Shown piece after piece: positions 1 to 64,000 of a stretch of 64,000 bases of DNA. Made by a program: the position numbers and the translations under genes. How positions within the stretch are numbered: the stretch's first letter is position 1; every line of letters starts with the position of its first letter. Source of the stretch: Chryseobacterium sp. MEBOG06 (GTDB lineage: Bacteria; Bacteroidota; Bacteroidia; Flavobacteriales; Weeksellaceae); NCBI RefSeq assembly GCF_021869765.1, contig NZ_CP084580.1, positions 3,844,001 through 3,908,000 on the forward strand. The letters are read 5' to 3'. The notes beneath the pieces were generated by a model. The model was given only the letters and a program-made list of their open reading frames with translations. It made no database searches and was not told the DNA's origin.

Positions 1-685
1 AAGATTTAATAGTCGATTTTTTTAAGTTTTCTTCAGCTTTATGGAAGGTATAATGGGCAGATTCCAGGTTGTTTTTCTGAACATATACTTCACCCAGCTT
101 AAGCTGGGATCTTCCCAAAAGATAATTTCTTATATCATTCTCAGGGATGGTTGTCAGATACTTCTGATTATTCTTAATACTTTTTATAAAACCTATTGTA
201 TCCTTATCTGCAATTTTCTGTAATGCTTCTGTTTCAAGCATCATTGCATAGATATATTTACTCTCCGGTGAGCCTGATAAGGATTTACTGGCAGCTATAG
301 CCCTGTCTATAAACTGTCTGCTCGCATCTATAAGGTTCAGTTTTAAATATTCTGCAGCAAGACGCTCGTTGGCAAGTGTTTCCCAATCCGGAAGGTCTGC
401 CTTTTTTCCCATGGAATCTACTTTTTTCCAATACAGAATAGACTTACTGGCACTCAGCTTTCGCGAGTAGGCAGAGGCAATGACAACAAGTGATTTAATC
501 TTTTGAGTCTCGGTCTCTGATTTTTTATACAGGGAGTCACCAGTTTTAAGCATACGATCCACCTGTTCTTCTCTGAAAGACTTAAAATAGGCCGCGTTAA
601 ATTTTTGATCTTCCTTAGTCTGAGATTTTACTGGTAGACTGAAAAGTAAAATAAAAATAAATAAGTATAGAGATTTAATAACCAT
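1..685 (-). CDS. TPR-type periplasmic/membrane protein, N-terminal part
   Basis: The minus frame is open from an ATG at 685 to the window edge, about 228 residues, and the C-terminus lies outside the window. Residues 1-21 form a signal peptide or membrane anchor (basic start, hydrophobic run, then SLPVKSQ). The rest is helical and charged, with TPR-like stretches such as LANERLAAEYLKLN and AHYTFHKAEENLKK. In Flavobacteriia such proteins often continue into a membrane helix and a C-terminal HTH domain, but that part is not visible, so no regulatory function is assigned. The gene is separated from the next genes by an AT-rich gap and a broken gene. Confidence 0.7.
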   Translation of the reverse strand, partial: MVIKSLYLFIFILLFSLPVKSQTKEDQKFNAAYFKSFREEQVDRMLKTGDSLYKKSETETQKIKSLVVIASAYSRKLSASKSILYWKKVDSMGKKADLPDWETLANERLAAEYLKLNLIDASRQFIDRAIAASKSLSGSPESKYIYAMMLETEALQKIADKDTIGFIKSIKNNQKYLTTIPENDIRNYLLGRSQLKLGEVYVQKNNLESAHYTFHKAEENLKKSTIKS

Positions 686-941
686 AATTTTTTTTCAACA
701 AGTTTTAGTTTAAAAGTAAATATATAAGGCAACCAATTACATCAAAAATATTACCAAAAAAGCATTTCAATCTGTACCTTATTAAAGAGTGTTCTTTGTA
801 ACAAATTTAAGTTTTTTTAGCACTTCTCTGATCTTTTTATTTGATACTGGAAAAAAGACTTTTTATTTTATCATAAATGCACGAAAAACCCTGGTCTGTG
901 AACTTTTTACTAAAAAACTTTTCTAATCCTCTCTTCCATAA

Positions 942-1236
942 TTAAAGTGTATAATAGTCCTGAAGGTTTCCCTGATCATTATACCCATATACTTCCTGAG
1001 TGGTTGGCACCACTGAAAAACACGAATAGATAAGAATTCCTTTTTCATTGTACTCATTCTCTCCTCCGATATGACTACCATCTTTATATTCTATTTCTGC
1101 CTGAACAATTCCATTCGGGTACTTGTGAAAAAATCACATATCCTGTATAGAGCACTCCTTTATACAAGACGAGGCTGCTTCTAATGCCAAACTCCACATC
1201 TTCAATCCTTTGCCTGGAGGATTCTTTTAATTCCAT
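942..1236 (-). pseudogene. Frameshifted MORN/YwqK-like protein
   Basis: Reading from the ATG at 1236 gives about 36 codons ending in YKGVLYTGYVIF. Frame then breaks at a run of six A on the plus strand (1128-1133, T on the coding strand). With five bases there the frame continues through HKYPNGIVQAEIEYKDGSHIG and NEYNEKGIL to a TAA at 942-944, giving about 97 residues. Alternating aromatic/Gly segments (YxxGVLYTGY, YPNGIVQAEIEYKDG) resemble MORN repeats of the YwqK-like family. The 295-nt length (3n+1) fits a single inserted base. It could be a decayed gene or a homopolymer sequencing error; the sequence alone cannot decide. Confidence 0.6.
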
Positions 1237-1301
1237 TTTAGTATTATTTGATCAGCAGTGGGAATTAGCGGTCATATATTTCCTAACTGAATTTATAGGC
1301 T

Positions 1302-2063
1302 TCAGCTGTTCAGCCAGTTTAAGCATTCAGAAATTTGTATTTTACTGATAAATATTTCAGTATTCACCTCAGGTTCAGGCGAAAGTCTGAGCTCTACTTT
1401 CTGACTGGAATGTTTGATAATTTCTGAAACGGCTTCTTTATTAATGATAAACTTACGGTTTATTTTAAAGAAAATATCAGGATTCAACTTCTGAATAATA
1501 TCTTTGATGGTATCGTCGTAAATATAGGTCTGATGATCTTTTGTAGTAAGGAAAAGATATTTCCCCGATGCAAAAAAATAAGCGGTATTATGCTCGTCTA
1601 TTGATTTAAGCTTATTCCCTTCTCTCACCATAAAACGCTTCATCATCTCATCTTCTGTCTGACGTAATGAAGAAATGGACCTAAGCACAGGCTCAGGGTC
1701 AAAATTGTTTCTTATGGAGATGAATTTATGCAAAGCTTTATGCAGATCTTCCTCCTCGAAAGGTTTCAGAAGATAATCGATTGTAAAATGTCTGAAGACT
1801 CTCATAGCATATTCATCAAATGCGGTAATGAAAATAATAGGGGTAAAAAGCTCTACATGTTCGAAAATTTCCAGACTCATCCCGTCACCAAGATGAATAT
1901 CCATAAAGATAAGATCAACAGAATCTGTCTCAAAAAAATCAATTGCCTGTTTTTTGGAACGAAGAATAACAGTCTCTGTAACAGGGACTATGCTCTGTGT
2001 ATCCAAAAGATTTTTCAGATAATTCACAGCTAGCAGTTCATCTTCTATAATGGCAATTTTCAT
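1302..2063 (-). CDS. LytTR-family response regulator
   Basis: A 253-residue response regulator. The receiver domain spans residues 1-115, with acidic residues near 7-9 (IIEDE), a phospho-acceptor Asp near 55 (LIFMDIHLGDG) and the Lys-Pro pair near 100 (YLLKPF). A LytTR DNA-binding domain covers about 148-250 (AYFFASGKYLFL, FFKINRKFIIN). I start it at ATG 2063 because the receiver fold begins there; the open frame runs further upstream into the SusD stop region but that extension is not receiver-like. It is the last gene of a minus-strand run that begins with a LytS-type kinase at 11097, its likely partner. Probable targets are the genes between them (inference). Confidence 0.9.
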   Translation of the reverse strand: MKIAIIEDELLAVNYLKNLLDTQSIVPVTETVILRSKKQAIDFFETDSVDLIFMDIHLGDGMSLEIFEHVELFTPIIFITAFDEYAMRVFRHFTIDYLLKPFEEEDLHKALHKFISIRNNFDPEPVLRSISSLRQTEDEMMKRFMVREGNKLKSIDEHNTAYFFASGKYLFLTTKDHQTYIYDDTIKDIIQKLNPDIFFKINRKFIINKEAVSEIIKHSSQKVELRLSPEPEVNTEIFISKIQISECLNWLNS

Positions 2064-2142
2064 AACGGTGCAAAAGTACAAAAAAACCGCTAAAACAATT
2101 AAGTTCAAGCGGTTTCCTCTGTATTGAATTTGATATGAAGTT

Positions 2143-3462
2143 CTATAGATTGGGGTTATTCTTCTTCGCACTCATCGGATATTCAATGGTATATCTCGGA
2201 TCATTTTGCTGAAGAATATATTCTTTGCCACTTATTGTATGGCTTATTTTTTTCTGATTTGCTCTTCTTAAGTCAAACCATCTTTGGCCTTCCAAAGCAA
2301 ATTCTCTGAATCTTTCATCTAGGATAAAGTTCATGAATGCTGTAGAATCCATTGAAGACACTGTATTTTGTACTGAAGTATACCCGTCAGGAGTATATCT
2401 GTTTTTCAATACTTTCAGAAGTGTTTCTTTAGCCTCGCTAAGTTTATTTAACTTTAATAATGCTTCAGATTTTATAAAATACTGCTCTGCTGTTCTGAAA
2501 GACACTTTGAATTCTAAGCTTCCTCCTTTAATGACTTTATACTTACTTCCATTTTTTTCAAAATACATGCCAAACCTTTTATCTGCAGTAGTATTGTATG
2601 AAGAAATCAATTCCGGAGATGCAAAAGATAAGTTCTTTATAGAGTTATCCCAGGTATTGTCCAACGCCATGATAGATTCCGGAGAAGCATAGTGGTTAGG
2701 CGGAGTACTTGCTGTATTCAAATTACTCAAATCTCCTTTTACCGCTAATACCTGATCTGCATAGTTTACAGCTTTGTTCCAGTCTCCTTCATATAGAGCT
2801 GTTCTTGCTTCAAAAGCCAGCAATGCTGTCTTTGAAAATCTGTAGCTTACTCCTAATGCCTGCTTCTGCTCTACCATCAGATCTTCTGCTTTTTTAAGGT
2901 CTGAATGCAACTGATTGTATACTTCCTGCACGGAAGATGGCTTCAATACCTCCTCAAGATCAATTTCAAGATTGATCGGAACACCTCTGTCTGTAGAAGC
3001 TGTAGTACTGTTGTACGGTTTCCCATATAAATTCACCATATCAAAATACAAATAAGCACGAAGAGCATATGCTTCTGCTAGAATCTGATTCCTTTCTGGA
3101 GAATCCTGCATTGTTTTACTTCCTTCGTTGATGATCTGATTCAGATAGAAGTTCACGTTATAAAAGCTTAACCAAGGAAGCTCCGCAGAGGTAGAATCAT
3201 AGTTCGAATCCCTCCACATCGCAATTTCACGATAAGAAATAAAATCTACTCCATTGTCATCAATATTTGTCTCATCGGTACGAAGGGCTATCAGCGATTT
3301 GTGAACAGGATATTTTGAATAGGCTGATGTAAGTACTTTTCGGTAATCTTCAACGGTGGTAGGAATAACCTTTCCTTCTGGCTGAATATCTAAAAACCTG
3401 TCACATCCGATACTGATAAAGCTGATTGCGGCAAGCGCTATGATTGTTGTAATTTTTCTCAT
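2143..3462 (-). CDS. RagB/SusD-family nutrient-binding lipoprotein (SusD 1)
   Basis: A 439-residue SusD-type surface lipoprotein. The signal peptide ends in a lipobox (FISIGC), so the mature protein starts at Cys near residue 20 and continues DRFLDIQPEGK, a typical SusD opening. Family features are the N-terminal TPR-like helices (AEAYALRAYLYFDMVNLYG) and the C-terminal ERFREFALEGQRWFDLRR segment. ATG 3462 was chosen; an in-frame TTG nine bases upstream is less likely. It lies 12 bp after the SusC gene and pairs with it. It is somewhat short for the family. The ligand cannot be read from sequence; the neighbouring protease suggests peptides (inference). Confidence 0.92.
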   Translation of the reverse strand: MRKITTIIALAAISFISIGCDRFLDIQPEGKVIPTTVEDYRKVLTSAYSKYPVHKSLIALRTDETNIDDNGVDFISYREIAMWRDSNYDSTSAELPWLSFYNVNFYLNQIINEGSKTMQDSPERNQILAEAYALRAYLYFDMVNLYGKPYNSTTASTDRGVPINLEIDLEEVLKPSSVQEVYNQLHSDLKKAEDLMVEQKQALGVSYRFSKTALLAFEARTALYEGDWNKAVNYADQVLAVKGDLSNLNTASTPPNHYASPESIMALDNTWDNSIKNLSFASPELISSYNTTADKRFGMYFEKNGSKYKVIKGGSLEFKVSFRTAEQYFIKSEALLKLNKLSEAKETLLKVLKNRYTPDGYTSVQNTVSSMDSTAFMNFILDERFREFALEGQRWFDLRRANQKKISHTISGKEYILQQNDPRYTIEYPMSAKKNNPNL

Positions 3463-3474
3463 TTTTCTCAAGTT

Positions 3475-6400
3475 TTAAAAAGAAACATTAAATCCTACGG
3501 TCACCGACTTGGTGATAGGCTGTGCATAAATATTACCATACGTTTCCGGATCAAAATATCCTTTATATCCATTACTGAATACAAAAAGGTTACGCCCTTC
3601 AACACTCAGTCTCAAACTACTGATCCCCATAGGATTTGTAAACTCTTTAGGAAGCGTATACCCTAAACGGATACTGCTGATTCTAATATAGCTGATCTCT
3701 TTTGCCCATACATCAAGCAGATTGTATGCGCTTGAGCGGTTTCCGGCAAACCATTTGTTCGCCATCCATCCGTCCGGATTAGCGTCCATATCAGGACTTG
3801 TAATGCCCGGAAGCGAACCTCCTGCTTCATAGATATCTCTTGTGTAATTTCTTCCTCTATCCAGATCCATACCTCGGTAAGAAGGTGTTCTCATTACCGT
3901 CTGCTTCAGATTGAATGTTGCAGAGATGGTAAGATCAAAATCACTTACCTTAAATGTGTTGATAATACCTCCGGTAAATTTCGGATCTCTATCTCCTACA
4001 TAGGTAAACAGGCTTCTCAGCTCAGCGTTTGAAAGTTTCGTGTCCACAAGCTGTCCCGGAAGGAAATCTGCATACACATCATATAATTTAAAGAATTCTG
4101 CTGCTGAAATCTTTTGATCCCCTTTCCAAAACAATGGATTTCCGTGTTCATCCATTCCTGCCGTTTTCAAAGCAAAAACTGCATTTACAGGCAGACCTTC
4201 TCTTGAAGGAAGGAAAGCATTTTCACGAGGCTGCTCACTCAACACTCTACTCTTGTTGTGTGCAAAGTTGATCGTAGTAGTCCATTTGAAATTATCATGA
4301 TTGATGTTTCTGGTAGATATTGCCAATTCAAAACCTTTGTTGGTCAAGCTTCCCCAGTTCATCATCGTGTATTCAAACCCTGTTTCAAGAGGAGTTTCTC
4401 TCATACTGATCATATCTGTTCCTTTTCTGCTGTAAACATCAGCGGTAAGGCTAACACGGTTATTGAACAATCCTAAATCAAGCCCAACGTTAGTGTTGGT
4501 GGTTTTTTCCCATCTCAATTTATCATTCGGCGGGCTGATAACATTGATGACACCTTCTTTCATTCCCGGAAGAATCGTTGCATCATTGTATTCACCAATA
4601 AAGAATGGCGATGTATTTCTGTCGATATTCCCCTGAAGACCATAAGATGCTCTCAATCTAAGGTTAGATACCGCAGAAACGTTTTTCATGAAGTCTTCCT
4701 TCGTCACCAGCCATGATCCTGAAACGGCCCATATTGGAAGGTATTTATATTTTTTATTCACACCAAAAAGGTTAGTTCCGTCATATCTTACACTTCCGAA
4801 AAATGTATATTTCTGATCGTAGGTGTAAGATGCCGTAGCAAACATAGAAGCATAGGCATTCTCTATAGGAGCTGCCTCACGGTATGTTTCATATCTTTTA
4901 TCTGCCGCAAAACCTGAATTCGGGAAAACAATTGCCGTAGCTGTTCTGGTCTTCGGATCATACCCAAAAGCTCTTGTAATGGTCGTATTATCCTCTGTTT
5001 TACGGATTTCCGTTCCTGCCATCAAATCAATTTCATGTTTTGAATTGATTTTCGTGCTGTACGCCGCCTGCAATTTCCAGTTGTACTGGAAGAAATCGTT
5101 ATCCCAGTTTTGTTTTACAGCACCAGCTGGTAGAAAGTAATTGTATTTACCGTCTTTGTAATAACGGGTACTTTCTCTCATTTTTCTGGTGAAGTAGGTA
5201 TTCTCTGCAGCAAATTTCTCTGTTTTGTTGGTATCATACTGAAGACCTAACTGAGAGGTAAATCTTAAACTTTTGGAAGCTTTATATTCTAAATCTAAAA
5301 TCGCTTTCAAAGAGTTATTTTTCAGTGAATAGTTTGTATTCTCTCTTTCTTCAAGAAAATTAAAAGGAACATAACGATCTGCATAACCATCCATATCTTT
5401 ATCATAGTTGTAGCTTCCGTCTGCATTGAAAGGTTTCAGATAAGGATTGGCATTTCTTGAGTAATTAACAGGGTTTATTGAAGCATCGGCGTCTGTTACA
5501 AATGATTCACGTTCGCTTTGCGTTCCGAAAATAGAGATTCCTGCATTTAACTTATCGCTTAATTTATAATTATTTTTTAAAGTCAGGTTGTAACGCTTAA
5601 AACCTGTACCGATAGTTGTTCCTTCTTCATCATAGTATCCCAGAGAGAAATAGTAATCTGCACGATCACTTCCTCCGGAAACACTTAATCCATATTGTTT
5701 GTTGATCGCGTTTCTGTACAACAGTTTACCCCAATCTGTATTACCGTTTCTTAAGCCATTAATCTGCTGGCGTGTGAAAGGATTCAATGCGTCTAATCCT
5801 CCGGTTCTAAAGGCATCAAGCTGATTATTTTTAGTCAAAATTCTCATCACCTCTCCTTTATCATCACGATAGGTAAGATCGGCACGTTTTGCAAGCATTA
5901 ATTCCAGATCTACTTTTTCAGAAGCATTCAAAAGATTCAGTTTATTGAAATCCGGACGGGATGTAATAAAGGTATCCGCTGAAAAGTTCACTTTCATGGT
6001 TCCTTTTTTCCCTTTTTTAGTGGTAATGGAAATTACCCCATTGGCAGCTCTGGCTCCATAAATTGCGGTAGCAGCAGCATCTTTTAAAATGGTGATATCT
6101 TCAATATCATTGGGGTTCAGTCCTGCAATAGAGAAGTTCTGAAGCTGGTCAATATTATCTTTATCGGTAAAGTTAGGCACATCATTTCCTTCCAACGGAA
6201 GACCGTCAATTACCCATAGCGGATCCTGCGGACCGGAAAGAGAAGCTGTTCCCCTGATTCTGATCTTCGCAGGACTTCCCGGAGCTCCTGTTTCCGGAGT
6301 AACGGCTACCCCGGCAATCTGTCCGGATAACATCTGGTCTATACTTGCTACCCCTGCCTGGTTGATATTATCCATCTTCACTGTAGAAACAGCTGAGGTT

Positions 6401-6807
6401 TGCTTGCGTTTTTCAATTTTCTGATATCCGGTAATGATTACTTCCTGTATTTTATTCTTGTCAGAAACTTCAGGAATCAGTCTTATTGTATAATTGGTCT
6501 GCCCGTCATTGATCTGAATGGTTCTTGATTCATATCCCGGATAGCTTACTGATACAGACTTAATATCTGCAGGAAGCTCCAGAGTAAATTTTCCGTCCTT
6601 ATCGGTCACTGTACCTACTGATACACTTTCAATAACTCCTTCCAAATCGGTTTTTGTAGAAACAGACTGTGTTTCTATTTTTATAGATGCACCAGAAATA
6701 GTATGAGAAGTATTTCCATCTTCTATTTTTCCGGTGATTGTTTTCTTTTGCTGGGCTAGCGCTATATTGGCAGCCAAAAGAGGTAAAAGTATTAGAGTTT
6801 TTTTCAT
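3475..6807 (-). CDS. SusC/RagA-family TonB-dependent transporter (SusC 1)
   Basis: A 1110-residue outer-membrane transporter. Order: signal peptide (1-18, ends in ALAQ), carboxypeptidase-D-like regulatory domain (about 20-110, GTVTDKDGKFTLELP), TonB-box-like segment (IQEVIITGY), plug domain with the SusC signatures PLWVIDGLPL and DITILKDAAATAIYGARAANGVI, then a beta-barrel ending in Phe (TVGFNVSF). It imports ligand delivered by the downstream SusD lipoprotein, powered by TonB/ExbBD. It starts 6 bp after the stop of the metalloprotease gene, so the two are almost certainly cotranscribed. Its leader and signal peptide differ from the two SusC proteins at 27-35 kb. Confidence 0.95.
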   Translation of the reverse strand: MKKTLILLPLLAANIALAQQKKTITGKIEDGNTSHTISGASIKIETQSVSTKTDLEGVIESVSVGTVTDKDGKFTLELPADIKSVSVSYPGYESRTIQINDGQTNYTIRLIPEVSDKNKIQEVIITGYQKIEKRKQTSAVSTVKMDNINQAGVASIDQMLSGQIAGVAVTPETGAPGSPAKIRIRGTASLSGPQDPLWVIDGLPLEGNDVPNFTDKDNIDQLQNFSIAGLNPNDIEDITILKDAAATAIYGARAANGVISITTKKGKKGTMKVNFSADTFITSRPDFNKLNLLNASEKVDLELMLAKRADLTYRDDKGEVMRILTKNNQLDAFRTGGLDALNPFTRQQINGLRNGNTDWGKLLYRNAINKQYGLSVSGGSDRADYYFSLGYYDEEGTTIGTGFKRYNLTLKNNYKLSDKLNAGISIFGTQSERESFVTDADASINPVNYSRNANPYLKPFNADGSYNYDKDMDGYADRYVPFNFLEERENTNYSLKNNSLKAILDLEYKASKSLRFTSQLGLQYDTNKTEKFAAENTYFTRKMRESTRYYKDGKYNYFLPAGAVKQNWDNDFFQYNWKLQAAYSTKINSKHEIDLMAGTEIRKTEDNTTITRAFGYDPKTRTATAIVFPNSGFAADKRYETYREAAPIENAYASMFATASYTYDQKYTFFGSVRYDGTNLFGVNKKYKYLPIWAVSGSWLVTKEDFMKNVSAVSNLRLRASYGLQGNIDRNTSPFFIGEYNDATILPGMKEGVINVISPPNDKLRWEKTTNTNVGLDLGLFNNRVSLTADVYSRKGTDMISMRETPLETGFEYTMMNWGSLTNKGFELAISTRNINHDNFKWTTTINFAHNKSRVLSEQPRENAFLPSREGLPVNAVFALKTAGMDEHGNPLFWKGDQKISAAEFFKLYDVYADFLPGQLVDTKLSNAELRSLFTYVGDRDPKFTGGIINTFKVSDFDLTISATFNLKQTVMRTPSYRGMDLDRGRNYTRDIYEAGGSLPGITSPDMDANPDGWMANKWFAGNRSSAYNLLDVWAKEISYIRISSIRLGYTLPKEFTNPMGISSLRLSVEGRNLFVFSNGYKGYFDPETYGNIYAQPITKSVTVGFNVSF

Positions 6808-6813
6808 AGCCGA

Positions 6814-9384
6814 TTATTTATTTAAAGCCTCTTCAATGCGAATAATTAAGTCTGTGTAATGAGCTCTGGAAGCATCATCTCCTTTATATCTGGTCCTGTT
6901 CAGAAGATCCAGTACCTTCTGTAGCTCTGCTCTTTTGTAAGTAGTCACTTCAGATACCCTTTTCATGGATGAATAGTTAATATTCCTAAGTTCTTTATCA
7001 TCTCCGTGGAAATTACAGATGAGCGGCATATTCAGGGTATTATCTACCTTTAATCCTTTCACTGCTGTTTTTTCAAACAATTTGTTCACAGAAACGATAA
7101 GAGCATCCACATAGTTCTTTTGCGTCATTCTTTCAAGAATAGTAAGGGTTCCTTTCTTATTGAAAATAGCCCCTCTTAGCTGATCAAAAAGGTTCTCTAC
7201 CGTATAGATTTCTTCCTTTGAACCTGAAACCTCATTTTTCAATTCATTTTCAAGCAACCTAAGCAGTCTGTCATCCATAAGCAGGGAGTAGATGTTCCCA
7301 TACTGCATTCCTCTTGCTAAAGTATACGGAGTCTGTTCAAAAGGTCCCATCGGTGAATTTTTCACAGGATAGGTCTTTTCTGAAATCGGGTTAAAGAACA
7401 ACCATTCCGGAAGGTTGATAGAATTTTTAATCAGGTAATCAACTGCTCTCTTCTGAGTTTCAGCAGGAACTGCTTCATACGCTTTTTTCTTATTTCCGAA
7501 ATTGGTATTGTTCAGATAAATCCCTCCTACATTAGCCATCACATGACCTGTATACAAGTCCCACTGACCGATCACTCCTAAATAAAGCTTCCCTGCATCT
7601 GTATAATCTTTACCGTCTTCATAGGTCCATTGTAAAAGATTATTGATGACAATTTTCAGATTTTTCAGCCCGTATTCGCTGGCTTTCATAGCATCATCCC
7701 CAAGATCTTCGGATTGTGAACGCGGATCAATAGTTTCTAAATAACTTTGCTGCTCACCATAGAAATATAAAGGATCATCCTGATGTTTTTCTATTAAATT
7801 TCTAAGCGCTTTTTTCTCAGAGAATTCATCCGGATACCATCTGTACCCCCATTCTATAGCATATTTATCATAAATTCCGATCTTCGGAGTGATTGCGGTA
7901 ACTCCATCTTCCGGCTGAGCTACGTAATTGTAACGCGCATAGTCCATAATAGAAGGAGCTGTTCCCCCCATTTTATCGGTAAATTCTTTCGAACGAAGTG
8001 ATTCTACAGGAAATGCAAAAGAAGATCCCATATTGTGCTTCAATCCGAAAGTATGTCCTACCTCATGAGATGAAACGAACCGGATCGCCTCTCCCATATA
8101 TTCATCGCTGAATTTGTTTCCTCTGGCTCTAGGATCGATAGGTCCTATCTGAATTCTCATCCATTCCTGAAGAGAAGTCATTACATTATGCCACCAGATA
8201 ATATCAGCTTCAATAATCTCACCGCTTCTGGGATCTACTACTGAAGGCCCCATTGCATTTGATTTAGGAGAAGCAGCATAGGTGATCACAGAATATCTTA
8301 CATCATCAATATCAAAATCCTCATCTTTCTCATCCGGCATTTTTGCAATAACCGCATTTTTAAAACCTGCCTGTTCGAAAGCAGCCTGCCAGTCATACAC
8401 TCCTGCGATGATCTTTTCACGCCATTGTTTTGGAGTAGCAGGGTCTATATAATAAACGATCTGTTTCTTCGGCTCTACCAGCTCCCCTCTCAGATATTTT
8501 TCTTTGTCTTCGTCTTTCGGCTCCAGATTCCATCTGGTAATGAAGAATTTCTCATCCATCTTCTGCTGACGGTCATTGAACGCCCAGTGCTTTTCACTGA
8601 AAAACCCTACTCTCTGATCAGAGATTCTTGGTTTCATAGGTACTTTGGAAAGCAGTACAAGATTGGTAGTTACTCCAAGGGTTACAGGAAGATCTACTCC
8701 ACCTTCATTCACAGAAGTAGTCAGTTGAGATTTGACAACAATATTTTTAGGAAAGGTCTTCACTCCTTCAACATAGGAAAGGCTTGACTTCACAGATCCT
8801 CCCAGACCTACATTGGCAAGAACATCATTAAAGCTTTTCTGATTTCCATCAAATACTTTGTTTACTTTAATTGCGACTGCTGTAGAGTCACTGTTCTGCG
8901 CTTCAATATCAAAAACCTCAATTACAGATTCTGAAAAGTTATCTTTTACAGATTTTGTAATGGCATCATTTTTAGGAGATGATACTTTTACATCCGAAGT
9001 TTTCACCCAAACTTTTTTGGCTACGTTATCACGGTGAAAAGAAATGATCTTATTCTCATAGTTCATCCCTTTGTTCAAACCAGCCTCATTTACCTGCATC
9101 GGTACCTGAGAAAGTTTATTAACCACCAAAAACTGGCGTCCCATCAAGCTGTCCGGAATTTCAAAATAAACATCTGTTTTCACCTGAATCGTATTAAAAA
9201 GTCCTTTTTTATAAGTTCCTTTTTTGATCAGGTCTTCAATTTTTTTTGTTTTCTTTGATGATGATGATGCTTCAGTCTTATCAGCTTTGTCTTTATTAAC
9301 TTTTACTGTATCTTTTTTCTGAGCCATTACTGCAGGTGAAGCTATAGCCAGTCCTAAATACAGTGCAAGTCTGTAATTCTTCAT
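6814..9384 (-). CDS. Secreted zinc metalloprotease (DUF5117-type)
   Basis: An 856-residue exported protease. Residues 1-22 are a signal peptide ending in PAVMAQ. A Lys/Ser-rich linker follows, then a long N-terminal region of the DUF5117 type. The metzincin zinc site HEVGHTFGLKH begins near residue 440, and SIMDYARYNY downstream is the Met-turn. I prefer ATG 9384 because it gives a clean signal peptide; ATG 9402 would add six residues. It ends 6 bp before the SusC start. In this operon it could cut proteins to peptides that the SusCD pair imports (inference). Substrate and exact cellular location cannot be determined here. Confidence 0.9.
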   Translation of the reverse strand: MKNYRLALYLGLAIASPAVMAQKKDTVKVNKDKADKTEASSSSKKTKKIEDLIKKGTYKKGLFNTIQVKTDVYFEIPDSLMGRQFLVVNKLSQVPMQVNEAGLNKGMNYENKIISFHRDNVAKKVWVKTSDVKVSSPKNDAITKSVKDNFSESVIEVFDIEAQNSDSTAVAIKVNKVFDGNQKSFNDVLANVGLGGSVKSSLSYVEGVKTFPKNIVVKSQLTTSVNEGGVDLPVTLGVTTNLVLLSKVPMKPRISDQRVGFFSEKHWAFNDRQQKMDEKFFITRWNLEPKDEDKEKYLRGELVEPKKQIVYYIDPATPKQWREKIIAGVYDWQAAFEQAGFKNAVIAKMPDEKDEDFDIDDVRYSVITYAASPKSNAMGPSVVDPRSGEIIEADIIWWHNVMTSLQEWMRIQIGPIDPRARGNKFSDEYMGEAIRFVSSHEVGHTFGLKHNMGSSFAFPVESLRSKEFTDKMGGTAPSIMDYARYNYVAQPEDGVTAITPKIGIYDKYAIEWGYRWYPDEFSEKKALRNLIEKHQDDPLYFYGEQQSYLETIDPRSQSEDLGDDAMKASEYGLKNLKIVINNLLQWTYEDGKDYTDAGKLYLGVIGQWDLYTGHVMANVGGIYLNNTNFGNKKKAYEAVPAETQKRAVDYLIKNSINLPEWLFFNPISEKTYPVKNSPMGPFEQTPYTLARGMQYGNIYSLLMDDRLLRLLENELKNEVSGSKEEIYTVENLFDQLRGAIFNKKGTLTILERMTQKNYVDALIVSVNKLFEKTAVKGLKVDNTLNMPLICNFHGDDKELRNINYSSMKRVSEVTTYKRAELQKVLDLLNRTRYKGDDASRAHYTDLIIRIEEALNK

Positions 9385-9513
9385 TAAAATAGTCCGATTC
9401 ATTCCAAATAGTAAATATCTTAGTTTCAGCCAGCAAAGCTATAGGTATAGTGAATTATTATATAATATTAGGGAGTGAGAGGTTGATTTTCGGGAGTGAA
9501 TGGATTTTTATTT

Positions 9514-11097
9514 TCACTTTAATAATGGTAAAAAACATATAAAATATTCACCATCTACAGATATATTAAGAGAATTAATCCTAAAATATTCATAAATTTG
9601 ATTCAAATAATCAATCCCAAACTTTTCTCCTTCTACCTGCTCGGTCTTTGGCTGCCATGTATTCTTTACTACAATCCCGTCTTCATTCACTATAATAACA
9701 ATCTCCAAAGGTTGATCTATGGTTGCTATATTGTGTTTTATCGCATTTTCTGTTACAATCTGAAGCGACAAATAAGGAATTCTTTTTTCTAAACTTTTCT
9801 CATCATTAATAATTAATTCAAAATTCAATTCTTCGTCAAATCTGCTTTTCAGCAGCTCCATATATTTCTGAATAAAACTGATTTCCTGTGAAACCTGAAC
9901 AATATTCTCTTTTGGAGGTACAATAAGATACCTATAAATCTTAGAGAGATTCATGGTAAATTTCTGTGCATTCTCTTTACTGATACCGATAAGCATATAA
10001 AGAGAATTAAGAGAATTGAAAAGAAAATGCGGATTGATATTATTCTTAAGCTGCTGAAGCTGATTGATCACTTCCGCTTTATGCATTTTCTCATTCTCTA
10101 TCAATAGTAAGTTCTTTTCAGACTGTATTTTTTCTTTTTCCCGGTAGGCAATATTGGCAGCTCTTTGAAACAGGATAAAAACAGCTACTATGAGAAGCAA
10201 GGCCGCCAGAAATATAAAAGTGGTATAGGCTTTTACTTTATATACATTTTCATCAATAATGAAATTAACATGATTGACGACGGTATATCCTTCAAAGTTG
10301 TCTGTCCGCAATGGTTTTATAAAGCGGGTAACCTCTACCCCCAGATATTCCGAAATGGCAATATTTTGAGTATATCCGGATTTAACTTTACTGCACAGAG
10401 TATCTTTAGGCTTAATGTCTGTAAACTGAAAGATATTTTTTCCCAGATATTTCTTCTCAGGATGGGTAATACAAATACCTTCTTTGGTAAAAACATAAGC
10501 ATAGGTATTGGAAGTCTTATCTACATTGATAAAATACTGATGGAGGTCATCAAGACTTACCGTAGAACCATAATACAGAACATTCTTATCTGGCATGGAC
10601 AGAGAGTCATAGCTCATCCAGAACATACTGTCTTTACGAGTGATCAAAAGATCTTTGAAGTGTCCGGATCCATTATTTTTCAATGGAATAGATTTTTCTG
10701 TGCTATCCGTTTTTTTGAAAATATCGGACAAAGGACTGTTACTCACAGATCTCCCCGTAGCACTGTTATCATAATAATACCAACTGTAAGGTAAAAGGTT
10801 TCTTTTTTTATTAAGGTCATTTAAAACGGAAGAATAATCCTTATAATTTTTCAGGCCGTCTTTCTGAATCAGAGCACGTAGAAGATATTGATACTCCTCA
10901 ATATTTCTGAACTCATTTTCTATGGATTCATATTTACGGTAGAAGGTTCTTTTTGCAAAATCTTCTGTATTTTTCCTGCTGTCCCGGGTTATTAAAAAAC
11001 TTAATACAGCAAATGCTACCACAGCAATTAAGCAGGCAGACAAGGCGGCAATATAAATGGATTTTTGAGATAAGGTGTGTTTAAAATTAATACTCAA
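9514..11097 (-). CDS. LytS-type sensor histidine kinase with extracytoplasmic sensor
   Basis: A 527-residue kinase. TM1 is at about 14-37, a large periplasmic sensor at 40-285 (Cache-like two-lobe length, with PYSWYYYD and KEGICITHP), TM2 at 289-311, then a coiled linker and a His_kinase domain with phospho-acceptor His near 357 (NNINPHFLFNSLNSL). The HATPase N-box is VTENAIKHN. The start is TTG at 11097: the frame has a stop only two codons upstream and no ATG before the first membrane helix. It is the first gene of the five-gene minus run, with a TAATTTTG box at 11142-11149. The LytTR regulator at the far end is its probable partner. Confidence 0.9.
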   Translation of the reverse strand: MSINFKHTLSQKSIYIAALSACLIAVVAFAVLSFLITRDSRKNTEDFAKRTFYRKYESIENEFRNIEEYQYLLRALIQKDGLKNYKDYSSVLNDLNKKRNLLPYSWYYYDNSATGRSVSNSPLSDIFKKTDSTEKSIPLKNNGSGHFKDLLITRKDSMFWMSYDSLSMPDKNVLYYGSTVSLDDLHQYFINVDKTSNTYAYVFTKEGICITHPEKKYLGKNIFQFTDIKPKDTLCSKVKSGYTQNIAISEYLGVEVTRFIKPLRTDNFEGYTVVNHVNFIIDENVYKVKAYTTFIFLAALLLIVAVFILFQRAANIAYREKEKIQSEKNLLLIENEKMHKAEVINQLQQLKNNINPHFLFNSLNSLYMLIGISKENAQKFTMNLSKIYRYLIVPPKENIVQVSQEISFIQKYMELLKSRFDEELNFELIINDEKSLEKRIPYLSLQIVTENAIKHNIATIDQPLEIVIIVNEDGIVVKNTWQPKTEQVEGEKFGIDYLNQIYEYFRINSLNISVDGEYFICFLPLLK

Positions 11098-11141
11098 TTC
11101 TTTCTAAAATAATATTTTCTTACAGGTAATCTGTTCGTTTG

Positions 11142-11149
11142 CAAAATTA
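11142..11149 (-). promoter_or_regulatory. Candidate -7 box for the kinase-protease-SusCD-regulator operon
   Basis: The minus strand reads TAATTTTG, an exact match to the Bacteroidota -7 consensus TAnnTTTG, 45 nt upstream of the kinase start. I see no convincing -33 element at the usual spacing. Nothing else is evident in the divergent gap 11098-11458. Confidence 0.45.
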
Positions 11150-11431
11150 TAACAAAGGTTTCAGGACCATAAAGTGAATTATTTTATAATTAGTATCATT
11201 GATATAAATCATCTTTGGAAAATCAGAAATATTCCAGTAAAATTTGCTAAAACATTGATTAATAGATGAAAATGATTAGTGTTTGAAATCTGAAGTACAG
11301 AATACAAAAAGAATAATTTTCTATATATATTTCGTAGAAAATATAAGGAGCCAAACAAATGTTAAATCTTAAAATTAGTTAATATAATTATTCAATCGGC
11401 AGATTCAGCTCTTTATATTTTGAAAATTAAT

Positions 11432-11439
11432 TATCTTCG
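11432..11439 (+). promoter_or_regulatory. Candidate -7 box for the thioredoxin gene
   Basis: TATCTTCG differs from TAnnTTTG at one base and lies 19 nt before the chosen ATG 11459. Its position supports that start over the upstream TTG at 11420. Confidence 0.35.
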
Positions 11440-11458
11440 CTTCAAATCTTATTTGAAA

Positions 11459-12634
11459 ATGAAGAAGATCATCTCCGGGATATCTATTTTTTGTGCTATC
11501 ATCATCTCTGCTCAAGAGAATATTCAGTTTCAGGAACTGCCATTCAAGGATATTATCGCAAAAGCCAAAAAGGAAAAGAAATTGGTCTTTATCGACGCCT
11601 ATACTTCATGGTGTGGTCCCTGTAAAATGATGGAGAAAAATGTTTTCAATCAGAAATCTGTCAGCAATTATTATAATACCAACTTCATCAATGCAAGGTT
11701 TGATATGGAAAAAGGGGAAGGCCGTGAGATCGCTGCTAAATTTGGCGTACGTTCTTATCCTACTTACCTTTTCCTGAATGGCGAAGGAGAACTTGTTTCC
11801 AGAAATACAGGTTACATGGAAGAAAGTATGTTTGTAGCAATGGCTCAGGATATCAATTCACCAGGAAATCAAAAAGGCTCTCTGAAAGAACGTTTTGCCA
11901 ATGGAGAAAAAAATCCGGAGTTTCTGATTAACATCATAAAACTCAACGCCAATTCAGACTATGACTTTGCCAAAAAAGCTTCTGAAAGATATTTTCAAAA
12001 CAAAAAGAAAACTGAAGAACTTTCAAAAGATGACATCGGATTTCTACTTTACTTTATAAAATCATCTGAAGATAACAATTACAGCGTCTTCACCTCCAGA
12101 AAAGCAGAAATTGTAAAATATCTGCCTGAAGAAACTTATAATGAATTTGATGCTCAATTAAAATTAGCTAAAGTGGTGGAACAATCTATTGATGATAAAA
12201 ACAAAAGAATCAATGATGATTACTTCCTAAAAATAGCTGAACCATTGGTAGGTAAACAAGCTGCAATTACAAAACTTAATCAGACTAAACTCAGCTATTA
12301 TGAACAGAATGCCAATTTCCCTGAGTACGAAAAAGCGGCAGTAGATTATTACAAAAATGCTGAAGGATTCGATCCGAATGAACTCTTAAGAGCTGCCTGG
12401 GTATTTGCAGATCATGTGAAAACTGTATCTTCACTGAAAAAGGCAACAGAATGGGCAGAAAAATCTGTAATGACGGGAGAAACTTCAGAAAACACCTACA
12501 TACTTGCCAAGCTTTATTATCTAACAGGTAATAATGAACCGGCAAAAAGCTATGCTGAGATGTCTAAGAATATGGCTGCTCAGGCCAATAAAGATTCTAA
12601 ATTAGCAGAAGATTTATTAAGTCAGATAAAATAA
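11459..12634 (+). CDS. Secreted thioredoxin-fold protein
   Basis: A 391-residue exported thioredoxin-like protein. The signal peptide is residues 1-18 (ends IISAQ). The thioredoxin domain follows (about 25-150), with active site WCGPC (Cys 52 and 55) and the cis-Pro segment RSYPTYLFL. The C-terminal half is helical and has TPR-like character (AILAKLYYLTGN-type segments, YAEMSKN). ATG 11459 was chosen because it opens the signal peptide; the open frame also has a TTG at 11420. It probably acts in periplasmic thiol-disulfide exchange. The next gene starts 14 bp downstream, suggesting an operon of three small envelope genes. Confidence 0.88.
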   Translation: MKKIISGISIFCAIIISAQENIQFQELPFKDIIAKAKKEKKLVFIDAYTSWCGPCKMMEKNVFNQKSVSNYYNTNFINARFDMEKGEGREIAAKFGVRSYPTYLFLNGEGELVSRNTGYMEESMFVAMAQDINSPGNQKGSLKERFANGEKNPEFLINIIKLNANSDYDFAKKASERYFQNKKKTEELSKDDIGFLLYFIKSSEDNNYSVFTSRKAEIVKYLPEETYNEFDAQLKLAKVVEQSIDDKNKRINDDYFLKIAEPLVGKQAAITKLNQTKLSYYEQNANFPEYEKAAVDYYKNAEGFDPNELLRAAWVFADHVKTVSSLKKATEWAEKSVMTGETSENTYILAKLYYLTGNNEPAKSYAEMSKNMAAQANKDSKLAEDLLSQIK

Positions 12635-12648
12635 ACATAACATACCGA

Positions 12649-13275
12649 ATGAAATATAAATTAATAGCGGGCATTTTAGCATTCCTGTCAGCAGGAACCC
12701 TGAGCGCCCAGGAACAGGAACAAGCGCAGGATAAAAGTTTATATATAAAAGGAAATGCTTTATTTATTCCTCTGGGAGTTTTAAATGTTGGTTTAGAAAA
12801 ACAACTAAGCTCGAAATATACTCTTCAGGGAGACATTCTCATCTCACCATGGAAATCTTTTGCAGGGCATGAAATGCAAATTTATTCTATTTCTGTGGAG
12901 GGAAGATATTATTTTAAAGAAGCGTTTAAACATTGGTATATAGGAGCCAATATAGGAGCTTCAGCTTATAAGCTTCAAAAATGGAGTTATTGGAATGATA
13001 GAGCCGGCGAAAATTGGAATGGAGAAATTCTTATAAACTCCAATCTCTATCAAAAAGGATATTCTGTAACACTGGGAATCACCGGAGGATATCAATTTCA
13101 GTTGTCTGACCGTCTAAATCTTGATATCTATGCGACAGTAGGTACCTCTCAAGATTTTTATAAAGGATATGACAGAACAACTGGCAGACGTTATGATTCT
13201 GCTGATAAATTTAATAAAAGCGGCGAAATCATCCCATACAGAGGAGGTGTAATGATATCCTATAAACTTAAATAG
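12649..13275 (+). CDS. DUF3575-like outer-membrane beta-barrel protein
   Basis: A 208-residue exported protein with a signal peptide ending LSAQ. The body is alternating hydrophobic beta-strands typical of a small barrel (FIPLGVLNVGLEKQLS, YSISVEGRYYFKEAF, WYIGANIGASAYKL, GVMISYKLK at the C-terminus). The pattern matches DUF3575, a Bacteroidota outer-membrane family of unknown function. It lies 14 bp after the thioredoxin gene and 4 bp before a small membrane protein, so coexpression is likely. No catalytic motif is visible. Confidence 0.75.
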   Translation: MKYKLIAGILAFLSAGTLSAQEQEQAQDKSLYIKGNALFIPLGVLNVGLEKQLSSKYTLQGDILISPWKSFAGHEMQIYSISVEGRYYFKEAFKHWYIGANIGASAYKLQKWSYWNDRAGENWNGEILINSNLYQKGYSVTLGITGGYQFQLSDRLNLDIYATVGTSQDFYKGYDRTTGRRYDSADKFNKSGEIIPYRGGVMISYKLK

Positions 13276-13279
13276 CATA

Positions 13280-13486
13280 ATGAAACCATTCGGAAAAAAC
13301 CATATTATTATTTCAGTGATCACATTTGTGATTCTTTTTTTAATGAACTACATCGGGAATGATCTTCCGGATAAACTGCAAAGAGCTTTATTAACTGCTT
13401 TTGCAGGGGTTATAGGACTTACTGTAGGTTTGTTTATTATCAACAAAGGAAAAAATGATAAAAGTCCACCGCAGAACTTTGATTAA
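13280..13486 (+). CDS. Small two-helix inner-membrane protein, unknown function
   Basis: A 68-residue protein starting at ATG 13280, 4 bp after the upstream stop. Two hydrophobic helices are visible (about 8-25 and 38-55) joined by a polar loop (GNDLPDKLQRA); the C-terminus is charged. No family is recognised. Tight spacing and codon use like its neighbours support a real gene as the last member of the thioredoxin operon. A strong bidirectional terminator follows. Confidence 0.6.
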   Translation: MKPFGKNHIIISVITFVILFLMNYIGNDLPDKLQRALLTAFAGVIGLTVGLFIINKGKNDKSPPQNFD

Positions 13487-13590
13487 TCAATCGTTGCTGG
13501 AGGATTAAATTTTAAGGGTTGAAAACTGGAAAACACAAGCCGGACACTCCTGTCAACTATTACAAAATAGAATTGCCTAAAAAAGAATAA

Positions 13591-13627
13591 AAAAATAAAG
13601 TACAGCTCAACACTGTACTTTATTTTT
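13591..13627. terminator. Bidirectional terminator between convergent genes
   Basis: Perfect 15-bp stem (AAAAATAAAGTACAG, 13591-13605; CTGTACTTTATTTTT, 13613-13627) with a 7-nt loop. A and T tracts sit on both sides, so it can act for the plus-strand thioredoxin operon and the minus-strand NamZ-like gene. Confidence 0.85.
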
Positions 13628-13687
13628 ATTTTATCCATTTTATCGGCTTCATTAAAACCATAATTTTTATTTCAGAACTCAGATGAA

Positions 13688-14884
13688 TTAATCTTCATAA
13701 ACAATATATTGAGTTCTGATCTTTTCGAAACTTTCAAGATCTTTTTTCCATGAAGCTTTAATTTCCGGAATTGATTTTCCGGCAATGATCTGTTTTCTCA
13801 ACTCATCAGTTCCGGATAAGGTATCGAACCAAAGGTTTTTCAGGAAGAAATCCAATTGAGGGTTTTTATAATTCTTATAGGCTTTGATTACCCATTCAAG
13901 GTTTAGCTCTCTTAAATTTTTAGGATAATTGGCAAGATTTTCCCCATAACACAATTTCCCGTTCAGGAAAGGATCTTTTGCCCCATAGCTTGGCTTAGGT
14001 GTAAACTGATAAGGCAGACTTTCCGTCCATGGGGATCCATAAATCTGGAAGGGTAAATCTGTTCCTCTCCCTACAGAAACCTGCGTTCCCTCAAAAAAGC
14101 ACAGACTTGGATATAAATTGATTGCTTTATCATTGGGTAAATTAGGAGAAGGTTTGTCCAATATCGGATACCGCTGTTTCTTGTGATAATTCTTCATAGG
14201 AATAAGAGTGTACTTAGCCTGAACACCATTTTTAAGCCATCTTTCACCATTCACCATTTTTCCATACTCGCCTATAGTAAGCCCATATACCACAGGTACT
14301 TCATGCATCCCTACAAAGCTTGTCCATTTTTTTCGTAATACCGGCCCATCAGTATACCCATCGTGCGGATTTGGGCGGTCCAGTACCATTACCTCAACGT
14401 TATTTTCGGCACCTGCTTCCATTAGATAAGTCAGCGTAGAGATATACGTATAAAATCTTACACCTACATCCTGAATATCAAAAACTACAAGGTCAATTCC
14501 TTCCAATTGTTCTGGCTTTGGTTTTTTATTACTGGCATATAAAGAAATAATGGGAATTCCCGTTTTCACATCTACTCCATTCTTAACTTTTGCTCCTGCA
14601 TCAGCATCTCCTCTGAAACCATGTTCCGGTGCAAAAATAGCTTTTATCTTCACTCCTTTTTTCACCAGAAAATCCACCAGATGTGTTCTGTCATTCATTA
14701 AACCGGTCTGATTGGTTACTACCCCAATTGTTTTACCTTTTAATAATGGTAAATATACATCAGGTTGATCAGCTCCGGTTTTAAAATCCGGTTGAACTTG
14801 AGTTTGAGAATAATATTGGTTGAATACTCCTAAAAAAATTAGGCAAATCAGAAGTAAATTTTTAATTTTGAAATCTAAATTCAT
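13688..14884 (-). CDS. namZ: NamZ-type exo-beta-N-acetylmuramidase (DUF1343)
   Basis: A 398-residue exported protein of the DUF1343/NamZ family, which removes terminal N-acetylmuramic acid from peptidoglycan fragments. Features include the conserved opening KTIGVVTNQTGL, APEHGFRGDADAG, DLVVFDIQDVGVRFYTYISTL, and LDRPNPHDG. A signal peptide covers about residues 1-25. ATG 14884 was chosen: it opens the signal peptide, while the longer frame runs antisense into the ABC permease gene. It probably works in cell-wall recycling or muropeptide use. The symbol is by family resemblance. Confidence 0.88.
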   Translation of the reverse strand: MNLDFKIKNLLLICLIFLGVFNQYYSQTQVQPDFKTGADQPDVYLPLLKGKTIGVVTNQTGLMNDRTHLVDFLVKKGVKIKAIFAPEHGFRGDADAGAKVKNGVDVKTGIPIISLYASNKKPKPEQLEGIDLVVFDIQDVGVRFYTYISTLTYLMEAGAENNVEVMVLDRPNPHDGYTDGPVLRKKWTSFVGMHEVPVVYGLTIGEYGKMVNGERWLKNGVQAKYTLIPMKNYHKKQRYPILDKPSPNLPNDKAINLYPSLCFFEGTQVSVGRGTDLPFQIYGSPWTESLPYQFTPKPSYGAKDPFLNGKLCYGENLANYPKNLRELNLEWVIKAYKNYKNPQLDFFLKNLWFDTLSGTDELRKQIIAGKSIPEIKASWKKDLESFEKIRTQYIVYED

Positions 14885-14888
14885 AAGC

Positions 14889-16118
14889 TTGAAATTTCCT
14901 TTATATTTCTCTAGAAAAATAGCATTTTCCAAAGATAACAAAAATAACCTTTCAAGGGTTATCATCTTCATTGGCAGGCTTTCTGTAGCTTTGGGGATCA
15001 TTGTCTCCTTAATTACCGTAGCCACAGGTTTTGGTTCCAAAAAAGCTATTAAAGAGAGACTTGCAGATTTCAGCGGGCATATCACTATAAGATCCACACG
15101 GTCGAATTCATCTTACAATACTTCTGTTCTGGATAATCAGGGGCTGAATATTGCAAAAATAAAAGAACTTCCTGATGTGGAAAGTATCCAAAAGTATGCA
15201 ACAGTTACGGGAATTATGCGTAATGAGCATAATTTTGCAGGAATTATCTTTAAAGGAATCGGAAAGGATTTTGATAGCTTACGGTTCAAGAAATTTCTTA
15301 TTGCCGGAACGACTCCAAAAGTAACGGAAAAGGGATTCAATAATGATGTTACCATTTCTCAAAAAACTGCCAACGATCTTCACCTAAAAGTAAACGACAG
15401 CATTGTTACTGTATTTTCAAAAGCTGACCAAAAGCCTATCTATCGTAAATTCAGAGTTCTTGGAATCTACAGAACGGACATAAAAATGATTGATGATCAA
15501 TTTGTTATCGGCGGAATCAATCATGTGAGAAAAATTCAGGATATGAAGTCTGATGAGATTGGTGGAATAGATATTTTCTTCAAAAACGTAAATGATATCG
15601 ACAAAGATTTTCCTGAAATAGAAAAGCTGATCGGTTACAAGAACTATGCTGAAAAAGCGACAGAAAAATTCCCTCAGATCACCGACTGGATTAGTATTTT
15701 TGACACCAATATTGCTCTGATTATTATCATAATGCTGATTGTAGTCGTCATTAATATTATTATGGTTCTTCTGATCCTTATTATTGAAAGAACAAATTCT
15801 ATCGGTTTGCTAAAAACATTAGGAGCCAGCAATTCACAGATCAGAGCAACCTTCATCAATTATACCCTGATTATTATGATACCAGGATTGTTGTACGGAA
15901 ATGCTATAGGACTAGGCCTTATTTTGATTCAAAAATTCTTTGGAATTATAAAACTTAACCCGGAAAATTATTATGTAAGTACTGTTCCGGTAGACCTTAA
16001 TCCTATTGCTATTATCTCTATCTCTGTAGGAATTCTGATTATTTCAGGATTAGCATTGATTATTCCTAGTTATCTGATCAGTAAGATTTCTCCGGTGAAG
16101 GCTATAAAATACAACTAA
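14889..16118 (+). CDS. ABC transporter permease (LolC/E or MacB-like FtsX fold)
   Basis: A 409-residue permease with four membrane segments: one near 22-45 (SVALGIIVSLITVATG), a large periplasmic MacB_PCD domain (about 50-270), and three C-terminal helices of an FtsX domain (IALIIIIMLIVVVINIIMVL, the YTLIIMIPGLLYG segment, IISISVGILIISGLALIIP). The C-terminus PVKAIKYN is typical of the LolC/LolE group, which extracts lipoproteins from the inner membrane. No ATPase is adjacent. The best start is TTG 14889 (LKFPLYFSRK); the only upstream alternative, TTG 14820, lies antisense within the NamZ-like gene. Confidence 0.85.
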   Translation: MKFPLYFSRKIAFSKDNKNNLSRVIIFIGRLSVALGIIVSLITVATGFGSKKAIKERLADFSGHITIRSTRSNSSYNTSVLDNQGLNIAKIKELPDVESIQKYATVTGIMRNEHNFAGIIFKGIGKDFDSLRFKKFLIAGTTPKVTEKGFNNDVTISQKTANDLHLKVNDSIVTVFSKADQKPIYRKFRVLGIYRTDIKMIDDQFVIGGINHVRKIQDMKSDEIGGIDIFFKNVNDIDKDFPEIEKLIGYKNYAEKATEKFPQITDWISIFDTNIALIIIIMLIVVVINIIMVLLILIIERTNSIGLLKTLGASNSQIRATFINYTLIIMIPGLLYGNAIGLGLILIQKFFGIIKLNPENYYVSTVPVDLNPIAIISISVGILIISGLALIIPSYLISKISPVKAIKYN

Positions 16119-16121
16119 CCG

Positions 16122-16163
16122 GATAATTGATAATTGATAATTGATAATTGATAATTGATAATT
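16122..16163. repeat. Heptamer tandem repeat (GATAATT x6)
   Basis: Six exact consecutive copies of GATAATT directly after the ABC permease stop. AT-rich heptamer arrays of this kind expand by slippage. A second heptamer tract is at 52362-52431. Confidence 0.9.
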
Positions 16164-16248
16164 GAAAGTTATGGATCTCTTTTGAATTGTTTCAGTCTTG
16201 GTTATCTATTATCATGATCTTCCCACAGCGCAAATAATTTAAAAGCAT

Positions 16249-16256
16249 TATCTTTG
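16249..16256 (+). promoter_or_regulatory. -7 box for the cysteine-synthase-family gene
   Basis: TATCTTTG, an exact TAnnTTTG match, ends 19 nt before the ATG at 16276. No clear TTG is seen at the -33 position. Confidence 0.55.
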
Positions 16257-16275
16257 CACTGCTTATAAAACATTT

Positions 16276-17274
16276 ATGAAATACGCAAAAAATATTCTTG
16301 AAACTATAGGTAATACACCACTGGTAAAACTTAACAAGGTACTTGGAGAAGATTTCCCGGCATTAGTTTTGGCAAAAGTAGAAACATTCAATCCCGGAAA
16401 TTCCGTGAAGGACAGAATGGCTCTTAAAATGATAGAAGATGCTGAAAAAGACGGCAGATTAAAACCTGGAGGCACCATCATTGAGGGAACTTCCGGAAAT
16501 ACAGGAATGGGATTGGCACTTGCTGCGATCATCAAAGGCTACAAATGTATTTTTGTAACCAATTCCAAGCAGTCAAAAGAGAAATGTGATATTCTTCGTG
16601 CTGTAGGAGCTGAAGTAATTGTATGCCCTACAGATGTGAAACCTACAGATCCGCGTTCTTATTATTCAGTTTCCAAAAGACTGGCAAAAGAAACAGAAAA
16701 CGGATGGTATGTAAACCAATATGACAACTTATCCAACAGAACAGCCCATTACGAATCAACAGCTCCTGAAATCTGGGAACAGACAGAAGGAAAGCTGACT
16801 CACTTTGTAGCGGGAGCAGGAACAGGAGGTACAGTTACAGGATGTGGAACTTTCTTTAAAGAAAAGAATCCAAACATCAAAGTAATCGGAGTGGATACCT
16901 ATGGTTCTATCCTGAAGGAATTCCATGAAACTGGAGAACTTCATTATGATCATGCCTATACTTATATTACAGAAGGAATTGGGGAAGATATTATTCCTGA
17001 GAACTATGATATGGCTGTCATCGACCATTTTGAAAAAGTTACAGATAAAGATGGTGCTGTGTATGCCAGAAAACTGGCTAAAGAAGAAGGTATTTTCTGT
17101 GGATATTCTGCAGGGAGTGCAATTGCGTCATTGATCCAGATGAAAGATCAGTTCACGAAAGATGATGTTATAGTTGTTTTACTTCACGACCACGGCTCCA
17201 GATATGTAGGAAAAATCTACAATGACGAGTGGATGAAGGAAATGGGCTGGCTGGAAGAAAACAAAGAAGGCTAA
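16276..17274 (+). CDS. PLP-dependent cystathionine beta-synthase/cysteine synthase
   Basis: A 332-residue fold-type II PLP enzyme. The cofactor Lys is near residue 45 (NPGNSVKDRM), the phosphate-binding Asn loop is EGTSGNTGMG, and the PLP-phosphate loop is GAGTGGTVTG. The stretch MIEDAEKDGRLKPG and the later GVDTYGSIL and EGIGEDIIPENYD resemble the catalytic core of cystathionine beta-synthases more than CysK. There is no regulatory CBS-domain tail. It therefore condenses serine (or O-acetylserine) with homocysteine or sulfide; the exact acceptor cannot be settled. It has its own promoter and terminator, so is monocistronic. Confidence 0.88.
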   Translation: MKYAKNILETIGNTPLVKLNKVLGEDFPALVLAKVETFNPGNSVKDRMALKMIEDAEKDGRLKPGGTIIEGTSGNTGMGLALAAIIKGYKCIFVTNSKQSKEKCDILRAVGAEVIVCPTDVKPTDPRSYYSVSKRLAKETENGWYVNQYDNLSNRTAHYESTAPEIWEQTEGKLTHFVAGAGTGGTVTGCGTFFKEKNPNIKVIGVDTYGSILKEFHETGELHYDHAYTYITEGIGEDIIPENYDMAVIDHFEKVTDKDGAVYARKLAKEEGIFCGYSAGSAIASLIQMKDQFTKDDVIVVLLHDHGSRYVGKIYNDEWMKEMGWLEENKEG

Positions 17275-17331
17275 ATAGTACTGAAAAGCGGATAAAACAA
17301 ATCAAATGATTGATAAACCCGCTGATAGATA

Positions 17332-17368
17332 AAAAAACCGGAGCAAAGTTATTTTGCTCCGGTTTTTT
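17332..17368. terminator. Bidirectional terminator after the cysteine-synthase-family gene
   Basis: A 16-bp stem (AAAAAACCGGAGCAAA, 17332-17347; complementary arm 17353-17368) with a 5-nt loop and T tracts both ways. The stop codon of the convergent gene (17367-17369) overlaps the right arm's T run. Confidence 0.85.
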
Positions 17369-17894
17369 ATAGTTTGATATTTTCTTTACACGTTTTCTTG
17401 AGTAAACTATATTCTTTTTCACTCATAGACTTTTTGGGAAACATATAGCTGTACTTTCCTTCGAGAGAAATGAAATCATTATTGCTGTCAACATATTCAA
17501 AATCTTTCCACTCACTGGTCTCTTTTTCTCCGTCAATGTTCACTGTAAAAAAATTCTGATCAAATCTGATCTCATATATCTTACATTTTTCAAGTACTTT
17601 TAAATAATTGCTTACCTGTTTTTTCCATCTTGAGACTTTATTAATACTTACAGATAAGAAAATGGCACAAAGCAAAAATATAAAGCTGAGGAAATATAAA
17701 ACTCCTACACTATCCTTGCTCAGACTATCTTTAAAAAGAAATGCGATCAGTAAAATAATCACTGATACAATAGTCATGATCGTTTTACTTTTAGTGGTTG
17801 GAGAAAAAAGCAGACTTCCCTGGTTACCACTAAAATAAATATCTTCAAAAATTTTTCTCTCCGGTTTTAAGGTAATCACCTTCTCCTCACTCAT
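17367..17894 (-). CDS. YcxB-like two-helix membrane protein
   Basis: A 175-residue membrane protein. The N-terminus is cytosolic (KPERKIFEDIYFSG), two helices follow at about 37-55 and 63-85, and a C-terminal domain has beta-rich segments with the YcxB-like pattern (IYEIRFDQNFFTVNIDGEKETSEWKDF in overlapping parts, then DFISLEGKYSYMFPKKSMS). Function of this family is unknown. It is downstream of the CbpA/CbpM genes on the same strand by 36 bp and may be cotranscribed with them. Confidence 0.65.
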   Translation of the reverse strand: MSEEKVITLKPERKIFEDIYFSGNQGSLLFSPTTKSKTIMTIVSVIILLIAFLFKDSLSKDSVGVLYFLSFIFLLCAIFLSVSINKVSRWKKQVSNYLKVLEKCKIYEIRFDQNFFTVNIDGEKETSEWKDFEYVDSNNDFISLEGKYSYMFPKKSMSEKEYSLLKKTCKENIKL

Positions 17895-17930
17895 ATTATA
17901 GAATTTGCTTTAAAAAGCTACAAAACTAAA

Positions 17931-18233
17931 CTAAATATCTTCATATTGATCACTTATTGCAGAAAGTTTATTCATTAATTCTCTATTTCTTCTGTTTAAA
18001 GCATCCAGCTTTTTCAGCATATTATGAACTACTTCCAAGCCGGGCAGATTGATCTCAAGATCATAATGCCAGTTGGCGAATTTTTCAAGATCCGGCAAAT
18101 CTTCATACGTCAGATACTGAATATCATTTTCTATCTGAATATGAAGCAGACCATAATCTACCAGTTCATCAAAAAAAGTAATTTCTATGTTATAAATTTT
18201 TACGAGCTCTTCCCGTGATATTCTTTCACTCAT
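17931..18233 (-). CDS. cbpM: Chaperone modulator CbpM
   Basis: A 100-residue protein of the CbpM family. It starts with a MerR-like HTH-type segment (ISREELVKIYNIEITFFDELVDYGLL) seen in overlapping parts and ends with a coiled-coil (KLDALNRRNRELMNKLSAI). CbpM binds the J-domain of CbpA and inhibits its cochaperone activity. Its start lies 3 bp after the stop of cbpA, the classic operon order. Confidence 0.88.
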   Translation of the reverse strand: MSERISREELVKIYNIEITFFDELVDYGLLHIQIENDIQYLTYEDLPDLEKFANWHYDLEINLPGLEVVHNMLKKLDALNRRNRELMNKLSAISDQYEDI

Positions 18234-18236
18234 AGC

Positions 18237-19151
18237 TTAGGAATTTTTTAGTTGTTCAAAAAGTTCTTTCTGCTTTTCTGTAAGATTGGTAGGCAGTTTC
18301 ACTTCGTAGGTCACAAAAAGGTCTCCATATTCTCCTTCTTTTCTGTAGACAGGGAATCCTTTTCCTTTCAATCTTACGGTAATTCCGGTTTGAGTTTCCG
18401 GTTTTACTTTAAGATTTACGCTTCCGTCTAAAGTATTCACTTTTATATCACCTCCTAAAACAGCGGTATAAAGATCTATCGTCACTTTAGTTTTCAGATC
18501 ATTACCAACTCTTTCAAAATCCGGATCCACGGGAATATTAAAAGTAATATATAAATCCCCGTTAGGACCTCCGTTTACGCCCGGATTTCCATGTCCTTTT
18601 AATTTGATCTGCTGTCCGTCATAGACTCCTGCAGGAATAGTAATTCTTACTTTCTTTCCATTGATTTCAAAGGTTTGGGGATGTGTTTTGGCAGCATCTC
18701 TTAAATTTAGGTTCAACTCAGCCTGTATATCCTGGCCTTTGAACTTTCCTGAAGCCCTTCCTTTTGAACTTTTCCCAAATCCTCCTCCCGCTCCACCGAA
18801 CATACTCTGGAAGAAATCTGAAAAATCTTCCCCTTCACCAAAATCGGTTCCGGAGAAATCTCCTCCATAGTTCTGTTGCTGCTGATATTGTCTTTGTTGC
18901 TGCTGAGCTTTCTCATATTCTTCGCCATGCTTCCAGTTTTCACCGTACTTATCGTATTTGGAACGATTTTCGGGGTTGCTGAGAACTTCATTGGCTTCAT
19001 TCAGCTCTTTGAATTTTCTTTCTGACTCCTTATCATCAGGATTAAGGTCCGGATGCAGTTTTCTGGCCAGTTTTCGATACGCCTTTTTAATGTCATCCTG
19101 GGTTGCGCTTTTATCTACGCCTAAAATTTTATAGTAATCTATATAAGCCAT
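18237..19151 (-). CDS. cbpA: DnaJ-like cochaperone CbpA
   Basis: A 304-residue class II J-protein. The J-domain is residues 1-70 with HPD at 33-35, a Gln-rich then Gly/Phe-rich linker lies at about 85-130 ([13 protein letters not shown]), and two beta-barrel C-terminal substrate-binding domains follow (about 140-300, with [17 protein letters not shown]). There is no zinc-finger domain, which separates it from DnaJ. It stimulates DnaK ATPase under stress. It is followed at once by its modulator cbpM. A TAAATTTG box (19168-19175) precedes it. Confidence 0.92.
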
Positions 19152-19167
19152 AGAAACGTTGTTTACT

Positions 19168-19175
19168 CAAATTTA
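19168..19175 (-). promoter_or_regulatory. -7 box for cbpA-cbpM
   Basis: The minus strand reads TAAATTTG, an exact TAnnTTTG match, 16 nt from the cbpA ATG (19151). Confidence 0.5.
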
Positions 19176-19222
19176 TGAAATTTAGGCCTGAAAATTGTAT
19201 AACGAAGTGTTAAAAATAAACT

Positions 19223-19230
19223 TATCTTTG
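19223..19230 (+). promoter_or_regulatory. -7 box for the symporter gene
   Basis: TATCTTTG, an exact consensus match, ends 15 nt before ATG 19246. It lies downstream of the alternative TTG start at 19195 and so argues against that start. Confidence 0.55.
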
Positions 19231-19245
19231 ATAAAAAGTGCCCCC

Positions 19246-20445
19246 ATGAAAGAGGTATTGAAAAACTATTCCGGAATTATATTTTTACTTTTAGGAATTA
19301 CTGTTGGAAGCATCATAGGAATTGTAGCTCCGAATTTTGTAGAATATATTAAACCATTGGGAGATATTTTCCTTAATCTTCTTTTTGTAAGTGTGGTACC
19401 TCTTGTATTTTTTGCGGTATCCAACTCCATTGCCTCTCTGGAACAGCAGTCCAAGTTTGGGAAAATCATTCTTACCATGTCCCTTACTTTCTTATTTTTT
19501 ATTCTGACTGCAGCTATTTTCACCATTTGTGCTGTTTATCTTTTTCCTGTTTCCGGAATTTCGGGAAGTTCTGAAATAATGAATGAAGCCGCTGATCAGG
19601 AAAGCTGGGGCAACAGAATTGTAAGCTTCTTTACTGTAGGAGAATTTACAGAGCTTTTCTCACGAAGAAATATGCTCGCGCTTTTGGTATTCGCTTTCCT
19701 TACAGGCTTTGCTGCGAGAAAAACCGGAGAGAAAGGTCAACCGTTCAGAGTTTTTATCGCTTCAGGATATGAAGTAATGAAAGAGCTGCTTTTATTGGTA
19801 ATGAAGCTTGCTCCGATTGGTCTAGGGGCTTATTTTGCTTATCAGGTGGCTACTTTGGGGCCGCAGCTTTTCGGGTTTTATGCTAAGCCTTTAGGTCTTT
19901 ACTATATTGCAGGAATAGTTTATTTCCTTGTTTTCTTTTCAATATATGCCTTTATGGCGAGTGGTCAGAAAGGAGTTAAAAGTTTCTGGAAAAATGCGAT
20001 CTACCCCACTCTTACAGCAATAAGTACCTGTAGCAGTTTTGCTACGATGCCTGCAAATTTACAGGCAGCATCCAAGATCGGGATCCCCAATTCAATTGCT
20101 AATCTGGTAATTCCTATTGGGACAACTTTGCATAAAAATGGATCGTCCATGTCATCCATTATCAAAATCTATGTCGCTTTTTTAATTATTGGAAAAGATT
20201 TCTTTGATCCGGCTAATTTACTTCTGGCATTAGGAATCACAGTTTTTGTAAGTATAGTAGCGGGTGGCATTCCCAATGGCGGGTATATTGGTGAGATGCT
20301 GATGATCTCTGTTTATAAGCTGCCACAGGAAGCGATACCGGCTGTCATGATTATCGGAACATTAGTAGATCCTCTAGCAACTGTACTGAATGCGGTGGGA
20401 GATATTGTCGCGGCCATGTTTGTCAACCGGTTTGTCAAGGTCTGA
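19246..20445 (+). CDS. Dicarboxylate/amino acid:cation symporter (DAACS family)
   Basis: A 399-residue polytopic carrier of the GltP/DctA family, with about eight membrane helices and two re-entrant loops. Diagnostic motifs are the serine-rich STCSSFATMPANL hairpin, PIGTTLHKNGSSM, and the C-terminal GTLVDPLATVLNAVGD. It moves C4-dicarboxylates or acidic amino acids with Na+ or H+; the substrate cannot be fixed from sequence. The start is ATG 19246, supported by the TATCTTTG box just upstream. A small membrane protein follows 27 bp downstream. Confidence 0.92.
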   Translation: MKEVLKNYSGIIFLLLGITVGSIIGIVAPNFVEYIKPLGDIFLNLLFVSVVPLVFFAVSNSIASLEQQSKFGKIILTMSLTFLFFILTAAIFTICAVYLFPVSGISGSSEIMNEAADQESWGNRIVSFFTVGEFTELFSRRNMLALLVFAFLTGFAARKTGEKGQPFRVFIASGYEVMKELLLLVMKLAPIGLGAYFAYQVATLGPQLFGFYAKPLGLYYIAGIVYFLVFFSIYAFMASGQKGVKSFWKNAIYPTLTAISTCSSFATMPANLQAASKIGIPNSIANLVIPIGTTLHKNGSSMSSIIKIYVAFLIIGKDFFDPANLLLALGITVFVSIVAGGIPNGGYIGEMLMISVYKLPQEAIPAVMIIGTLVDPLATVLNAVGDIVAAMFVNRFVKV

Positions 20446-20472
20446 ATTTATTTATAAAACTCTTTCTGCACA

Positions 20473-21000
20473 ATGAATTCATTGTTAAAAAATATCGGTT
20501 TATATGACCAGTCTTACATTGAGGTCAATACAGCCAGAACTGAGCTGGTTCAGAACTTATGGAAAATAACGTATAAAACCAATACAACCTTCATATCGCT
20601 GATCAGAGATCCTGCTATCCCCACAAGGTTTGAATACCGGGGGAAAATTGAAGAAAACAGCTTTACAATTAAGACAAGAAGGCGTTTCTTTGATATCAAT
20701 ATGAATTATCCGGTGATAAAAGGAAGCCTGCATGATCAGAATAATATAACAATCGTTTCTATAGAATATATCCCTACCTTATTTCAAATTTTCACCTTCA
20801 TACTTTTATGGTGCTTTTTTTTATTCGCGGTAGCCGTTAATATAAAAAATAGCGGTGAAGATTCTGTTTTTATTGGAATCTCATCTATAATGGCAGTAAG
20901 TCACTATTTCGTTTTGAAAAGAGAGATTACAAGAGGTAAATATGATTTTGAAAAAGTGATTGGTAATATTACTCAAAAGGATTTTTCTGTAACACACTAA
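20473..21000 (+). CDS. Uncharacterised two-helix membrane protein
   Basis: A 175-residue protein I do not recognise. The N-terminal 95 residues are beta-rich and charged (FEYRGKIEENSFTIKTRRRFF). Two membrane helices follow (about 98-123, FILLWCFFLFAVAV; about 130-148), then a short cytosolic tail. It begins 27 bp after the symporter stop and may be cotranscribed. The layout, soluble part then paired helices, is mildly like the YcxB-type protein at 17.4 kb in mirror order, but no sequence similarity is evident. Confidence 0.6.
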   Translation: MNSLLKNIGLYDQSYIEVNTARTELVQNLWKITYKTNTTFISLIRDPAIPTRFEYRGKIEENSFTIKTRRRFFDINMNYPVIKGSLHDQNNITIVSIEYIPTLFQIFTFILLWCFFLFAVAVNIKNSGEDSVFIGISSIMAVSHYFVLKREITRGKYDFEKVIGNITQKDFSVTH

Positions 21001-21028
21001 AAGCAATACATTTCTATCTATTGAAGTT

Positions 21029-21412
21029 TTATTCGCTTCGTTGTACAGGTTCTAAATTTTCATATTCTTCAGGTGTAAAAAGTCTATAATGAACTTTAAA
21101 GGTTTTGCCTAAAGGGGTTTCAAGAGAAAAGCCTCCGGGACCGAACCCATCTGTAACATCCAGTGTGAAGTGTGAATATTTCCAGTACTCAAAAAGATCG
21201 CGGTCTATCCAGAATTCATATCCATTGATCGTTCCAATCATTGCATCATTCATTCTGGGAAAAAATCCTCCTTTTTCGAAACACTGCGGCTGTGTCCCTT
21301 CGCAGCATCCTCCTGCCTGATAAAACATCAATGGCCCATATTTATCTTCCAGCTCGCGGATGACTTCAAGAGCTTCTTCTGTTGCGGACAGTCTTTGTAT
21401 TTTTGTTTCCAT
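21029..21412 (-). CDS. DUF779 protein (aldehyde-dehydrogenase-associated)
   Basis: A 127-residue DUF779 protein with the cysteine motif GGCCEGTQPQC near residues 34-45, followed by the conserved FWIDRDLFEYWKYSHFTLDV stretch and DGFGPGGFSLE. The family is regularly found next to acetaldehyde dehydrogenase genes, but its biochemical role is unknown; the cysteines suggest metal or redox chemistry (inference). Here it follows adhP and ALDH. A hairpin terminator lies between it and adhP, so it may have its own promoter or rely on read-through. Confidence 0.85.
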   Translation of the reverse strand: METKIQRLSATEEALEVIRELEDKYGPLMFYQAGGCCEGTQPQCFEKGGFFPRMNDAMIGTINGYEFWIDRDLFEYWKYSHFTLDVTDGFGPGGFSLETPLGKTFKVHYRLFTPEEYENLEPVQRSE

Positions 21413-21463
21413 TTTTACTATTTTAACCTTATAAAGAAAGATATTCTTTCTTGTTTAAAAAAA

Positions 21464-21494
21464 GATCCCGGTAAAATAAATGATTACGGGGATC
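21464..21494 (-). terminator. Terminator between adhP and the DUF779 gene
   Basis: Hairpin with 10 of 11 base pairs (21464-21474 with 21484-21494, 9-nt loop), followed on the minus strand by seven T. It sits directly after the adhP stop. Confidence 0.7.
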
Positions 21495-21510
21495 AGAAAC
21501 ACAACATTAT

Positions 21511-22545
21511 CTAATTTGAGCCGGCAATATCTAAAACGATTCTGCCATCAATCTGTCCTTTTTTCATTTTGTCAAAAACATCATTAATATCTTCTAATTT
21601 CGCAGCAGTCACAGTAGCTTTCACAAGCCCTTCATTAGCAAAATCTAAAGCTTCCTGCATATCTTTTCTGGTTCCTACAATAGATCCTCTTACTGTAATT
21701 CTTTTTAAAACAGTCTCAAAAATAGGAAGTTCAAATGATCCTGGAGGAAGCCCGTTAAGGGCAATGGTTCCTTTTCTTCTCAGCACATCTATTCCCTGCT
21801 TGAAAGCTATTGGAGAGACCGCAGTGATCAATGCACCATGCATTCCGCCTACTTCTTTATGTAAATATTCTCCGGGATCAGTATTTTTAGCATTGACTAC
21901 AAGATCTGCTCCTAATTTTTTGGCGAGATCAAGCTTATCGTCTGATACGTCAATAGCTGCCACGTGCATTCCCATTGCTTTCGCATACTGAACTGCTACG
22001 TGTCCTAATCCTCCGATTCCTGAGATGGCTACCCATTCTCCCGGTTTTGTCTCTGTTTCTTTTAATCCTTTATAAACCGTAACACCGGCACATAAGATAG
22101 GTGCTATTTCCAAAAAGTTAACATCAGATTTTAAATGTCCTACGTATCTGGAATCTGCAATCACATATTCTGCAAAACCTCCGTCTACACTATAACCTCC
22201 ATTTTTCTGAGCCTCGCAAAGGGTTTCCCATCCCGTGATACAGTAATCACAGCATCCACAGGCACTGTACAGCCATGGAACTCCTACCGCATCTCCTTCC
22301 TTTACGAAAGCTTCAGGTCCACAGGCCACTACAATTCCTACTCCTTCATGTCCCGGGATAAGAGGCATTTTAGGTTTTGCAGGCCAGTCACCATCTACCG
22401 CATGTAAGTCAGTATGGCAAACTCCACAGGCAATTACTTTTACCAATACTTCATATCTTCCAGGTGCTCTTACAGGAACTTCTTCTATTTTCAGGGGTTG
22501 GCCGTAGCCTTGAACTACCGCGGCTTTCATTGTTTTTGGAATCAT
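21511..22545 (-). CDS. adhP: Zinc-dependent alcohol dehydrogenase
   Basis: A 344-residue medium-chain dehydrogenase of the AdhP type, reducing aldehydes or oxidising primary alcohols with NAD. Catalytic zinc ligands are in [15 protein letters not shown] and GHEGVG. Four structural-zinc cysteines are in [15 protein letters not shown]. The Rossmann loop is [14 protein letters not shown]. The ATG at 22545 gives the usual [12 protein letters not shown] opening. It lies downstream of the ALDH gene on the same strand, separated by 252 bp that contain a GC-rich structured element. The pair would convert ethanol-type alcohols to acids. Confidence 0.93.
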
Positions 22546-22660
22546 ATTTTATTTTTTGAGTTAGGTTTTTACAGGCAAATCTGTAATGATGTCTGCAAAA
22601 GTTGGTAATCAGATTTACTATTTTCAATTAATAATCAATCCATAAGACTGATATTATTCT

Positions 22661-22787
22661 GCGTGAGGGATAGGAAGGGCGGCGAGGAACGAGCCGGTGC
22701 GCAATGTAATGGAGCACCGAAACGAAGTGCAGCCCTGGATAGCCCGACCGACTTCCCCGGAAAAGCCAGGGCAGTCGGGCACGTCCT
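22661..22787. repeat. GC-rich structured intergenic element (candidate interspersed repeat)
   Basis: About 127 bp, clearly richer in GC than the surrounding AT-rich DNA, lie between ALDH and adhP. A 6-bp hairpin is formed by CGGTGC (22695-22700) and GCACCG (22714-22719). Further on, GCCCTGG (22732-22738), GCCCGAC (22742-22748), CCAGGGC (22766-22772) and GTCGGGC (22774-22780) are complementary in the interleaved order A-B-A'-B'. I see no plausible coding frame. From general knowledge, Chryseobacterium genomes carry GC-rich interspersed elements of similar look; membership is inference. No second copy was noticed in this window. Confidence 0.6.
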
Positions 22788-22797
22788 AAAATTAATA

Positions 22798-24327
22798 TTA
22801 AAAGAATCCTAATTTGTTTTTGTTGTAGGATATCAACATATTTTTAGTCTGACGGTAATGGTCAAGCATCATCTTATGATTTTCCCTTCCTATCCCCGAC
22901 TGCTTATACCCTCCAAAAGGCGCTCCTGCCGGATAAGAGTGATATTGGTTTACCCATACTCTTCCTGCCTCAATCTGGCGCGGAATATTGTACAACTGGT
23001 GTGCATCCCTAGTCCATACTCCGGCTCCAAGGCCATAAATGGTGTCATTCGCAATTTTTACGGCTTCCTCTTCATCTTTAAATGTCGTAAAAGCGAGTAC
23101 CGGACCAAAAATTTCCTCCTGGAAGATTCTCATCTTATTATGTCCTTTGAAAATGGTAGGCTGAATATAGAAACCTTCATCAAGGTCTTCTCCCAGATGA
23201 TTAACTTCTCCGCCAACCAATACTTCTGCTCCTTCATCTTTCCCTAACTGAATGTAAGAAAGTATTTTATCTTTCTGAATCTTTGAAGCCTGCGCTCCCA
23301 TCATCACGGTTTTATCCAATGGATTTCCGACTTTGATTGCTTTTACTCTTTCAATTACTTTTTCAATAAAAGCATCAGCGATATCTTCCTGAACCAGCAA
23401 TCTGGAAGGGCAGGTACAGATTTCTCCCTGATTAAGCGCAAAAAGAACGGCTCCTTCAATAGCTTTGTCTAGAAATTCATCATCGGCATCCATCACTGAG
23501 GTAAAGAAAACATTCGGTGATTTCCCTCCCAATTCCAGTGTTACCGGAATAATATTTTCTGTTGCATACTGCATTACGAGGCGTCCTGTAGCTGTGGAAC
23601 CGGTAAAAGCTGCTTTTGCCACTTTAGGATTGGTCACCAAATGACGTCCCAGTTCTGCCCCAAATCCGTTAACGATATTCACTACTCCTGCCGGTAAGAG
23701 ATCTCCTATTAATTCCATCATCACCATAATGGAAACAGGTGTACTTTCTGCGGGTTTTAAAACGACACAGTTACCTGCTGCCAATGCCGGTGCCAGCTTC
23801 CATACTGCCATCAGGATCGGAAAATTCCAAGGGATGATCTGCGCAATTACTCCAAGAGGTTCGTGTACAATAAGAGAAACGGTATCTTTATCCAGTTCGT
23901 TATGAGAGCCTTCATCTGCACGAATCACGGAAGCAAAGTATCTGAAGTGATCGATAGCCAACGGCATATCTGCTGCAAGGGTTTCTCTCACTGCTTTACC
24001 ATTGTCTATCGTTTCTACTGTAGCAAGATATTCCAGATTTTGTTCTATTCTGTCTGCAATTTTGTTCAGAATAATACTTCTTTCTGTGGATGAGGTATTT
24101 TTCCAGCTTTGAAATGCTTTTTCAGCAGCATCTACAGCGAGTTCCAAATCTTCTTTGGATGAATGGGCTACCTGAGTAAAAGTTTTTCCGTCAACGGGAG
24201 ATATTACATCAAAATACTGCCCTTTAACGGGTGGTGTGAATTTTCCGTCAATATAATTATCATATCTGCTTTTGAACTCGGGGCGTTGCAAAAGGGTTGC
24301 TGGTCTTGGTTCTGTAAGAGTGCTCAT
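22798..24327 (-). CDS. NAD-dependent aldehyde dehydrogenase
   Basis: A 509-residue aldehyde dehydrogenase of the acetaldehyde-oxidising ExaC/AldB group. Key residues are the catalytic Cys in [14 protein letters not shown], the general base Glu in [11 protein letters not shown], the NAD-site Lys in [10 protein letters not shown], and [10 protein letters not shown]. Length is normal for the family. It oxidises aldehydes to acids, downstream of AdhP action. The AraC gene is divergent, 180 bp away. DUF779 and adhP on the same strand complete the cassette. Confidence 0.93.
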
Positions 24328-24470
24328 ATTAGTATTGTTTTAATTTTTCAATAATGCCAAATTACAGGTACACAAAAAAAAACAATAGCACAATCGTACA
24401 AAAAAAGTGCAGAATAATGCAGACAACCAATTTTATAATTTTCTTAACAACAATATACCGTCAAATTTTC

Positions 24471-24478
24471 TATATTTG
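24471..24478 (+). promoter_or_regulatory. -7 box for the araC-type gene
   Basis: TATATTTG, an exact consensus match, ends 29 nt before ATG 24508 in the divergent AraC/ALDH gap. Confidence 0.45.
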
Positions 24479-24507
24479 AGTTACCTGCTTCTTAAAAATA
24501 TTTAGAA

Positions 24508-25434
24508 ATGAATAACAATAGTCCTATTTTATTGAATACTCCTGAATTAAGGAAAGAAAACCAACTATTGAGTCTTGTTGAGAACCAGACCAAATTCAAT
24601 CTAAATAATTGTGAGTTCAGTATTTATGAGACACATAAAGCTGCTTTTGGGGTAAAGCTTCATTTTGAAAATATAGCATTTACTGCTATGCTCCAGGGTA
24701 AAAAACACATGAAACTGGATAAAAAGACAACCTATTTTGATTATTTTCCGGGCGAAAGTATTTTGGTTGCTCCCGGGGAAACGATGGTGATCGATTTTCC
24801 TGAAGCTGATGAAACCCCTACACAATGTATTTCTTTAAGTTTAAATCCTGATTTTATAGAGGATTCACTCAATTATTTAAACTACCATCTTCCTAAAGCA
24901 GATGAAGATTCACAATGGAATATCCAACTGGAAGAATACTTTCTTTTTAATAATAAAGCCTTAGCTTCTGCCACCAACAATATTATGAGAATTGCTATGG
25001 ATGACAATTCTCAGAAGGATATCATGGCCGATTTTGCCTTAAAGGAACTCCTGATCAGACTGATGCAAACACAGGCAAGGAGTATGGTAGAGAAAAATAT
25101 TGTAAAAAACAGATCCAAAATAGGTTTTGTAGTGGATTATATCAAAAGAAATCTACATCAGAAACTTTCTATTGAGAGTATTGCAAAGCTTGCTTATGTG
25201 AGCAAGTCTAATTTCTTTAAAATGTTTAAAGATGAGTTCGGAACTTCTCCGAATGATTTTATTCTACAGGAAAGAATTAACAGGGCTAAAGAATTACTGG
25301 CGGGTCAAAACAGTATCAAGGAAACGGCTTACCAAACCGGATTTTCGGATACCAATTATTTTACACGTGTATTCAAACAGCTGGTAGGGGTTACTCCCAA
25401 AAGCTATCAGAATGCTATCGTATATTCTGAATAA
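24508..25434 (+). CDS. AraC-family transcriptional regulator of the aldehyde/alcohol cassette
   Basis: A 308-residue regulator. The N-terminal half is an AraC_N-type effector domain (FNLNNCEFSIYETHKAAFGV, YFPGESILVAPGE). The C-terminal 100 residues hold two helix-turn-helix motifs (SIESIAKLAYVSKSNFFKMFK; KETAYQTGFSDTNYFTRVFKQ, each seen in parts). It is divergently placed to the ALDH gene, which usually means it controls that gene, probably responding to an aldehyde or alcohol (inference). The shared 180-bp gap is AT-rich with no evident palindrome. Confidence 0.9.
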   Translation: MNNNSPILLNTPELRKENQLLSLVENQTKFNLNNCEFSIYETHKAAFGVKLHFENIAFTAMLQGKKHMKLDKKTTYFDYFPGESILVAPGETMVIDFPEADETPTQCISLSLNPDFIEDSLNYLNYHLPKADEDSQWNIQLEEYFLFNNKALASATNNIMRIAMDDNSQKDIMADFALKELLIRLMQTQARSMVEKNIVKNRSKIGFVVDYIKRNLHQKLSIESIAKLAYVSKSNFFKMFKDEFGTSPNDFILQERINRAKELLAGQNSIKETAYQTGFSDTNYFTRVFKQLVGVTPKSYQNAIVYSE

Positions 25435-25463
25435 GTGATCAGCCATTCTATTGATAAAAAAAT

Positions 25464-25486
25464 CCCCTGAAGTAAAACTTCAGGGG
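25464..25486. terminator. Terminator between the araC-type gene and SusD 2
   Basis: Perfect 10-bp stem (CCCCTGAAGT, 25464-25473; ACTTCAGGGG, 25477-25486) with a 3-nt loop. Runs of A precede it and a T-rich stretch follows, so it may work in both directions for these convergent genes. Confidence 0.8.
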
Positions 25487-25509
25487 TATTTTAATTAAAA
25501 TAACAAGGA

Positions 25510-27129
25510 TTAGTATCCGTCATTTTGTTTAACATTCGGGTTTGCCGAAACTTCTTTAATAGGAATAGGTAAAGTATATCTATAGTCCCCGTTTGGAAGA
25601 TTTTCTACTGCAACGACGTCATCTGTAGCGTTTCTGTCCATAGCCACATTTGCAGCTACTGCAAGTCTCTTCAAGTCAACATAACGGTGTCCTTCAAGTG
25701 CTAATTCAACTCTACGCTCTTTCAAAATATCTGCGTAGGCTACCTGAGTACTAGAATAAGCAGGCGTTACTGCAGCATTCTGGAAGTTTCTAGCTTCTCT
25801 TACTTTCTGAATCAGGTCATGAGCCGTTGAAAGGTTTCCTGCTGCCACTTCAGCTTCAGCCGCTATGAAATACATTTCTGATAATCTGAAAACTTTCACA
25901 TCATTTCTGGTAGCGATACCCGTTTTACCAGGATATTTATCAATTACCAACCCATCATTTCTTGTATTTCCGTCTACCGCAGTAGCATAGTTATTATTTG
26001 CCTTTGAGCTAGGATCTACATAAGCATATCTTCTGATATCCCCAGGCGTATTGTTGAATATATTATATAAATTTCTTCCCCAGAACCACATTGGTGAACC
26101 ACTTAGCTGAGACTGGTTGGTATTCCATTTTGAGCCGATACTTCCTCCTGCTCCTAACGGGAGTCTGTTCAGAGAGAATATAATCTCGCCTTTTGCAGAA
26201 TCATTCCAAAGGTTTCTATATGGGTTGAAAGAAGTAGCAACATTGTAAAACTCTTTAGCCCAGGTAGTTGTAGCAGAACTTGCATCAATAACAGGAGCAG
26301 TTGCAGTTACCGCAGGATTAGCGATAGTCAGACTTAATTTTGATCCTGTAATTACTTCGTTTGCATATTGTTTTGCTAAAGGCATATTTCCTCTATACAG
26401 ATTAAAACGAGCTGTTACAGAGTTTACAAATCCTTTATCAGCAAAATATCTTGCTCCTTGGTCACCAGCAGCAGAATACGTTAATATTCCTCTTGCATAA
26501 TCTAAGTCAGCATTAATAAAATCATAGATATCCTGATTTTTAGCTCTTGGCAATTGTGCATCTGTAGAAGGAACATCTTTCAGAAGAATTACTCCTAAAG
26601 CATTAGGATTTTTCATATCACTTGAAAAATAAGCCTCTAACTGTACATAGCAATATGCTCTTATAGCTCTGGCCTGCGCCAGGATCTTATTATATTGATC
26701 CTTCTCTTTATCAGTAGCAGGGGTAATTTTCTGTGCACCTTCCAATAGTCTGTTAACTCTGTTAATAACTTTGTAATTATTTAACCAGATCCCGTCACTG
26801 GAAGCTGTTCCTACAGTACCTCCTGTTACAACAGGACTAGCAGGATCAAGGAAAAATCTGTGTAGAGAATATTCCTGTCCACCACTTGCAGAACCAGGTT
26901 TTACTTCGTCTGTAAATACGGCTGTAAAATAAATCTCATCCATCGGATCAAGCTGAGCATACACAGATCCATTCAGAACTTCTCCTAAATTGGCAACACT
27001 TGTATACAAATCCTTCTCCTGTAACTCTCCCGCCTGTTTAATATCAAGTGCATCCTGACAGCTGTTCAAAGTAAATGCTGCAGATGATAAAGTTACTACA
27101 ATTAAAACTGTATTTATTATTCTTTTCAT
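25510..27129 (-). CDS. RagB/SusD-family lipoprotein (SusD 2)
   Basis: A 539-residue SusD-type surface lipoprotein. The signal peptide ends in a lipobox (TLNSC, Cys 24), followed by QDALDIKQAGEL. Helical TPR-like segments (AQARAIRAYCYVQLEAYF) and the closing ERRVELALEGHRYVDLKRL motif are typical. It is 12 bp downstream of SusC 2. No glycosidase, protease or sulfatase gene accompanies the pair, so the ligand is not predictable. The gene is followed by a strong terminator at 25464-25486. Confidence 0.93.
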   Translation of the reverse strand: MKRIINTVLIVVTLSSAAFTLNSCQDALDIKQAGELQEKDLYTSVANLGEVLNGSVYAQLDPMDEIYFTAVFTDEVKPGSASGGQEYSLHRFFLDPASPVVTGGTVGTASSDGIWLNNYKVINRVNRLLEGAQKITPATDKEKDQYNKILAQARAIRAYCYVQLEAYFSSDMKNPNALGVILLKDVPSTDAQLPRAKNQDIYDFINADLDYARGILTYSAAGDQGARYFADKGFVNSVTARFNLYRGNMPLAKQYANEVITGSKLSLTIANPAVTATAPVIDASSATTTWAKEFYNVATSFNPYRNLWNDSAKGEIIFSLNRLPLGAGGSIGSKWNTNQSQLSGSPMWFWGRNLYNIFNNTPGDIRRYAYVDPSSKANNNYATAVDGNTRNDGLVIDKYPGKTGIATRNDVKVFRLSEMYFIAAEAEVAAGNLSTAHDLIQKVREARNFQNAAVTPAYSSTQVAYADILKERRVELALEGHRYVDLKRLAVAANVAMDRNATDDVVAVENLPNGDYRYTLPIPIKEVSANPNVKQNDGY

Positions 27130-27141
27130 AATTCTTCTCTA

Positions 27142-29994
27142 TTAAAAATCAACATTTAAACCTACCGATACGGTTTTTGGGTTAGGATAGACATTTAGTG
27201 AATACGAAGTAATTGGTTCCGGATCAAATCCTTTCCATTTTGTCCATGTATAAAGGTTTTCTGCCTGAACAAATACTTTAATTCCTTTTACAGGCAGCTT
27301 ACCCAGCTGTTCTTTGCTAAAGTTATATCCTACGGAAACATTCTTAAGTCTGATAAAGTCTGATCTGCGTAAGAATCTGTCTGAAGAACCTAAGCTTAAG
27401 TTTCTTGCTCCTAATGCAGGTACATCAGTATTTGTATTCTGAGGCGTCCATGCATTCAACAGATCTGCAGAAAGGTTTCTGGTAGCTGCTGCATTCGGAT
27501 CCATTAACCAAGAGTTTAGGTTATCATAAATCCATCCTCCCTGCTGATAAGAGAATAGCGTGTCAAGGAACCAACCTTTATGCTGGAAGTTAAATCCAAA
27601 ACCTCCTGTAAATTTGGCATAACGTGATTTTCCAGTCAATCTTCTGTCAGAAGATGTAGGAGCTTCAGTTACGTTTCCGTTTTTATCAAGGAACTGTAGG
27701 TTTCCATTGTTAGGATTTACTCCTAAATATGGGTATAACTGATACTGACCAGCCGGCCCTCCAATTGCATTTACGACATCACCAGCCAGGTTTTCACTGC
27801 CCATTGATACGATTTTGTTGGAGTTATAAGCTGCGTTAGCGAAGATTGATAATTTTGTATTTGCAGTTTTGATCGCATTATATCTGATCAACCCTTCAAT
27901 ACCTTTGTTATCAAGAATCCCGTCATTTCCTCTGATTGAATAGTAACCTGTAACAGATGACTTCTGAAGATCGTTGAACATTCTTGTTGTTCTCTTCTGA
28001 TAGTAATCAACACTACCTTCAATCAAGCCTTTGTAGTTAAAATCTAACCCGATGTTACTCTGCTTTACCTGTTCCCACTTTAGGTAAGGGTTTGATAAGT
28101 TAGTAAAGTTGTATCCTAGCATATTCTGATATCCTGATATACCAGAATAAAGATCAAGGAAATTATTTGGAAGTAGAGCTAATGGATTAGAATTATCAGT
28201 AGCAATTCCTAAGTTCTGGTTACCTGTAGTACCAATTGAAGCTCTTAGCTTAAGTAATCTGAATCCTGAATTAGCCATGAAATCTTCTTTGTCAATATTC
28301 CATCTTGCTGCCACAGACCAGAAAGTTTCCCATCTGTTAGTAGGAAGGAAACGATAAGAACCGTCTCTTCTTACTACCCCACTTACTCCATATTTATCTT
28401 TGTAGTCATAGTCTAGTGTCCCAAAATAAGCAAGAGTTCCGGCTGTTACTTTAGAAGCACTTACTGAAGGTCTGTAATAGTTGGGAGTATCCGGGTTAAA
28501 AGGAATATAACCTGTTCCTGCTCCAAATTCCCATTGTAATGGGTTCAGACCATTTTGTCTTTGAAACGTTGAACTTACATGGGCTTTGATATAATCCATG
28601 TACGCGGATGCACTAATTGTATGATCTCCAAAAGACTTATTGAACGTAATGTTCGTAATCGTGTTGAATGTCAAATCATCTGTTGTGGTGAAGTCTTCAC
28701 TTCCTCCATAAGTGGATCCGTCACTATTGGCAACGCTAATAGAAAGGTAGCCTAGCGGGGATCTTGCAAAGGTTCTGTTATACTGCTTGTATTCAATACC
28801 TGTTCTGTTTCCAACACTTAAGTAATCAGTAATTTTATAATTTACATTGGCATTGGCAGAAATACTTAATTCTGTAAATCTGTTTCTGATTCCACCATTG
28901 ATGTTATCCTGAAGAATCCATTGTCTATTATTGGTTGCATCTGTTCCGATAGCATTGAAAAGCTCTCTTCCGTTTGCATAAGGCGATGGGCCTATGTATG
29001 GTCTTGACAGTATTCCTCCGAATAATGGATTCTGAAGAGTATTATTGGAAATTCCTGTGTTCGTTTCGTCATCTAATTGATTTCTTTTGGAATATCCCAG
29101 ACCGATGATAGCACCGAAAGTTAATTTTCCGTCTTTAGACTTACCATTAAGGTTATTTCTTAGTGTAAATCTTTTGAAATCTGTAGATTTTACAGTACCC
29201 TCACTGTCTAAATATCCTAAAGATAGGAAGTTGTTGACATTTTCTCCACCTCCGGAGATTGATAAGTTATGCTGCTGAGAGATACCGATACGGGTAAACT
29301 GTTTATTCCAGTCTGTATTGGTGCCCCAGTTATTAATCTGGTCTTGTGATAAACTACCGCCAAATCCTGTTTTCAAATTCTTTTGAATCTGTAATAATTG
29401 CTGGCCACTTGCTGCATTGTAATCATTTCCAGGAAGCTTACTGAAGGACGTTAATGCATCATAAGAAACCTTTAATCCTGAATTAAACTTCCCTCCTTTT
29501 GTTGTAATTACCACAACTCCATTCGCCGCTCTGTTACCATAGATTGCCGTAGCCTGAGCATCTTTCAAAATACTGAACGTATCAATATCATAGGAGTTCA
29601 GGTTTCTGAATTGAGATCCTGAAGTAATTACCCCATCTATTACATATAGAGGATCTGTAGATCCATTAAGAGAACTTGTTCCTCTAATTAGGATATTAAA
29701 CTTTCCTGACCCCGGAGAACCTGAGGCAGAGTTAACTACAATACCCGGTGCCGTACCCTGAATTGAGTTTAGTACCGAAATATTCGGTCTGTTTTCTAAG
29801 GTTTCAGAACCTACTGTTACCGAAGATGTTGTAGTCTTAGCTTTTGTAGCTGTTTTACTATACCCTAAAACAACTACTTCCTCAATTTTAGTCTCCTTGT
29901 CCTTACCGTTCTTAGAGTCTTTTTCTTGAGCAAATACAGCCTGTCCTGTAAAAAACAAGACACCAGCTGTTAAAACACGCAGTTTCACATTCAT
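27142..29994 (-). CDS. SusC/RagA-family TonB-dependent transporter (SusC 2)
   Basis: A 950-residue transporter. It begins with the signal peptide MNVKLRVLTAGVLFFTGQ and continues through AVFAQ; the TonB-box-like segment IEEVVVLGYSKT follows directly, so the regulatory carboxypeptidase-D-like domain found in SusC 1 is absent. Plug signatures are PLYVIDGVI and FSILKDAQATAIYGNRAANGVV; the barrel ends VGLNVDF. It pairs with SusD 2. Its signal peptide and 5' leader match those of SusC 3, indicating relatedness or common control. Confidence 0.95.
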   Translation of the reverse strand: MNVKLRVLTAGVLFFTGQAVFAQEKDSKNGKDKETKIEEVVVLGYSKTATKAKTTTSSVTVGSETLENRPNISVLNSIQGTAPGIVVNSASGSPGSGKFNILIRGTSSLNGSTDPLYVIDGVITSGSQFRNLNSYDIDTFSILKDAQATAIYGNRAANGVVVITTKGGKFNSGLKVSYDALTSFSKLPGNDYNAASGQQLLQIQKNLKTGFGGSLSQDQINNWGTNTDWNKQFTRIGISQQHNLSISGGGENVNNFLSLGYLDSEGTVKSTDFKRFTLRNNLNGKSKDGKLTFGAIIGLGYSKRNQLDDETNTGISNNTLQNPLFGGILSRPYIGPSPYANGRELFNAIGTDATNNRQWILQDNINGGIRNRFTELSISANANVNYKITDYLSVGNRTGIEYKQYNRTFARSPLGYLSISVANSDGSTYGGSEDFTTTDDLTFNTITNITFNKSFGDHTISASAYMDYIKAHVSSTFQRQNGLNPLQWEFGAGTGYIPFNPDTPNYYRPSVSASKVTAGTLAYFGTLDYDYKDKYGVSGVVRRDGSYRFLPTNRWETFWSVAARWNIDKEDFMANSGFRLLKLRASIGTTGNQNLGIATDNSNPLALLPNNFLDLYSGISGYQNMLGYNFTNLSNPYLKWEQVKQSNIGLDFNYKGLIEGSVDYYQKRTTRMFNDLQKSSVTGYYSIRGNDGILDNKGIEGLIRYNAIKTANTKLSIFANAAYNSNKIVSMGSENLAGDVVNAIGGPAGQYQLYPYLGVNPNNGNLQFLDKNGNVTEAPTSSDRRLTGKSRYAKFTGGFGFNFQHKGWFLDTLFSYQQGGWIYDNLNSWLMDPNAAATRNLSADLLNAWTPQNTNTDVPALGARNLSLGSSDRFLRRSDFIRLKNVSVGYNFSKEQLGKLPVKGIKVFVQAENLYTWTKWKGFDPEPITSYSLNVYPNPKTVSVGLNVDF

Positions 29995-30020
29995 ATTAAC
30001 AAATTTTAATATATTGAAGT

Positions 30021-30035
30021 GACAAATATGTTAAT
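30021..30035 (-). promoter_or_regulatory. Conserved promoter-like motif upstream of SusC 2
   Basis: The minus strand reads ATTAACATATTTGTC, identical to the motif upstream of SusC 3 and at the same distance from the ATG. It contains CATATTTG (30023-30030), one base off TAnnTTTG, with a TTG about 20 nt further upstream. The 22 bases around the ATG are also shared with SusC 3. Between here and 30493 I see no gene, only AT-rich DNA and the terminator of the previous operon. Confidence 0.5.
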
Positions 30036-30366
30036 AAATATTAACAACATCAATTTGTTAAAAGGTGAAAAACCGCTGTCAGAAAAGGAATATCCTAAGT
30101 AATACCCCCAAAACGATAAAGATTTTTTTTAATTGTATTTGAAATTTTAGCGAAAAATAAACCATTTCAAATATTATGAGAATTTTAATAAATATTAAAA
30201 TTAAAATTAAAATCAACCATTACACAATATATAGTAAAAAAAATAAACATAAAATATGATAATGGATGAAAAATATAAAACAAAGCAGCATCCGTTTTTC
30301 AGTAAAATGGTGTATAATAAAGGGAATTTGTATTGTAATTATATTAAAAATGATCTTATAAAAAAC

Positions 30367-30396
30367 AGGAAGACTATCTTAAAAGATAACCTTCCT
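30367..30396 (-). terminator. Terminator of the SusC 3-SusD 3 operon
   Basis: Hairpin of 30367-30379 with 30384-30396 (11 of 13 pairs), followed on the minus strand by a T run (GTTTTTTAT). It lies about 100 bp after the SusD 3 stop. Confidence 0.7.
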
Positions 30397-30493
30397 AAAG
30401 CTAAAAATTAAAAATTTGTTAATAATATATCAAAAGTTTAGTACAAATCAGTCCGAAATAGAAAATTACTTTTAACTGATTTTAAGCTAACCT

Positions 30494-31924
30494 TTAATAT
30501 CCTGGATATTGAGAAAGCAAGTTATTAGTATTCAATTCGGATTGTGGTACTGGAAAAGATTTAAACTGAACTTTGGAGGTAGTAAGTTCAACTTGAGTTT
30601 GAGAGTTTTTGAAATTGATTCCATTCCTTTTTAAATCACTGTACCTAAAGCCTTCTAAAAACATTTCAAGATCTTTCTGCATTAAAATTTCTTTTAATAA
30701 ATCTATTCCTATTCCTTCATAAACATAGTCAGGGTTTCTATTTATCTTAACCCATGTATTCAGTTTTAATAAAGCATCACTTGCATTAGTATAGTATAAA
30801 GCCTCTAATTGATTAAAAACAGCTTCTGTCTTTCTGATTACAACAACATCCCTGTCTATTGTAGTATATTTCATTACATCAATAGGTTTAGGATTATCAC
30901 TCAAAGTTAAAACATAACCTGTATCTCTATACCATGTTCCCCTTCTGACATCGTTAACTCCTAGCTTACTAAAGAATGTCTGGGTAGCAAAGTTTTGCTT
31001 ATATCTTCCTGTAGAAGACCAGGTTGCGGTAATAGCATCATTAGACCCAGGTAAATCAAGCGGATTATAATCTACCTGAAAAATGGTTTCTTTATTTGTC
31101 TCTCCTGCTACAGAAAAATAGTCTGCAATATCTGAAGATGATAACAAAACGTAGTCTGAATTATCAAGGACTTTCTGCGCATATTCATCAGCCTTTACAT
31201 AGTTTTTAGTTGCCAAATAATATCTCGAAAACAACATATCTACTGCTACTCCATTAAGTTTCTTATTACCATTTTTATTACCTATTCTGGAACTTGCATT
31301 TGTTAAATCAGAAAATATCTGATCATAAACATTTTTAACACTAGATCTGGGTAAATTTGTCGCAGGCTTAAACTCTAGAGGTAAGGGAACTCCAATATCA
31401 GCATTTGAACCATTAAAATTGTCGCTGAATAATGATACTAATGTAGAATATGCCATCGCTCTTATAGTATAAGCCTGACCAAATAAGTTTTGTGGGGTTC
31501 CAGGAGTATTTGGATCATCAGTTATTTTTCCTTCATAACTAAGAACGAAATTAGCATTTGCTATAATAACATACAGCGTATTCCACAAAGTCGATATATC
31601 ATTATTATTTTGAGTGTAAAATGTAAGGTTAGGGTCTCTGGTGGTAGAAAATCTATTTGAATTTACCAATGCCACAAAAGCATTATCTCCAAGCAGTTCC
31701 TCTAATGTAGGGAGCAACGCACCATAAGAATTTAGTGTTCCATCACCGCCACTTGTCTGGTAGAGACCATAAAGACCATTTACAGCAGTATTTAAGACTT
31801 TTTCATTCGTAATAGCTTTATCTAAAGGAAGTGTTACAGGTGGCAGTTCTTCAGAAAATTCATTTTTACAAGAACTTATAACAAACCCAGCTAATAATAT
31901 TAATAAAACTTTAATTTTTTTCAT
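30494..31924 (-). CDS. RagB/SusD-family lipoprotein (SusD 3)
   Basis: A 476-residue SusD-type lipoprotein with lipobox VISSC (Cys 19) and then KNEFSEELPP, whose acidic residues after the Cys fit surface export. TPR-like segments (LFGQAYTIRAMAYSTLVSLFS in parts) and the C-terminal KDLEMFLEGFRYSDLKR motif identify the family. It starts 18 bp after SusC 3. Codons are noticeably AT-rich compared with SusD 2. The ligand is unknown and no enzyme gene lies alongside. Confidence 0.92.
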   Translation of the reverse strand: MKKIKVLLILLAGFVISSCKNEFSEELPPVTLPLDKAITNEKVLNTAVNGLYGLYQTSGGDGTLNSYGALLPTLEELLGDNAFVALVNSNRFSTTRDPNLTFYTQNNNDISTLWNTLYVIIANANFVLSYEGKITDDPNTPGTPQNLFGQAYTIRAMAYSTLVSLFSDNFNGSNADIGVPLPLEFKPATNLPRSSVKNVYDQIFSDLTNASSRIGNKNGNKKLNGVAVDMLFSRYYLATKNYVKADEYAQKVLDNSDYVLLSSSDIADYFSVAGETNKETIFQVDYNPLDLPGSNDAITATWSSTGRYKQNFATQTFFSKLGVNDVRRGTWYRDTGYVLTLSDNPKPIDVMKYTTIDRDVVVIRKTEAVFNQLEALYYTNASDALLKLNTWVKINRNPDYVYEGIGIDLLKEILMQKDLEMFLEGFRYSDLKRNGINFKNSQTQVELTTSKVQFKSFPVPQSELNTNNLLSQYPGY

Positions 31925-31942
31925 TTTTTAGAATTTAAATAA

Positions 31943-34816
31943 TTAGAAATCAACCTGAATACCAAAAATAAACTGCCTCATATTAGGTTGTGTCATATCA
32001 AAAACACCTAAGTTAGACACTGTATACTTAAACGCATTTGAGTTTGCCTCAGGATCGAACCGTAATCTTTTGTCAAATGCATAAGTATATAAATTAATTC
32101 CTCTTACATAAGTGTAAATACCTTTAATGTTAGGCATATTAAGCATAGAACCTTTGAATGTATAGCCTATTTCAACATTTCTTAATCTAATATTATCCCC
32201 CTTATATAAGTATCTTGTAGAATTACTATTTGAAGACTTATTACCGTTGAAAACCTGTTTAGGCAAAGAAGCGTTTGGATTAGATGGCGTCCATGAATCA
32301 TACAACGCCACCGTACTTGTATTCAATGTTGGAAATGCTCCGTCTGACTCGTACACAAACCCCCATCTATCCCACACAGAATAATCTCCCTGATAATTTA
32401 TCATAAATGAAAGTTTGATTCCTTTATAATTAAATTCGTTAATCAAACTAGCAATATGAGTTGGTAGCGCTTTTTTTCCTGTAAAAGATAATTTTGCTTT
32501 ATTTATATCATTAGTAGTAACACTCTTTGTTTCGTCAGTATACCATAATGGATCTCCATTTAAAGGATCAACACCTGCCCATAACCTTGTATAATATTCA
32601 GAAGGATTGTGCCCTGGAAAAAAAGCTTTTAATCCATTAATAACAGTAGGAGTTGGATCTCCTTTTATATAGGTAACTTTAGAATCGTTATAAGAATAAT
32701 TAGCTTTAATATCCCAAGTAAATGATTCTGTACTTTTCCTATATCCTAATAATGCCTCAAAACCGTTGGATTTTACTTCAGCCTGATTTTTAATAATAGA
32801 ACTAAACCCTGTAGAAGGAGAAATTGGGACATTATAGACTTGATCAGGATTTGTATTAGAATAAATATCAAATGTACCATAAAAACTTCCTGTTGTTCCT
32901 AATGAAAAGTCTAATCCGATATTTCTTTTCTTAGATTTTTCCCATAGTAATCCGTCAGGAGCTCCAGGAGTTAAAATATATCCAGCATTGGTTTGAAGAT
33001 AGTTTCCTGCCAACGTGTATTGTGGATATTTATCATAGGGAGATGCTGCTTGGTTCCCATTCTCTCCATAACTTGCCCTGAACTTTAGTGAATTGATATA
33101 GGATGGTAAGAAATTCAGCTTTCCTAAATCAACACTAGCACCTATACCAAAGAAGCTTCCCGCTTTTGTGTATCCTGAATAAGTATCTCTTCTGGCTGAT
33201 CCTGTAATCGTTGCAAACTTATTATATGTATATGATGCTCTTGCAATATATCCAACAAGAGTCCAGGTGTCGGTTCTTCCTGTTGCATCTGTAACATTGG
33301 CAGCCGCATCTGCATATTTAATTCTTGTACCTGATGGAAATCCTCTTTTTGTGAATGTATTATATTCTAGACTTCTCTTAGTTGATTCCATACCAATAGA
33401 AGCTGAAATAGCATGGACATCTGCAAACGTTTTATTAAAATTCAGGAAGTTATACCAGTTCCAAGTGAAAAAATTTCTTATACTCTTGAAATAATATCCA
33501 TTACCATTTGTGTTAGAAGGTTCATACCCATCACCAAAGTCGGGATTCCAATAAGTAAATTCGTTTCCCGAAGTATTATCAATACCAAAGTTCGAATTGA
33601 AAGTCAAATAAGGTAAAATTTTATAATCAATATTTAATGACGTAAGTACTTTATCAAAGGTTCCTTTCGTCTGGTTAGTTCCTGTTAATGCCAGTGGATT
33701 AAACTGAGGATTCAGATATACCAAATTCAAATTATAATTTCCATCGCTCAGATAAGGATTCTGGGTAGGTGAAAGAATCGTTCCTGAAAAAATGGGGTTA
33801 GCATAGGAAGACGCGTCTGATGGGCCTGCCTGTATAGTTCTTGACAGATTCGTTGAAAAAGTGACATTTAATTTTTCAGTAGCCTTCCAATTTGCTTTAA
33901 TCGTTCCTGTATATCTATCAAAAACAGCATCATATGATAGTCCCTCCTGTTTAAGATACCCTAATGATGCGTATAAAGCAAGATCCTTAAAACCTCCTGA
34001 ATAGCTTAAGTTGTATCTATTCATTATCGGAGAATTTCTTCTGGTTAGTTTTCTCCAGTTAGTATCAGTAACACCATCCCATTTTAGTATCTCACTTCTT
34101 GCATAATCATTAGCCTCTTGAAGGTCTGCAAACCCATTTACAGGATCTGTATTGGGATACTTATTGTATAAAGCTTGTCCTAAATAATTAACTTGCTCCC
34201 GCGCATTTAACATTTTTAATTTATCAAAAGCAATATTTGATGTTCCTATTTCACTGACAAACTGCAAATTAGACTTACCTTTTTTTCCCGATTTTGTAGT
34301 TATTACAATTACTCCGTTTGCTCCTCTTGATCCATAAATTGCTGTGGCAACTCCATCTTTTAAAACCTGTACATCCTCGATATCTGCGGGATTTATCAAT
34401 GATAAAGCATTTTGAGTTGCTAAAGCTCCCGAAATATCACCAGATTGAATCGGTACACCATCAATAATATATAGAGGATCATTACCTGAAGTAAGTGATG
34501 ATATTCCTCTAATTAATGTAATAGTTGATGCTCCTGGTTGCCCTGAACTAGCACTCGACATTAACCCTGCAACAGTTCCTTGTAAAATATTATCAATAGA
34601 TACAGCAGAGGGCTTATCCAAAATATTCCCTGACACTTTAACCGAAGCTCCTGAAGATTGTTCAGGTGTCATTTTAATCCCGTAAGAACCTGTAATAACA
34701 ACTTCATCAATCTTATTTTCTTTAGGAATAGTATCTTTCCTTATCTTTTGAGCAAAGGAGGACTGTCCGAGAAAAAACAGTACTCCGGCACTTAATACAC
34801 CTAGTTTTACATTCAT
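31943..34816 (-). CDS. SusC/RagA-family TonB-dependent transporter (SusC 3)
   Basis: A 957-residue transporter with signal peptide [20 protein letters not shown] and on to FAQ, close to that of SusC 2. TonB-box-like [11 protein letters not shown] follows without a regulatory domain. Plug signatures are [10 protein letters not shown] and [23 protein letters not shown]. The barrel ends FGIQVDF. It pairs with SusD 3 (18 bp gap). The gene is AT-rich and its surroundings even more so. Ligand unknown. Confidence 0.95.
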
Positions 34817-34842
34817 ATTAACAAATTTTAAGATATTTTAAA

Positions 34843-34857
34843 GACAAATATGTTAAT
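34843..34857 (-). promoter_or_regulatory. Conserved promoter-like motif upstream of SusC 3
   Basis: Same 15-nt sequence as at 30021-30035 (ATTAACATATTTGTC on the minus strand), with the CATATTTG core at 34845-34852. The 22-nt block next to the ATG is also shared with SusC 2, while the 12-nt spacer differs. The remaining gap 34858-35160 is very AT-rich and shows nothing else. Confidence 0.5.
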
Positions 34858-35173
34858 TAGAAAACACAGATTCAAGTAATAAATCACTAATAAAAAAGGG
34901 AGTAAAGAGAAAAAAATATCGAATTAATCACTATTAACACAAAACAAATAGTCAGAAAGTTTCAAAACAAAAAAATATTAAAACACAACTGATCATTAAC
35001 AAAATTTTAATAAGTCGTAAATATTTTACCACCCTATGCTAATTGTAAGAAATTCATTAAAAAATTACATCAATAATTGGCTTTGAGTAAATAATATAAA
35101 AAACAAAAAATATAAATCCGATAAAAAACACGATAAAAAAGTATAAAATACCCAATAAAATCACAAAAAAACA

Positions 35174-35198
35174 AAGCACCCCAACAATTGAGATGCTT
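35174..35198 (-). terminator. Probable terminator of the HMG-CoA synthase gene
   Basis: Imperfect stem AAGCATC (minus strand, 35198-35192) with GGTGCTT (35180-35174), followed on the minus strand by TGTTTTTTTG. It lies about 30 bp after the stop at 35227. Confidence 0.5.
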
Positions 35199-35226
35199 TT
35201 TACTATTTTTAGAATAAATAATATCA

Positions 35227-36552
35227 CTATTGATGCCTGTAATACCTGGCTCCAATCCTAACAGGGTTATCAGCTTCTACAGAATGAAGACCAAAACCCC
35301 TGTACTTTTCATTAACGGATCGCTCAAGCTGTTTTCTATGAAGTTTTTCATAAGTTTCAAAGTCAACAGGGATTCTATTATTTAAACTTTCAAATAAATT
35401 CCATTTTTCAACCACTTTTTTCCAGTTTTCAGAGACCTTTCCTGCAAAAACTTTTGATTTTGAACCACTTCCATATCCCACGAACCCTATTTCTTTCCCA
35501 TGAAGTTCCTCATTTTCGTTAAAAGAGGTCTGTAAAGCAGAAAGAAGGGCCATAAAAATAGATGCTGTATACATATTTCCTATCTCAGAAGAAGCTCTTT
35601 GGGTCTTTTCTATTTTATCGCTGATCAGTTTTATATAATCTTCTGATTTTGCAACGGCTTTCTGGTCTTCAGGGGTCTCATAAGGAAGTCCTTTTTCAAT
35701 ACTGTAAATCTCTGTAAATACTCTTTTTCCATGAAAGGCATATGGAAGATGAAAGATAATGTATTTCCAGCTTTCATAAGGTTTCTCCTTTCCTGAGATT
35801 TCTTTATAATGATGATAGGCTTCCCGGATTCTGTCCTGATAACATTGGTTGGAATATTGTCCGTCGAAAACAGGCTCGTCTGTAAAGATTTCTATTTTTT
35901 CAGGATAAGTCTCAGGAGCTCCTTTCAATTCTTCTTTTTTGTGCGTTCTTCTGGGTTTGAAAAAATCAAAAACACTTTCCGAAGCCACTCCCCAGTTATT
36001 TTCTATTTCAAGAAGATCAGGTTTTGAAGAGATCAGAATAGCAACAGCTCCTCCTCCCTGTGTATATTCACCTGAAGAAGCTAATTCATATTTTGCATAA
36101 TCACTGGCAATTACGACTGCTTTTTTATCAGGATTGACCCTTACAAAATCCAAGGCATTATGCAATGCATCTACCCCTCCTACACAAGCAAAAGTCATAT
36201 CCAGAATATCACAGTTTTTAAAACTTCTTTCTCCAAATTCTTCTTCCAGCACCTTTTCCACCATCTGTACCGCATAGGAAGCTGTAGGTTTTGCTGCATC
36301 CACAGCACTTTCTGTTCCCAGATATACTCTTGCTATTTCTTTTGGACTGACAGTATAGTCTTTTATAAGTTTCAGCAATGCTTCTGCTGCGAATGTAGCT
36401 GCATCTTCATGAACGTCCGAAAGTCCCATTTTATGTAGTCCCAATCCTTTCTCCAGCTTCGCCGGCTCTATTCCTCTTTTTTCAGCTAAATCCTTAATCT
36501 CCAAATACAAAGAAGGCACATAATAGCTTGCCGCCTCAATTCCAAAACTCAT
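35227..36552 (-). CDS. mvaS: Hydroxymethylglutaryl-CoA synthase family protein
   Basis: A 441-residue thiolase-fold enzyme of the HMG-CoA synthase family. The nucleophile Cys is near 123 (DMTFACVGGVDAL), the acid/base Glu near 81 (YLGTESAVDAAKP), and the active-site His is in FHLPYAFHGKR. In Flavobacteriia this step (acetoacetyl-CoA + acetyl-CoA to HMG-CoA) feeds the mevalonate route to isoprenoids. A polyketide-type beta-branching role is possible in this family, but no polyketide genes are nearby. The gene stands alone between two terminators. Confidence 0.85.
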   Translation of the reverse strand: MSFGIEAASYYVPSLYLEIKDLAEKRGIEPAKLEKGLGLHKMGLSDVHEDAATFAAEALLKLIKDYTVSPKEIARVYLGTESAVDAAKPTASYAVQMVEKVLEEEFGERSFKNCDILDMTFACVGGVDALHNALDFVRVNPDKKAVVIASDYAKYELASSGEYTQGGGAVAILISSKPDLLEIENNWGVASESVFDFFKPRRTHKKEELKGAPETYPEKIEIFTDEPVFDGQYSNQCYQDRIREAYHHYKEISGKEKPYESWKYIIFHLPYAFHGKRVFTEIYSIEKGLPYETPEDQKAVAKSEDYIKLISDKIEKTQRASSEIGNMYTASIFMALLSALQTSFNENEELHGKEIGFVGYGSGSKSKVFAGKVSENWKKVVEKWNLFESLNNRIPVDFETYEKLHRKQLERSVNEKYRGFGLHSVEADNPVRIGARYYRHQ

Positions 36553-36661
36553 AATTTTCTAAATTTTAAACGAATTTATGAAAGATAATGTAAAAAGCAG
36601 TGGTAAAAAATGCTGATTTTTGTAATATTATTAAAAATAAGTGTACCTCAGAGATATAAAT

Positions 36662-36686
36662 AAAGCCGGCAAAATCTGCCGGCTTT
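36662..36686. terminator. Terminator after the M1 aminopeptidase gene
   Basis: Perfect 10-bp stem (AAAGCCGGCA, 36662-36671; TGCCGGCTTT, 36677-36686) with a 5-nt loop, between the aminopeptidase stop (36734) and the HMG-CoA synthase start. Confidence 0.75.
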
Positions 36687-36733
36687 AATTTTCACTTATC
36701 TTCAATCATTTCTGATTGCCAAAAATTTCGATT

Positions 36734-39244
36734 CTATTTATAGTTTTCAATGGCTTTATTCAATACATCAATCTGCTTGTTGATACTTGCTGCATTCTGA
36801 GGATTCTGTCTCAGCAGTTCCATTTTTTTACTTAAACCGTCTTTTAGTATTTGAGCCATCATCATTTTAGCCTGTGGATTGTCTGCCATCTGATTTTTTG
36901 CATAACCCGCTATTTTCGTAATACTTTCTGTCGCCTTCAAATTGTCTGAGCTCATAATCCAGTTGAAACCTTCTTCTGCTGCTTTTCCCAATTCCGGATT
37001 CTGGAATTTAATAAACGGATAAAAAGCTGCTAGTGGAGTAATATTCGTCATCTGGGAGGTTACTTTATTCTTCACAATAATCGGAAGCATTTGTCCGCGC
37101 AGTTCATCTGAAGCTCCATCTAAATCTATCTTATCAGCCAGTGTACTTGCTTTTGACGGGTCAATCGTAAGAAGAGCACTCAAAGAATTGGCTTTAACAG
37201 CGTTAGAAACTGCATTCACTCCTTTTTCAAAAATCGGAAAATATTTCTTGTCTTTTGTTTTTGCCAAAGAAGCAATTGCCGCAGCCTGAGTTAAGGTTTT
37301 CGGGTCATTAACCGCTATTTTCTCAACCTCTGCCCCCAAAGCCTTCATCTGTTCAGGATTGGTAAGGTCTATTAATTCCAAAGCTTTTATTCTTACTCTG
37401 AAAAACGGATCTTTCAATGCAGCAGCTAACAGTTTTACTACTGCAGGGCTTTTCCCGGTCTGATCTTTTATTCCTGTTAAGGCCTGATATCTGCTTTTGA
37501 ATTCCTTAGAATTGGTAAACTGCATCAGATTCTGCTCAGGAGTTTTAGTATCGGTAATTTCGGCTAATAAAACTCCGTCTGCATTAATATTCAATAAATC
37601 CGGAGTTTTTGAAACATCAAAATTGAATGTATTCTTTGCTTCAGCATTTACCCAAACATGGTATCTCTTTGGTTTTCCGTTATCATAAACATCAATGGCC
37701 AGAGGAAATTCAAATGGCTGGTCCTGCGTTTGGGTAACGGTTACTGCAACCTGTTTTTTCACCGGTTCAAACGTAGATGTATAGTTTATTTTCGGGTTTC
37801 CGCTTCCAAAATACCATTGATTAAAGAACCAGTTCAGGTCTTTTCCTGAAACTTTTTCAAAGGATAATCTCAGCTGATGTGCTTCTGCATTCTGATATTC
37901 ATTTGTTCTCAGATAATCATTCATTCCGGCAAAAAAGGCATCATCTCCAAGATAGTTTCTCAGCATATTGAGAATTCCTCCCCCTTTCTGATAAGTTACC
38001 AGGTCAAAAACATCTTCACGGGATGCATAGTTGAATCTTACTAAGTTTTTATTAAAATCACCCGGATTATGAAGATACATATTCACATCACTCATCAGAT
38101 GATAATCTGCCTGATCTTTTCCATATTTATATTCATTCCAAAGGTATTCGGAATAGTTGGCAAAAGATTCATTTACCGTAAGATTGCTCCAGCTTTCTGC
38201 GGTCACAAGGTCTCCAAACCAATGGTGGAAGAGTTCATGAGCAATGGTATCTTCCCATTTATTTTCATCAATAAGCTGTCCCGGTTTTTGAAGGATATCA
38301 CTTCCATGAAGTGTTGCCGTGGTGTTTTCCATTGCTCCACTCACATAATTCCTGCCGGAAATCTGTGCATATTTTGCCCACGGATAATCATAATTCATTT
38401 TTTTAGAGAAAAAATCGATCATTTCCGGAGTATTCCCGTAGATCTGTTTTGCATAAGGCTCATATTCTTTCTCTATATAATAGTCAACGGGAATATTTTT
38501 CCACTTGTCTTTTACAATAGCATATTCACCCACTCCCATAAAGAAAAGATAAGTAGAATGCCTTTTATCCATCACCCAATGATCAGTTCTAAGATTATTG
38601 GATTCTTTCTGTGAGTCTTTTAAAACACCGTTTGAAAGGGTAACATACTTATCGGGAACGGTCATATAAATTTCCTGAGTTGACTTTTGATTGGGTTTAT
38701 CAATAGTAGGAAACCATGCTGAGGAAGATTCCGTTTCCCCCTGTGTCCAGATCTGAGTCGGAAGATCCGGGTCTGTTCCCTGTGCATTAATAAAATAAAG
38801 TCCTTTTGCATCATTGATGGCCATACTTCCTTCCTGCTTCACTTCATTAGGACGGGAAGTATACTTGATGTAAACAGTGTAATCCTGATTTTTCTGGTAA
38901 GTTTTATCAAGAGTAATTTTCAGAACATCGTCTTTGTATTCATACTTTAAAGGAGATTTTTTCCCATTGTTATCAAGCGCTACCTCATGGATCAGCATTC
39001 CCTTTGCATCTAGTGTAAGCTCATTCACAGGATAGAAATAAGGTGAAGCGGTCAGCCATTCTTCCCCATTCATCTGCTCTTTCTGATAATCGAAATTTAC
39101 TTTCAGCTTGGTATGTTTAAGTTCCGTTACTTTGGTATGAGTAGCTCTGTACACTTTTTCTCTGCCTGAAGTCTCGGTTTGAGCTGATACGTTTGCGGAA
39201 AAAAGGATTCCCAGTATAGCAATTGATAAAATGGCCTTTTTCAT
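36734..39244 (-). CDS. M1-family metallo-aminopeptidase
   Basis: An 836-residue exported peptidase. The signal peptide ends NVSAQ. The N-terminal beta-sandwich is followed by the M1 exopeptidase motif GAMEN (SGAMENTTATLHGSD) and zinc site HELFHHWFGDLVT with the distal Glu in NLTVNESFANYSEYLW. The C-terminal third is helical and repeat-like (FFRVRIKALELIDL, AAIASLAKTKDKKYF). It removes N-terminal residues from peptides, probably in the periplasm. A 72-residue gene lies 25 bp upstream on the same strand. Confidence 0.93.
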   Translation of the reverse strand: MKKAILSIAILGILFSANVSAQTETSGREKVYRATHTKVTELKHTKLKVNFDYQKEQMNGEEWLTASPYFYPVNELTLDAKGMLIHEVALDNNGKKSPLKYEYKDDVLKITLDKTYQKNQDYTVYIKYTSRPNEVKQEGSMAINDAKGLYFINAQGTDPDLPTQIWTQGETESSSAWFPTIDKPNQKSTQEIYMTVPDKYVTLSNGVLKDSQKESNNLRTDHWVMDKRHSTYLFFMGVGEYAIVKDKWKNIPVDYYIEKEYEPYAKQIYGNTPEMIDFFSKKMNYDYPWAKYAQISGRNYVSGAMENTTATLHGSDILQKPGQLIDENKWEDTIAHELFHHWFGDLVTAESWSNLTVNESFANYSEYLWNEYKYGKDQADYHLMSDVNMYLHNPGDFNKNLVRFNYASREDVFDLVTYQKGGGILNMLRNYLGDDAFFAGMNDYLRTNEYQNAEAHQLRLSFEKVSGKDLNWFFNQWYFGSGNPKINYTSTFEPVKKQVAVTVTQTQDQPFEFPLAIDVYDNGKPKRYHVWVNAEAKNTFNFDVSKTPDLLNINADGVLLAEITDTKTPEQNLMQFTNSKEFKSRYQALTGIKDQTGKSPAVVKLLAAALKDPFFRVRIKALELIDLTNPEQMKALGAEVEKIAVNDPKTLTQAAAIASLAKTKDKKYFPIFEKGVNAVSNAVKANSLSALLTIDPSKASTLADKIDLDGASDELRGQMLPIIVKNKVTSQMTNITPLAAFYPFIKFQNPELGKAAEEGFNWIMSSDNLKATESITKIAGYAKNQMADNPQAKMMMAQILKDGLSKKMELLRQNPQNAASINKQIDVLNKAIENYK

Positions 39245-39269
39245 CTGTTTACTTTATTATTTTTTAGAA

Positions 39270-39488
39270 TTATTTCTTAATTATTATCTCAAAAATGTCA
39301 TTGACTAAAGTCTCATAGTCACCCGTTTTAAGCTGCTCCTTAGTTTTGGCAAAAGCTTTCTTGAGTTCGCTTTCCGGATTTTCATCATCAATAATTTCTG
39401 CAGAAGCAACTCCTTTTAGCTGAAGGATGGCATTTTTTAAGACTTCGATATCTGCACGGTCTTCAATATTTATTTTTAAATATTTCAT
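39270..39488 (-). CDS. DUF2683-like small protein, antitoxin-like
   Basis: A 72-residue acidic protein. The N-terminal beta-strand MKYLKINIEDRADIEVL and the LKGVASAEIIDDE segment, then a charged helical tail (ELKKAFAKTKEQLKTGDYETL), resemble DUF2683 antitoxin-like proteins of Flavobacteriia. No toxin gene (RelE/ParE type) lies next to it; the neighbours are the M1 peptidase 25 bp downstream and a membrane protein upstream. It may be an orphan antitoxin or have another role. Assignment is tentative. Confidence 0.55.
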   Translation of the reverse strand: MKYLKINIEDRADIEVLKNAILQLKGVASAEIIDDENPESELKKAFAKTKEQLKTGDYETLVNDIFEIIIKK

Positions 39489-39658
39489 AATATATTCTTT
39501 GATAAGTATTTGATTTTTTCATCCCCTATTATCACACTTCCTTTTCAGGAAACAAAAATCAAGGCTGTTCTCCTTTCAAATTTAAAACTTATTTCAGAAA
39601 CAATTGCTAAAGGAAAGCCTGTTTGGGACTTTTATGTCAGAATAATTTGAATAACCGG

Positions 39659-41098
39659 TTATTTGATACGGATCATTCTGCCGTTTTTATAAAGAAATTT
39701 AAACTCACAGTCTGCTTTGCGAACCATATTATAAACATGAATTCTCTGAGGGTTAATACCATTCATTTTACAAAGCATAGGCCCTTCCCAGTCGTCATAG
39801 AAAAGAGGTTCTCTGAGGGTAAGTTTAGGATTATTCTTAAGCTCGTTAAATACATCATATTCAAGGCAGATCTCTCCGTTCTCAATATGATTATCTTTTA
39901 GAGCTGTTTTCAATGTTCCAAATAGCTTGTTATTAAACCTGCTTGCGTAAATCCATGAGTTTTTTACACTGATATTAGTGATTATAAAAACAAAAGCAAG
40001 ACCAGCAAGAAAAATGCTGATCGTTTTATTGTGCATTTTTAATTTAACAGACAAGAAAATAACTCCTGAAATAATAAACAGGGTATAGAAAAGCCTTATT
40101 GCTCCAAGGTTTCGGTTATTAAATCCAAAGAGTGTCGGGATATAAGATGAGAAAAGAAAAATGCTTAGTCCAAACAGTATGGAAACCAAAGAAAGAATAC
40201 TCAGTTTTTTATAATCCTGTAATTTATTTTTAAAATCATAATCACTGAACAATTTAAAGACAATCCAAGGAATGATTGCTGACAATATTACATCTAAAAC
40301 ATTCATTTGTCTTATGTTCAGAAGCCCTCTGTAAATACCGGCAAAAAGGTCTTTAAAAAAAAGCTTCAAAGAAAAAACAACCACCTGCATTACTCTTTTC
40401 AGTTCAAATATTCTACTTACTTCATCTCTTTGATAAGAATTGACAAATACATTAGGCTGAATAATTTTTCTGAAAATTACGATTATACCTAATGTAAGAG
40501 CTGCAAATAAAATCCTTTTTTTATTGCCTTTGATCAGAAAGAGATGAAGAAGAATTAAAGGTAAAAAAATCTCATAGCTCAGTACTGATGCTATAAAAAA
40601 TAATGAACTTACTACAACATTTTTTCGTACATATATATAGTAGATGCTTAATACAAAAAAGATGGTTGCCAGATTTGAATTGAGCATAATACTTGAAAAC
40701 TGGATACTGGTACCTATTAAAGAGCAGGAATACAGCAAAGTAATAAGAAGGGCAAGTTCTTTTGACAGCATTTTCTGAGCCACCCAGTATATCACCATTA
40801 ATGAAAGTGGAAAAAATAGAAGCCCGATAAAATATACAGATTCATTATTATGTGACAAAAAGGATAATGTTCCCATTACCAATCCTGATACCGGCCTCGC
40901 AGCCATTGTGGTAGAATCCAGAAAAGAGAAGATATAACTGAAATAAGAACCCGAAATAAATTCTGATTGATAGATACTGGCTAAATCATCTGTGAGAATT
41001 GCCTTCTTTTGAAAAACAGAAAGAAAGATATACAGATTGTAAACAATGATTAAGATATTCAAAAATATCAGGTAATTATTGTTCCGTTTTTCTTTCAT
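39659..41098 (-). CDS. Polytopic membrane protein, GT-C glycosyltransferase-like
   Basis: A 479-residue protein with about ten to eleven hydrophobic helices. The first periplasmic loop carries an acidic motif (KKAILTDDLASIYQSEF), a placement typical of GT-C glycosyltransferases that use lipid-linked sugars, whose catalytic Asp sits in loop 1. The last about 90 residues are soluble (EICLEYDVFNELKNN, MLCKMNGINPQRIHVYN). No precise family is recognised. It lies 44 bp downstream of thyA on the same strand. Role in envelope sugar transfer is inference. Confidence 0.6.
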   Translation of the reverse strand: MKEKRNNNYLIFLNILIIVYNLYIFLSVFQKKAILTDDLASIYQSEFISGSYFSYIFSFLDSTTMAARPVSGLVMGTLSFLSHNNESVYFIGLLFFPLSLMVIYWVAQKMLSKELALLITLLYSCSLIGTSIQFSSIMLNSNLATIFFVLSIYYIYVRKNVVVSSLFFIASVLSYEIFLPLILLHLFLIKGNKKRILFAALTLGIIVIFRKIIQPNVFVNSYQRDEVSRIFELKRVMQVVVFSLKLFFKDLFAGIYRGLLNIRQMNVLDVILSAIIPWIVFKLFSDYDFKNKLQDYKKLSILSLVSILFGLSIFLFSSYIPTLFGFNNRNLGAIRLFYTLFIISGVIFLSVKLKMHNKTISIFLAGLAFVFIITNISVKNSWIYASRFNNKLFGTLKTALKDNHIENGEICLEYDVFNELKNNPKLTLREPLFYDDWEGPMLCKMNGINPQRIHVYNMVRKADCEFKFLYKNGRMIRIK

Positions 41099-41142
41099 CT
41101 TGTTTTTTAAAATTGGTGTAGTGGGTTCAGAATAACAGAAGC

Positions 41143-41937
41143 TTAAATCGCTACAGGCGCTTTAATTCCCGGATGCGGATCGTAATTTTCCAGAGTAAAA
41201 TCTTCAAAATCAAAATCAAAAATATCTTTAACCTCAGGATTCAGTTTCATAGCAGGAAGTGGCCTCGGATCTCTTGACAGCTGTCTGTTTACCTGCTCAA
41301 AGTGATTATTATAAATATGAACATCCCCAAAGCTGTGAACATAATCTCCTACTTCCAGATCACAAACCTGAGCCACCATCATTAGCAGCAATGCATAGCT
41401 TGCGATATTGAACGGTACACCAAGGAAAACGTCTGCACTTCTCTGATAAAGCTGAAGTGAAAGTTTCCCATCTGCTACATAAAACTGGAATAGTGCGTGG
41501 CAAGGCGCCAATGCCATATTTGGAATTTCTGCTACATTCCATGCAGATACAATCAGCCTTCTGGAATCCGGATTTTTTTTGATCTGATCGATGACTTCTG
41601 TGATCTGGTCCACCACTTTACCGTCAGCTCCATTCCAGCTTCTCCACTGTGCCCCGTAAACAGGTCCCAGATCGCCATTTTCATTAGCCCATTCGTCCCA
41701 GATACTTACCCCGTTATCATTAAGGTATTTTACATTCGTATCTCCTTTCAGAAACCAAAGCAGCTCATAGATAATTGATTTCAAATGCACCTTTTTAGTA
41801 GTTACTAAAGGAAAACCTTTTGACAGGTCATATCGCAGCTGATACCCGAATACACTTCTTGTTCCGGTACCTGTTCTATCGGTCTTATCAGTTCCATTGT
41901 CTAGGATATGTTGTAAAAGGTCCAGGTAATTTTGCAT
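41143..41937 (-). CDS. thyA: Thymidylate synthase
   Basis: A 264-residue ThyA, the exact length of the short bacterial form. It converts dUMP and methylene-THF to dTMP. Seen: [18 protein letters not shown], the catalytic Cys in [32 protein letters not shown], and [12 protein letters not shown] near the C-terminus ending PGIKAPVAI. No dihydrofolate reductase gene follows here. A TAAATTTG promoter box lies 22 nt upstream. Confidence 0.97.
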
Positions 41938-41958
41938 TTTGAAATAAATTTAATGCCC

Positions 41959-41966
41959 CAAATTTA
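41959..41966 (-). promoter_or_regulatory. -7 box for thyA
   Basis: The minus strand reads TAAATTTG, an exact TAnnTTTG match, 22 nt upstream of the thyA ATG (41937). Confidence 0.5.
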
Positions 41967-42188
41967 GCAAAAAAGTAATAAAAAAAACCTTCATTTCCAT
42001 GAATGCTTTTGATTGTTTTATTAAACGTTTGTATATCTGCCATCTAGAGAGTATGACTCACAAAGAATACTATTTTGCTTAAAACAGGTTTCAGCGATAT
42101 GTTTTTCTGACGGAAAAAGTAAGTCTAATCTGCTTTTTTTTATTGGTTTTGTATCTATTCTGTTTCTACTAAGAGAATCTTATGAAAG

Positions 42189-42839
42189 TTACTGTACAAA
42201 AACACTTATTTTCTCACTGTTTCCATTGATTGATTTCAACTGACCATATTTATTTTTATCAATAAATTTATCATTCCAATAATCAAGGCTTATCGGACCG
42301 AATTTAATAATTTTCTTGAATTTACTATCATCAATAATATCTTTGGTTCCATAATTAATGGAAATATCCCCTATAGATTTAAGTTTTCCGATTCTGCTGT
42401 TATCCATCATATCATTCGTCCAGTAATCAACCGCCAGGTTTCCGATCTTCTTTACTTTCCCAAATTTTTCTGTATTAAAAATGGAATCGTCCCAATAATC
42501 TATCTTACTATTTCCAATACTTTTAAGTTTGCCGTATTTGGCTCCCTCACGGTTAAAATCATCCCAATAATCTACTTTGATGCCGCCTATACTTTTAAGC
42601 TTTCCATATTTATACTCATCAAAATACTGATCATCATAATATTCAACAGAACCGTTCAAATCCGGGGAATGGAAATCACTGATCAATCCCTGGGAATCAA
42701 GTGTAATTATAAAACCATCCACCTTAAGGCTTACCGATACCAAATCGTATGATCTCCCTGAAATGTTGGCTCGGGTTTGCGCATTCATGAATAAACTTCC
42801 TATTAAAAAGACAATGAGAAGTAAATTTTTCAATTTCAT
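42189..42839 (-). CDS. Exported protein with five 24-residue repeats, unknown function
   Basis: A 216-residue exported protein with a signal peptide ending FMNAQ. From residue 79 it is built of five consecutive units of exactly 24 residues (79-102, 103-126, 127-150, 151-174, 175-198) on the pattern GKLKSIG..xIDYWDD......K[YF], with a degenerate unit before and a truncated one after. Units 1 and 2 are the most alike; unit 4 has NYGTK for DYWDD, and unit 5 begins KKIIKFG. Each unit looks like two short beta-strands. I do not recognise the family. It lies 18 bp downstream of the GreA-like gene. Confidence 0.8.
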   Translation of the reverse strand: MKLKNLLLIVFLIGSLFMNAQTRANISGRSYDLVSVSLKVDGFIITLDSQGLISDFHSPDLNGSVEYYDDQYFDEYKYGKLKSIGGIKVDYWDDFNREGAKYGKLKSIGNSKIDYWDDSIFNTEKFGKVKKIGNLAVDYWTNDMMDNSRIGKLKSIGDISINYGTKDIIDDSKFKKIIKFGPISLDYWNDKFIDKNKYGQLKSINGNSEKISVFVQ

Positions 42840-42857
42840 AATTAAGCTAAGTTTTAT

Positions 42858-43298
42858 TTACCAGATGTTTTCAATATTCTGAACAATATTGTTTACGGTA
42901 AATGTCTCTGCTATTTTCTTGCCAAACATTGCTTTCACCAAGGGAGATTCTGCTGAAACAGTCATTATTTTCTGATTGTCAAGAATAAATTCTCCCATAG
43001 AAGCGGAAACATAAAACATTCCCATATTGGTTTTAACCAATGCTCCATTTTGAACTTTTTCAGAAGGTTCAGCGGTAATTTTCTGCAAAACAGCCTGTTG
43101 GTTTAATGTTTCATTAAGCTGTCTCTGTAAGTTATTGATTTGCTGCTGCAACATTTCCCGTCCTGTTTCATATTTATCACCCATTGAGCTTTTTGTATCA
43201 TTATTGGAAGCTCTGGTTTCAGCAATCAGATTTTCAAAATATTGAATCTTATCGGTAATTTTTGTGTTGATCTGGTCTAATATTTCCTGTTTGTTCAT
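42858..43298 (-). CDS. GreA/GreB-like coiled-coil protein
   Basis: A 146-residue protein. Residues 1-70 form a coiled-coil hairpin (ILDQINTKITDKIQYFENLI, SSMGDKYETGREMLQQQI), and the C-terminal half resembles the GreA/GreB FKBP-like domain (GALVKTNMGMFYVSASMGEF, ESPLVKAMFGKKIAETFTVN). Flavobacterial proteins of this type are often mislabelled as acyl-carrier-protein synthases. It may bind RNA polymerase through the secondary channel, but this is inference. The repeat protein at 42189 follows 18 bp downstream. Confidence 0.7.
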   Translation of the reverse strand: MNKQEILDQINTKITDKIQYFENLIAETRASNNDTKSSMGDKYETGREMLQQQINNLQRQLNETLNQQAVLQKITAEPSEKVQNGALVKTNMGMFYVSASMGEFILDNQKIMTVSAESPLVKAMFGKKIAETFTVNNIVQNIENIW

Positions 43299-43431
43299 TG
43301 TTATGAGTAGAATTATTTTTATTGTTAGCGGCGGGAAGAAATCCCCTCTAAAGAAGAAGGGAATTCAGGACTGTTTAAAACTAATGGTTAAGATTTTAAA
43401 ATTTCGGGCAATGTTTCAATGGTATCCACTT

Positions 43432-44781
43432 TTACTTTTCAAATACAGCATAATCTGAAACCTTGAAAGTAAAATCTTTTCCATTATTGAAATCTCTTTT
43501 AGTTTTATCAAAAACATTTCTGAATGCACCCTCTAAATGCTCATCCTGAATTGAAAAATTCACAGGTTCTTTGGACATATTTAAGACAACCAGCACTTCA
43601 TTTTTTCCATTTTTTCTTACATACGCCAAAATTTTGTCATTGGCTGTTGTATTCAGAAAATAGGTTGTAACATTGGGATCTCCGCCTCTTAAAGCGGGAT
43701 TGGAGGCTTTTAACTCTAATAATATTTTATAAAAGTCTGCTACCTGATAGGTATTGGTCCATTTAATAACATCTTTCTCGAAAAACTCCAGCCTTTTCAT
43801 ATTAGGAAGTTCCTGACCGGAATACAGTAACGGCACACCATTCCATGTTGCAGAAAATACGGCCATAGGTTTTGTGATTACTCCATATTTTTCATACTCT
43901 GTTCCGTTCCATGAGTTTTCATCATGATTTGATGTAAACCAGGCTCTCATAGAAGCATCACCCATATTGGAATATTGTATCAATAAATCCTTCAGCTCCT
44001 GAAGGGGTTCATTTTTCTTGTAATAATCGGCAGACTTATGCATCCATTTCCAGGAATAGCTGGCGTCAAAAACTTTTCCATACTCGGGGCTTTCCAGTTC
44101 ATCAAATTCTCCCAGCCAGAAAAGAGGCTTTACTTTTTCCACTTCAGGGCGTGCCTGCTGCCAGAAATCAACCTCCACCCATGAAGCAAGGTCGCATCTG
44201 AAACCGTCAATATCAGTATCCTGCACCCAGAATTTCATTGCATCAATCATGGCCTGGCGCATTTCCTGATTTTTATAATCCAGCTCAATAATATCATCCA
44301 TTCCTGATGCAATATGAAATTTCCCATCCGGATCTTTCAAATAAAACTCAGGATGTGTTTTGGTCCATACATGATCCCATCCGGTATGATTGGCCACCCA
44401 GTCGATAATGACTTTAAAACCCAACCTGTGAGCTTCATTTACCATATCTTTAAAATCCTGCAGTGTTCCGAATTCCGGATTAATAGAGGTATAGTCTGCC
44501 GCAGCATAAGGACTTCCTAAACTTCCTTTTTTATTTTGCTGGGCAATTGGGGTGACAGGCATCAACCAAAGGGTCTTTATCCCCATAGATTTCAGGCGGG
44601 GCATTTCTTTTGCAAATGCTTTGAAAGTTCCTTCCTGAGTATATTGTCTGATATTTACTTCATAGATATTGGTAGTGTGTTTCCATTCTTTTGGCAGTTC
44701 TGTCATCTTCCTTGTATTTTTTTGAGTGGTACAGGAAACAATTCCCAGACCAATTATGCTTAATAAAATTAATTTATTCAT
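43432..44781 (-). CDS. GH13 alpha-amylase-family lipoprotein
   Basis: A 449-residue exported glycoside hydrolase. ATG 44781 begins a lipoprotein signal peptide with lipobox GIVSC (Cys 17); the open frame extends a further 27 codons but that part is not conserved-looking. The GH13 (beta/alpha)8 domain shows DWVANHTGWDH, the nucleophile Asp in GFRCDLASWV, the acid/base Glu in FWLGEFDELES, and the third acid in FTSNHDENSW. It probably cleaves alpha-glucan outside the cytoplasm. There is no SusCD pair beside it. A TACTTTTG box is 14 nt upstream. Confidence 0.92.
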   Translation of the reverse strand: MNKLILLSIIGLGIVSCTTQKNTRKMTELPKEWKHTTNIYEVNIRQYTQEGTFKAFAKEMPRLKSMGIKTLWLMPVTPIAQQNKKGSLGSPYAAADYTSINPEFGTLQDFKDMVNEAHRLGFKVIIDWVANHTGWDHVWTKTHPEFYLKDPDGKFHIASGMDDIIELDYKNQEMRQAMIDAMKFWVQDTDIDGFRCDLASWVEVDFWQQARPEVEKVKPLFWLGEFDELESPEYGKVFDASYSWKWMHKSADYYKKNEPLQELKDLLIQYSNMGDASMRAWFTSNHDENSWNGTEYEKYGVITKPMAVFSATWNGVPLLYSGQELPNMKRLEFFEKDVIKWTNTYQVADFYKILLELKASNPALRGGDPNVTTYFLNTTANDKILAYVRKNGKNEVLVVLNMSKEPVNFSIQDEHLEGAFRNVFDKTKRDFNNGKDFTFKVSDYAVFEK

Positions 44782-44795
44782 GAGTCCGTTTTTAA

Positions 44796-44803
44796 CAAAA
44801 GTA
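44796..44803 (-). promoter_or_regulatory. -7 box for the GH13 gene
   Basis: The minus strand reads TACTTTTG, an exact TAnnTTTG match, 14 nt before ATG 44781. It supports that start over the longer frame. Confidence 0.5.
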
Positions 44804-44952
44804 AGGATTGTTTTGTGGATGAAAAGACTGAAAGGCAAATTTATAAAGGCCCAGATCAGCAAATTTTCTTACAGAAGCATGAATATAAAGTATTGTTTTC
44901 ACAAGTTCACCCTTGCAGGTTTCCCTACGCAGCCGTTTTATCTTCATAAAAA

Positions 44953-44977
44953 AGCCCCAGACCAAAAATCCGGGGCT
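44953..44977 (-). terminator. Terminator of the pRiA4b ORF-3-like gene
   Basis: Stem AGCCCCAGA (44953-44961) with TCCGGGGCT (44969-44977), 8 of 9 paired, followed on the minus strand by six T. It sits just after the stop at 44992. Confidence 0.75.
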
Positions 44978-44991
44978 CTTATATCTATATC

Positions 44992-45588
44992 TTATCTTTC
45001 CTCATCATTGTCATCCTCATCATCAAAGACATCGTCGTTGTAGTCTTCTTCTTCCTCATCATCATAGCTGTCATCTTCATCAGAAAAGTTTCCTCCTGAT
45101 CCAAAATCATCATCAAATCCGAACTCTTCTTCTGCCAAAGGCATTGCTGATTTCTTTTTGCTCCCTCCTGCACTTCCGTTCTTGCTAGGTGCCTTCAGAG
45201 GAACATTTCCAAATCTGTATACCGTAATTGGATAGTTTACTCCTTTTGTTTCTTCTATTACTTCTACAAGCTCACAGAAAAACTCCCACAGATCAAGAAG
45301 TCCATACTGGAATTGTGCTTTGTCTCCTGCATTCGCAAAAGCCTCGTCAATGTACACGTCTGACATAATCTCACCATCACCATCATCACTCATATCTTCC
45401 AATGGGACATTCTTTACTATTGTTCCGTCATCTTCTAACAGATTAAAAGTAGAAAGTTCATCGCCCTGAAGACTGAATGCACTTTTAATTCCTAAATGTA
45501 AGTTCCATAATGTTTGTTTTCCCTTAACTTCAATATCACGGAAAATATCCTCTTTCGCATCTAATATTACGCGGATTTTGTAAACCAT
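44992..45588 (-). CDS. pRiA4b ORF-3-family protein with acidic tail
   Basis: A 198-residue protein. The first about 130 residues match the plasmid pRiA4b ORF-3/IS1096 passenger family (YKIRVILDAKEDIFRDIEVKG, TLWNLHLGIKSAFSL, AFANAGDKAQFQYGLLDLWEF). The C-terminal about 50 residues are almost wholly Asp/Glu (YDDEEEEDYNDDVFDDEDD) with a Lys-rich linker before them. No transposase or plasmid gene is near, so this is a chromosomal member of unknown function. It has its own terminator. Confidence 0.8.
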   Translation of the reverse strand: MVYKIRVILDAKEDIFRDIEVKGKQTLWNLHLGIKSAFSLQGDELSTFNLLEDDGTIVKNVPLEDMSDDGDGEIMSDVYIDEAFANAGDKAQFQYGLLDLWEFFCELVEVIEETKGVNYPITVYRFGNVPLKAPSKNGSAGGSKKKSAMPLAEEEFGFDDDFGSGGNFSDEDDSYDDEEEEDYNDDVFDDEDDNDEER

Positions 45589-45721
45589 ATCAGTTTCTTA
45601 AATTACTTTTTGCCTTTATAATTATGATAAATCTCTGTTGCAAATATATAATAAATGAAAGGTGACAAAAAAATATTTCAGGATTTTTTAAAATATTTTT
45701 TTTTCTTACATTTTGCCAAAA

Positions 45722-46753
45722 TTATTTACTTTTTTCAAGCATAAAACTAAATTTGGTTCCTTCAAGGTAAACGCTTTCTACGGTAATGTTTTCGTTATGA
45801 GCTTCAAGAATGTGTTTTACAATGGCTAATCCCAATCCGGAACCGCCTTCTCTCCTGCTTCTGCTGGTTTCTACACGGTAGAATCTTTCAAATATTCTGG
45901 GAAGTATTTCAGATTTGATTCCCATTCCGTTGTCTATGACTTCTATCAGCACTTTATTTTTTAAGACGCTTGTTTTTACAATCACTTTAGCTTCCTGCCT
46001 GTTGGCATAATGGATCGCATTGGAAATAAGGTTAATAAAAACCTGAGAAATTTTCTGTTTATCTGCCTCCACAAAGATCTGTGGATGAAGGGTTTGAATC
46101 TGTAATGTAGTATTCCGTTTTTCGGCTTCAAGATCAAGAAGATCAAAAATCTCTTTAATCAGAAGGTTTACATCAAATTTTGAAACGTTAAGATTGATCT
46201 CACCTGCTTCCAGCCTGTTGATCATATCAAGATCTGTCACAATGGCGATAAGTCTTTCCACAGATTTATCAATCCTATCCAGATACTTATCGCGAATGGT
46301 AAGATTATCTACGCCGCCGTCCATTAAGGTCTCTACGTACCCCTGGATAGAAAACAAAGGAGTCTTCAGTTCATGGGAAACATTGCCGATATATTCTTTA
46401 CGGTAGCTTTCCATTTCCTTCATCATATCAATCTCCGTTGCTCTTTGCTGATTGAGATCTGAGAATCTTTCACCCAATTCTTTAATGGTAATATTTTCAT
46501 CATTATCATTAACCATTTCCTGGGGAAGAATTCCGGAAAGACCTCGTACCTGTTTCTTTCCGTAATAATTGAAAAGAAGTTCAAGCACAACATAGTTGAT
46601 AATAAATATCAGAACCACAGAGATCCAGAGACCCGTCTTGAATAAAGGGGTTTCGTAATAAATATCCTTTAGTGAATCAAAAATGATTACTAAAAAAAGC
46701 ATCACCAATGTCAGCAGACAGGAGGCAACGAGGGTAAGTCTGTAAAATTTCAA
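45722..46753 (-). CDS. phoR: PhoR-like sensor histidine kinase
   Basis: A 343-residue membrane kinase. TM1 is at about 6-26 and TM2 at 41-62, with only a short periplasmic loop, so it likely senses through partners, as PhoR does. HisKA contains His 127 (NVSHELKTPLFSIQGY); the ATPase domain has NLISNAIHYANR, DNGMGI and GGSGLGLAIVKHI. The start is TTG 46753: there is a stop five codons upstream and no ATG in between. It lies 48 bp after the response-regulator gene. The symbol follows the PhoB/PhoR type; phosphate sensing is inferred. Confidence 0.85.
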   Translation of the reverse strand: MKFYRLTLVASCLLTLVMLFLVIIFDSLKDIYYETPLFKTGLWISVVLIFIINYVVLELLFNYYGKKQVRGLSGILPQEMVNDNDENITIKELGERFSDLNQQRATEIDMMKEMESYRKEYIGNVSHELKTPLFSIQGYVETLMDGGVDNLTIRDKYLDRIDKSVERLIAIVTDLDMINRLEAGEINLNVSKFDVNLLIKEIFDLLDLEAEKRNTTLQIQTLHPQIFVEADKQKISQVFINLISNAIHYANRQEAKVIVKTSVLKNKVLIEVIDNGMGIKSEILPRIFERFYRVETSRSRREGGSGLGLAIVKHILEAHNENITVESVYLEGTKFSFMLEKSK

Positions 46754-46801
46754 TTTTACAACGTTTTAAGGATTGAACGTAAAGTTAGATTTTTTTTATG
46801 A

Positions 46802-47476
46802 TTAAACGATTAGTTTATAACCAATACCTTTTAGTGTCTGAATGGTGTTGATTCCTAATTTTTCTCTTAATCTTCTGATGTGAACATCGATGGTTCTTTC
46901 CCCTACAATCACATCATTACCCCATACTTTTTCAAGAATTTCTTCTCTTTTGAAAACTTTTTCAGTATTGGAAGCCAAGAGGTAAAGCAGATCAAATTCT
47001 TTTTTAGGCAAAAGAAATTGCTGTCCGCTTTTGGAAACTCTAAAATTATCTTTATCGATAACAAGATCACCTATCTCTATAAGTTTAGCATTCTCGGAAA
47101 CCTGAGAGGTTAGCTGTAATAATGCATTGACTTTGGAAATAAGGATTTTCGGTTTGATCAATTTTACGACATAATCATTAGCACCGGCCTGAAAGCCTGC
47201 CAACTGGGAAAATTCTTCGCTTCTTGCAGAAAGGAAAACAATAAGTGTTTTTTGAAGTTCTTTCACTTTACGAAGTTCCTGACAAGTCTCAATGCCATCT
47301 TTTTCAGGCATCATTACATCCAGAAGGATAAGGTCCGGAATAATTTCCTTTGCTTTTTCTATACCTTCATTACCATTGGTGGCCGTATAGATATCATAAC
47401 CTTCTTTTTCTAAATTGTAAGACAGAATCTCTAAAATGTCCAGTTCATCGTCTATTAAAAGAATTTTTTTGCTCAT
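46802..47476 (-). CDS. phoB: PhoB-like winged-helix response regulator
   Basis: A 224-residue OmpR/PhoB-type regulator. Receiver: acidic pocket IDDE, phospho-acceptor Asp 53 (LILLDVMMPEKDG), and conserved Lys 105. The residue after Lys 105 is Leu (YVVKLIKPK), where the family nearly always has Pro. The trans-reg C domain (about 130-222) contains VWGNDVIVGERTIDVHIRRLREKL. The start is ATG 47476, with a TATTTTTG box 22 nt upstream. It heads the phoB-phoR unit and diverges from a TonB receptor gene. Confidence 0.9.
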   Translation of the reverse strand: MSKKILLIDDELDILEILSYNLEKEGYDIYTATNGNEGIEKAKEIIPDLILLDVMMPEKDGIETCQELRKVKELQKTLIVFLSARSEEFSQLAGFQAGANDYVVKLIKPKILISKVNALLQLTSQVSENAKLIEIGDLVIDKDNFRVSKSGQQFLLPKKEFDLLYLLASNTEKVFKREEILEKVWGNDVIVGERTIDVHIRRLREKLGINTIQTLKGIGYKLIV

Positions 47477-47497
47477 CTTCTAGTTTAAGAATTCCCA

Positions 47498-47505
47498 CAA
47501 AAATA
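47498..47505 (-). promoter_or_regulatory. -7 box for the phoB-phoR operon
   Basis: The minus strand reads TATTTTTG, an exact TAnnTTTG match, 22 nt upstream of ATG 47476. Confidence 0.5.
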
Positions 47506-47687
47506 GGTATTTTCACCGGTCTTCTCATTTATGTTATGTTAACTAATTATTAAAAAACAATTTATCAATTTTAAATTAAAAAATCAATAAAAATATCAAT
47601 ATAAAAATACAGATAAAACAAATATACGAAAGATTAATTAAAATAAAAACAAAAAAAACAATCATAAAAAGTGAACTCTACTGCTTA

Positions 47688-47708
47688 TTAATAGATATTA
47701 TCTATTAA
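47688..47708. promoter_or_regulatory. Palindrome in the phoB/TonB-receptor divergent gap
   Basis: Perfect inverted repeat with 10-bp arms (TTAATAGATA and TATCTATTAA) around one central base, 92 nt before the TonB-receptor ATG. Such a site fits a dimeric regulator. It is not followed by a T run, so it is unlikely to be a terminator. The rest of the 323-bp gap is AT-rich and holds no gene. Confidence 0.45.
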
Positions 47709-47799
47709 CATAAACTTCACAATTAATTAAGATTCTCCTAAAGTTTTCTTAAAAACTTAGCCCTTATTTTGCCCTTGAAAAAGAAGTAAAAGAAGTAAA

Positions 47800-50589
47800 A
47801 TGAAAAAACAACTCCACAAGAGCATTGTGCTACTTGCCTTGTTTTCTGCTGGCTATGCTTTTGCACAAAGTCAGGTTTTGGAAGGTAGGGTATTGGATGA
47901 GAAAGACAACACTCCTATAGAAGGAGTAAAGGTAAAAGTAAATGATAAGGAGGTAACGACTGACATTTCCGGCTACTACTCTATCAATCTATCACCCGGT
48001 GCCTCCTATATTGTAACAGTAAGCTCCAATGGATACAACAGAAAAGAAATCAGTGAAGTTATTGTAAAAAATGACGGTAACACGCACCTTGATATCGTGT
48101 TGGACAAGCCATCTGCCAAAGAAAAGGAAATTGAGGGAGTTGTTATAAAATCTAATGCAAGAAAGGAAACGATAGCCTCTACTATCGGATTACAAAAAAA
48201 TGCCGGAGTAGTTTCCCAGGTTATAGGAGTAGAAGCTATTAAAAGAAGCCCGGACAGAAACACAGGTGAAGTTCTGAAAAGAGTTTCGGGAGTGAGTTTG
48301 TTTGACGGAAAATATATCGTAGTAAGAGGTCTTTCTGACCGTTACAACCAGGCGATGTTAAATGGTATCCAGCTTTCCAGTACGGAGCCTGATAGAAAAA
48401 CATTCTCTTTTGACCTTTTTCCTGCCAACGTTATCGAAACCCTTGTCATCAACAAAACTTTTATCCCTGAATATACCGGGGAATGGGCAGGAGGATTGAT
48501 CCAGGTAAATACTAAGGATATTCCTAATAAAAATTTCTTCAATGTACAGGTAGGTGTAGGAGGAAACACGGCTACAATGGGCCAGGAGTTCTTTATGCAG
48601 AAAGGCGGAAAGTGGGACTTTTTAGGAATTGATGACGGTACCAGAAAGCTCCCGACCAATATGCCTGCGAAAAATGCATTCAGCATTCTGACTGAAGCTC
48701 AGAAAACAGAAATTGGTAAGGGCTACACAAAAAACTTCGGATATAACAGTGTTGGATATCCTGAAAATATAAGCTTACAGCTGGACGGAGGTTTCAATAC
48801 CAAACTTTTTGGAAAAGATTTGGGAGTAATTGCTGTTTTGAATTACAGCAACAACAAAAGAAGAACTGAGTCTACCAACCGTTTCTTTACCATCAACAAT
48901 CAGCTTGCAGACACCAACTTTGATTATTTTACTGAAAAATACAGTAATGATGTTATTTTAGGAGGGATGTTGAACCTTTCTTTAAAGCTCAATAACAATA
49001 ATAAAATCTCCTTAAAGAATATTATCACCAATAATACGGTGAATCATATGTCTTTCAGAACTGGAAAGGATTTTGAATTTGATCCGATCAACGGAACCAA
49101 TATTATAGCCAGAGAAATAGGTTTTAAACAGACAACGTTCTACAATTCCACCCTTACAGGTACTCACAAAATAGAGGCTCTTGGAGGATTTAACGTAAAC
49201 TGGTATGGAAGTTTCGGAATTCTGGATCAGTATATTCCTTTGCTGCAGCGTTTACAGTATAATCAGTATACAAATATGGACGGAAGTCCTTATCTGGCAT
49301 TGATTTCCAATGGTCTTTCTCAAAAATCAGGAAGTGTTTTTTACTCTACTTTGAGTGACTATCTATATAATGCGGGTGGAGATATTTCCAAAACATTTAC
49401 CCTGTTTGGACAGAAACAAACAATCAAAGGAGGATATTTATTCCAGGTAAAAGACAGAATATATAACTCAAGACCTTTCTCTGTAAGGCTTGAAAGATAT
49501 AATGAAGGGTTACTTTCTCAACCTTTTGAAACCATCTTCAATCCGGGTAATTTTGGAAACGACGGAAGATTCACATTTGATGAAATTGCCGGAGACCAAT
49601 ACCGATATATTGCCAATACAATCCTTAATGCCGGATATTTACAGTTTGATAATAATTTCACACCATGGTTAAGAGCAATCTGGGGATTAAGAGTTGAAAA
49701 TTTTGACCAGTTGGTAGGCAGTACAAAAAGAAGCGATGACCGTTTTGTAAATACACGTGTGACTGACTTTTTACCTGCGGTTAACCTGACATTCAAAGTA
49801 AATCCTAAAATGAATGTACGTCTTGCAGGTTCACAAACTGTTGTAAGACCGGAATTCAGAGAGGTTTCTCCTTTGGCATATTATGATTTCGATTTGGGAG
49901 CTACTGTGATTGGTAATAAGTCTATTGAAAGAACAAAAATTACAAACGTAGACCTTCGTTGGGAATATTATCCAAGAAACGGGGAAATCATATCCGTAGC
50001 AGGATTCTATAAAAACTTTAAAAAACCAATTGAATTATACTTCAACCAATCTGGAGTAGGAACCAGTAATACCTTCAATTATCTTAACGTAGATAAGGCT
50101 GATGCATATGGGGTAGAACTCGAATTCAGAAAAAAACTGGATTTCGCAAGCGCTCTAAAAAACTTTACATTGGGTGGAAACTTCGCTTTGATCAAGAACA
50201 GAGTAACGGATGAAGCAACTAAGATTGACAGACCAATGCAGGGACAGTCTCCTTATACGATCAACCTAAGCCTTCAGTATGATGCTGAGAAAAGCGGATG
50301 GTCTTCTACGGTACTTTTCAACATGATTGGAAGAAGAATTCTTTATGTAGGAAACGATCAGGTTCCGCCAATCTGGGAAGCTCCAAGACCTTTGCTTGAT
50401 TTTCAGGTTGCCAAAAAAATATGGAACAAAAAAGGAGAGATCAAGCTGAATGTTTCAGATATTCTGAACCGTCGTGCCAAATTCTATCATGACCTGAATG
50501 ACAATGGTAAATATGACAAAAGCGATGCACTTGCCATTGAAAGACTTACAGGAACCAATATCAGCTTAACACTGGGATACAGTTTTTAA
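47800..50589 (+). CDS. TonB-dependent outer-membrane receptor (non-SusC type)
   Basis: A 929-residue receptor. Order: signal peptide (ends AFAQ), carboxypeptidase-D-like domain (about 25-105, EGRVLDEKDNTPIEGVKV), plug domain (about 120-230, GEVLKRVSGVSLFDGKYIVV, LFPANVIETLVINKTFIPEYTGEWAGGLI in parts), then a barrel ending SLTLGYSF. It lacks the SusC plug signature. It is followed 47 bp later by a lipoprotein gene and diverges from phoB. A phosphate-responsive uptake role is suggested by position only. Confidence 0.92.
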   Translation: MKKQLHKSIVLLALFSAGYAFAQSQVLEGRVLDEKDNTPIEGVKVKVNDKEVTTDISGYYSINLSPGASYIVTVSSNGYNRKEISEVIVKNDGNTHLDIVLDKPSAKEKEIEGVVIKSNARKETIASTIGLQKNAGVVSQVIGVEAIKRSPDRNTGEVLKRVSGVSLFDGKYIVVRGLSDRYNQAMLNGIQLSSTEPDRKTFSFDLFPANVIETLVINKTFIPEYTGEWAGGLIQVNTKDIPNKNFFNVQVGVGGNTATMGQEFFMQKGGKWDFLGIDDGTRKLPTNMPAKNAFSILTEAQKTEIGKGYTKNFGYNSVGYPENISLQLDGGFNTKLFGKDLGVIAVLNYSNNKRRTESTNRFFTINNQLADTNFDYFTEKYSNDVILGGMLNLSLKLNNNNKISLKNIITNNTVNHMSFRTGKDFEFDPINGTNIIAREIGFKQTTFYNSTLTGTHKIEALGGFNVNWYGSFGILDQYIPLLQRLQYNQYTNMDGSPYLALISNGLSQKSGSVFYSTLSDYLYNAGGDISKTFTLFGQKQTIKGGYLFQVKDRIYNSRPFSVRLERYNEGLLSQPFETIFNPGNFGNDGRFTFDEIAGDQYRYIANTILNAGYLQFDNNFTPWLRAIWGLRVENFDQLVGSTKRSDDRFVNTRVTDFLPAVNLTFKVNPKMNVRLAGSQTVVRPEFREVSPLAYYDFDLGATVIGNKSIERTKITNVDLRWEYYPRNGEIISVAGFYKNFKKPIELYFNQSGVGTSNTFNYLNVDKADAYGVELEFRKKLDFASALKNFTLGGNFALIKNRVTDEATKIDRPMQGQSPYTINLSLQYDAEKSGWSSTVLFNMIGRRILYVGNDQVPPIWEAPRPLLDFQVAKKIWNKKGEIKLNVSDILNRRAKFYHDLNDNGKYDKSDALAIERLTGTNISLTLGYSF

Positions 50590-50635
50590 TATACTCAACA
50601 AATAATCTAATAAAAATAATTTAATTCTTTATAAC

Positions 50636-52042
50636 ATGAAAAAGTTCGTTTTATATTCTTTAATGCTTGGCGCTATAGTATCAACTACCGCTTGTAGAAA
50701 TATAGAAGAAGATGGACCAACCATCGTTCAAGGTGGTAACGGAAACGGAGAGACTGAAAACCTTATTCTTTCAGGAAAAATCACATCGAATCTTACCCTT
50801 AAAGCTAATAAGATCTATAAGCTAAGAGGATTAGTATATGTAAGTAATGGAGCTACTTTAACAATCGAACCAGGTACAAAAATTGTAGGTGAGGCTGATA
50901 AAAACGGAGCTTTAATTATTACCAGAGGAAGTAAAATCATGGCAGAAGGAACCGCTGCCAACCCTATTATCTTCACATCAGAGAAACCAAGTCCTAAAAA
51001 AGGAGACTGGGCAGGTGTTGTAATTTTAGGAAATGCTCCTACCAATGCTTCTTTCGGAGGAGTAAACGGAGTTGGAGAGATTGAAGGTGGTATCAATAAC
51101 TCTGAAGGTCTTGGGCTTTATGGAGGAACGAATGCTGCTGACAACAGTGGGATCTTAAAGTATGTAAGAATTGAATATGCAGGGTATGCTTTCTTACCGG
51201 ATAAAGAGATCAACGGACTTACGTTCGGAGGTGTAGGTAATGGTACTACTGTAGATTATGTAGAAGTTGCTTATGCTAATGATGACAGTTTTGAATGGTT
51301 CGGAGGAACGGTAAACTGTTCTCACCTTATTTCTTATAAAGGCCTTGATGACGATTTCGATACAGATAACGGTTTCTCAGGAAATATCCAGTTTGGTATT
51401 GCAGTAAGAGACGCTCAGGTAGCAGACGTTTCGGGTTCTAATGCATTTGAATCTGACAACGATGCTAACGGTTCTCCGTTAACTCCGCAGACATCAGCTA
51501 CATTCTCTAACATGACGATTATCGGGCCAATCAATTCTGCTGCTCCGGGCTCAATCAACTCATTATTCCAAAATGCATTGCAGATCAGAAGAAATTCAAC
51601 AATTTCAGTATTCAACTCTGCTTTCACAGGATTCCCTGTCGGATTATTCATTGATGCTACCAAGGGTACACCAACTGATAACAACATTACAGGGAACAGA
51701 CTATTCTTTGAAAACAATATTTTAGCAGGAAATACAACTCCTTTAAAATTCGGACCTTCTACTTCTACTCCAACGAATTATACATTAGCCGATCTTACCA
51801 ATTGGTTTAATACTAAAGGAAACACCATTCTTGCTTCTACAGCAGATTTAAAACTTGCCGGTGCATGGGCTCCTGCAGGAACTACTCCAAACTTTACTCC
51901 TTCTGCCGGGTCTCCATTATTGACAGGTGGAACATTCACAAATGCTAAATTAAGCACTTGGTTCAAGAAAGTAACCTACAGAGGTGCCGTAGCTGATGCT
52001 AACGATACCTGGTATGCAGGATGGACCAACTTTAATTTATAG
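50636..52042 (+). CDS. Beta-helix-like surface lipoprotein, partner of the TonB receptor
   Basis: A 468-residue lipoprotein with the lipobox Cys at 20 (VSTTAC), followed by RNIEEDGPT, an acidic stretch that fits surface export. The body has beta-helix-like repeats (GATLTIEPGTKIVGEADKNG, ITRGSKIMAEGTAANPIIF, LKYVRIEYAGYAF, VDYVEVAYANDDSFEWFGG). It is not SusD-like. It sits 47 bp after the TonB receptor and ends at a strong terminator, so the two form an operon. Ligand is unknown. Confidence 0.85.
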   Translation: MKKFVLYSLMLGAIVSTTACRNIEEDGPTIVQGGNGNGETENLILSGKITSNLTLKANKIYKLRGLVYVSNGATLTIEPGTKIVGEADKNGALIITRGSKIMAEGTAANPIIFTSEKPSPKKGDWAGVVILGNAPTNASFGGVNGVGEIEGGINNSEGLGLYGGTNAADNSGILKYVRIEYAGYAFLPDKEINGLTFGGVGNGTTVDYVEVAYANDDSFEWFGGTVNCSHLISYKGLDDDFDTDNGFSGNIQFGIAVRDAQVADVSGSNAFESDNDANGSPLTPQTSATFSNMTIIGPINSAAPGSINSLFQNALQIRRNSTISVFNSAFTGFPVGLFIDATKGTPTDNNITGNRLFFENNILAGNTTPLKFGPSTSTPTNYTLADLTNWFNTKGNTILASTADLKLAGAWAPAGTTPNFTPSAGSPLLTGGTFTNAKLSTWFKKVTYRGAVADANDTWYAGWTNFNL

Positions 52043-52078
52043 GATTACATACAATATAGTACTTAGATTTAATTTCAA

Positions 52079-52113
52079 AAAAAGCCTTCGGATGTATTTT
52101 CCGAAGGCTTTTT
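52079..52113. terminator. Terminator of the TonB receptor-lipoprotein operon
   Basis: Perfect 14-bp stem (AAAAAGCCTTCGGA, 52079-52092; TCCGAAGGCTTTTT, 52100-52113) with a 7-nt loop. Between it and 52362 I see no gene. Confidence 0.85.
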
Positions 52114-52361
52114 GATGCTCATCATTCGATATCACAAGAATCACGAATTTTCATTGTTAACAGATGTTTATATTGAATGAGTTTTCTCACTAAATTTTAA
52201 AGCAGACATGATACTGTTTGATTATCAGGTACCGGTTATTAATATTATATGAGTTTCAGCTAAAGCCAATTGGATTCATTTATTTCTTAAAGCGCGACAA
52301 AGCCCACTCCTATTGATGAAACAATTGATTTGAAAAATAAATATTGATGCTAAGACACCCT

Positions 52362-52431
52362 TTAATTCTCAATTCTCAATTCCCCATTTTCAATTCTCAA
52401 CTTTCAATTTTAAATTTTAAATTTTAAATTA
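52362..52431. repeat. Heptamer-type tandem repeat tract
   Basis: Degenerate copies of a 7-bp unit (CAATTCT, with CAACTTT and CAATTTT variants) pass into three copies of TTTTAAA. The stop codon of the amidohydrolase (52429-52431) falls at its edge, so slippage here could alter the 3' end of that gene. Confidence 0.75.
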
Positions 52432-53667
52432 ACTTCGCCAAAATAAATTCCCGTTGTGCATCAGCGCTTTTATATCAGACATTCTGGAAACGGCTTCCGC
52501 TGAGCATGAAGCATCCGCCAGAACTATAGCCGCTTCATCACCTGCTTTCGGCCATTGCTGTACTCCTTTTTCATCCAGAGGAAGCGTGCTTTGTGTTGCA
52601 AACTGCAATGCTCTCGACAATGCAAATTCTGTCGCATAGCCATACAACTCTGCAATTAGATTTGCTTTCTGAAGCATACTTCCGGACCCGAAAGTACTCC
52701 AGTAATCCTGCACATTATCATTTCCTATTAATACGTTTACTCCATATTTTTTTAGCGTTGGAATTGGCATTATTGTTTTGTTGAAGGGTACAGAAGATGC
52801 TATTCCTACTTTTCCTGCAGCCAGTCTTTCCGCAATCTGCTCTGTTTCTTTTGAAGAAAGATGCGCCAGAGCAAAAGCATGGCTAACAAATGTTTTTCCC
52901 TGGAGTGCGGGATTCTCAATTGCCTTATCAATTAGATAATTGATGGTTTTCATCCCCGAATCTCCTACTTCATGAAGGTGGATATCAATTCCTTTATTGT
53001 GATCCAGGGCAAGCTGTACTGTGAAATCCATTACCTTCTCAATACTTCCGTCAATACTTAAAGGATCAAGTCCTCCAATAAAACTTACATTTTTAAGCTT
53101 TGCTGCTTCTTTCATTAACGGGGCAGTTTCTGTGTAATATACACCATGTTGCGGGAAGGCAACCAGTTCAGCCTTAAAGGAATCTTTTTTATTTTCAAGA
53201 GCCTGTTCAAGGTGTTCCAATGATTTCATTCCTGATGTAGTATCAATATTGAAATGAGTTCTTGCAAAATGAGTCCCGTAATGCTGCTGGAGGCTGATCA
53301 GCTGTTCCGCTCTCTCAACGGAAGTTTTCAACAGCTCAGGAATGATTTCCTGTTCATACGCAATCATATCTTTTACGGTTCTTCTTTTCGGAGAAAGTGC
53401 CTGCCATGGAAGTCCGTACCATGTTTTATCCAGATGGATATGCATATCCCTGAACGCGGGAAGCATGAGGTATCCCTGGGCATCTACAGCATTGGAAGCA
53501 GGATCGTTGGTCTTTACCGCTTTTATCTTTCCGTATTCAATCTCAATACTGAAAAGATCTGTTTTTGTTCCGGTTACCTCTTCATTTTCGTATTTAAAAC
53601 CTGTTTCCAAACGGACGTTTTTCAGTGAATATGTTCCTTTTGCAGTTAATTGATAAGGGAATTGCAT
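52429..53667 (-). CDS. Cytosine-deaminase-like amidohydrolase, cytoplasmic paralogue
   Basis: A 412-residue amidohydrolase of the CodA-like group. Metal ligands: His 76 and 78 (RDMHIHLDKTWYG), a later His (DIHLHEVGDSG), another in FVSHAFALAHL, and the Asp in IGNDNVQDYW. It has no signal peptide, unlike its paralogue at 55455. The two share most motifs, including YSLKNVRLETGF-like and ASCSAEAVSR stretches. The substrate is unknown; cyclic amidines or pyrimidine-like amides are typical. A TAATTTTG box (53690-53697) precedes it. Confidence 0.85.
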   Translation of the reverse strand: MQFPYQLTAKGTYSLKNVRLETGFKYENEEVTGTKTDLFSIEIEYGKIKAVKTNDPASNAVDAQGYLMLPAFRDMHIHLDKTWYGLPWQALSPKRRTVKDMIAYEQEIIPELLKTSVERAEQLISLQQHYGTHFARTHFNIDTTSGMKSLEHLEQALENKKDSFKAELVAFPQHGVYYTETAPLMKEAAKLKNVSFIGGLDPLSIDGSIEKVMDFTVQLALDHNKGIDIHLHEVGDSGMKTINYLIDKAIENPALQGKTFVSHAFALAHLSSKETEQIAERLAAGKVGIASSVPFNKTIMPIPTLKKYGVNVLIGNDNVQDYWSTFGSGSMLQKANLIAELYGYATEFALSRALQFATQSTLPLDEKGVQQWPKAGDEAAIVLADASCSAEAVSRMSDIKALMHNGNLFWRS

Positions 53668-53689
53668 GATTTTAAAATTTTAATAACTA

Positions 53690-53697
53690 CAAAATTA
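53690..53697 (-). promoter_or_regulatory. -7 box for the cytoplasmic amidohydrolase gene
   Basis: The minus strand reads TAATTTTG, an exact consensus match, 23 nt upstream of ATG 53667. Confidence 0.45.
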
Positions 53698-53749
53698 CAC
53701 CAGACGCTGTTCAAAACCGGTGTATCAATTATGTCTTATTTTGTATCAA

Positions 53750-54595
53750 TTATTCTTTGAATTGTGAAGGAGTCATTCCGGTTTGTGCCTTAAAGAATTT
53801 TGAAAAACTGGCATGATCATAAAAACCGAGGTCGTACACAATGTCTTTCACTGACATTTCGGAAACTTTTAAGAGGCGTTTTGCTTCCAGCAGAATTCGG
53901 TCCTGAATAAGAGAAGAAGCTGAAGCATTAAGATTTTTCTTGCACACAATGTTCAGGTAATTGGCAGAGATATTAAGTTTATCAGCATAAAAAGAGACGG
54001 ATCTTTCCGTTTTGAAATGTTCATCAATAAGGTGTAAAAACTTTGAAATGATTGGATTGGAATTATACACTTCAAAATCTTTGAAAGCACCTTCTACGGT
54101 TTTACTCACCAACAAACCAATCAGTTCACTTCTTTTTTTGATAAGTTCCCAAAAAACATTTTCGCCATTAAGCTCTTTTTGAATGGCCTGAAACTCATAC
54201 AGAAAAGCATCAAAAACATCCCCGGAAAGATTGATAACCGGATGATTCTGATAATAAGAGGCAGAAAACCTTAAGGATGGCAGAAAAGTTTCAAACCAAT
54301 CCCTGCTGATCATCAGCTGATACCCTATTGTTTCTTTTTCAATCACCCATTGATGCACCTGATCCGGAAAAACGAGATGAATCTGATGGTCTTTAACCGG
54401 ATATTCGGTAAAATCTATGGTGTGTGAGCCTGCTCCATGCTCAAAAAGATTAATGATAAAGAAGTCATGTTTGTGTGGATCATCTATGGAACGTGCGCCA
54501 TAGAGTTCATTGAACAGCAGATTGCAACCCCTCAGCTGATTTTCACTAAACTCCTGAATTCCTAAAATAGGAAAATGATCCGTATGATACCCCAC
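53750..54595 (-). CDS. AraC-family transcriptional regulator
   Basis: A 281-residue regulator. The N-terminus is a cupin-type sensor (DDPHKHDFFIINLFEHGAGSHTI in parts, QIHLVFPDQVHQW). The C-terminus has two HTH motifs (SVSFYADKLNISANYLNIVCKK; SVKDIVYDLGFYDHASFSKFFK, seen in parts). I choose the GTG at 54595: an AGGAG sequence precedes it and a TATATTTG box (54639-54646) lies 44 nt upstream. The longer TTG start at 54658 would lie inside a terminator hairpin. Lying between two amidohydrolase paralogues, it probably controls one or both (inference). Confidence 0.85.
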   Translation of the reverse strand: MGYHTDHFPILGIQEFSENQLRGCNLLFNELYGARSIDDPHKHDFFIINLFEHGAGSHTIDFTEYPVKDHQIHLVFPDQVHQWVIEKETIGYQLMISRDWFETFLPSLRFSASYYQNHPVINLSGDVFDAFLYEFQAIQKELNGENVFWELIKKRSELIGLLVSKTVEGAFKDFEVYNSNPIISKFLHLIDEHFKTERSVSFYADKLNISANYLNIVCKKNLNASASSLIQDRILLEAKRLLKVSEMSVKDIVYDLGFYDHASFSKFFKAQTGMTPSQFKE

Positions 54596-54638
54596 TCTAC
54601 CCGATTTTCTCCTAAAATTAATAAAATTTATGCAAGAA

Positions 54639-54646
54639 CAAATATA
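54639..54646 (-). promoter_or_regulatory. -7 box for the second araC-type gene
   Basis: The minus strand reads TATATTTG, an exact consensus match, between the upstream terminator and the GTG start at 54595. Confidence 0.5.
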
Positions 54647-54650
54647 AAAT

Positions 54651-54684
54651 AGCCACAAAAGAAGCCAATGCTCCTTTTGTGGCT
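54651..54684 (-). terminator. Terminator of the ankyrin-lipoprotein unit
   Basis: Perfect 11-bp stem (AGCCACAAAAG, 54651-54661; CTTTTGTGGCT, 54674-54684) with a 12-nt loop, followed on the minus strand by ATTTTAT, a weak T tract. It lies 87 bp past the ankyrin gene stop. Confidence 0.55.
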
Positions 54685-54770
54685 CAACACAACAACTAAA
54701 TATATATCTAAGTCTACATAATATTACACTCTTTCAGAAATAGCTTTTTAAAACTAAAAACTATGTTCTA

Positions 54771-55436
54771 TCACTTTAATATTCTGGCAATCTCTTTAAA
54801 CCCTAATGATTCCGCATGCTGCAAAGGTGTTTTTCCTGAATGATCAGGAATATTGAGATCAGCTCCGTTATCTTTCAAAATATGTACAATTTCCTGATAT
54901 TTTTGAGTTCCGTTTCCAAGGATTACAGCTTCCATTAAAGCAGTCCAGCCTAATCTATTCACATGATTAATTGGAAATCCCTTTGCTTCAGCCAAAACTT
55001 TTACTGTTTCTACATGACCACGTTCACATGCAGGAATCAGAGCTGTACCATTATAACGGTTAAAGACCTCAAAACGGGCACCATGATCAAGGAATAGTCT
55101 TACCAACTCGGTCTGCCCGCTTGCTCCTGCATATAAAAAAGGACTGTCAAGCTGATCATCCTGAAGGTTAACATCTGCTTTATAAGAAATGAGCATCTTT
55201 GCTATTTCGGTCTGCTTCCCTATAGTGGCAATAAGAAGTAAAGAACGTCCATTATTATCCTTGGTATTGACATCAGCACCTTTATCCAAAGCCGATTTTA
55301 CAGCAGCTCTATTATTTTTATTTACCTGATTTATGATATCACTTTCCTGCATCATCTCTTGTTTTGGAAAATCTATGGGCTTCTCTTCACAGGCACTCAG
55401 ACTTCCAAATGCCAAAAGAAATACGAATACTTTCAT
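54771..55436 (-). CDS. Ankyrin-repeat lipoprotein
   Basis: A 221-residue lipoprotein with lipobox GSLSAC (Cys 16), followed by EEKPID. Five or so ankyrin repeats follow (ALDKGADVNTKDNNGRSLLL, ISYKADVNLQDDQLDSPFLY, GWTALMEAVILG, DNGADLNIPDHSGKTPLQHA, in parts). ATG 55436 gives the better signal peptide; ATG 55442 adds two residues. Ankyrin folds bind proteins, so it may be a partner or inhibitor of the exported amidohydrolase encoded 19 bp upstream (inference). Confidence 0.88.
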   Translation of the reverse strand: MKVFVFLLAFGSLSACEEKPIDFPKQEMMQESDIINQVNKNNRAAVKSALDKGADVNTKDNNGRSLLLIATIGKQTEIAKMLISYKADVNLQDDQLDSPFLYAGASGQTELVRLFLDHGARFEVFNRYNGTALIPACERGHVETVKVLAEAKGFPINHVNRLGWTALMEAVILGNGTQKYQEIVHILKDNGADLNIPDHSGKTPLQHAESLGFKEIARILK

Positions 55437-55454
55437 TGTCATTCGTTTTTTGAA

Positions 55455-56789
55455 TTAAAAAACAACATTTCCCTGATGTACCAGCGACTTCACTTCTGAA
55501 ATCCTTGACACCGCTTCCGCTGAACAGCTTGCATCTATCAGTACAAAATCTGCCTGGTCTCCGGATTTAGGCCATTGCCGGGTTCCTTTATCATCCAATG
55601 GAAGAATGTTTCCTGTAGCCAGTTTTAAGCTTCTTGACAATAGAAATTCTGTTGAATATCCATACAATTGTGCCATCAGGTTAGCTTTCTGAAGTACACT
55701 TCCTGTTCCGAAGGTGTTCCAATGATCTATAATACTGTCGTTACCTGTCAAAACAGTTACATTATGCTTGTACAATGTTGGAATCGGCATAATCATTCTT
55801 CCAAAAGGTATAGTAGAAACAATTCCAATCTTTGCATCCCCTAATTTTTCCGCTATTTCTTCCTGTTTGGCCCCTTCCAACTTAGCCAGTATAAAACAAT
55901 GGCTCAAATAGGTTTTCCCTTGTAAGGAAGGATTTTCATTAACTTTTTTAATCAGATATTCTACTGTTTTCAAACCGGAATCAGCAGTTTCATGTAAGTG
56001 AATATCTATTCCTTTTTTGTTATCCAAAGCAAGCTGAACCGTGAAATCAACTACTTTTTCAATATTGCCATCAATGTTGAACGGATCTACCCCTCCAATG
56101 AAATCAATATCCATTTTCGCGGCCTCCTTCAGGTAAGGCGCTGAATCTGTATAAAACACACCATGCTGCGGAAATGCCACCAGCTCTGCTCCAAAGCCCT
56201 TCTTTTTATTTTCTAAAGCTTTCTGAAGATTCTTTAAAGACTGAAGTTTTGAAGTGGGTTCAATATTCACATGGCTTCTGGCATATGAAGTTCCTTTGGA
56301 CTGCAATAATTCAATCATTTTTTCAGCTTTAAATGTTGATTTTTTCAACATTTCAGGTAGAATTTTCTTCTCCAGCTCAATCATTCCCTTTACTCCTCCG
56401 GTTCTTTTTCTGACGGCTTGCCATTGATCTCCATAGAAAGTTTTATCCAGATGGATATGCATATCTTTAAATGCAGGCAGCATCAGCAGCCCTTTTGCAT
56501 CTATAGCTTTTGCATCAGGTTGGTTGGAAGCGATTTTTGTTATCTTTCCATTTTCAATTTCTACATAAAACAGATCGGTTTTGGTAGAAGAGACTTCTCC
56601 TTCTTCATATACAAAACCCGTTTCAAGACGGACATTTTTAAGGCTCTGTTTTCCTTTTACTGAGATGTTATTTTCATCAAAAAACGGGGATGCTGTCATG
56701 ATGTTGGGGATTAAAGTAAGTCCCGCCATTGCCAATGCTGAATTTCTGATAAAATCTTTACGGGATATATTGTTGTCTGAAGCCTTCAT
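55455..56789 (-). CDS. Cytosine-deaminase-like amidohydrolase, exported paralogue
   Basis: A 444-residue amidohydrolase with an N-terminal export sequence (ISRKDFIRNSALAMAGLTLIP) shaped like a Tat signal, though the twin-arginine is Arg-Lys. Metal ligands are in KDMHIHLDKTFYG, IDIHLHETADSG, LSHCFILAKL and TGNDSIIDHW. It is a clear paralogue of the gene at 52429. ATG 56789 was chosen over a TTG six bases upstream. A TAATTTTG box (56808-56815) precedes it, and the ankyrin lipoprotein follows 19 bp later. Substrate unknown. Confidence 0.87.
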   Translation of the reverse strand: MKASDNNISRKDFIRNSALAMAGLTLIPNIMTASPFFDENNISVKGKQSLKNVRLETGFVYEEGEVSSTKTDLFYVEIENGKITKIASNQPDAKAIDAKGLLMLPAFKDMHIHLDKTFYGDQWQAVRKRTGGVKGMIELEKKILPEMLKKSTFKAEKMIELLQSKGTSYARSHVNIEPTSKLQSLKNLQKALENKKKGFGAELVAFPQHGVFYTDSAPYLKEAAKMDIDFIGGVDPFNIDGNIEKVVDFTVQLALDNKKGIDIHLHETADSGLKTVEYLIKKVNENPSLQGKTYLSHCFILAKLEGAKQEEIAEKLGDAKIGIVSTIPFGRMIMPIPTLYKHNVTVLTGNDSIIDHWNTFGTGSVLQKANLMAQLYGYSTEFLLSRSLKLATGNILPLDDKGTRQWPKSGDQADFVLIDASCSAEAVSRISEVKSLVHQGNVVF

Positions 56790-56807
56790 TTCCAATCTAT
56801 TTTATGA

Positions 56808-56815
56808 CAAAATTA
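56808..56815 (-). promoter_or_regulatory. -7 box for the exported amidohydrolase-ankyrin operon
   Basis: The minus strand reads TAATTTTG, an exact consensus match, 19 nt upstream of ATG 56789. Confidence 0.45.
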
Positions 56816-56976
56816 AAAAGTTCTGTCATGAACGAAGTGTATGGTTTATAACAACATCTGTATAATTTATTGATAAGTTATTTCATATCAATAAATTTAT
56901 GCAGTATTCAATGCTCATTGGGAATTATAAAGAAGCGTGTTCATTATGTATGCGGATTATTTTTCAGATAAAAAAA

Positions 56977-56995
56977 ACCGGATATAAAATCCGGT
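56977..56995 (-). terminator. Terminator of hemL
   Basis: Perfect 7-bp stem (ACCGGAT, 56977-56983; ATCCGGT, 56989-56995) with a 5-nt loop and a T tract on the minus strand, just after the hemL stop. Confidence 0.75.
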
Positions 56996-57004
56996 CTGTT
57001 TATA

Positions 57005-58294
57005 TTACTTATTAGAATATTCAAATTTTCTTACAGCTTCCAGCGTCATATCAAGCTCTTTATCTTTGATTGCGTCACTGATAAAGTATGTTTCATAACC
57101 ACTTGGTGGAAGATATACTCCATTCTGAAGCATTTGATGGAAGAAGTTATTAAATAATGAATGATTAGCTTCCTGCGCCTCATCAAAGTTGGAAACTCTG
57201 TTGATATCGAAGAATACAGACATCATAGAACCTTTTCTGTTAATTTTATGAGCAATTCCCTTTTCGTTCAGAATTTTTCCTATTTCAAAATCTAAGGTCT
57301 CAGTTGTCTTCTCTAATCTGTTGAAAAATTCAGGATCATTTTTAATCAGCTGAAGTGTTTTTAATCCCGCTCTCATTGCCAATGGATTTCCACTTAATGT
57401 TCCGGCCTGGTATACTCCTCCTTTTGGAGCAAGATGATCCATAATTTCATTTTTCCCTGCAAAAGCTCCTACCGGAAGTCCTCCTCCGATTACTTTTCCA
57501 TAAGTAACGAGGTCTGCTTTCACATTAAAAAGTTCCTGTGCCCCACCAAAAGCCAATCTGAAACCGGTCATTACTTCATCAAAGATTAATAAAGCACCGT
57601 TTTCATCACAGATTTTTCTTAAGTTCTGAAGGAAATTATTTTCGGGTAATACACATCCCATATTTCCGGCAACCGGTTCAATAATAACGGCTGCTATTTC
57701 TCCCTGGTTATGACGGAACAGATCTTCAACCTGCTCAAAATCATTATAACGGGCCAATAAAGTATCTTTTGCCGTACCTGCAGTTACTCCCGGAGAATTT
57801 GGGTTTCCGAATGTAGCAGCACCACTTCCTGCTTTGATAAGGAATGAATCTGAATGTCCGTGATAACAGCCTTCAAATTTTACAATCTTATCTCTTCCAG
57901 TATATCCTCTTGCCAGTCTGATAGCACTCATACATGCTTCTGTTCCCGAAGAAACCATTCTGATCTGGTCAATATTCGGAACATTTTCAACAATGAATTT
58001 TGCAATTTCGGTTTCAAGTTCTGTAGGAGCCCCAAAAGAGAACCCTTTCTCTGCCTGGATTTTAAGCTCTTCAAGCACTTCAGGATGTGTATGTCCTAAA
58101 ATTGCCGGACCCCATGAATTGATATAATCGATATAGGTATTATCGTCTGCATCGGTAAGGTAAGCACCTTTAGCAGATTTCATAAAAACAGGCACTCCTC
58201 CTACGGATTTGAATGCTCTTACCGGAGAGTTTACTCCTCCCGGAATGTATTTGTAGGCTTCATCAAATAAAGCCGAACTTCTTTGATACTTCAT
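57005..58294 (-). CDS. hemL: Glutamate-1-semialdehyde 2,1-aminomutase
   Basis: A 429-residue PLP enzyme of the normal HemL length, making 5-aminolevulinate for haem in the C5 pathway. Motifs: [59 protein letters not shown], and the cofactor Lys in [20 protein letters not shown] 58294 gives the usual start ([11 protein letters not shown]). The gene next upstream encodes a glucosaminidase, 67 bp away. No other haem gene is nearby. Confidence 0.97.
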
Positions 58295-58361
58295 ATAGTA
58301 GTTGATAGCTAATAGGTGATAGTCAGCAATCCAATGTCAACTACCAGACTATTAACAAAAA

Positions 58362-59420
58362 TTAGTTTCTAGGTTTTTTGTCTATTAAATAAATCAATTG
58401 TCCTGCAGATGGCTGTTGTCCTTCATCCATTCTGTTTTTAGCATATAATTTATTTAATTTGATTCCGAATTTCTGTGCGATATCGTGCATATCTTCTCCA
58501 GATTCTGCTTTGTATGTGGCTGTATTTCCTGTAGAGTTTTTGGATTCAAGGAAAACAATATCATTCTTCTTCAAAGTTTCACCTTCAAGCTCGTTCCATT
58601 TCATCAATCTGCTTTCGCTGACTTTGAATTTGTTGGCAATGAACTTTACGTCAGTATCTTCAGGGATTACAATATATTTAAGACCGTCATTAGGATGACT
58701 TTTAATAAGAATTGAGTTAAGAATTTCAGCTTTCGTTTTGATTCTCTCTACTCTTTTCTGCTGCTGTGCGTAAGAAGTCTGTTTGTAAGGAACTTCTACG
58801 GTAACCGGCTCTTTGGCTTTTCTTCCTGCTTTTGCAGGTTCCAGCTGTGCCATGAAAGTTCTGTCGTCTTTCAGGTCCGGATACATTTTAAGAACGGCAT
58901 ACAATACTTCGTTAGAACTGGTATTGTCGTACTCATATAATTTATATTTTTCAATTTTAGTGATCAGGATGGCAGCATAGCGGGGATTGGTTGCATAACC
59001 TGCCTTTTTTAAGCCATATGCCCACGCTCTGTAGTCTTTCATATCCAGTTTGAAAAGATTTGCGTAATATTTTCTGGTAGATAAGAATATGGAATGGTCT
59101 TCATAAGACTGCCTTGGGTCTTCATATACACGGAAGCATTCATTGGGAGCGTCGTCAGTATGTTTCATCGTTTTACCGGCCCAGTCTTCTTTACATTTTA
59201 TGCCGAAATGGTTTTTACCTTCCAACGCTAATCTGCTTTGCCCGCCTCCGGTTTCCAGAAGTCCCTGTGCTAGTGTAATAGAAGCTGGAATTTTATATTT
59301 TTCCATTTCTTCTACTGCATATTTAGCAAACTTCTGAATGTACTGATCTTCGGTTGCCCAGCTCTGGGCTGAAAATTTTGATAAAACTAAAAGGCTTATG
59401 GATAGAAAAAGTCTTTTCAT
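58362..59420 (-). CDS. Glucosaminidase-domain/LysM cell-wall hydrolase
   Basis: A 352-residue exported peptidoglycan hydrolase. The signal peptide ends KFSAQ. A glucosaminidase (GH73-type) domain covers about 25-165, with SITLAQGLLETGGGQSRLA carrying the catalytic Glu and KNHFGIKCK. Two LysM-like segments follow near 230-280 (KYIVIPEDTDVKFIANKFKV) and 300-350 (DMHDIAQKFGIKLNKLYAKN). ATG 59420 is used; a TTG nine bases upstream is less likely. It probably hydrolyses cell wall during growth or division. The PLP gene upstream ends 15 bp before it starts. Confidence 0.9.
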   Translation of the reverse strand: MKRLFLSISLLVLSKFSAQSWATEDQYIQKFAKYAVEEMEKYKIPASITLAQGLLETGGGQSRLALEGKNHFGIKCKEDWAGKTMKHTDDAPNECFRVYEDPRQSYEDHSIFLSTRKYYANLFKLDMKDYRAWAYGLKKAGYATNPRYAAILITKIEKYKLYEYDNTSSNEVLYAVLKMYPDLKDDRTFMAQLEPAKAGRKAKEPVTVEVPYKQTSYAQQQKRVERIKTKAEILNSILIKSHPNDGLKYIVIPEDTDVKFIANKFKVSESRLMKWNELEGETLKKNDIVFLESKNSTGNTATYKAESGEDMHDIAQKFGIKLNKLYAKNRMDEGQQPSAGQLIYLIDKKPRN

Positions 59421-59435
59421 GTTTTTCAATTTTAC

Positions 59436-60344
59436 TTATATAATTAAATTTCTATTCTGTTTTTCTAAAAGCAGATTAGCGCCTTCAATTCCCTGTAGTC
59501 CTCCAGTATGAAAGCATAAAATCCTGCTGTTTTCAGGAAAAAAATCTTCTTCAATGAGTTCAAAAATCTTCTGCATCATTTTTCCTGTATATATCGGTTC
59601 TAAAGGAATACCATATTTCTCTTTGAAATCATTGATAAAACGGATATTCTCATCATTTATCCTGCCATAACCTCCGAATCCTGAATCTATTAGATTAAAA
59701 TTCTCTTTCAAAGTTAATTCAGATATTTTATTTTCCAGTGAAGCATCATTAACTACTTTAAATCCTACAACTTTCTGATTGTCTTCACAGAATTTTGAAA
59801 TTCCGGCAACGGTTCCTCCGGTTCCGACTGCCGTGCAAAGATAGTCAAAATCTTTTGTTTGCTCATTGAGCATCATTTTCACCCCTGCCACAGCATCTTC
59901 ATTGGTACCTCCTTCAGGAACCACTAATGCCTCCGGAAACTCTTGCTGAAGGAATTCTGTGAGTTTTTCTTTATGACGATATTCTTCACGGCTGACAAAT
60001 TTCAGGTTCATTCCGTTTCTTTTGGCAAAAAGTAAAGTAGGATTATCTCGCCACTTATGTTCCAGCTCTTCTCCTCTTATGATCCCCAGGGTAGGAATGC
60101 CTGCGAGATTTCCTACTGCAGAAAGGGCCGCAATATGGTTGGAAAATGCTCCGCCAAAAGTGATAATATAAGGTTTATCAGGATCTCCTGCCAGATAGTT
60201 ATTAATATTATAAAAAAGTTTCCAGTATTTGTTCCCCGAAATTTGAGGGTGGACCAGATCTTCCCTTTTAATGAAGAGCTTTATATTTTTATGGATTGGA
60301 ATTTCCTGAATAGGAATAGGTTCTGTAGGAAGTTTTAATAGCAT
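59436..60344 (-). CDS. PLP-dependent ACC deaminase/D-cysteine desulfhydrase family enzyme
   Basis: A 302-residue fold-type II PLP enzyme. The cofactor Lys is near 39 (VHPQISGNKYWKL), the substrate loop is TFGGAFSNHIAALSAVG, and the phosphate loop is TAVGTGGTVAGIS. These match the 1-aminocyclopropane-1-carboxylate deaminase/D-cysteine desulfhydrase family. Which of the two substrates it uses cannot be told; a role in D-cysteine or related amino acid breakdown is commonest outside plant-associated bacteria. It is the first gene of a probable unit with the glucosaminidase gene. Confidence 0.85.
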   Translation of the reverse strand: MLLKLPTEPIPIQEIPIHKNIKLFIKREDLVHPQISGNKYWKLFYNINNYLAGDPDKPYIITFGGAFSNHIAALSAVGNLAGIPTLGIIRGEELEHKWRDNPTLLFAKRNGMNLKFVSREEYRHKEKLTEFLQQEFPEALVVPEGGTNEDAVAGVKMMLNEQTKDFDYLCTAVGTGGTVAGISKFCEDNQKVVGFKVVNDASLENKISELTLKENFNLIDSGFGGYGRINDENIRFINDFKEKYGIPLEPIYTGKMMQKIFELIEEDFFPENSRILCFHTGGLQGIEGANLLLEKQNRNLII

Positions 60345-60631
60345 TTCAGTTTTGACTATTCAAGATTTATTTTGCAAAAGTAGGAAAAGATTTAGTGTTG
60401 TGGAGGTTTTATGTTTTTATAGAGTATGGGTTCTTTTTTTGACCAAAGATGACACGGATTTTCACAGATGATTGGACTTGAGATGAGAGGGGCTTGGGTT
60501 TGAGTAAATTATATGTGTTTTGATTTATTTGGTGAGAGGGATGAACCCGCCGATCTTATTGTATATATGGAATATTGGAATTCATGAGCCTACATACAGA
60601 TCCCGAAATGGGACATTCAACATTTATGATT

Positions 60632-60958
60632 CTATAAATATTTTCTGAAGTTCCAGAATTTTCTTTTTTTGAGATAGTTTAGGTTATTTTCATTGGCGTA
60701 GGCTTCTCTTTCAAATGAGATTCTTCTGTAAGCCTGATAGCCGTCTTTGAGTTTGAAAAACCAGTAATAATACTCAATGACATAAAAAATGTAGAAAAAA
60801 ATAATGAGCATTTCCAGCTGCTGGCGTAGATGGATTTTTTCGTGATTGATAAGTACATTATTTTCCTTATCTTCGGGTTTCCTTATGAAGATAAAGGGAA
60901 AAAGAGCTATGCCGTTAATTTTTAATTTTTTTAATGGCTTTTGGCACACAATTATCAT
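60632..60958 (-). CDS. Mini M56-like membrane protein with an HExxH motif
   Basis: A 108-residue protein from ATG 60958. The motif NHEKIHLRQQLEM has the HExxH form of M56/BlaR1-type membrane peptidases, followed by one or two helices (LIIFFYIFYVIEYYYWFF) and FEREAYANE, whose Glu could be the third zinc ligand. It is a minimal version of that fold, with no sensor domain. Whether it is catalytic is unknown. The longer open frame to 61117 would run antisense through the DUF5522 gene, so I reject it. Confidence 0.7.
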   Translation of the reverse strand: MIIVCQKPLKKLKINGIALFPFIFIRKPEDKENNVLINHEKIHLRQQLEMLIIFFYIFYVIEYYYWFFKLKDGYQAYRRISFEREAYANENNLNYLKKRKFWNFRKYL

Positions 60959-60994
60959 ATAACAAATATAAAAAGTTTTTTGACTTGCATTTAA

Positions 60995-61180
<186 letters not shown>

Positions 61181-61186
61181 AATAAA

Positions 61187-61717
61187 ATGAGAAAATACAT
61201 TTTTATTTTGTTGGCATCAGCTACATTAGGTTTAACTTCCTGTAGCCCTTTTCAGATACGCTCAGATTATGCTGAAACCGCCAATTTCAATTCTTACAAA
61301 ACATATAAAATAAGAATTGACGATTTGAAACTGAATGATATTGATAAAGACAGAGTTCTTAATGAACTGTCGAGACAGCTTCAAAGCAAAGGACTTCAGT
61401 CCGGAGAGAATCCTGATCTTATTATCAACGTAAAAGCGAATCATAAAAAAATCACTGACATCAATACGACTTCTCCTTACGGTATGTGGGGATGGGGCGG
61501 CCCATTCGGATGGGGGGTTGGTATGAACAGAACATGGACCAGCAATTACAATGAAGGAGCACTAATCGTAGACCTGATTGATGCAAAAACCAATAAATTG
61601 GTTTGGCAGGGTATAGGAAGCGGAATTTCTGTAGATTCTCCAAAATCTAAACAGAGACAGATTCCTGAAATCATGGCTGAGATTATGAAAAATTATCCGC
61701 CACAACTGAAAAAATAA
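61187..61717 (+). CDS. DUF4136 lipoprotein
   Basis: A 176-residue lipoprotein with lipobox LGLTSC (Cys 19). DUF4136 features are the SDYAETANFNSYKTYKI opening and the GALIVDLIDAKTNKLVWQGIGSG segment. A Gly/Trp-rich stretch (GMWGWGGPFGWGVGM) lies in the middle. The family is found in the periplasm or outer membrane of many Gram-negatives with no known activity. It ends before a strong hairpin. Confidence 0.88.
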   Translation: MRKYIFILLASATLGLTSCSPFQIRSDYAETANFNSYKTYKIRIDDLKLNDIDKDRVLNELSRQLQSKGLQSGENPDLIINVKANHKKITDINTTSPYGMWGWGGPFGWGVGMNRTWTSNYNEGALIVDLIDAKTNKLVWQGIGSGISVDSPKSKQRQIPEIMAEIMKNYPPQLKK

Positions 61718-61738
61718 AATTTAAATCATCCATTATAT

Positions 61739-61763
61739 AGCCGGTACATCTCTTGTGCCGGCT
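61739..61763 (+). terminator. Terminator of the DUF5522-DUF4136 unit
   Basis: Stem AGCCGGTACA (61739-61748) with TGTGCCGGCT (61754-61763), 9 of 10 paired, followed by six T. The rest of the gap to 61997 holds no gene that I can see. Confidence 0.8.
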
Positions 61764-61997
61764 TTTTTATTTGTTTAAACGGTCTAAAGCACACCCTATT
61801 CATATTTTACAACTCAACTTTTTCTTTTTGCCAATTCATGACCCGCTCTACTAAGATTAAAATGTATTTTAAAGGTGAAATATTGATCACTTATTTAGTA
61901 TTGCCTGTCAATTTTTGAATGTTGTACATTCAAAATTAATAATAATGTAATTTTTGATTGATAAAAATGTAGTATTCTTGCTAAAACTTGTATTGAT

Positions 61998-63524
61998 ATG
62001 AAAAAAATCATCTTATTCTCTGTATTTGCGGGACTTGCCCAAGCTCAGGCTCCTGCAGGATATTATAATTCAGCCAACGGACTGAGTGGCGCAGCACTGA
62101 AAACAGCATTAAGCAGCATTGTCACCAGCGGACATCAGGACAAAGGGTACAATGGGTTGTGGACGGCCTACAAAACCACAGATATTGATAAGGATTACGA
62201 AAATGACGGGTCTATTCTTGACATTTATTCCGAAAAACCTGTAGGTGCTGATCCTTATAAATATACGCCCGGAACAAACCAGTGCGGGACTTATTCTACA
62301 GAAGGAAACTGTTATAACAGGGAACATATTATTCCTCAGAGCCTGTTTAATGAAGCTTCCCCAATGGTAGCTGATATTCACTTCATCAGAGCTACTGACG
62401 GGAAGGTAAACGGAATGAGAAGTAATTATCCTTTCGGAAAGGTAGGAAGTGCTACTTTTACTTCTAAAAACGGATCAAAACTTGGTAGTTCTGCTTCTTC
62501 GGGATATGCCGGAACCGTTTTTGAACCTATCGATGAGTTTAAAGGGGATGTAGCCCGTATGATCTTCTATTTTGTCACCCGTTATCAAAGTAAGCTTTCT
62601 TCTTTTACATCGGGAAATATGCTGGGAAGTTCTACGTTTCCCGGATTACAGACCTGGGAACTGAATGTTCTTCTGGCGTGGCATAATCAGGATCCTGTTT
62701 CTCAGGCAGAAATCAAAAGGAATAATGCGTCTTACAGTTATCAGGGTAACAGAAATCCTTTTATTGATAATCCCAATTATGTCAATCTTATCTGGGGCTC
62801 TTCCAATACAAACGGAACAAATACGAACCCTACTACTCCTTCAACGAACTGTGGAAGCGAAAGTTTTGAAACTATTCCGGCTGCCAGCGCTTCTTATTCC
62901 ACTACTACCTGGAGTAACAACGGTATTTCATGGACTGCCACAGATTCGAGAACTGACCAGACAATCAATAATAAAGCGATTACGGTAAGAAGCGGCTCGT
63001 TAACTTCCGGTAATTCCGGAAATGGTATTGGTTCTTTAACGGTAACCACTCAGCTTAAGTTTACGGGAACTAACGGAACTTTTGATGTAAAGGTCAACGG
63101 AACTAAAGTGGGGACTGTTCCTTATAGTGCAACAGCGGCAACCACAACCATCAGTAATATCAATGTTTCAGGAAATGTATCGGTAAGCCTTGTGAATACT
63201 TCAACAAGCAACAGGGTCGCGATTGATGACCTTACCTGGACCTGCTATTCCGGATCTGCTTCAAGACAAATTCAAAGTATTGCAACTGATACTTCTGTAC
63301 AAGGCTTTACCATTTCTCCTAACCCGGTTACCAATCAGGAGATTTTTGTAAACGGCGACCTTCAGCATGTTAAAAAGGCAGAAATCTATAGTCTTCAGGG
63401 TAAGGTTTTGCAGAGCATTGACCAGCCTTTCAAAAATGGCAATTCAATCAGGACGAGAAATCTTGGCCAGGGAGTTTATATTCTAAAACTGGATCAGTCT
63501 ACCATGCAGTTTTTAGTAAAATAA
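61998..63524 (+). CDS. Secreted endonuclease I with T9SS sorting domain
   Basis: A 508-residue exported nuclease. Signal peptide about 1-17 (GLAQAQA). The endonuclease I domain covers about 20-260, with the His-Me metal motif CYNREHIIPQSLFNE and ADIHFIRATDGKVNGMRSNYPFG. A beta-rich domain follows (about 285-425). The last about 75 residues are a type A T9SS sorting domain (FTISPNPVTNQEIFV, LQGKVLQSI, LGQGVYILKL), so it should be exported by the type IX system. Likely role: degrading extracellular DNA for nutrients or defence (inference). Confidence 0.92.
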   Translation: MKKIILFSVFAGLAQAQAPAGYYNSANGLSGAALKTALSSIVTSGHQDKGYNGLWTAYKTTDIDKDYENDGSILDIYSEKPVGADPYKYTPGTNQCGTYSTEGNCYNREHIIPQSLFNEASPMVADIHFIRATDGKVNGMRSNYPFGKVGSATFTSKNGSKLGSSASSGYAGTVFEPIDEFKGDVARMIFYFVTRYQSKLSSFTSGNMLGSSTFPGLQTWELNVLLAWHNQDPVSQAEIKRNNASYSYQGNRNPFIDNPNYVNLIWGSSNTNGTNTNPTTPSTNCGSESFETIPAASASYSTTTWSNNGISWTATDSRTDQTINNKAITVRSGSLTSGNSGNGIGSLTVTTQLKFTGTNGTFDVKVNGTKVGTVPYSATAATTTISNINVSGNVSVSLVNTSTSNRVAIDDLTWTCYSGSASRQIQSIATDTSVQGFTISPNPVTNQEIFVNGDLQHVKKAEIYSLQGKVLQSIDQPFKNGNSIRTRNLGQGVYILKLDQSTMQFLVK

Positions 63525-63545
63525 TCTTAAGATTTAAGGATATAA

Positions 63546-63580
63546 AAAAGGTTGGTCTCTGTTTTTGAGGCCAACCTTTT
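63546..63580. terminator. Terminator of the endonuclease gene
   Basis: Stem AAAAGGTTGG (63546-63555) with CCAACCTTTT (63571-63580), extended by CTC/GAG across a one-pair gap. T tracts lie on both sides, so it may serve both convergent genes. Confidence 0.8.
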
Positions 63581-63678
63581 GTTATTTATTAATTCTCCTA
63601 ATGATTATAACAGTATCGATTTTTTGATATGTTTTTTGACATAAAATTTACTGTAAACCTTTTGCTTATTCTTCATTA

Positions 63679-64000
63679 TCATTTTAGAAAAATTTTATCT
63701 GCGTCTGGATATCCGGAGCTTTCCAAAAATTCTTTCCACTCTTTGTCTTTGAAAACAAACAGATTGCAACGGAGTTCATCGGATTTATTTTCCATTTCCG
63801 TTTCATAGTAGTAATAAGTAAGATTTTTACTTTTCCAAATGGCAACTTCCTGACGGAATTTATTGGGAGTACCGGTAATTTCATTGCCAGTAATTTTTGA
63901 TTCAAAATTATTATGTATGGTATCAAAAACCGGAGTGTGAAGGGTTTTGTTTAAATTTTCAAAAAGTGCTTTCTGTTCTTTTTCTGTGTAAATATCGAGC
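63679..64000 (-). CDS. C-terminal fragment of an uncharacterised protein
   Basis: A minus-strand frame enters at the window edge and ends with TGA at 63679-63681, 106 visible codons. It contains HTPVFDTIHNNFESKITGNEI, WKSKNLTYYYYETEM and KEWKEFLESSGYPDADKIFLK. Composition looks like a real soluble protein, whereas the ATG-opened frame at 63684-63926 gives a low-quality sequence. The start lies beyond the window. I do not recognise the family. Confidence 0.6.
   Translation of the reverse strand, partial: LDIYTEKEQKALFENLNKTLHTPVFDTIHNNFESKITGNEITGTPNKFRQEVAIWKSKNLTYYYYETEMENKSDELRCNLFVFKDKEWKEFLESSGYPDADKIFLK

Follow-up and report, generated by a model that had tools for sequence, protein, structure and literature searches.

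A long-armed variant of a dispersed structured repeat at the 3' end of an ALDH gene in Chryseobacterium

Enterobacterial REP sequences protect a transcript or set the amount that is made from downstream genes. The motif at the foot of the REP palindrome is GT[AG]G (PMC6006769). Flavo-1 (RF01705) is, like the family described here, a dispersed intergenic structured element of Bacteroidota; Weinberg et al. 2010 considered it a probable RNA that is not cis-regulatory (PMC2864571), and Rfam classes it as an sRNA. In the F. psychrophilum transcriptome (PMC9723704), Flavo-1 matches lie equally in sense or antisense and many fall outside transcribed regions. Flavo-1 has been an orphan RNA since 2010 and has no assigned function. 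Judged from its copies, the element of Chryseobacterium sp. MEBOG06 reported here belongs, as a long-armed variant, to a family of structured intergenic repeats dispersed in Bacteroidota.

The GC-rich block and its conserved fold

The window, the whole 64,000-nucleotide stretch analysed, holds a 127-bp block at 22661-22787 directly past the stop codon of an ALDH gene and between the ALDH and adhP genes. Its GC content is 0.638 against 0.254 in the left gap and 0.36 in the whole window, as expected from the preliminary description of a GC-rich block. That description had also reported four 7-bp arms in the order A-B-A'-B', a separate hairpin ahead of them and no plausible coding frame, and all three were confirmed in the window copy. 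The arms lie at 22732-22738/22766-22772 (A/A') and 22742-22748/22774-22780 (B/B'), and 1 of 500 dinucleotide-shuffled versions of the block produced such an interleaved set; the hairpin lies at 22695-22719; and the ORFs crossing the block are short (30-49 aa), none being convincing as a reading frame. RNA folding z-scores of the block were -1.86 (+ strand) and -2.99 (- strand). Comparison of copies delimits the unit as 22660-22786.

The two competing hairpins or pseudoknot proposed for the four arms were not supported. Across 51 ALDH-linked copies A/A' and B/B' have 0 compensatory pairs, no pair being changed on both sides, and they pair no better than shuffles; the interleaved arms hold for the window copy and lack conservation, and a conserved A-B-A'-B' switch was rejected. 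Covariation among aligned copies, the check suggested for that fold, is present but belongs to a different structure. Comparison among the 51 ALDH-linked and 50 other copies gives a three-way junction closed by the stem P0 (GCGTG/CACGC), in which arm P1 (GGG-A-TA/TA-G-CCC) leads to P2 and hairpins H1-H3, and H4 forms the third arm. The features of the locus are as follows.

21511-22545, - strand: adhP-like zinc alcohol dehydrogenase gene (PF08240/PF00107), the next gene downstream of ALDH
22660-22786, + strand (the strand with the best-fitting fold, opposite to ALDH and adhP): whole element; R1 129.8 bits in its own genome, R2 33.3 bits
22661-22665, + strand: P0 5' strand GCGTG, pairing with 22780-22784; 99.6% of cells paired in 51 copies
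22667-22672, + strand: P1 5' strand GGGATA; 22667-22669 pair with 22743-22745 and 22671-22672 with 22740-22741
22677-22679, + strand: P2 5' strand GGG, pairing with 22733-22735; 98.0% of cells paired
22680-22696, + strand: hairpin H1; 4 of 4 pairs changed on both sides in ALDH-linked copies
22697-22717, + strand: hairpin H2; 3 of 4 pairs changed on both sides
22722-22728, + strand: mini-hairpin H3, AC-GAA-GT; A-T / G-C exchange between copies
22733-22735, + strand: P2 3' strand CCC, pairing with 22677-22679
22740-22745, + strand: P1 3' strand TAGCCC; four-type Watson-Crick pair 22672/22740 in relatives
22748-22778, + strand: third arm H4, variable in length and sequence; CC/GG foot in 51 of 51
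22780-22784, + strand: P0 3' strand CACGT, which is CACGC in most relatives
22798-24327, - strand: ALDH gene (PF00171, E 1.1e-161), its stop adjoining the element's 3' end

In an alignment of 26 distinct copies, 13 of the 25 pairs carry changes on both sides and 96.0% of cells are paired, compared with 89.3% in shuffles and 28-44% when slid. Compensatory pairs number 11 of 25 in the 51 ALDH-linked copies (99.1% of cells paired) and 16 of 25 in the 50 other copies (97.2%; 48 distinct rows, five copies also being ALDH-linked), alignments A2 and A3 having been fitted to the model, which favours the model's pairs and G.T on the + strand. The trimmed set leaves out L058, which lacks the 5' half, and L062, whose end departs from the pattern. 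The P1 pair 22672/22740 is A-T in the window copy and Watson-Crick in 57 of 62 distinct copies from relatives, where all four types occur at this position just inside the letters required by the search pattern. By eye, several hairpins are capped by GAA triloops that have GA/GA or GGA/GGA loops next to them. At four loci (L055, L056, L087 and L088) the third arm contains palindromic repeats of other kinds, so this arm tolerates or attracts insertions.

Position behind the ALDH gene

The copy count proposed earlier as a check gave a single copy in the element's own genome (5.29 Mb, one contig), where the window copy alone was matched by BLASTN and by the covariance model, 150 of 366 candidates having been scored in the latter scan. 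Among 99 genomes (this one and 98 relatives), BLASTN found matches in 55, namely its own, 53 of the other 59 in the genus and the distant G078; a similar copy occurs in Chryseobacterium sp. ZHDP1. ALDH is present in 54 of the 60 genus genomes, the remaining six having no close ALDH, and in 51 of the 54 a full element sits at the 3' end of the gene. The ALDH-linked copy of G036 is partial and lacks its 5' half. In G029 and G045 ALDH is present and no element was found there; in these two genomes no join was visible when the spacers, which are highly diverged, were compared with filled sites.

The spacer from the ALDH stop codon to the element measures 9-16 nt in 49 of the 51 copies and 134 and 275 nt in the other two. 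The preliminary description had suggested a structured RNA in the leader of adhP, and the element does lie 115-241 nt ahead of the adhP start. However, adhP adjoins the element in 32 of the 51 copies, while in the other 19 the next gene found is DUF779, and the distance that is kept is the one to ALDH. On this arrangement the partner of the element is ALDH and not adhP. A cis-regulatory leader or riboswitch of adhP, whose place upstream of that gene is not kept, was rejected and is very improbable.

In species pairs with a fourfold-site identity of 0.3-0.5 (n=1080, out of 1225 pairs that are not mutually independent), mean identity is 0.80 in the element and 0.52 in the left flank, the latter being the level of unrelated DNA (shuffled flanks, 0.50). 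By this comparison, conservation of the element at the window's site far exceeds that of fourfold sites or flanks, and the element is an old repeat under selection here. As there is one copy per genome, gene conversion cannot explain the conservation in the window's genome. Long-arm copies occupy two further fixed places in the genus, beside an MFS gene and beside a deoxyhypusine-synthase-like gene. Two sister genera (L299, L300) lack the element, and by eye the corresponding place is occupied by a terminator-like hairpin that has a T run. The element itself has no terminator-like T run, and an intrinsic terminator was ruled out on that account.

The dispersed family and its mobility

The outer part of the family is a three-way junction, GCGTG AGGGAT ... 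AGCCC GACC ... GGNCACGCCC, and its inner arms vary. A model search of 246 genomes of the order, in which 14 candidates per genome were scored so that copy counts are lower bounds, gave matches in at least 57 genomes and at least 11 of 81 genera. The gapped pattern GCGTGAGGGAT...AGCCCGACC occurs in at least 116 stretches of the genome collection; among the matches listed 80 were titled, and 77 of these are Bacteroidota by title, the others being one from Treponema and one from Aureimonas, each with two full copies, and one from Chloroflexi that lies within a gene and looks like chance. CACGC, which the pattern does not require, follows within 120 nt in 137 of 140 pattern matches (controls 6 and 3) and is usually succeeded by CCAAA. 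The window element belongs to this outer-junction family (GCGTGAGGGAT...AGCCCGACC...CACGCC): its covarying P1 pair stands after GGGAT and before AGCCC, and it was found by the R2 model (33.3 bits, E 2.9e-6) as the sole match at E<=10 in 64 kb. The copies behind R2, 45 out of 62 distinct ones, have other inner-arm types and include none of the window's long-arm kind; viral contigs, units longer than 112 nt and L221 were omitted. In the collection of papers searched by exact letters and by topic, this unit was not found described.

Across the family, orientation relative to genes is not fixed: among 85 copies the four strand arrangements of the neighbours number 27, 22, 18 and 18, and nine further copies lie inside a called ORF. 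In the first 51 loci, mostly from genus and f7 genomes, the neighbours lean to the opposite strand (left 40/51, right 36/51). Eleven stretches of the viral collection carry the family pattern, and one viral contig (IMGVR_UViG_3300028735_000371) has three outer-junction copies in 9 kb. Carriage by phages or plasmids was rejected, there being no phage match and only two plasmid matches, both short and unconvincing. The Bacteroidia MAG SKYG108 (L119, L122, L124, L154, L158, L165, L175 and others) is rich in copies, with several per contig and an inner-arm type of its own (GGAGCATGCC...), and is a good place to seek a mobilising gene.

From its copies the family can be taken as shown to have moved as a defined unit without target duplication. 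Exact matches to the pattern number 34 in G078 (19 forward, 15 reverse) and nine in G107, and 14 of the G078 copies are 0.928 alike inside and 0.50-0.52 alike in their 60-nt flanks, which is the level of shuffled flanks. In 159 copies the mean flank repeat was 0.83 against 0.91 in the control, and none reached 6 bases or more. The earlier suggestion of a mobile, REP-like repeat stands as regards membership of a dispersed structured-repeat family, although the window's own genome has a single copy of this form; it does not extend to a RAYT-type REP, which was ruled out because none of 31 Y1 transposase loci carries a family copy by pattern. The R2 model gave at these Y1 loci a weak match to the inner part only (E 0.016), on a Flavo-1 copy in L246.

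Several Y1 loci were seen to have repeats of other kinds. The one Y1 transposase gene found in the window's genome (PF01797; G000:C1:3932797-3933141, about 1490-1920 of L071) lies outside the window. It contains an in-frame TGA, and the palindromes on either side of it (GGCTTTAGCC/CTAAAGCC) belong to a different repeat. L268 (1180-1890) holds a RAYT-like gene that has NHVH and YTHKNP motifs and resembles Bacteroidetes subclass 2.6; the GCGCGAT...ATCGCGCG palindromes flanking this gene may be its REP. The Rfam family Acido-Lenti-1 adjoins Y1 transposase genes in L249 (1893-1938) and L266 (784-828), and may represent a repeat linked to RAYTs and not an RNA.

The element could also be a mobile DNA repeat that is passive and does nothing for ALDH, its fold aiding its own spread as single-stranded DNA through hairpin recognition by a transposase or host nuclease. 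The G078 copies on both strands, with like interiors and unrelated flanks, the lack of target duplication and the free gene orientation all agree with this, as does the unusual stability of GAA triloops in DNA. Yet the window's genome has one copy, strongly constrained genus-wide at one place; the 31 Y1 transposase loci show no family copy by pattern; and there is no replication-strand bias in the small numbers available (10/18 and 3/4, and 22/38 for Flavo-1, taken from 38 G282 rows, with dnaA as the origin and the opposite point as the terminus). We consider this explanation possible, though doubtful.

Possible roles and comparison with known systems

The strand of the fold bears on each reading. 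In a dereplicated set of 26 long-arm and 62 other copies, fold stability favoured the + strand, opposite to ALDH, in 24 of the 26 and 49 of the 62, and on this strand G.T outnumbered A.C by 29 to 5 (18 of the 29 from one pair) and by 22 to 6; the window copy taken by itself folds slightly better on the minus strand. A better fold opposite to ALDH weighs against a role in the ALDH transcript, and a passive DNA repeat, whose + strand would fold best whatever the genes, is kept as a serious rival because of this test. The same asymmetry, and the filing of the related Flavo-1 as an sRNA, would fit a small RNA gene on the + strand, transcribed against ALDH. Nevertheless, the promoter of such a gene would fall in the left flank, which is unrelated between species; the sole promoter-like match, to an E. 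coli-type consensus, is at chance level; and the F. psychrophilum matches cited above, indifferent to strand and often untranscribed, speak against it too. A small RNA gene here appears improbable.

We give about an even chance to the reading that the long-armed variant is kept at the ALDH 3' end for a job in the operon, likeliest as a 3'-end or intercistronic structure. A repeat copy would have inserted behind the ALDH stop codon in an ancestor and been retained by selection because it was useful to the ALDH operon. Folded at the 3' end or between cistrons of the ALDH transcript, our best guess for its place of action, it would protect that transcript; alternatively, the fold may set the output of the genes downstream of ALDH. 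Its role would then most likely be comparable to that of enterobacterial REP sequences. The + strand fold, the absent T run, the two ALDH genomes without the element and the lack of a family-wide gene orientation weaken this interpretation.

A broader view, which we put forward tentatively, is of a mobile folded superfamily throughout the Bacteroidota (rare in Treponema and Aureimonas), made of the outer junction and exchangeable inner modules that include Flavo-1. Its function would be at the DNA level, a fold of one strand being moved by some enzyme, and the ALDH copy would have been recruited by the host.

At the window element no Rfam family reached its threshold; Flavo-1 (gathering score 42 bits) gave no match there even at E<=10 and none in the window at E<=0.1. 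The inner arm, GGAAGGG...CCCTGGA with three hairpins, is without the GCAGYGGAAA-type internal loop of Flavo-1. In 6 of 18 loci (L116, L128, L134, L140, L145 and L168) outer-junction relatives score above the Flavo-1 threshold at the pattern copy, and in L156 and L160 there is overlap below it; Flavo-1 and the overlapping copies have the internal loop around the inner arm in common. Flavo-1 is matched 12 times in the window's genome at E<1e-3, four times above threshold, and these copies differ by their outer stem, AGCCCCGAT...AGCGGGA. It therefore seems that inner and outer parts can be exchanged as modules, the window copy standing at the far end with the common outer and a different inner part. 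Unlike Flavo-1 it has a multi-hairpin inner arm, and its third arm and closing stem lie beyond the Rfam match, which suggests that the conserved unit is larger than Flavo-1, with these two parts added. The suggested exchange of parts between families and the strewing of copies irrespective of gene orientation point to a mobile structured element and not to an sRNA gene. Among the members, the copy linked to ALDH is both strongly constrained and single-copy, so that one deletion could test its function.

REP and REPIN sequences mobilised with a RAYT are likewise short, dispersed, structured and intergenic, without target duplication. Whereas a REP is a palindrome of 20-40 nt, the family unit is a three-way junction of about 85-165 nt; the window unit reads GCGTGAGGG, has 127 bp and several arms, and is not a short palindrome with a GT[AG]G foot. 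No RAYT stands beside any tested copy, and the palindromes that flank RAYTs in these genomes are different ones. MITEs share with the family a small non-coding unit, sharp ends and many near-identical copies in some genomes. Here, in contrast, the ends are complementary over merely 5 bp, no parent transposon was found, and the terminal inverted repeats and target-site duplication of a MITE are both lacking. The feature is thus real and conserved; its long-armed form is new, and it is of a kind, the dispersed structured repeat, that is already known.
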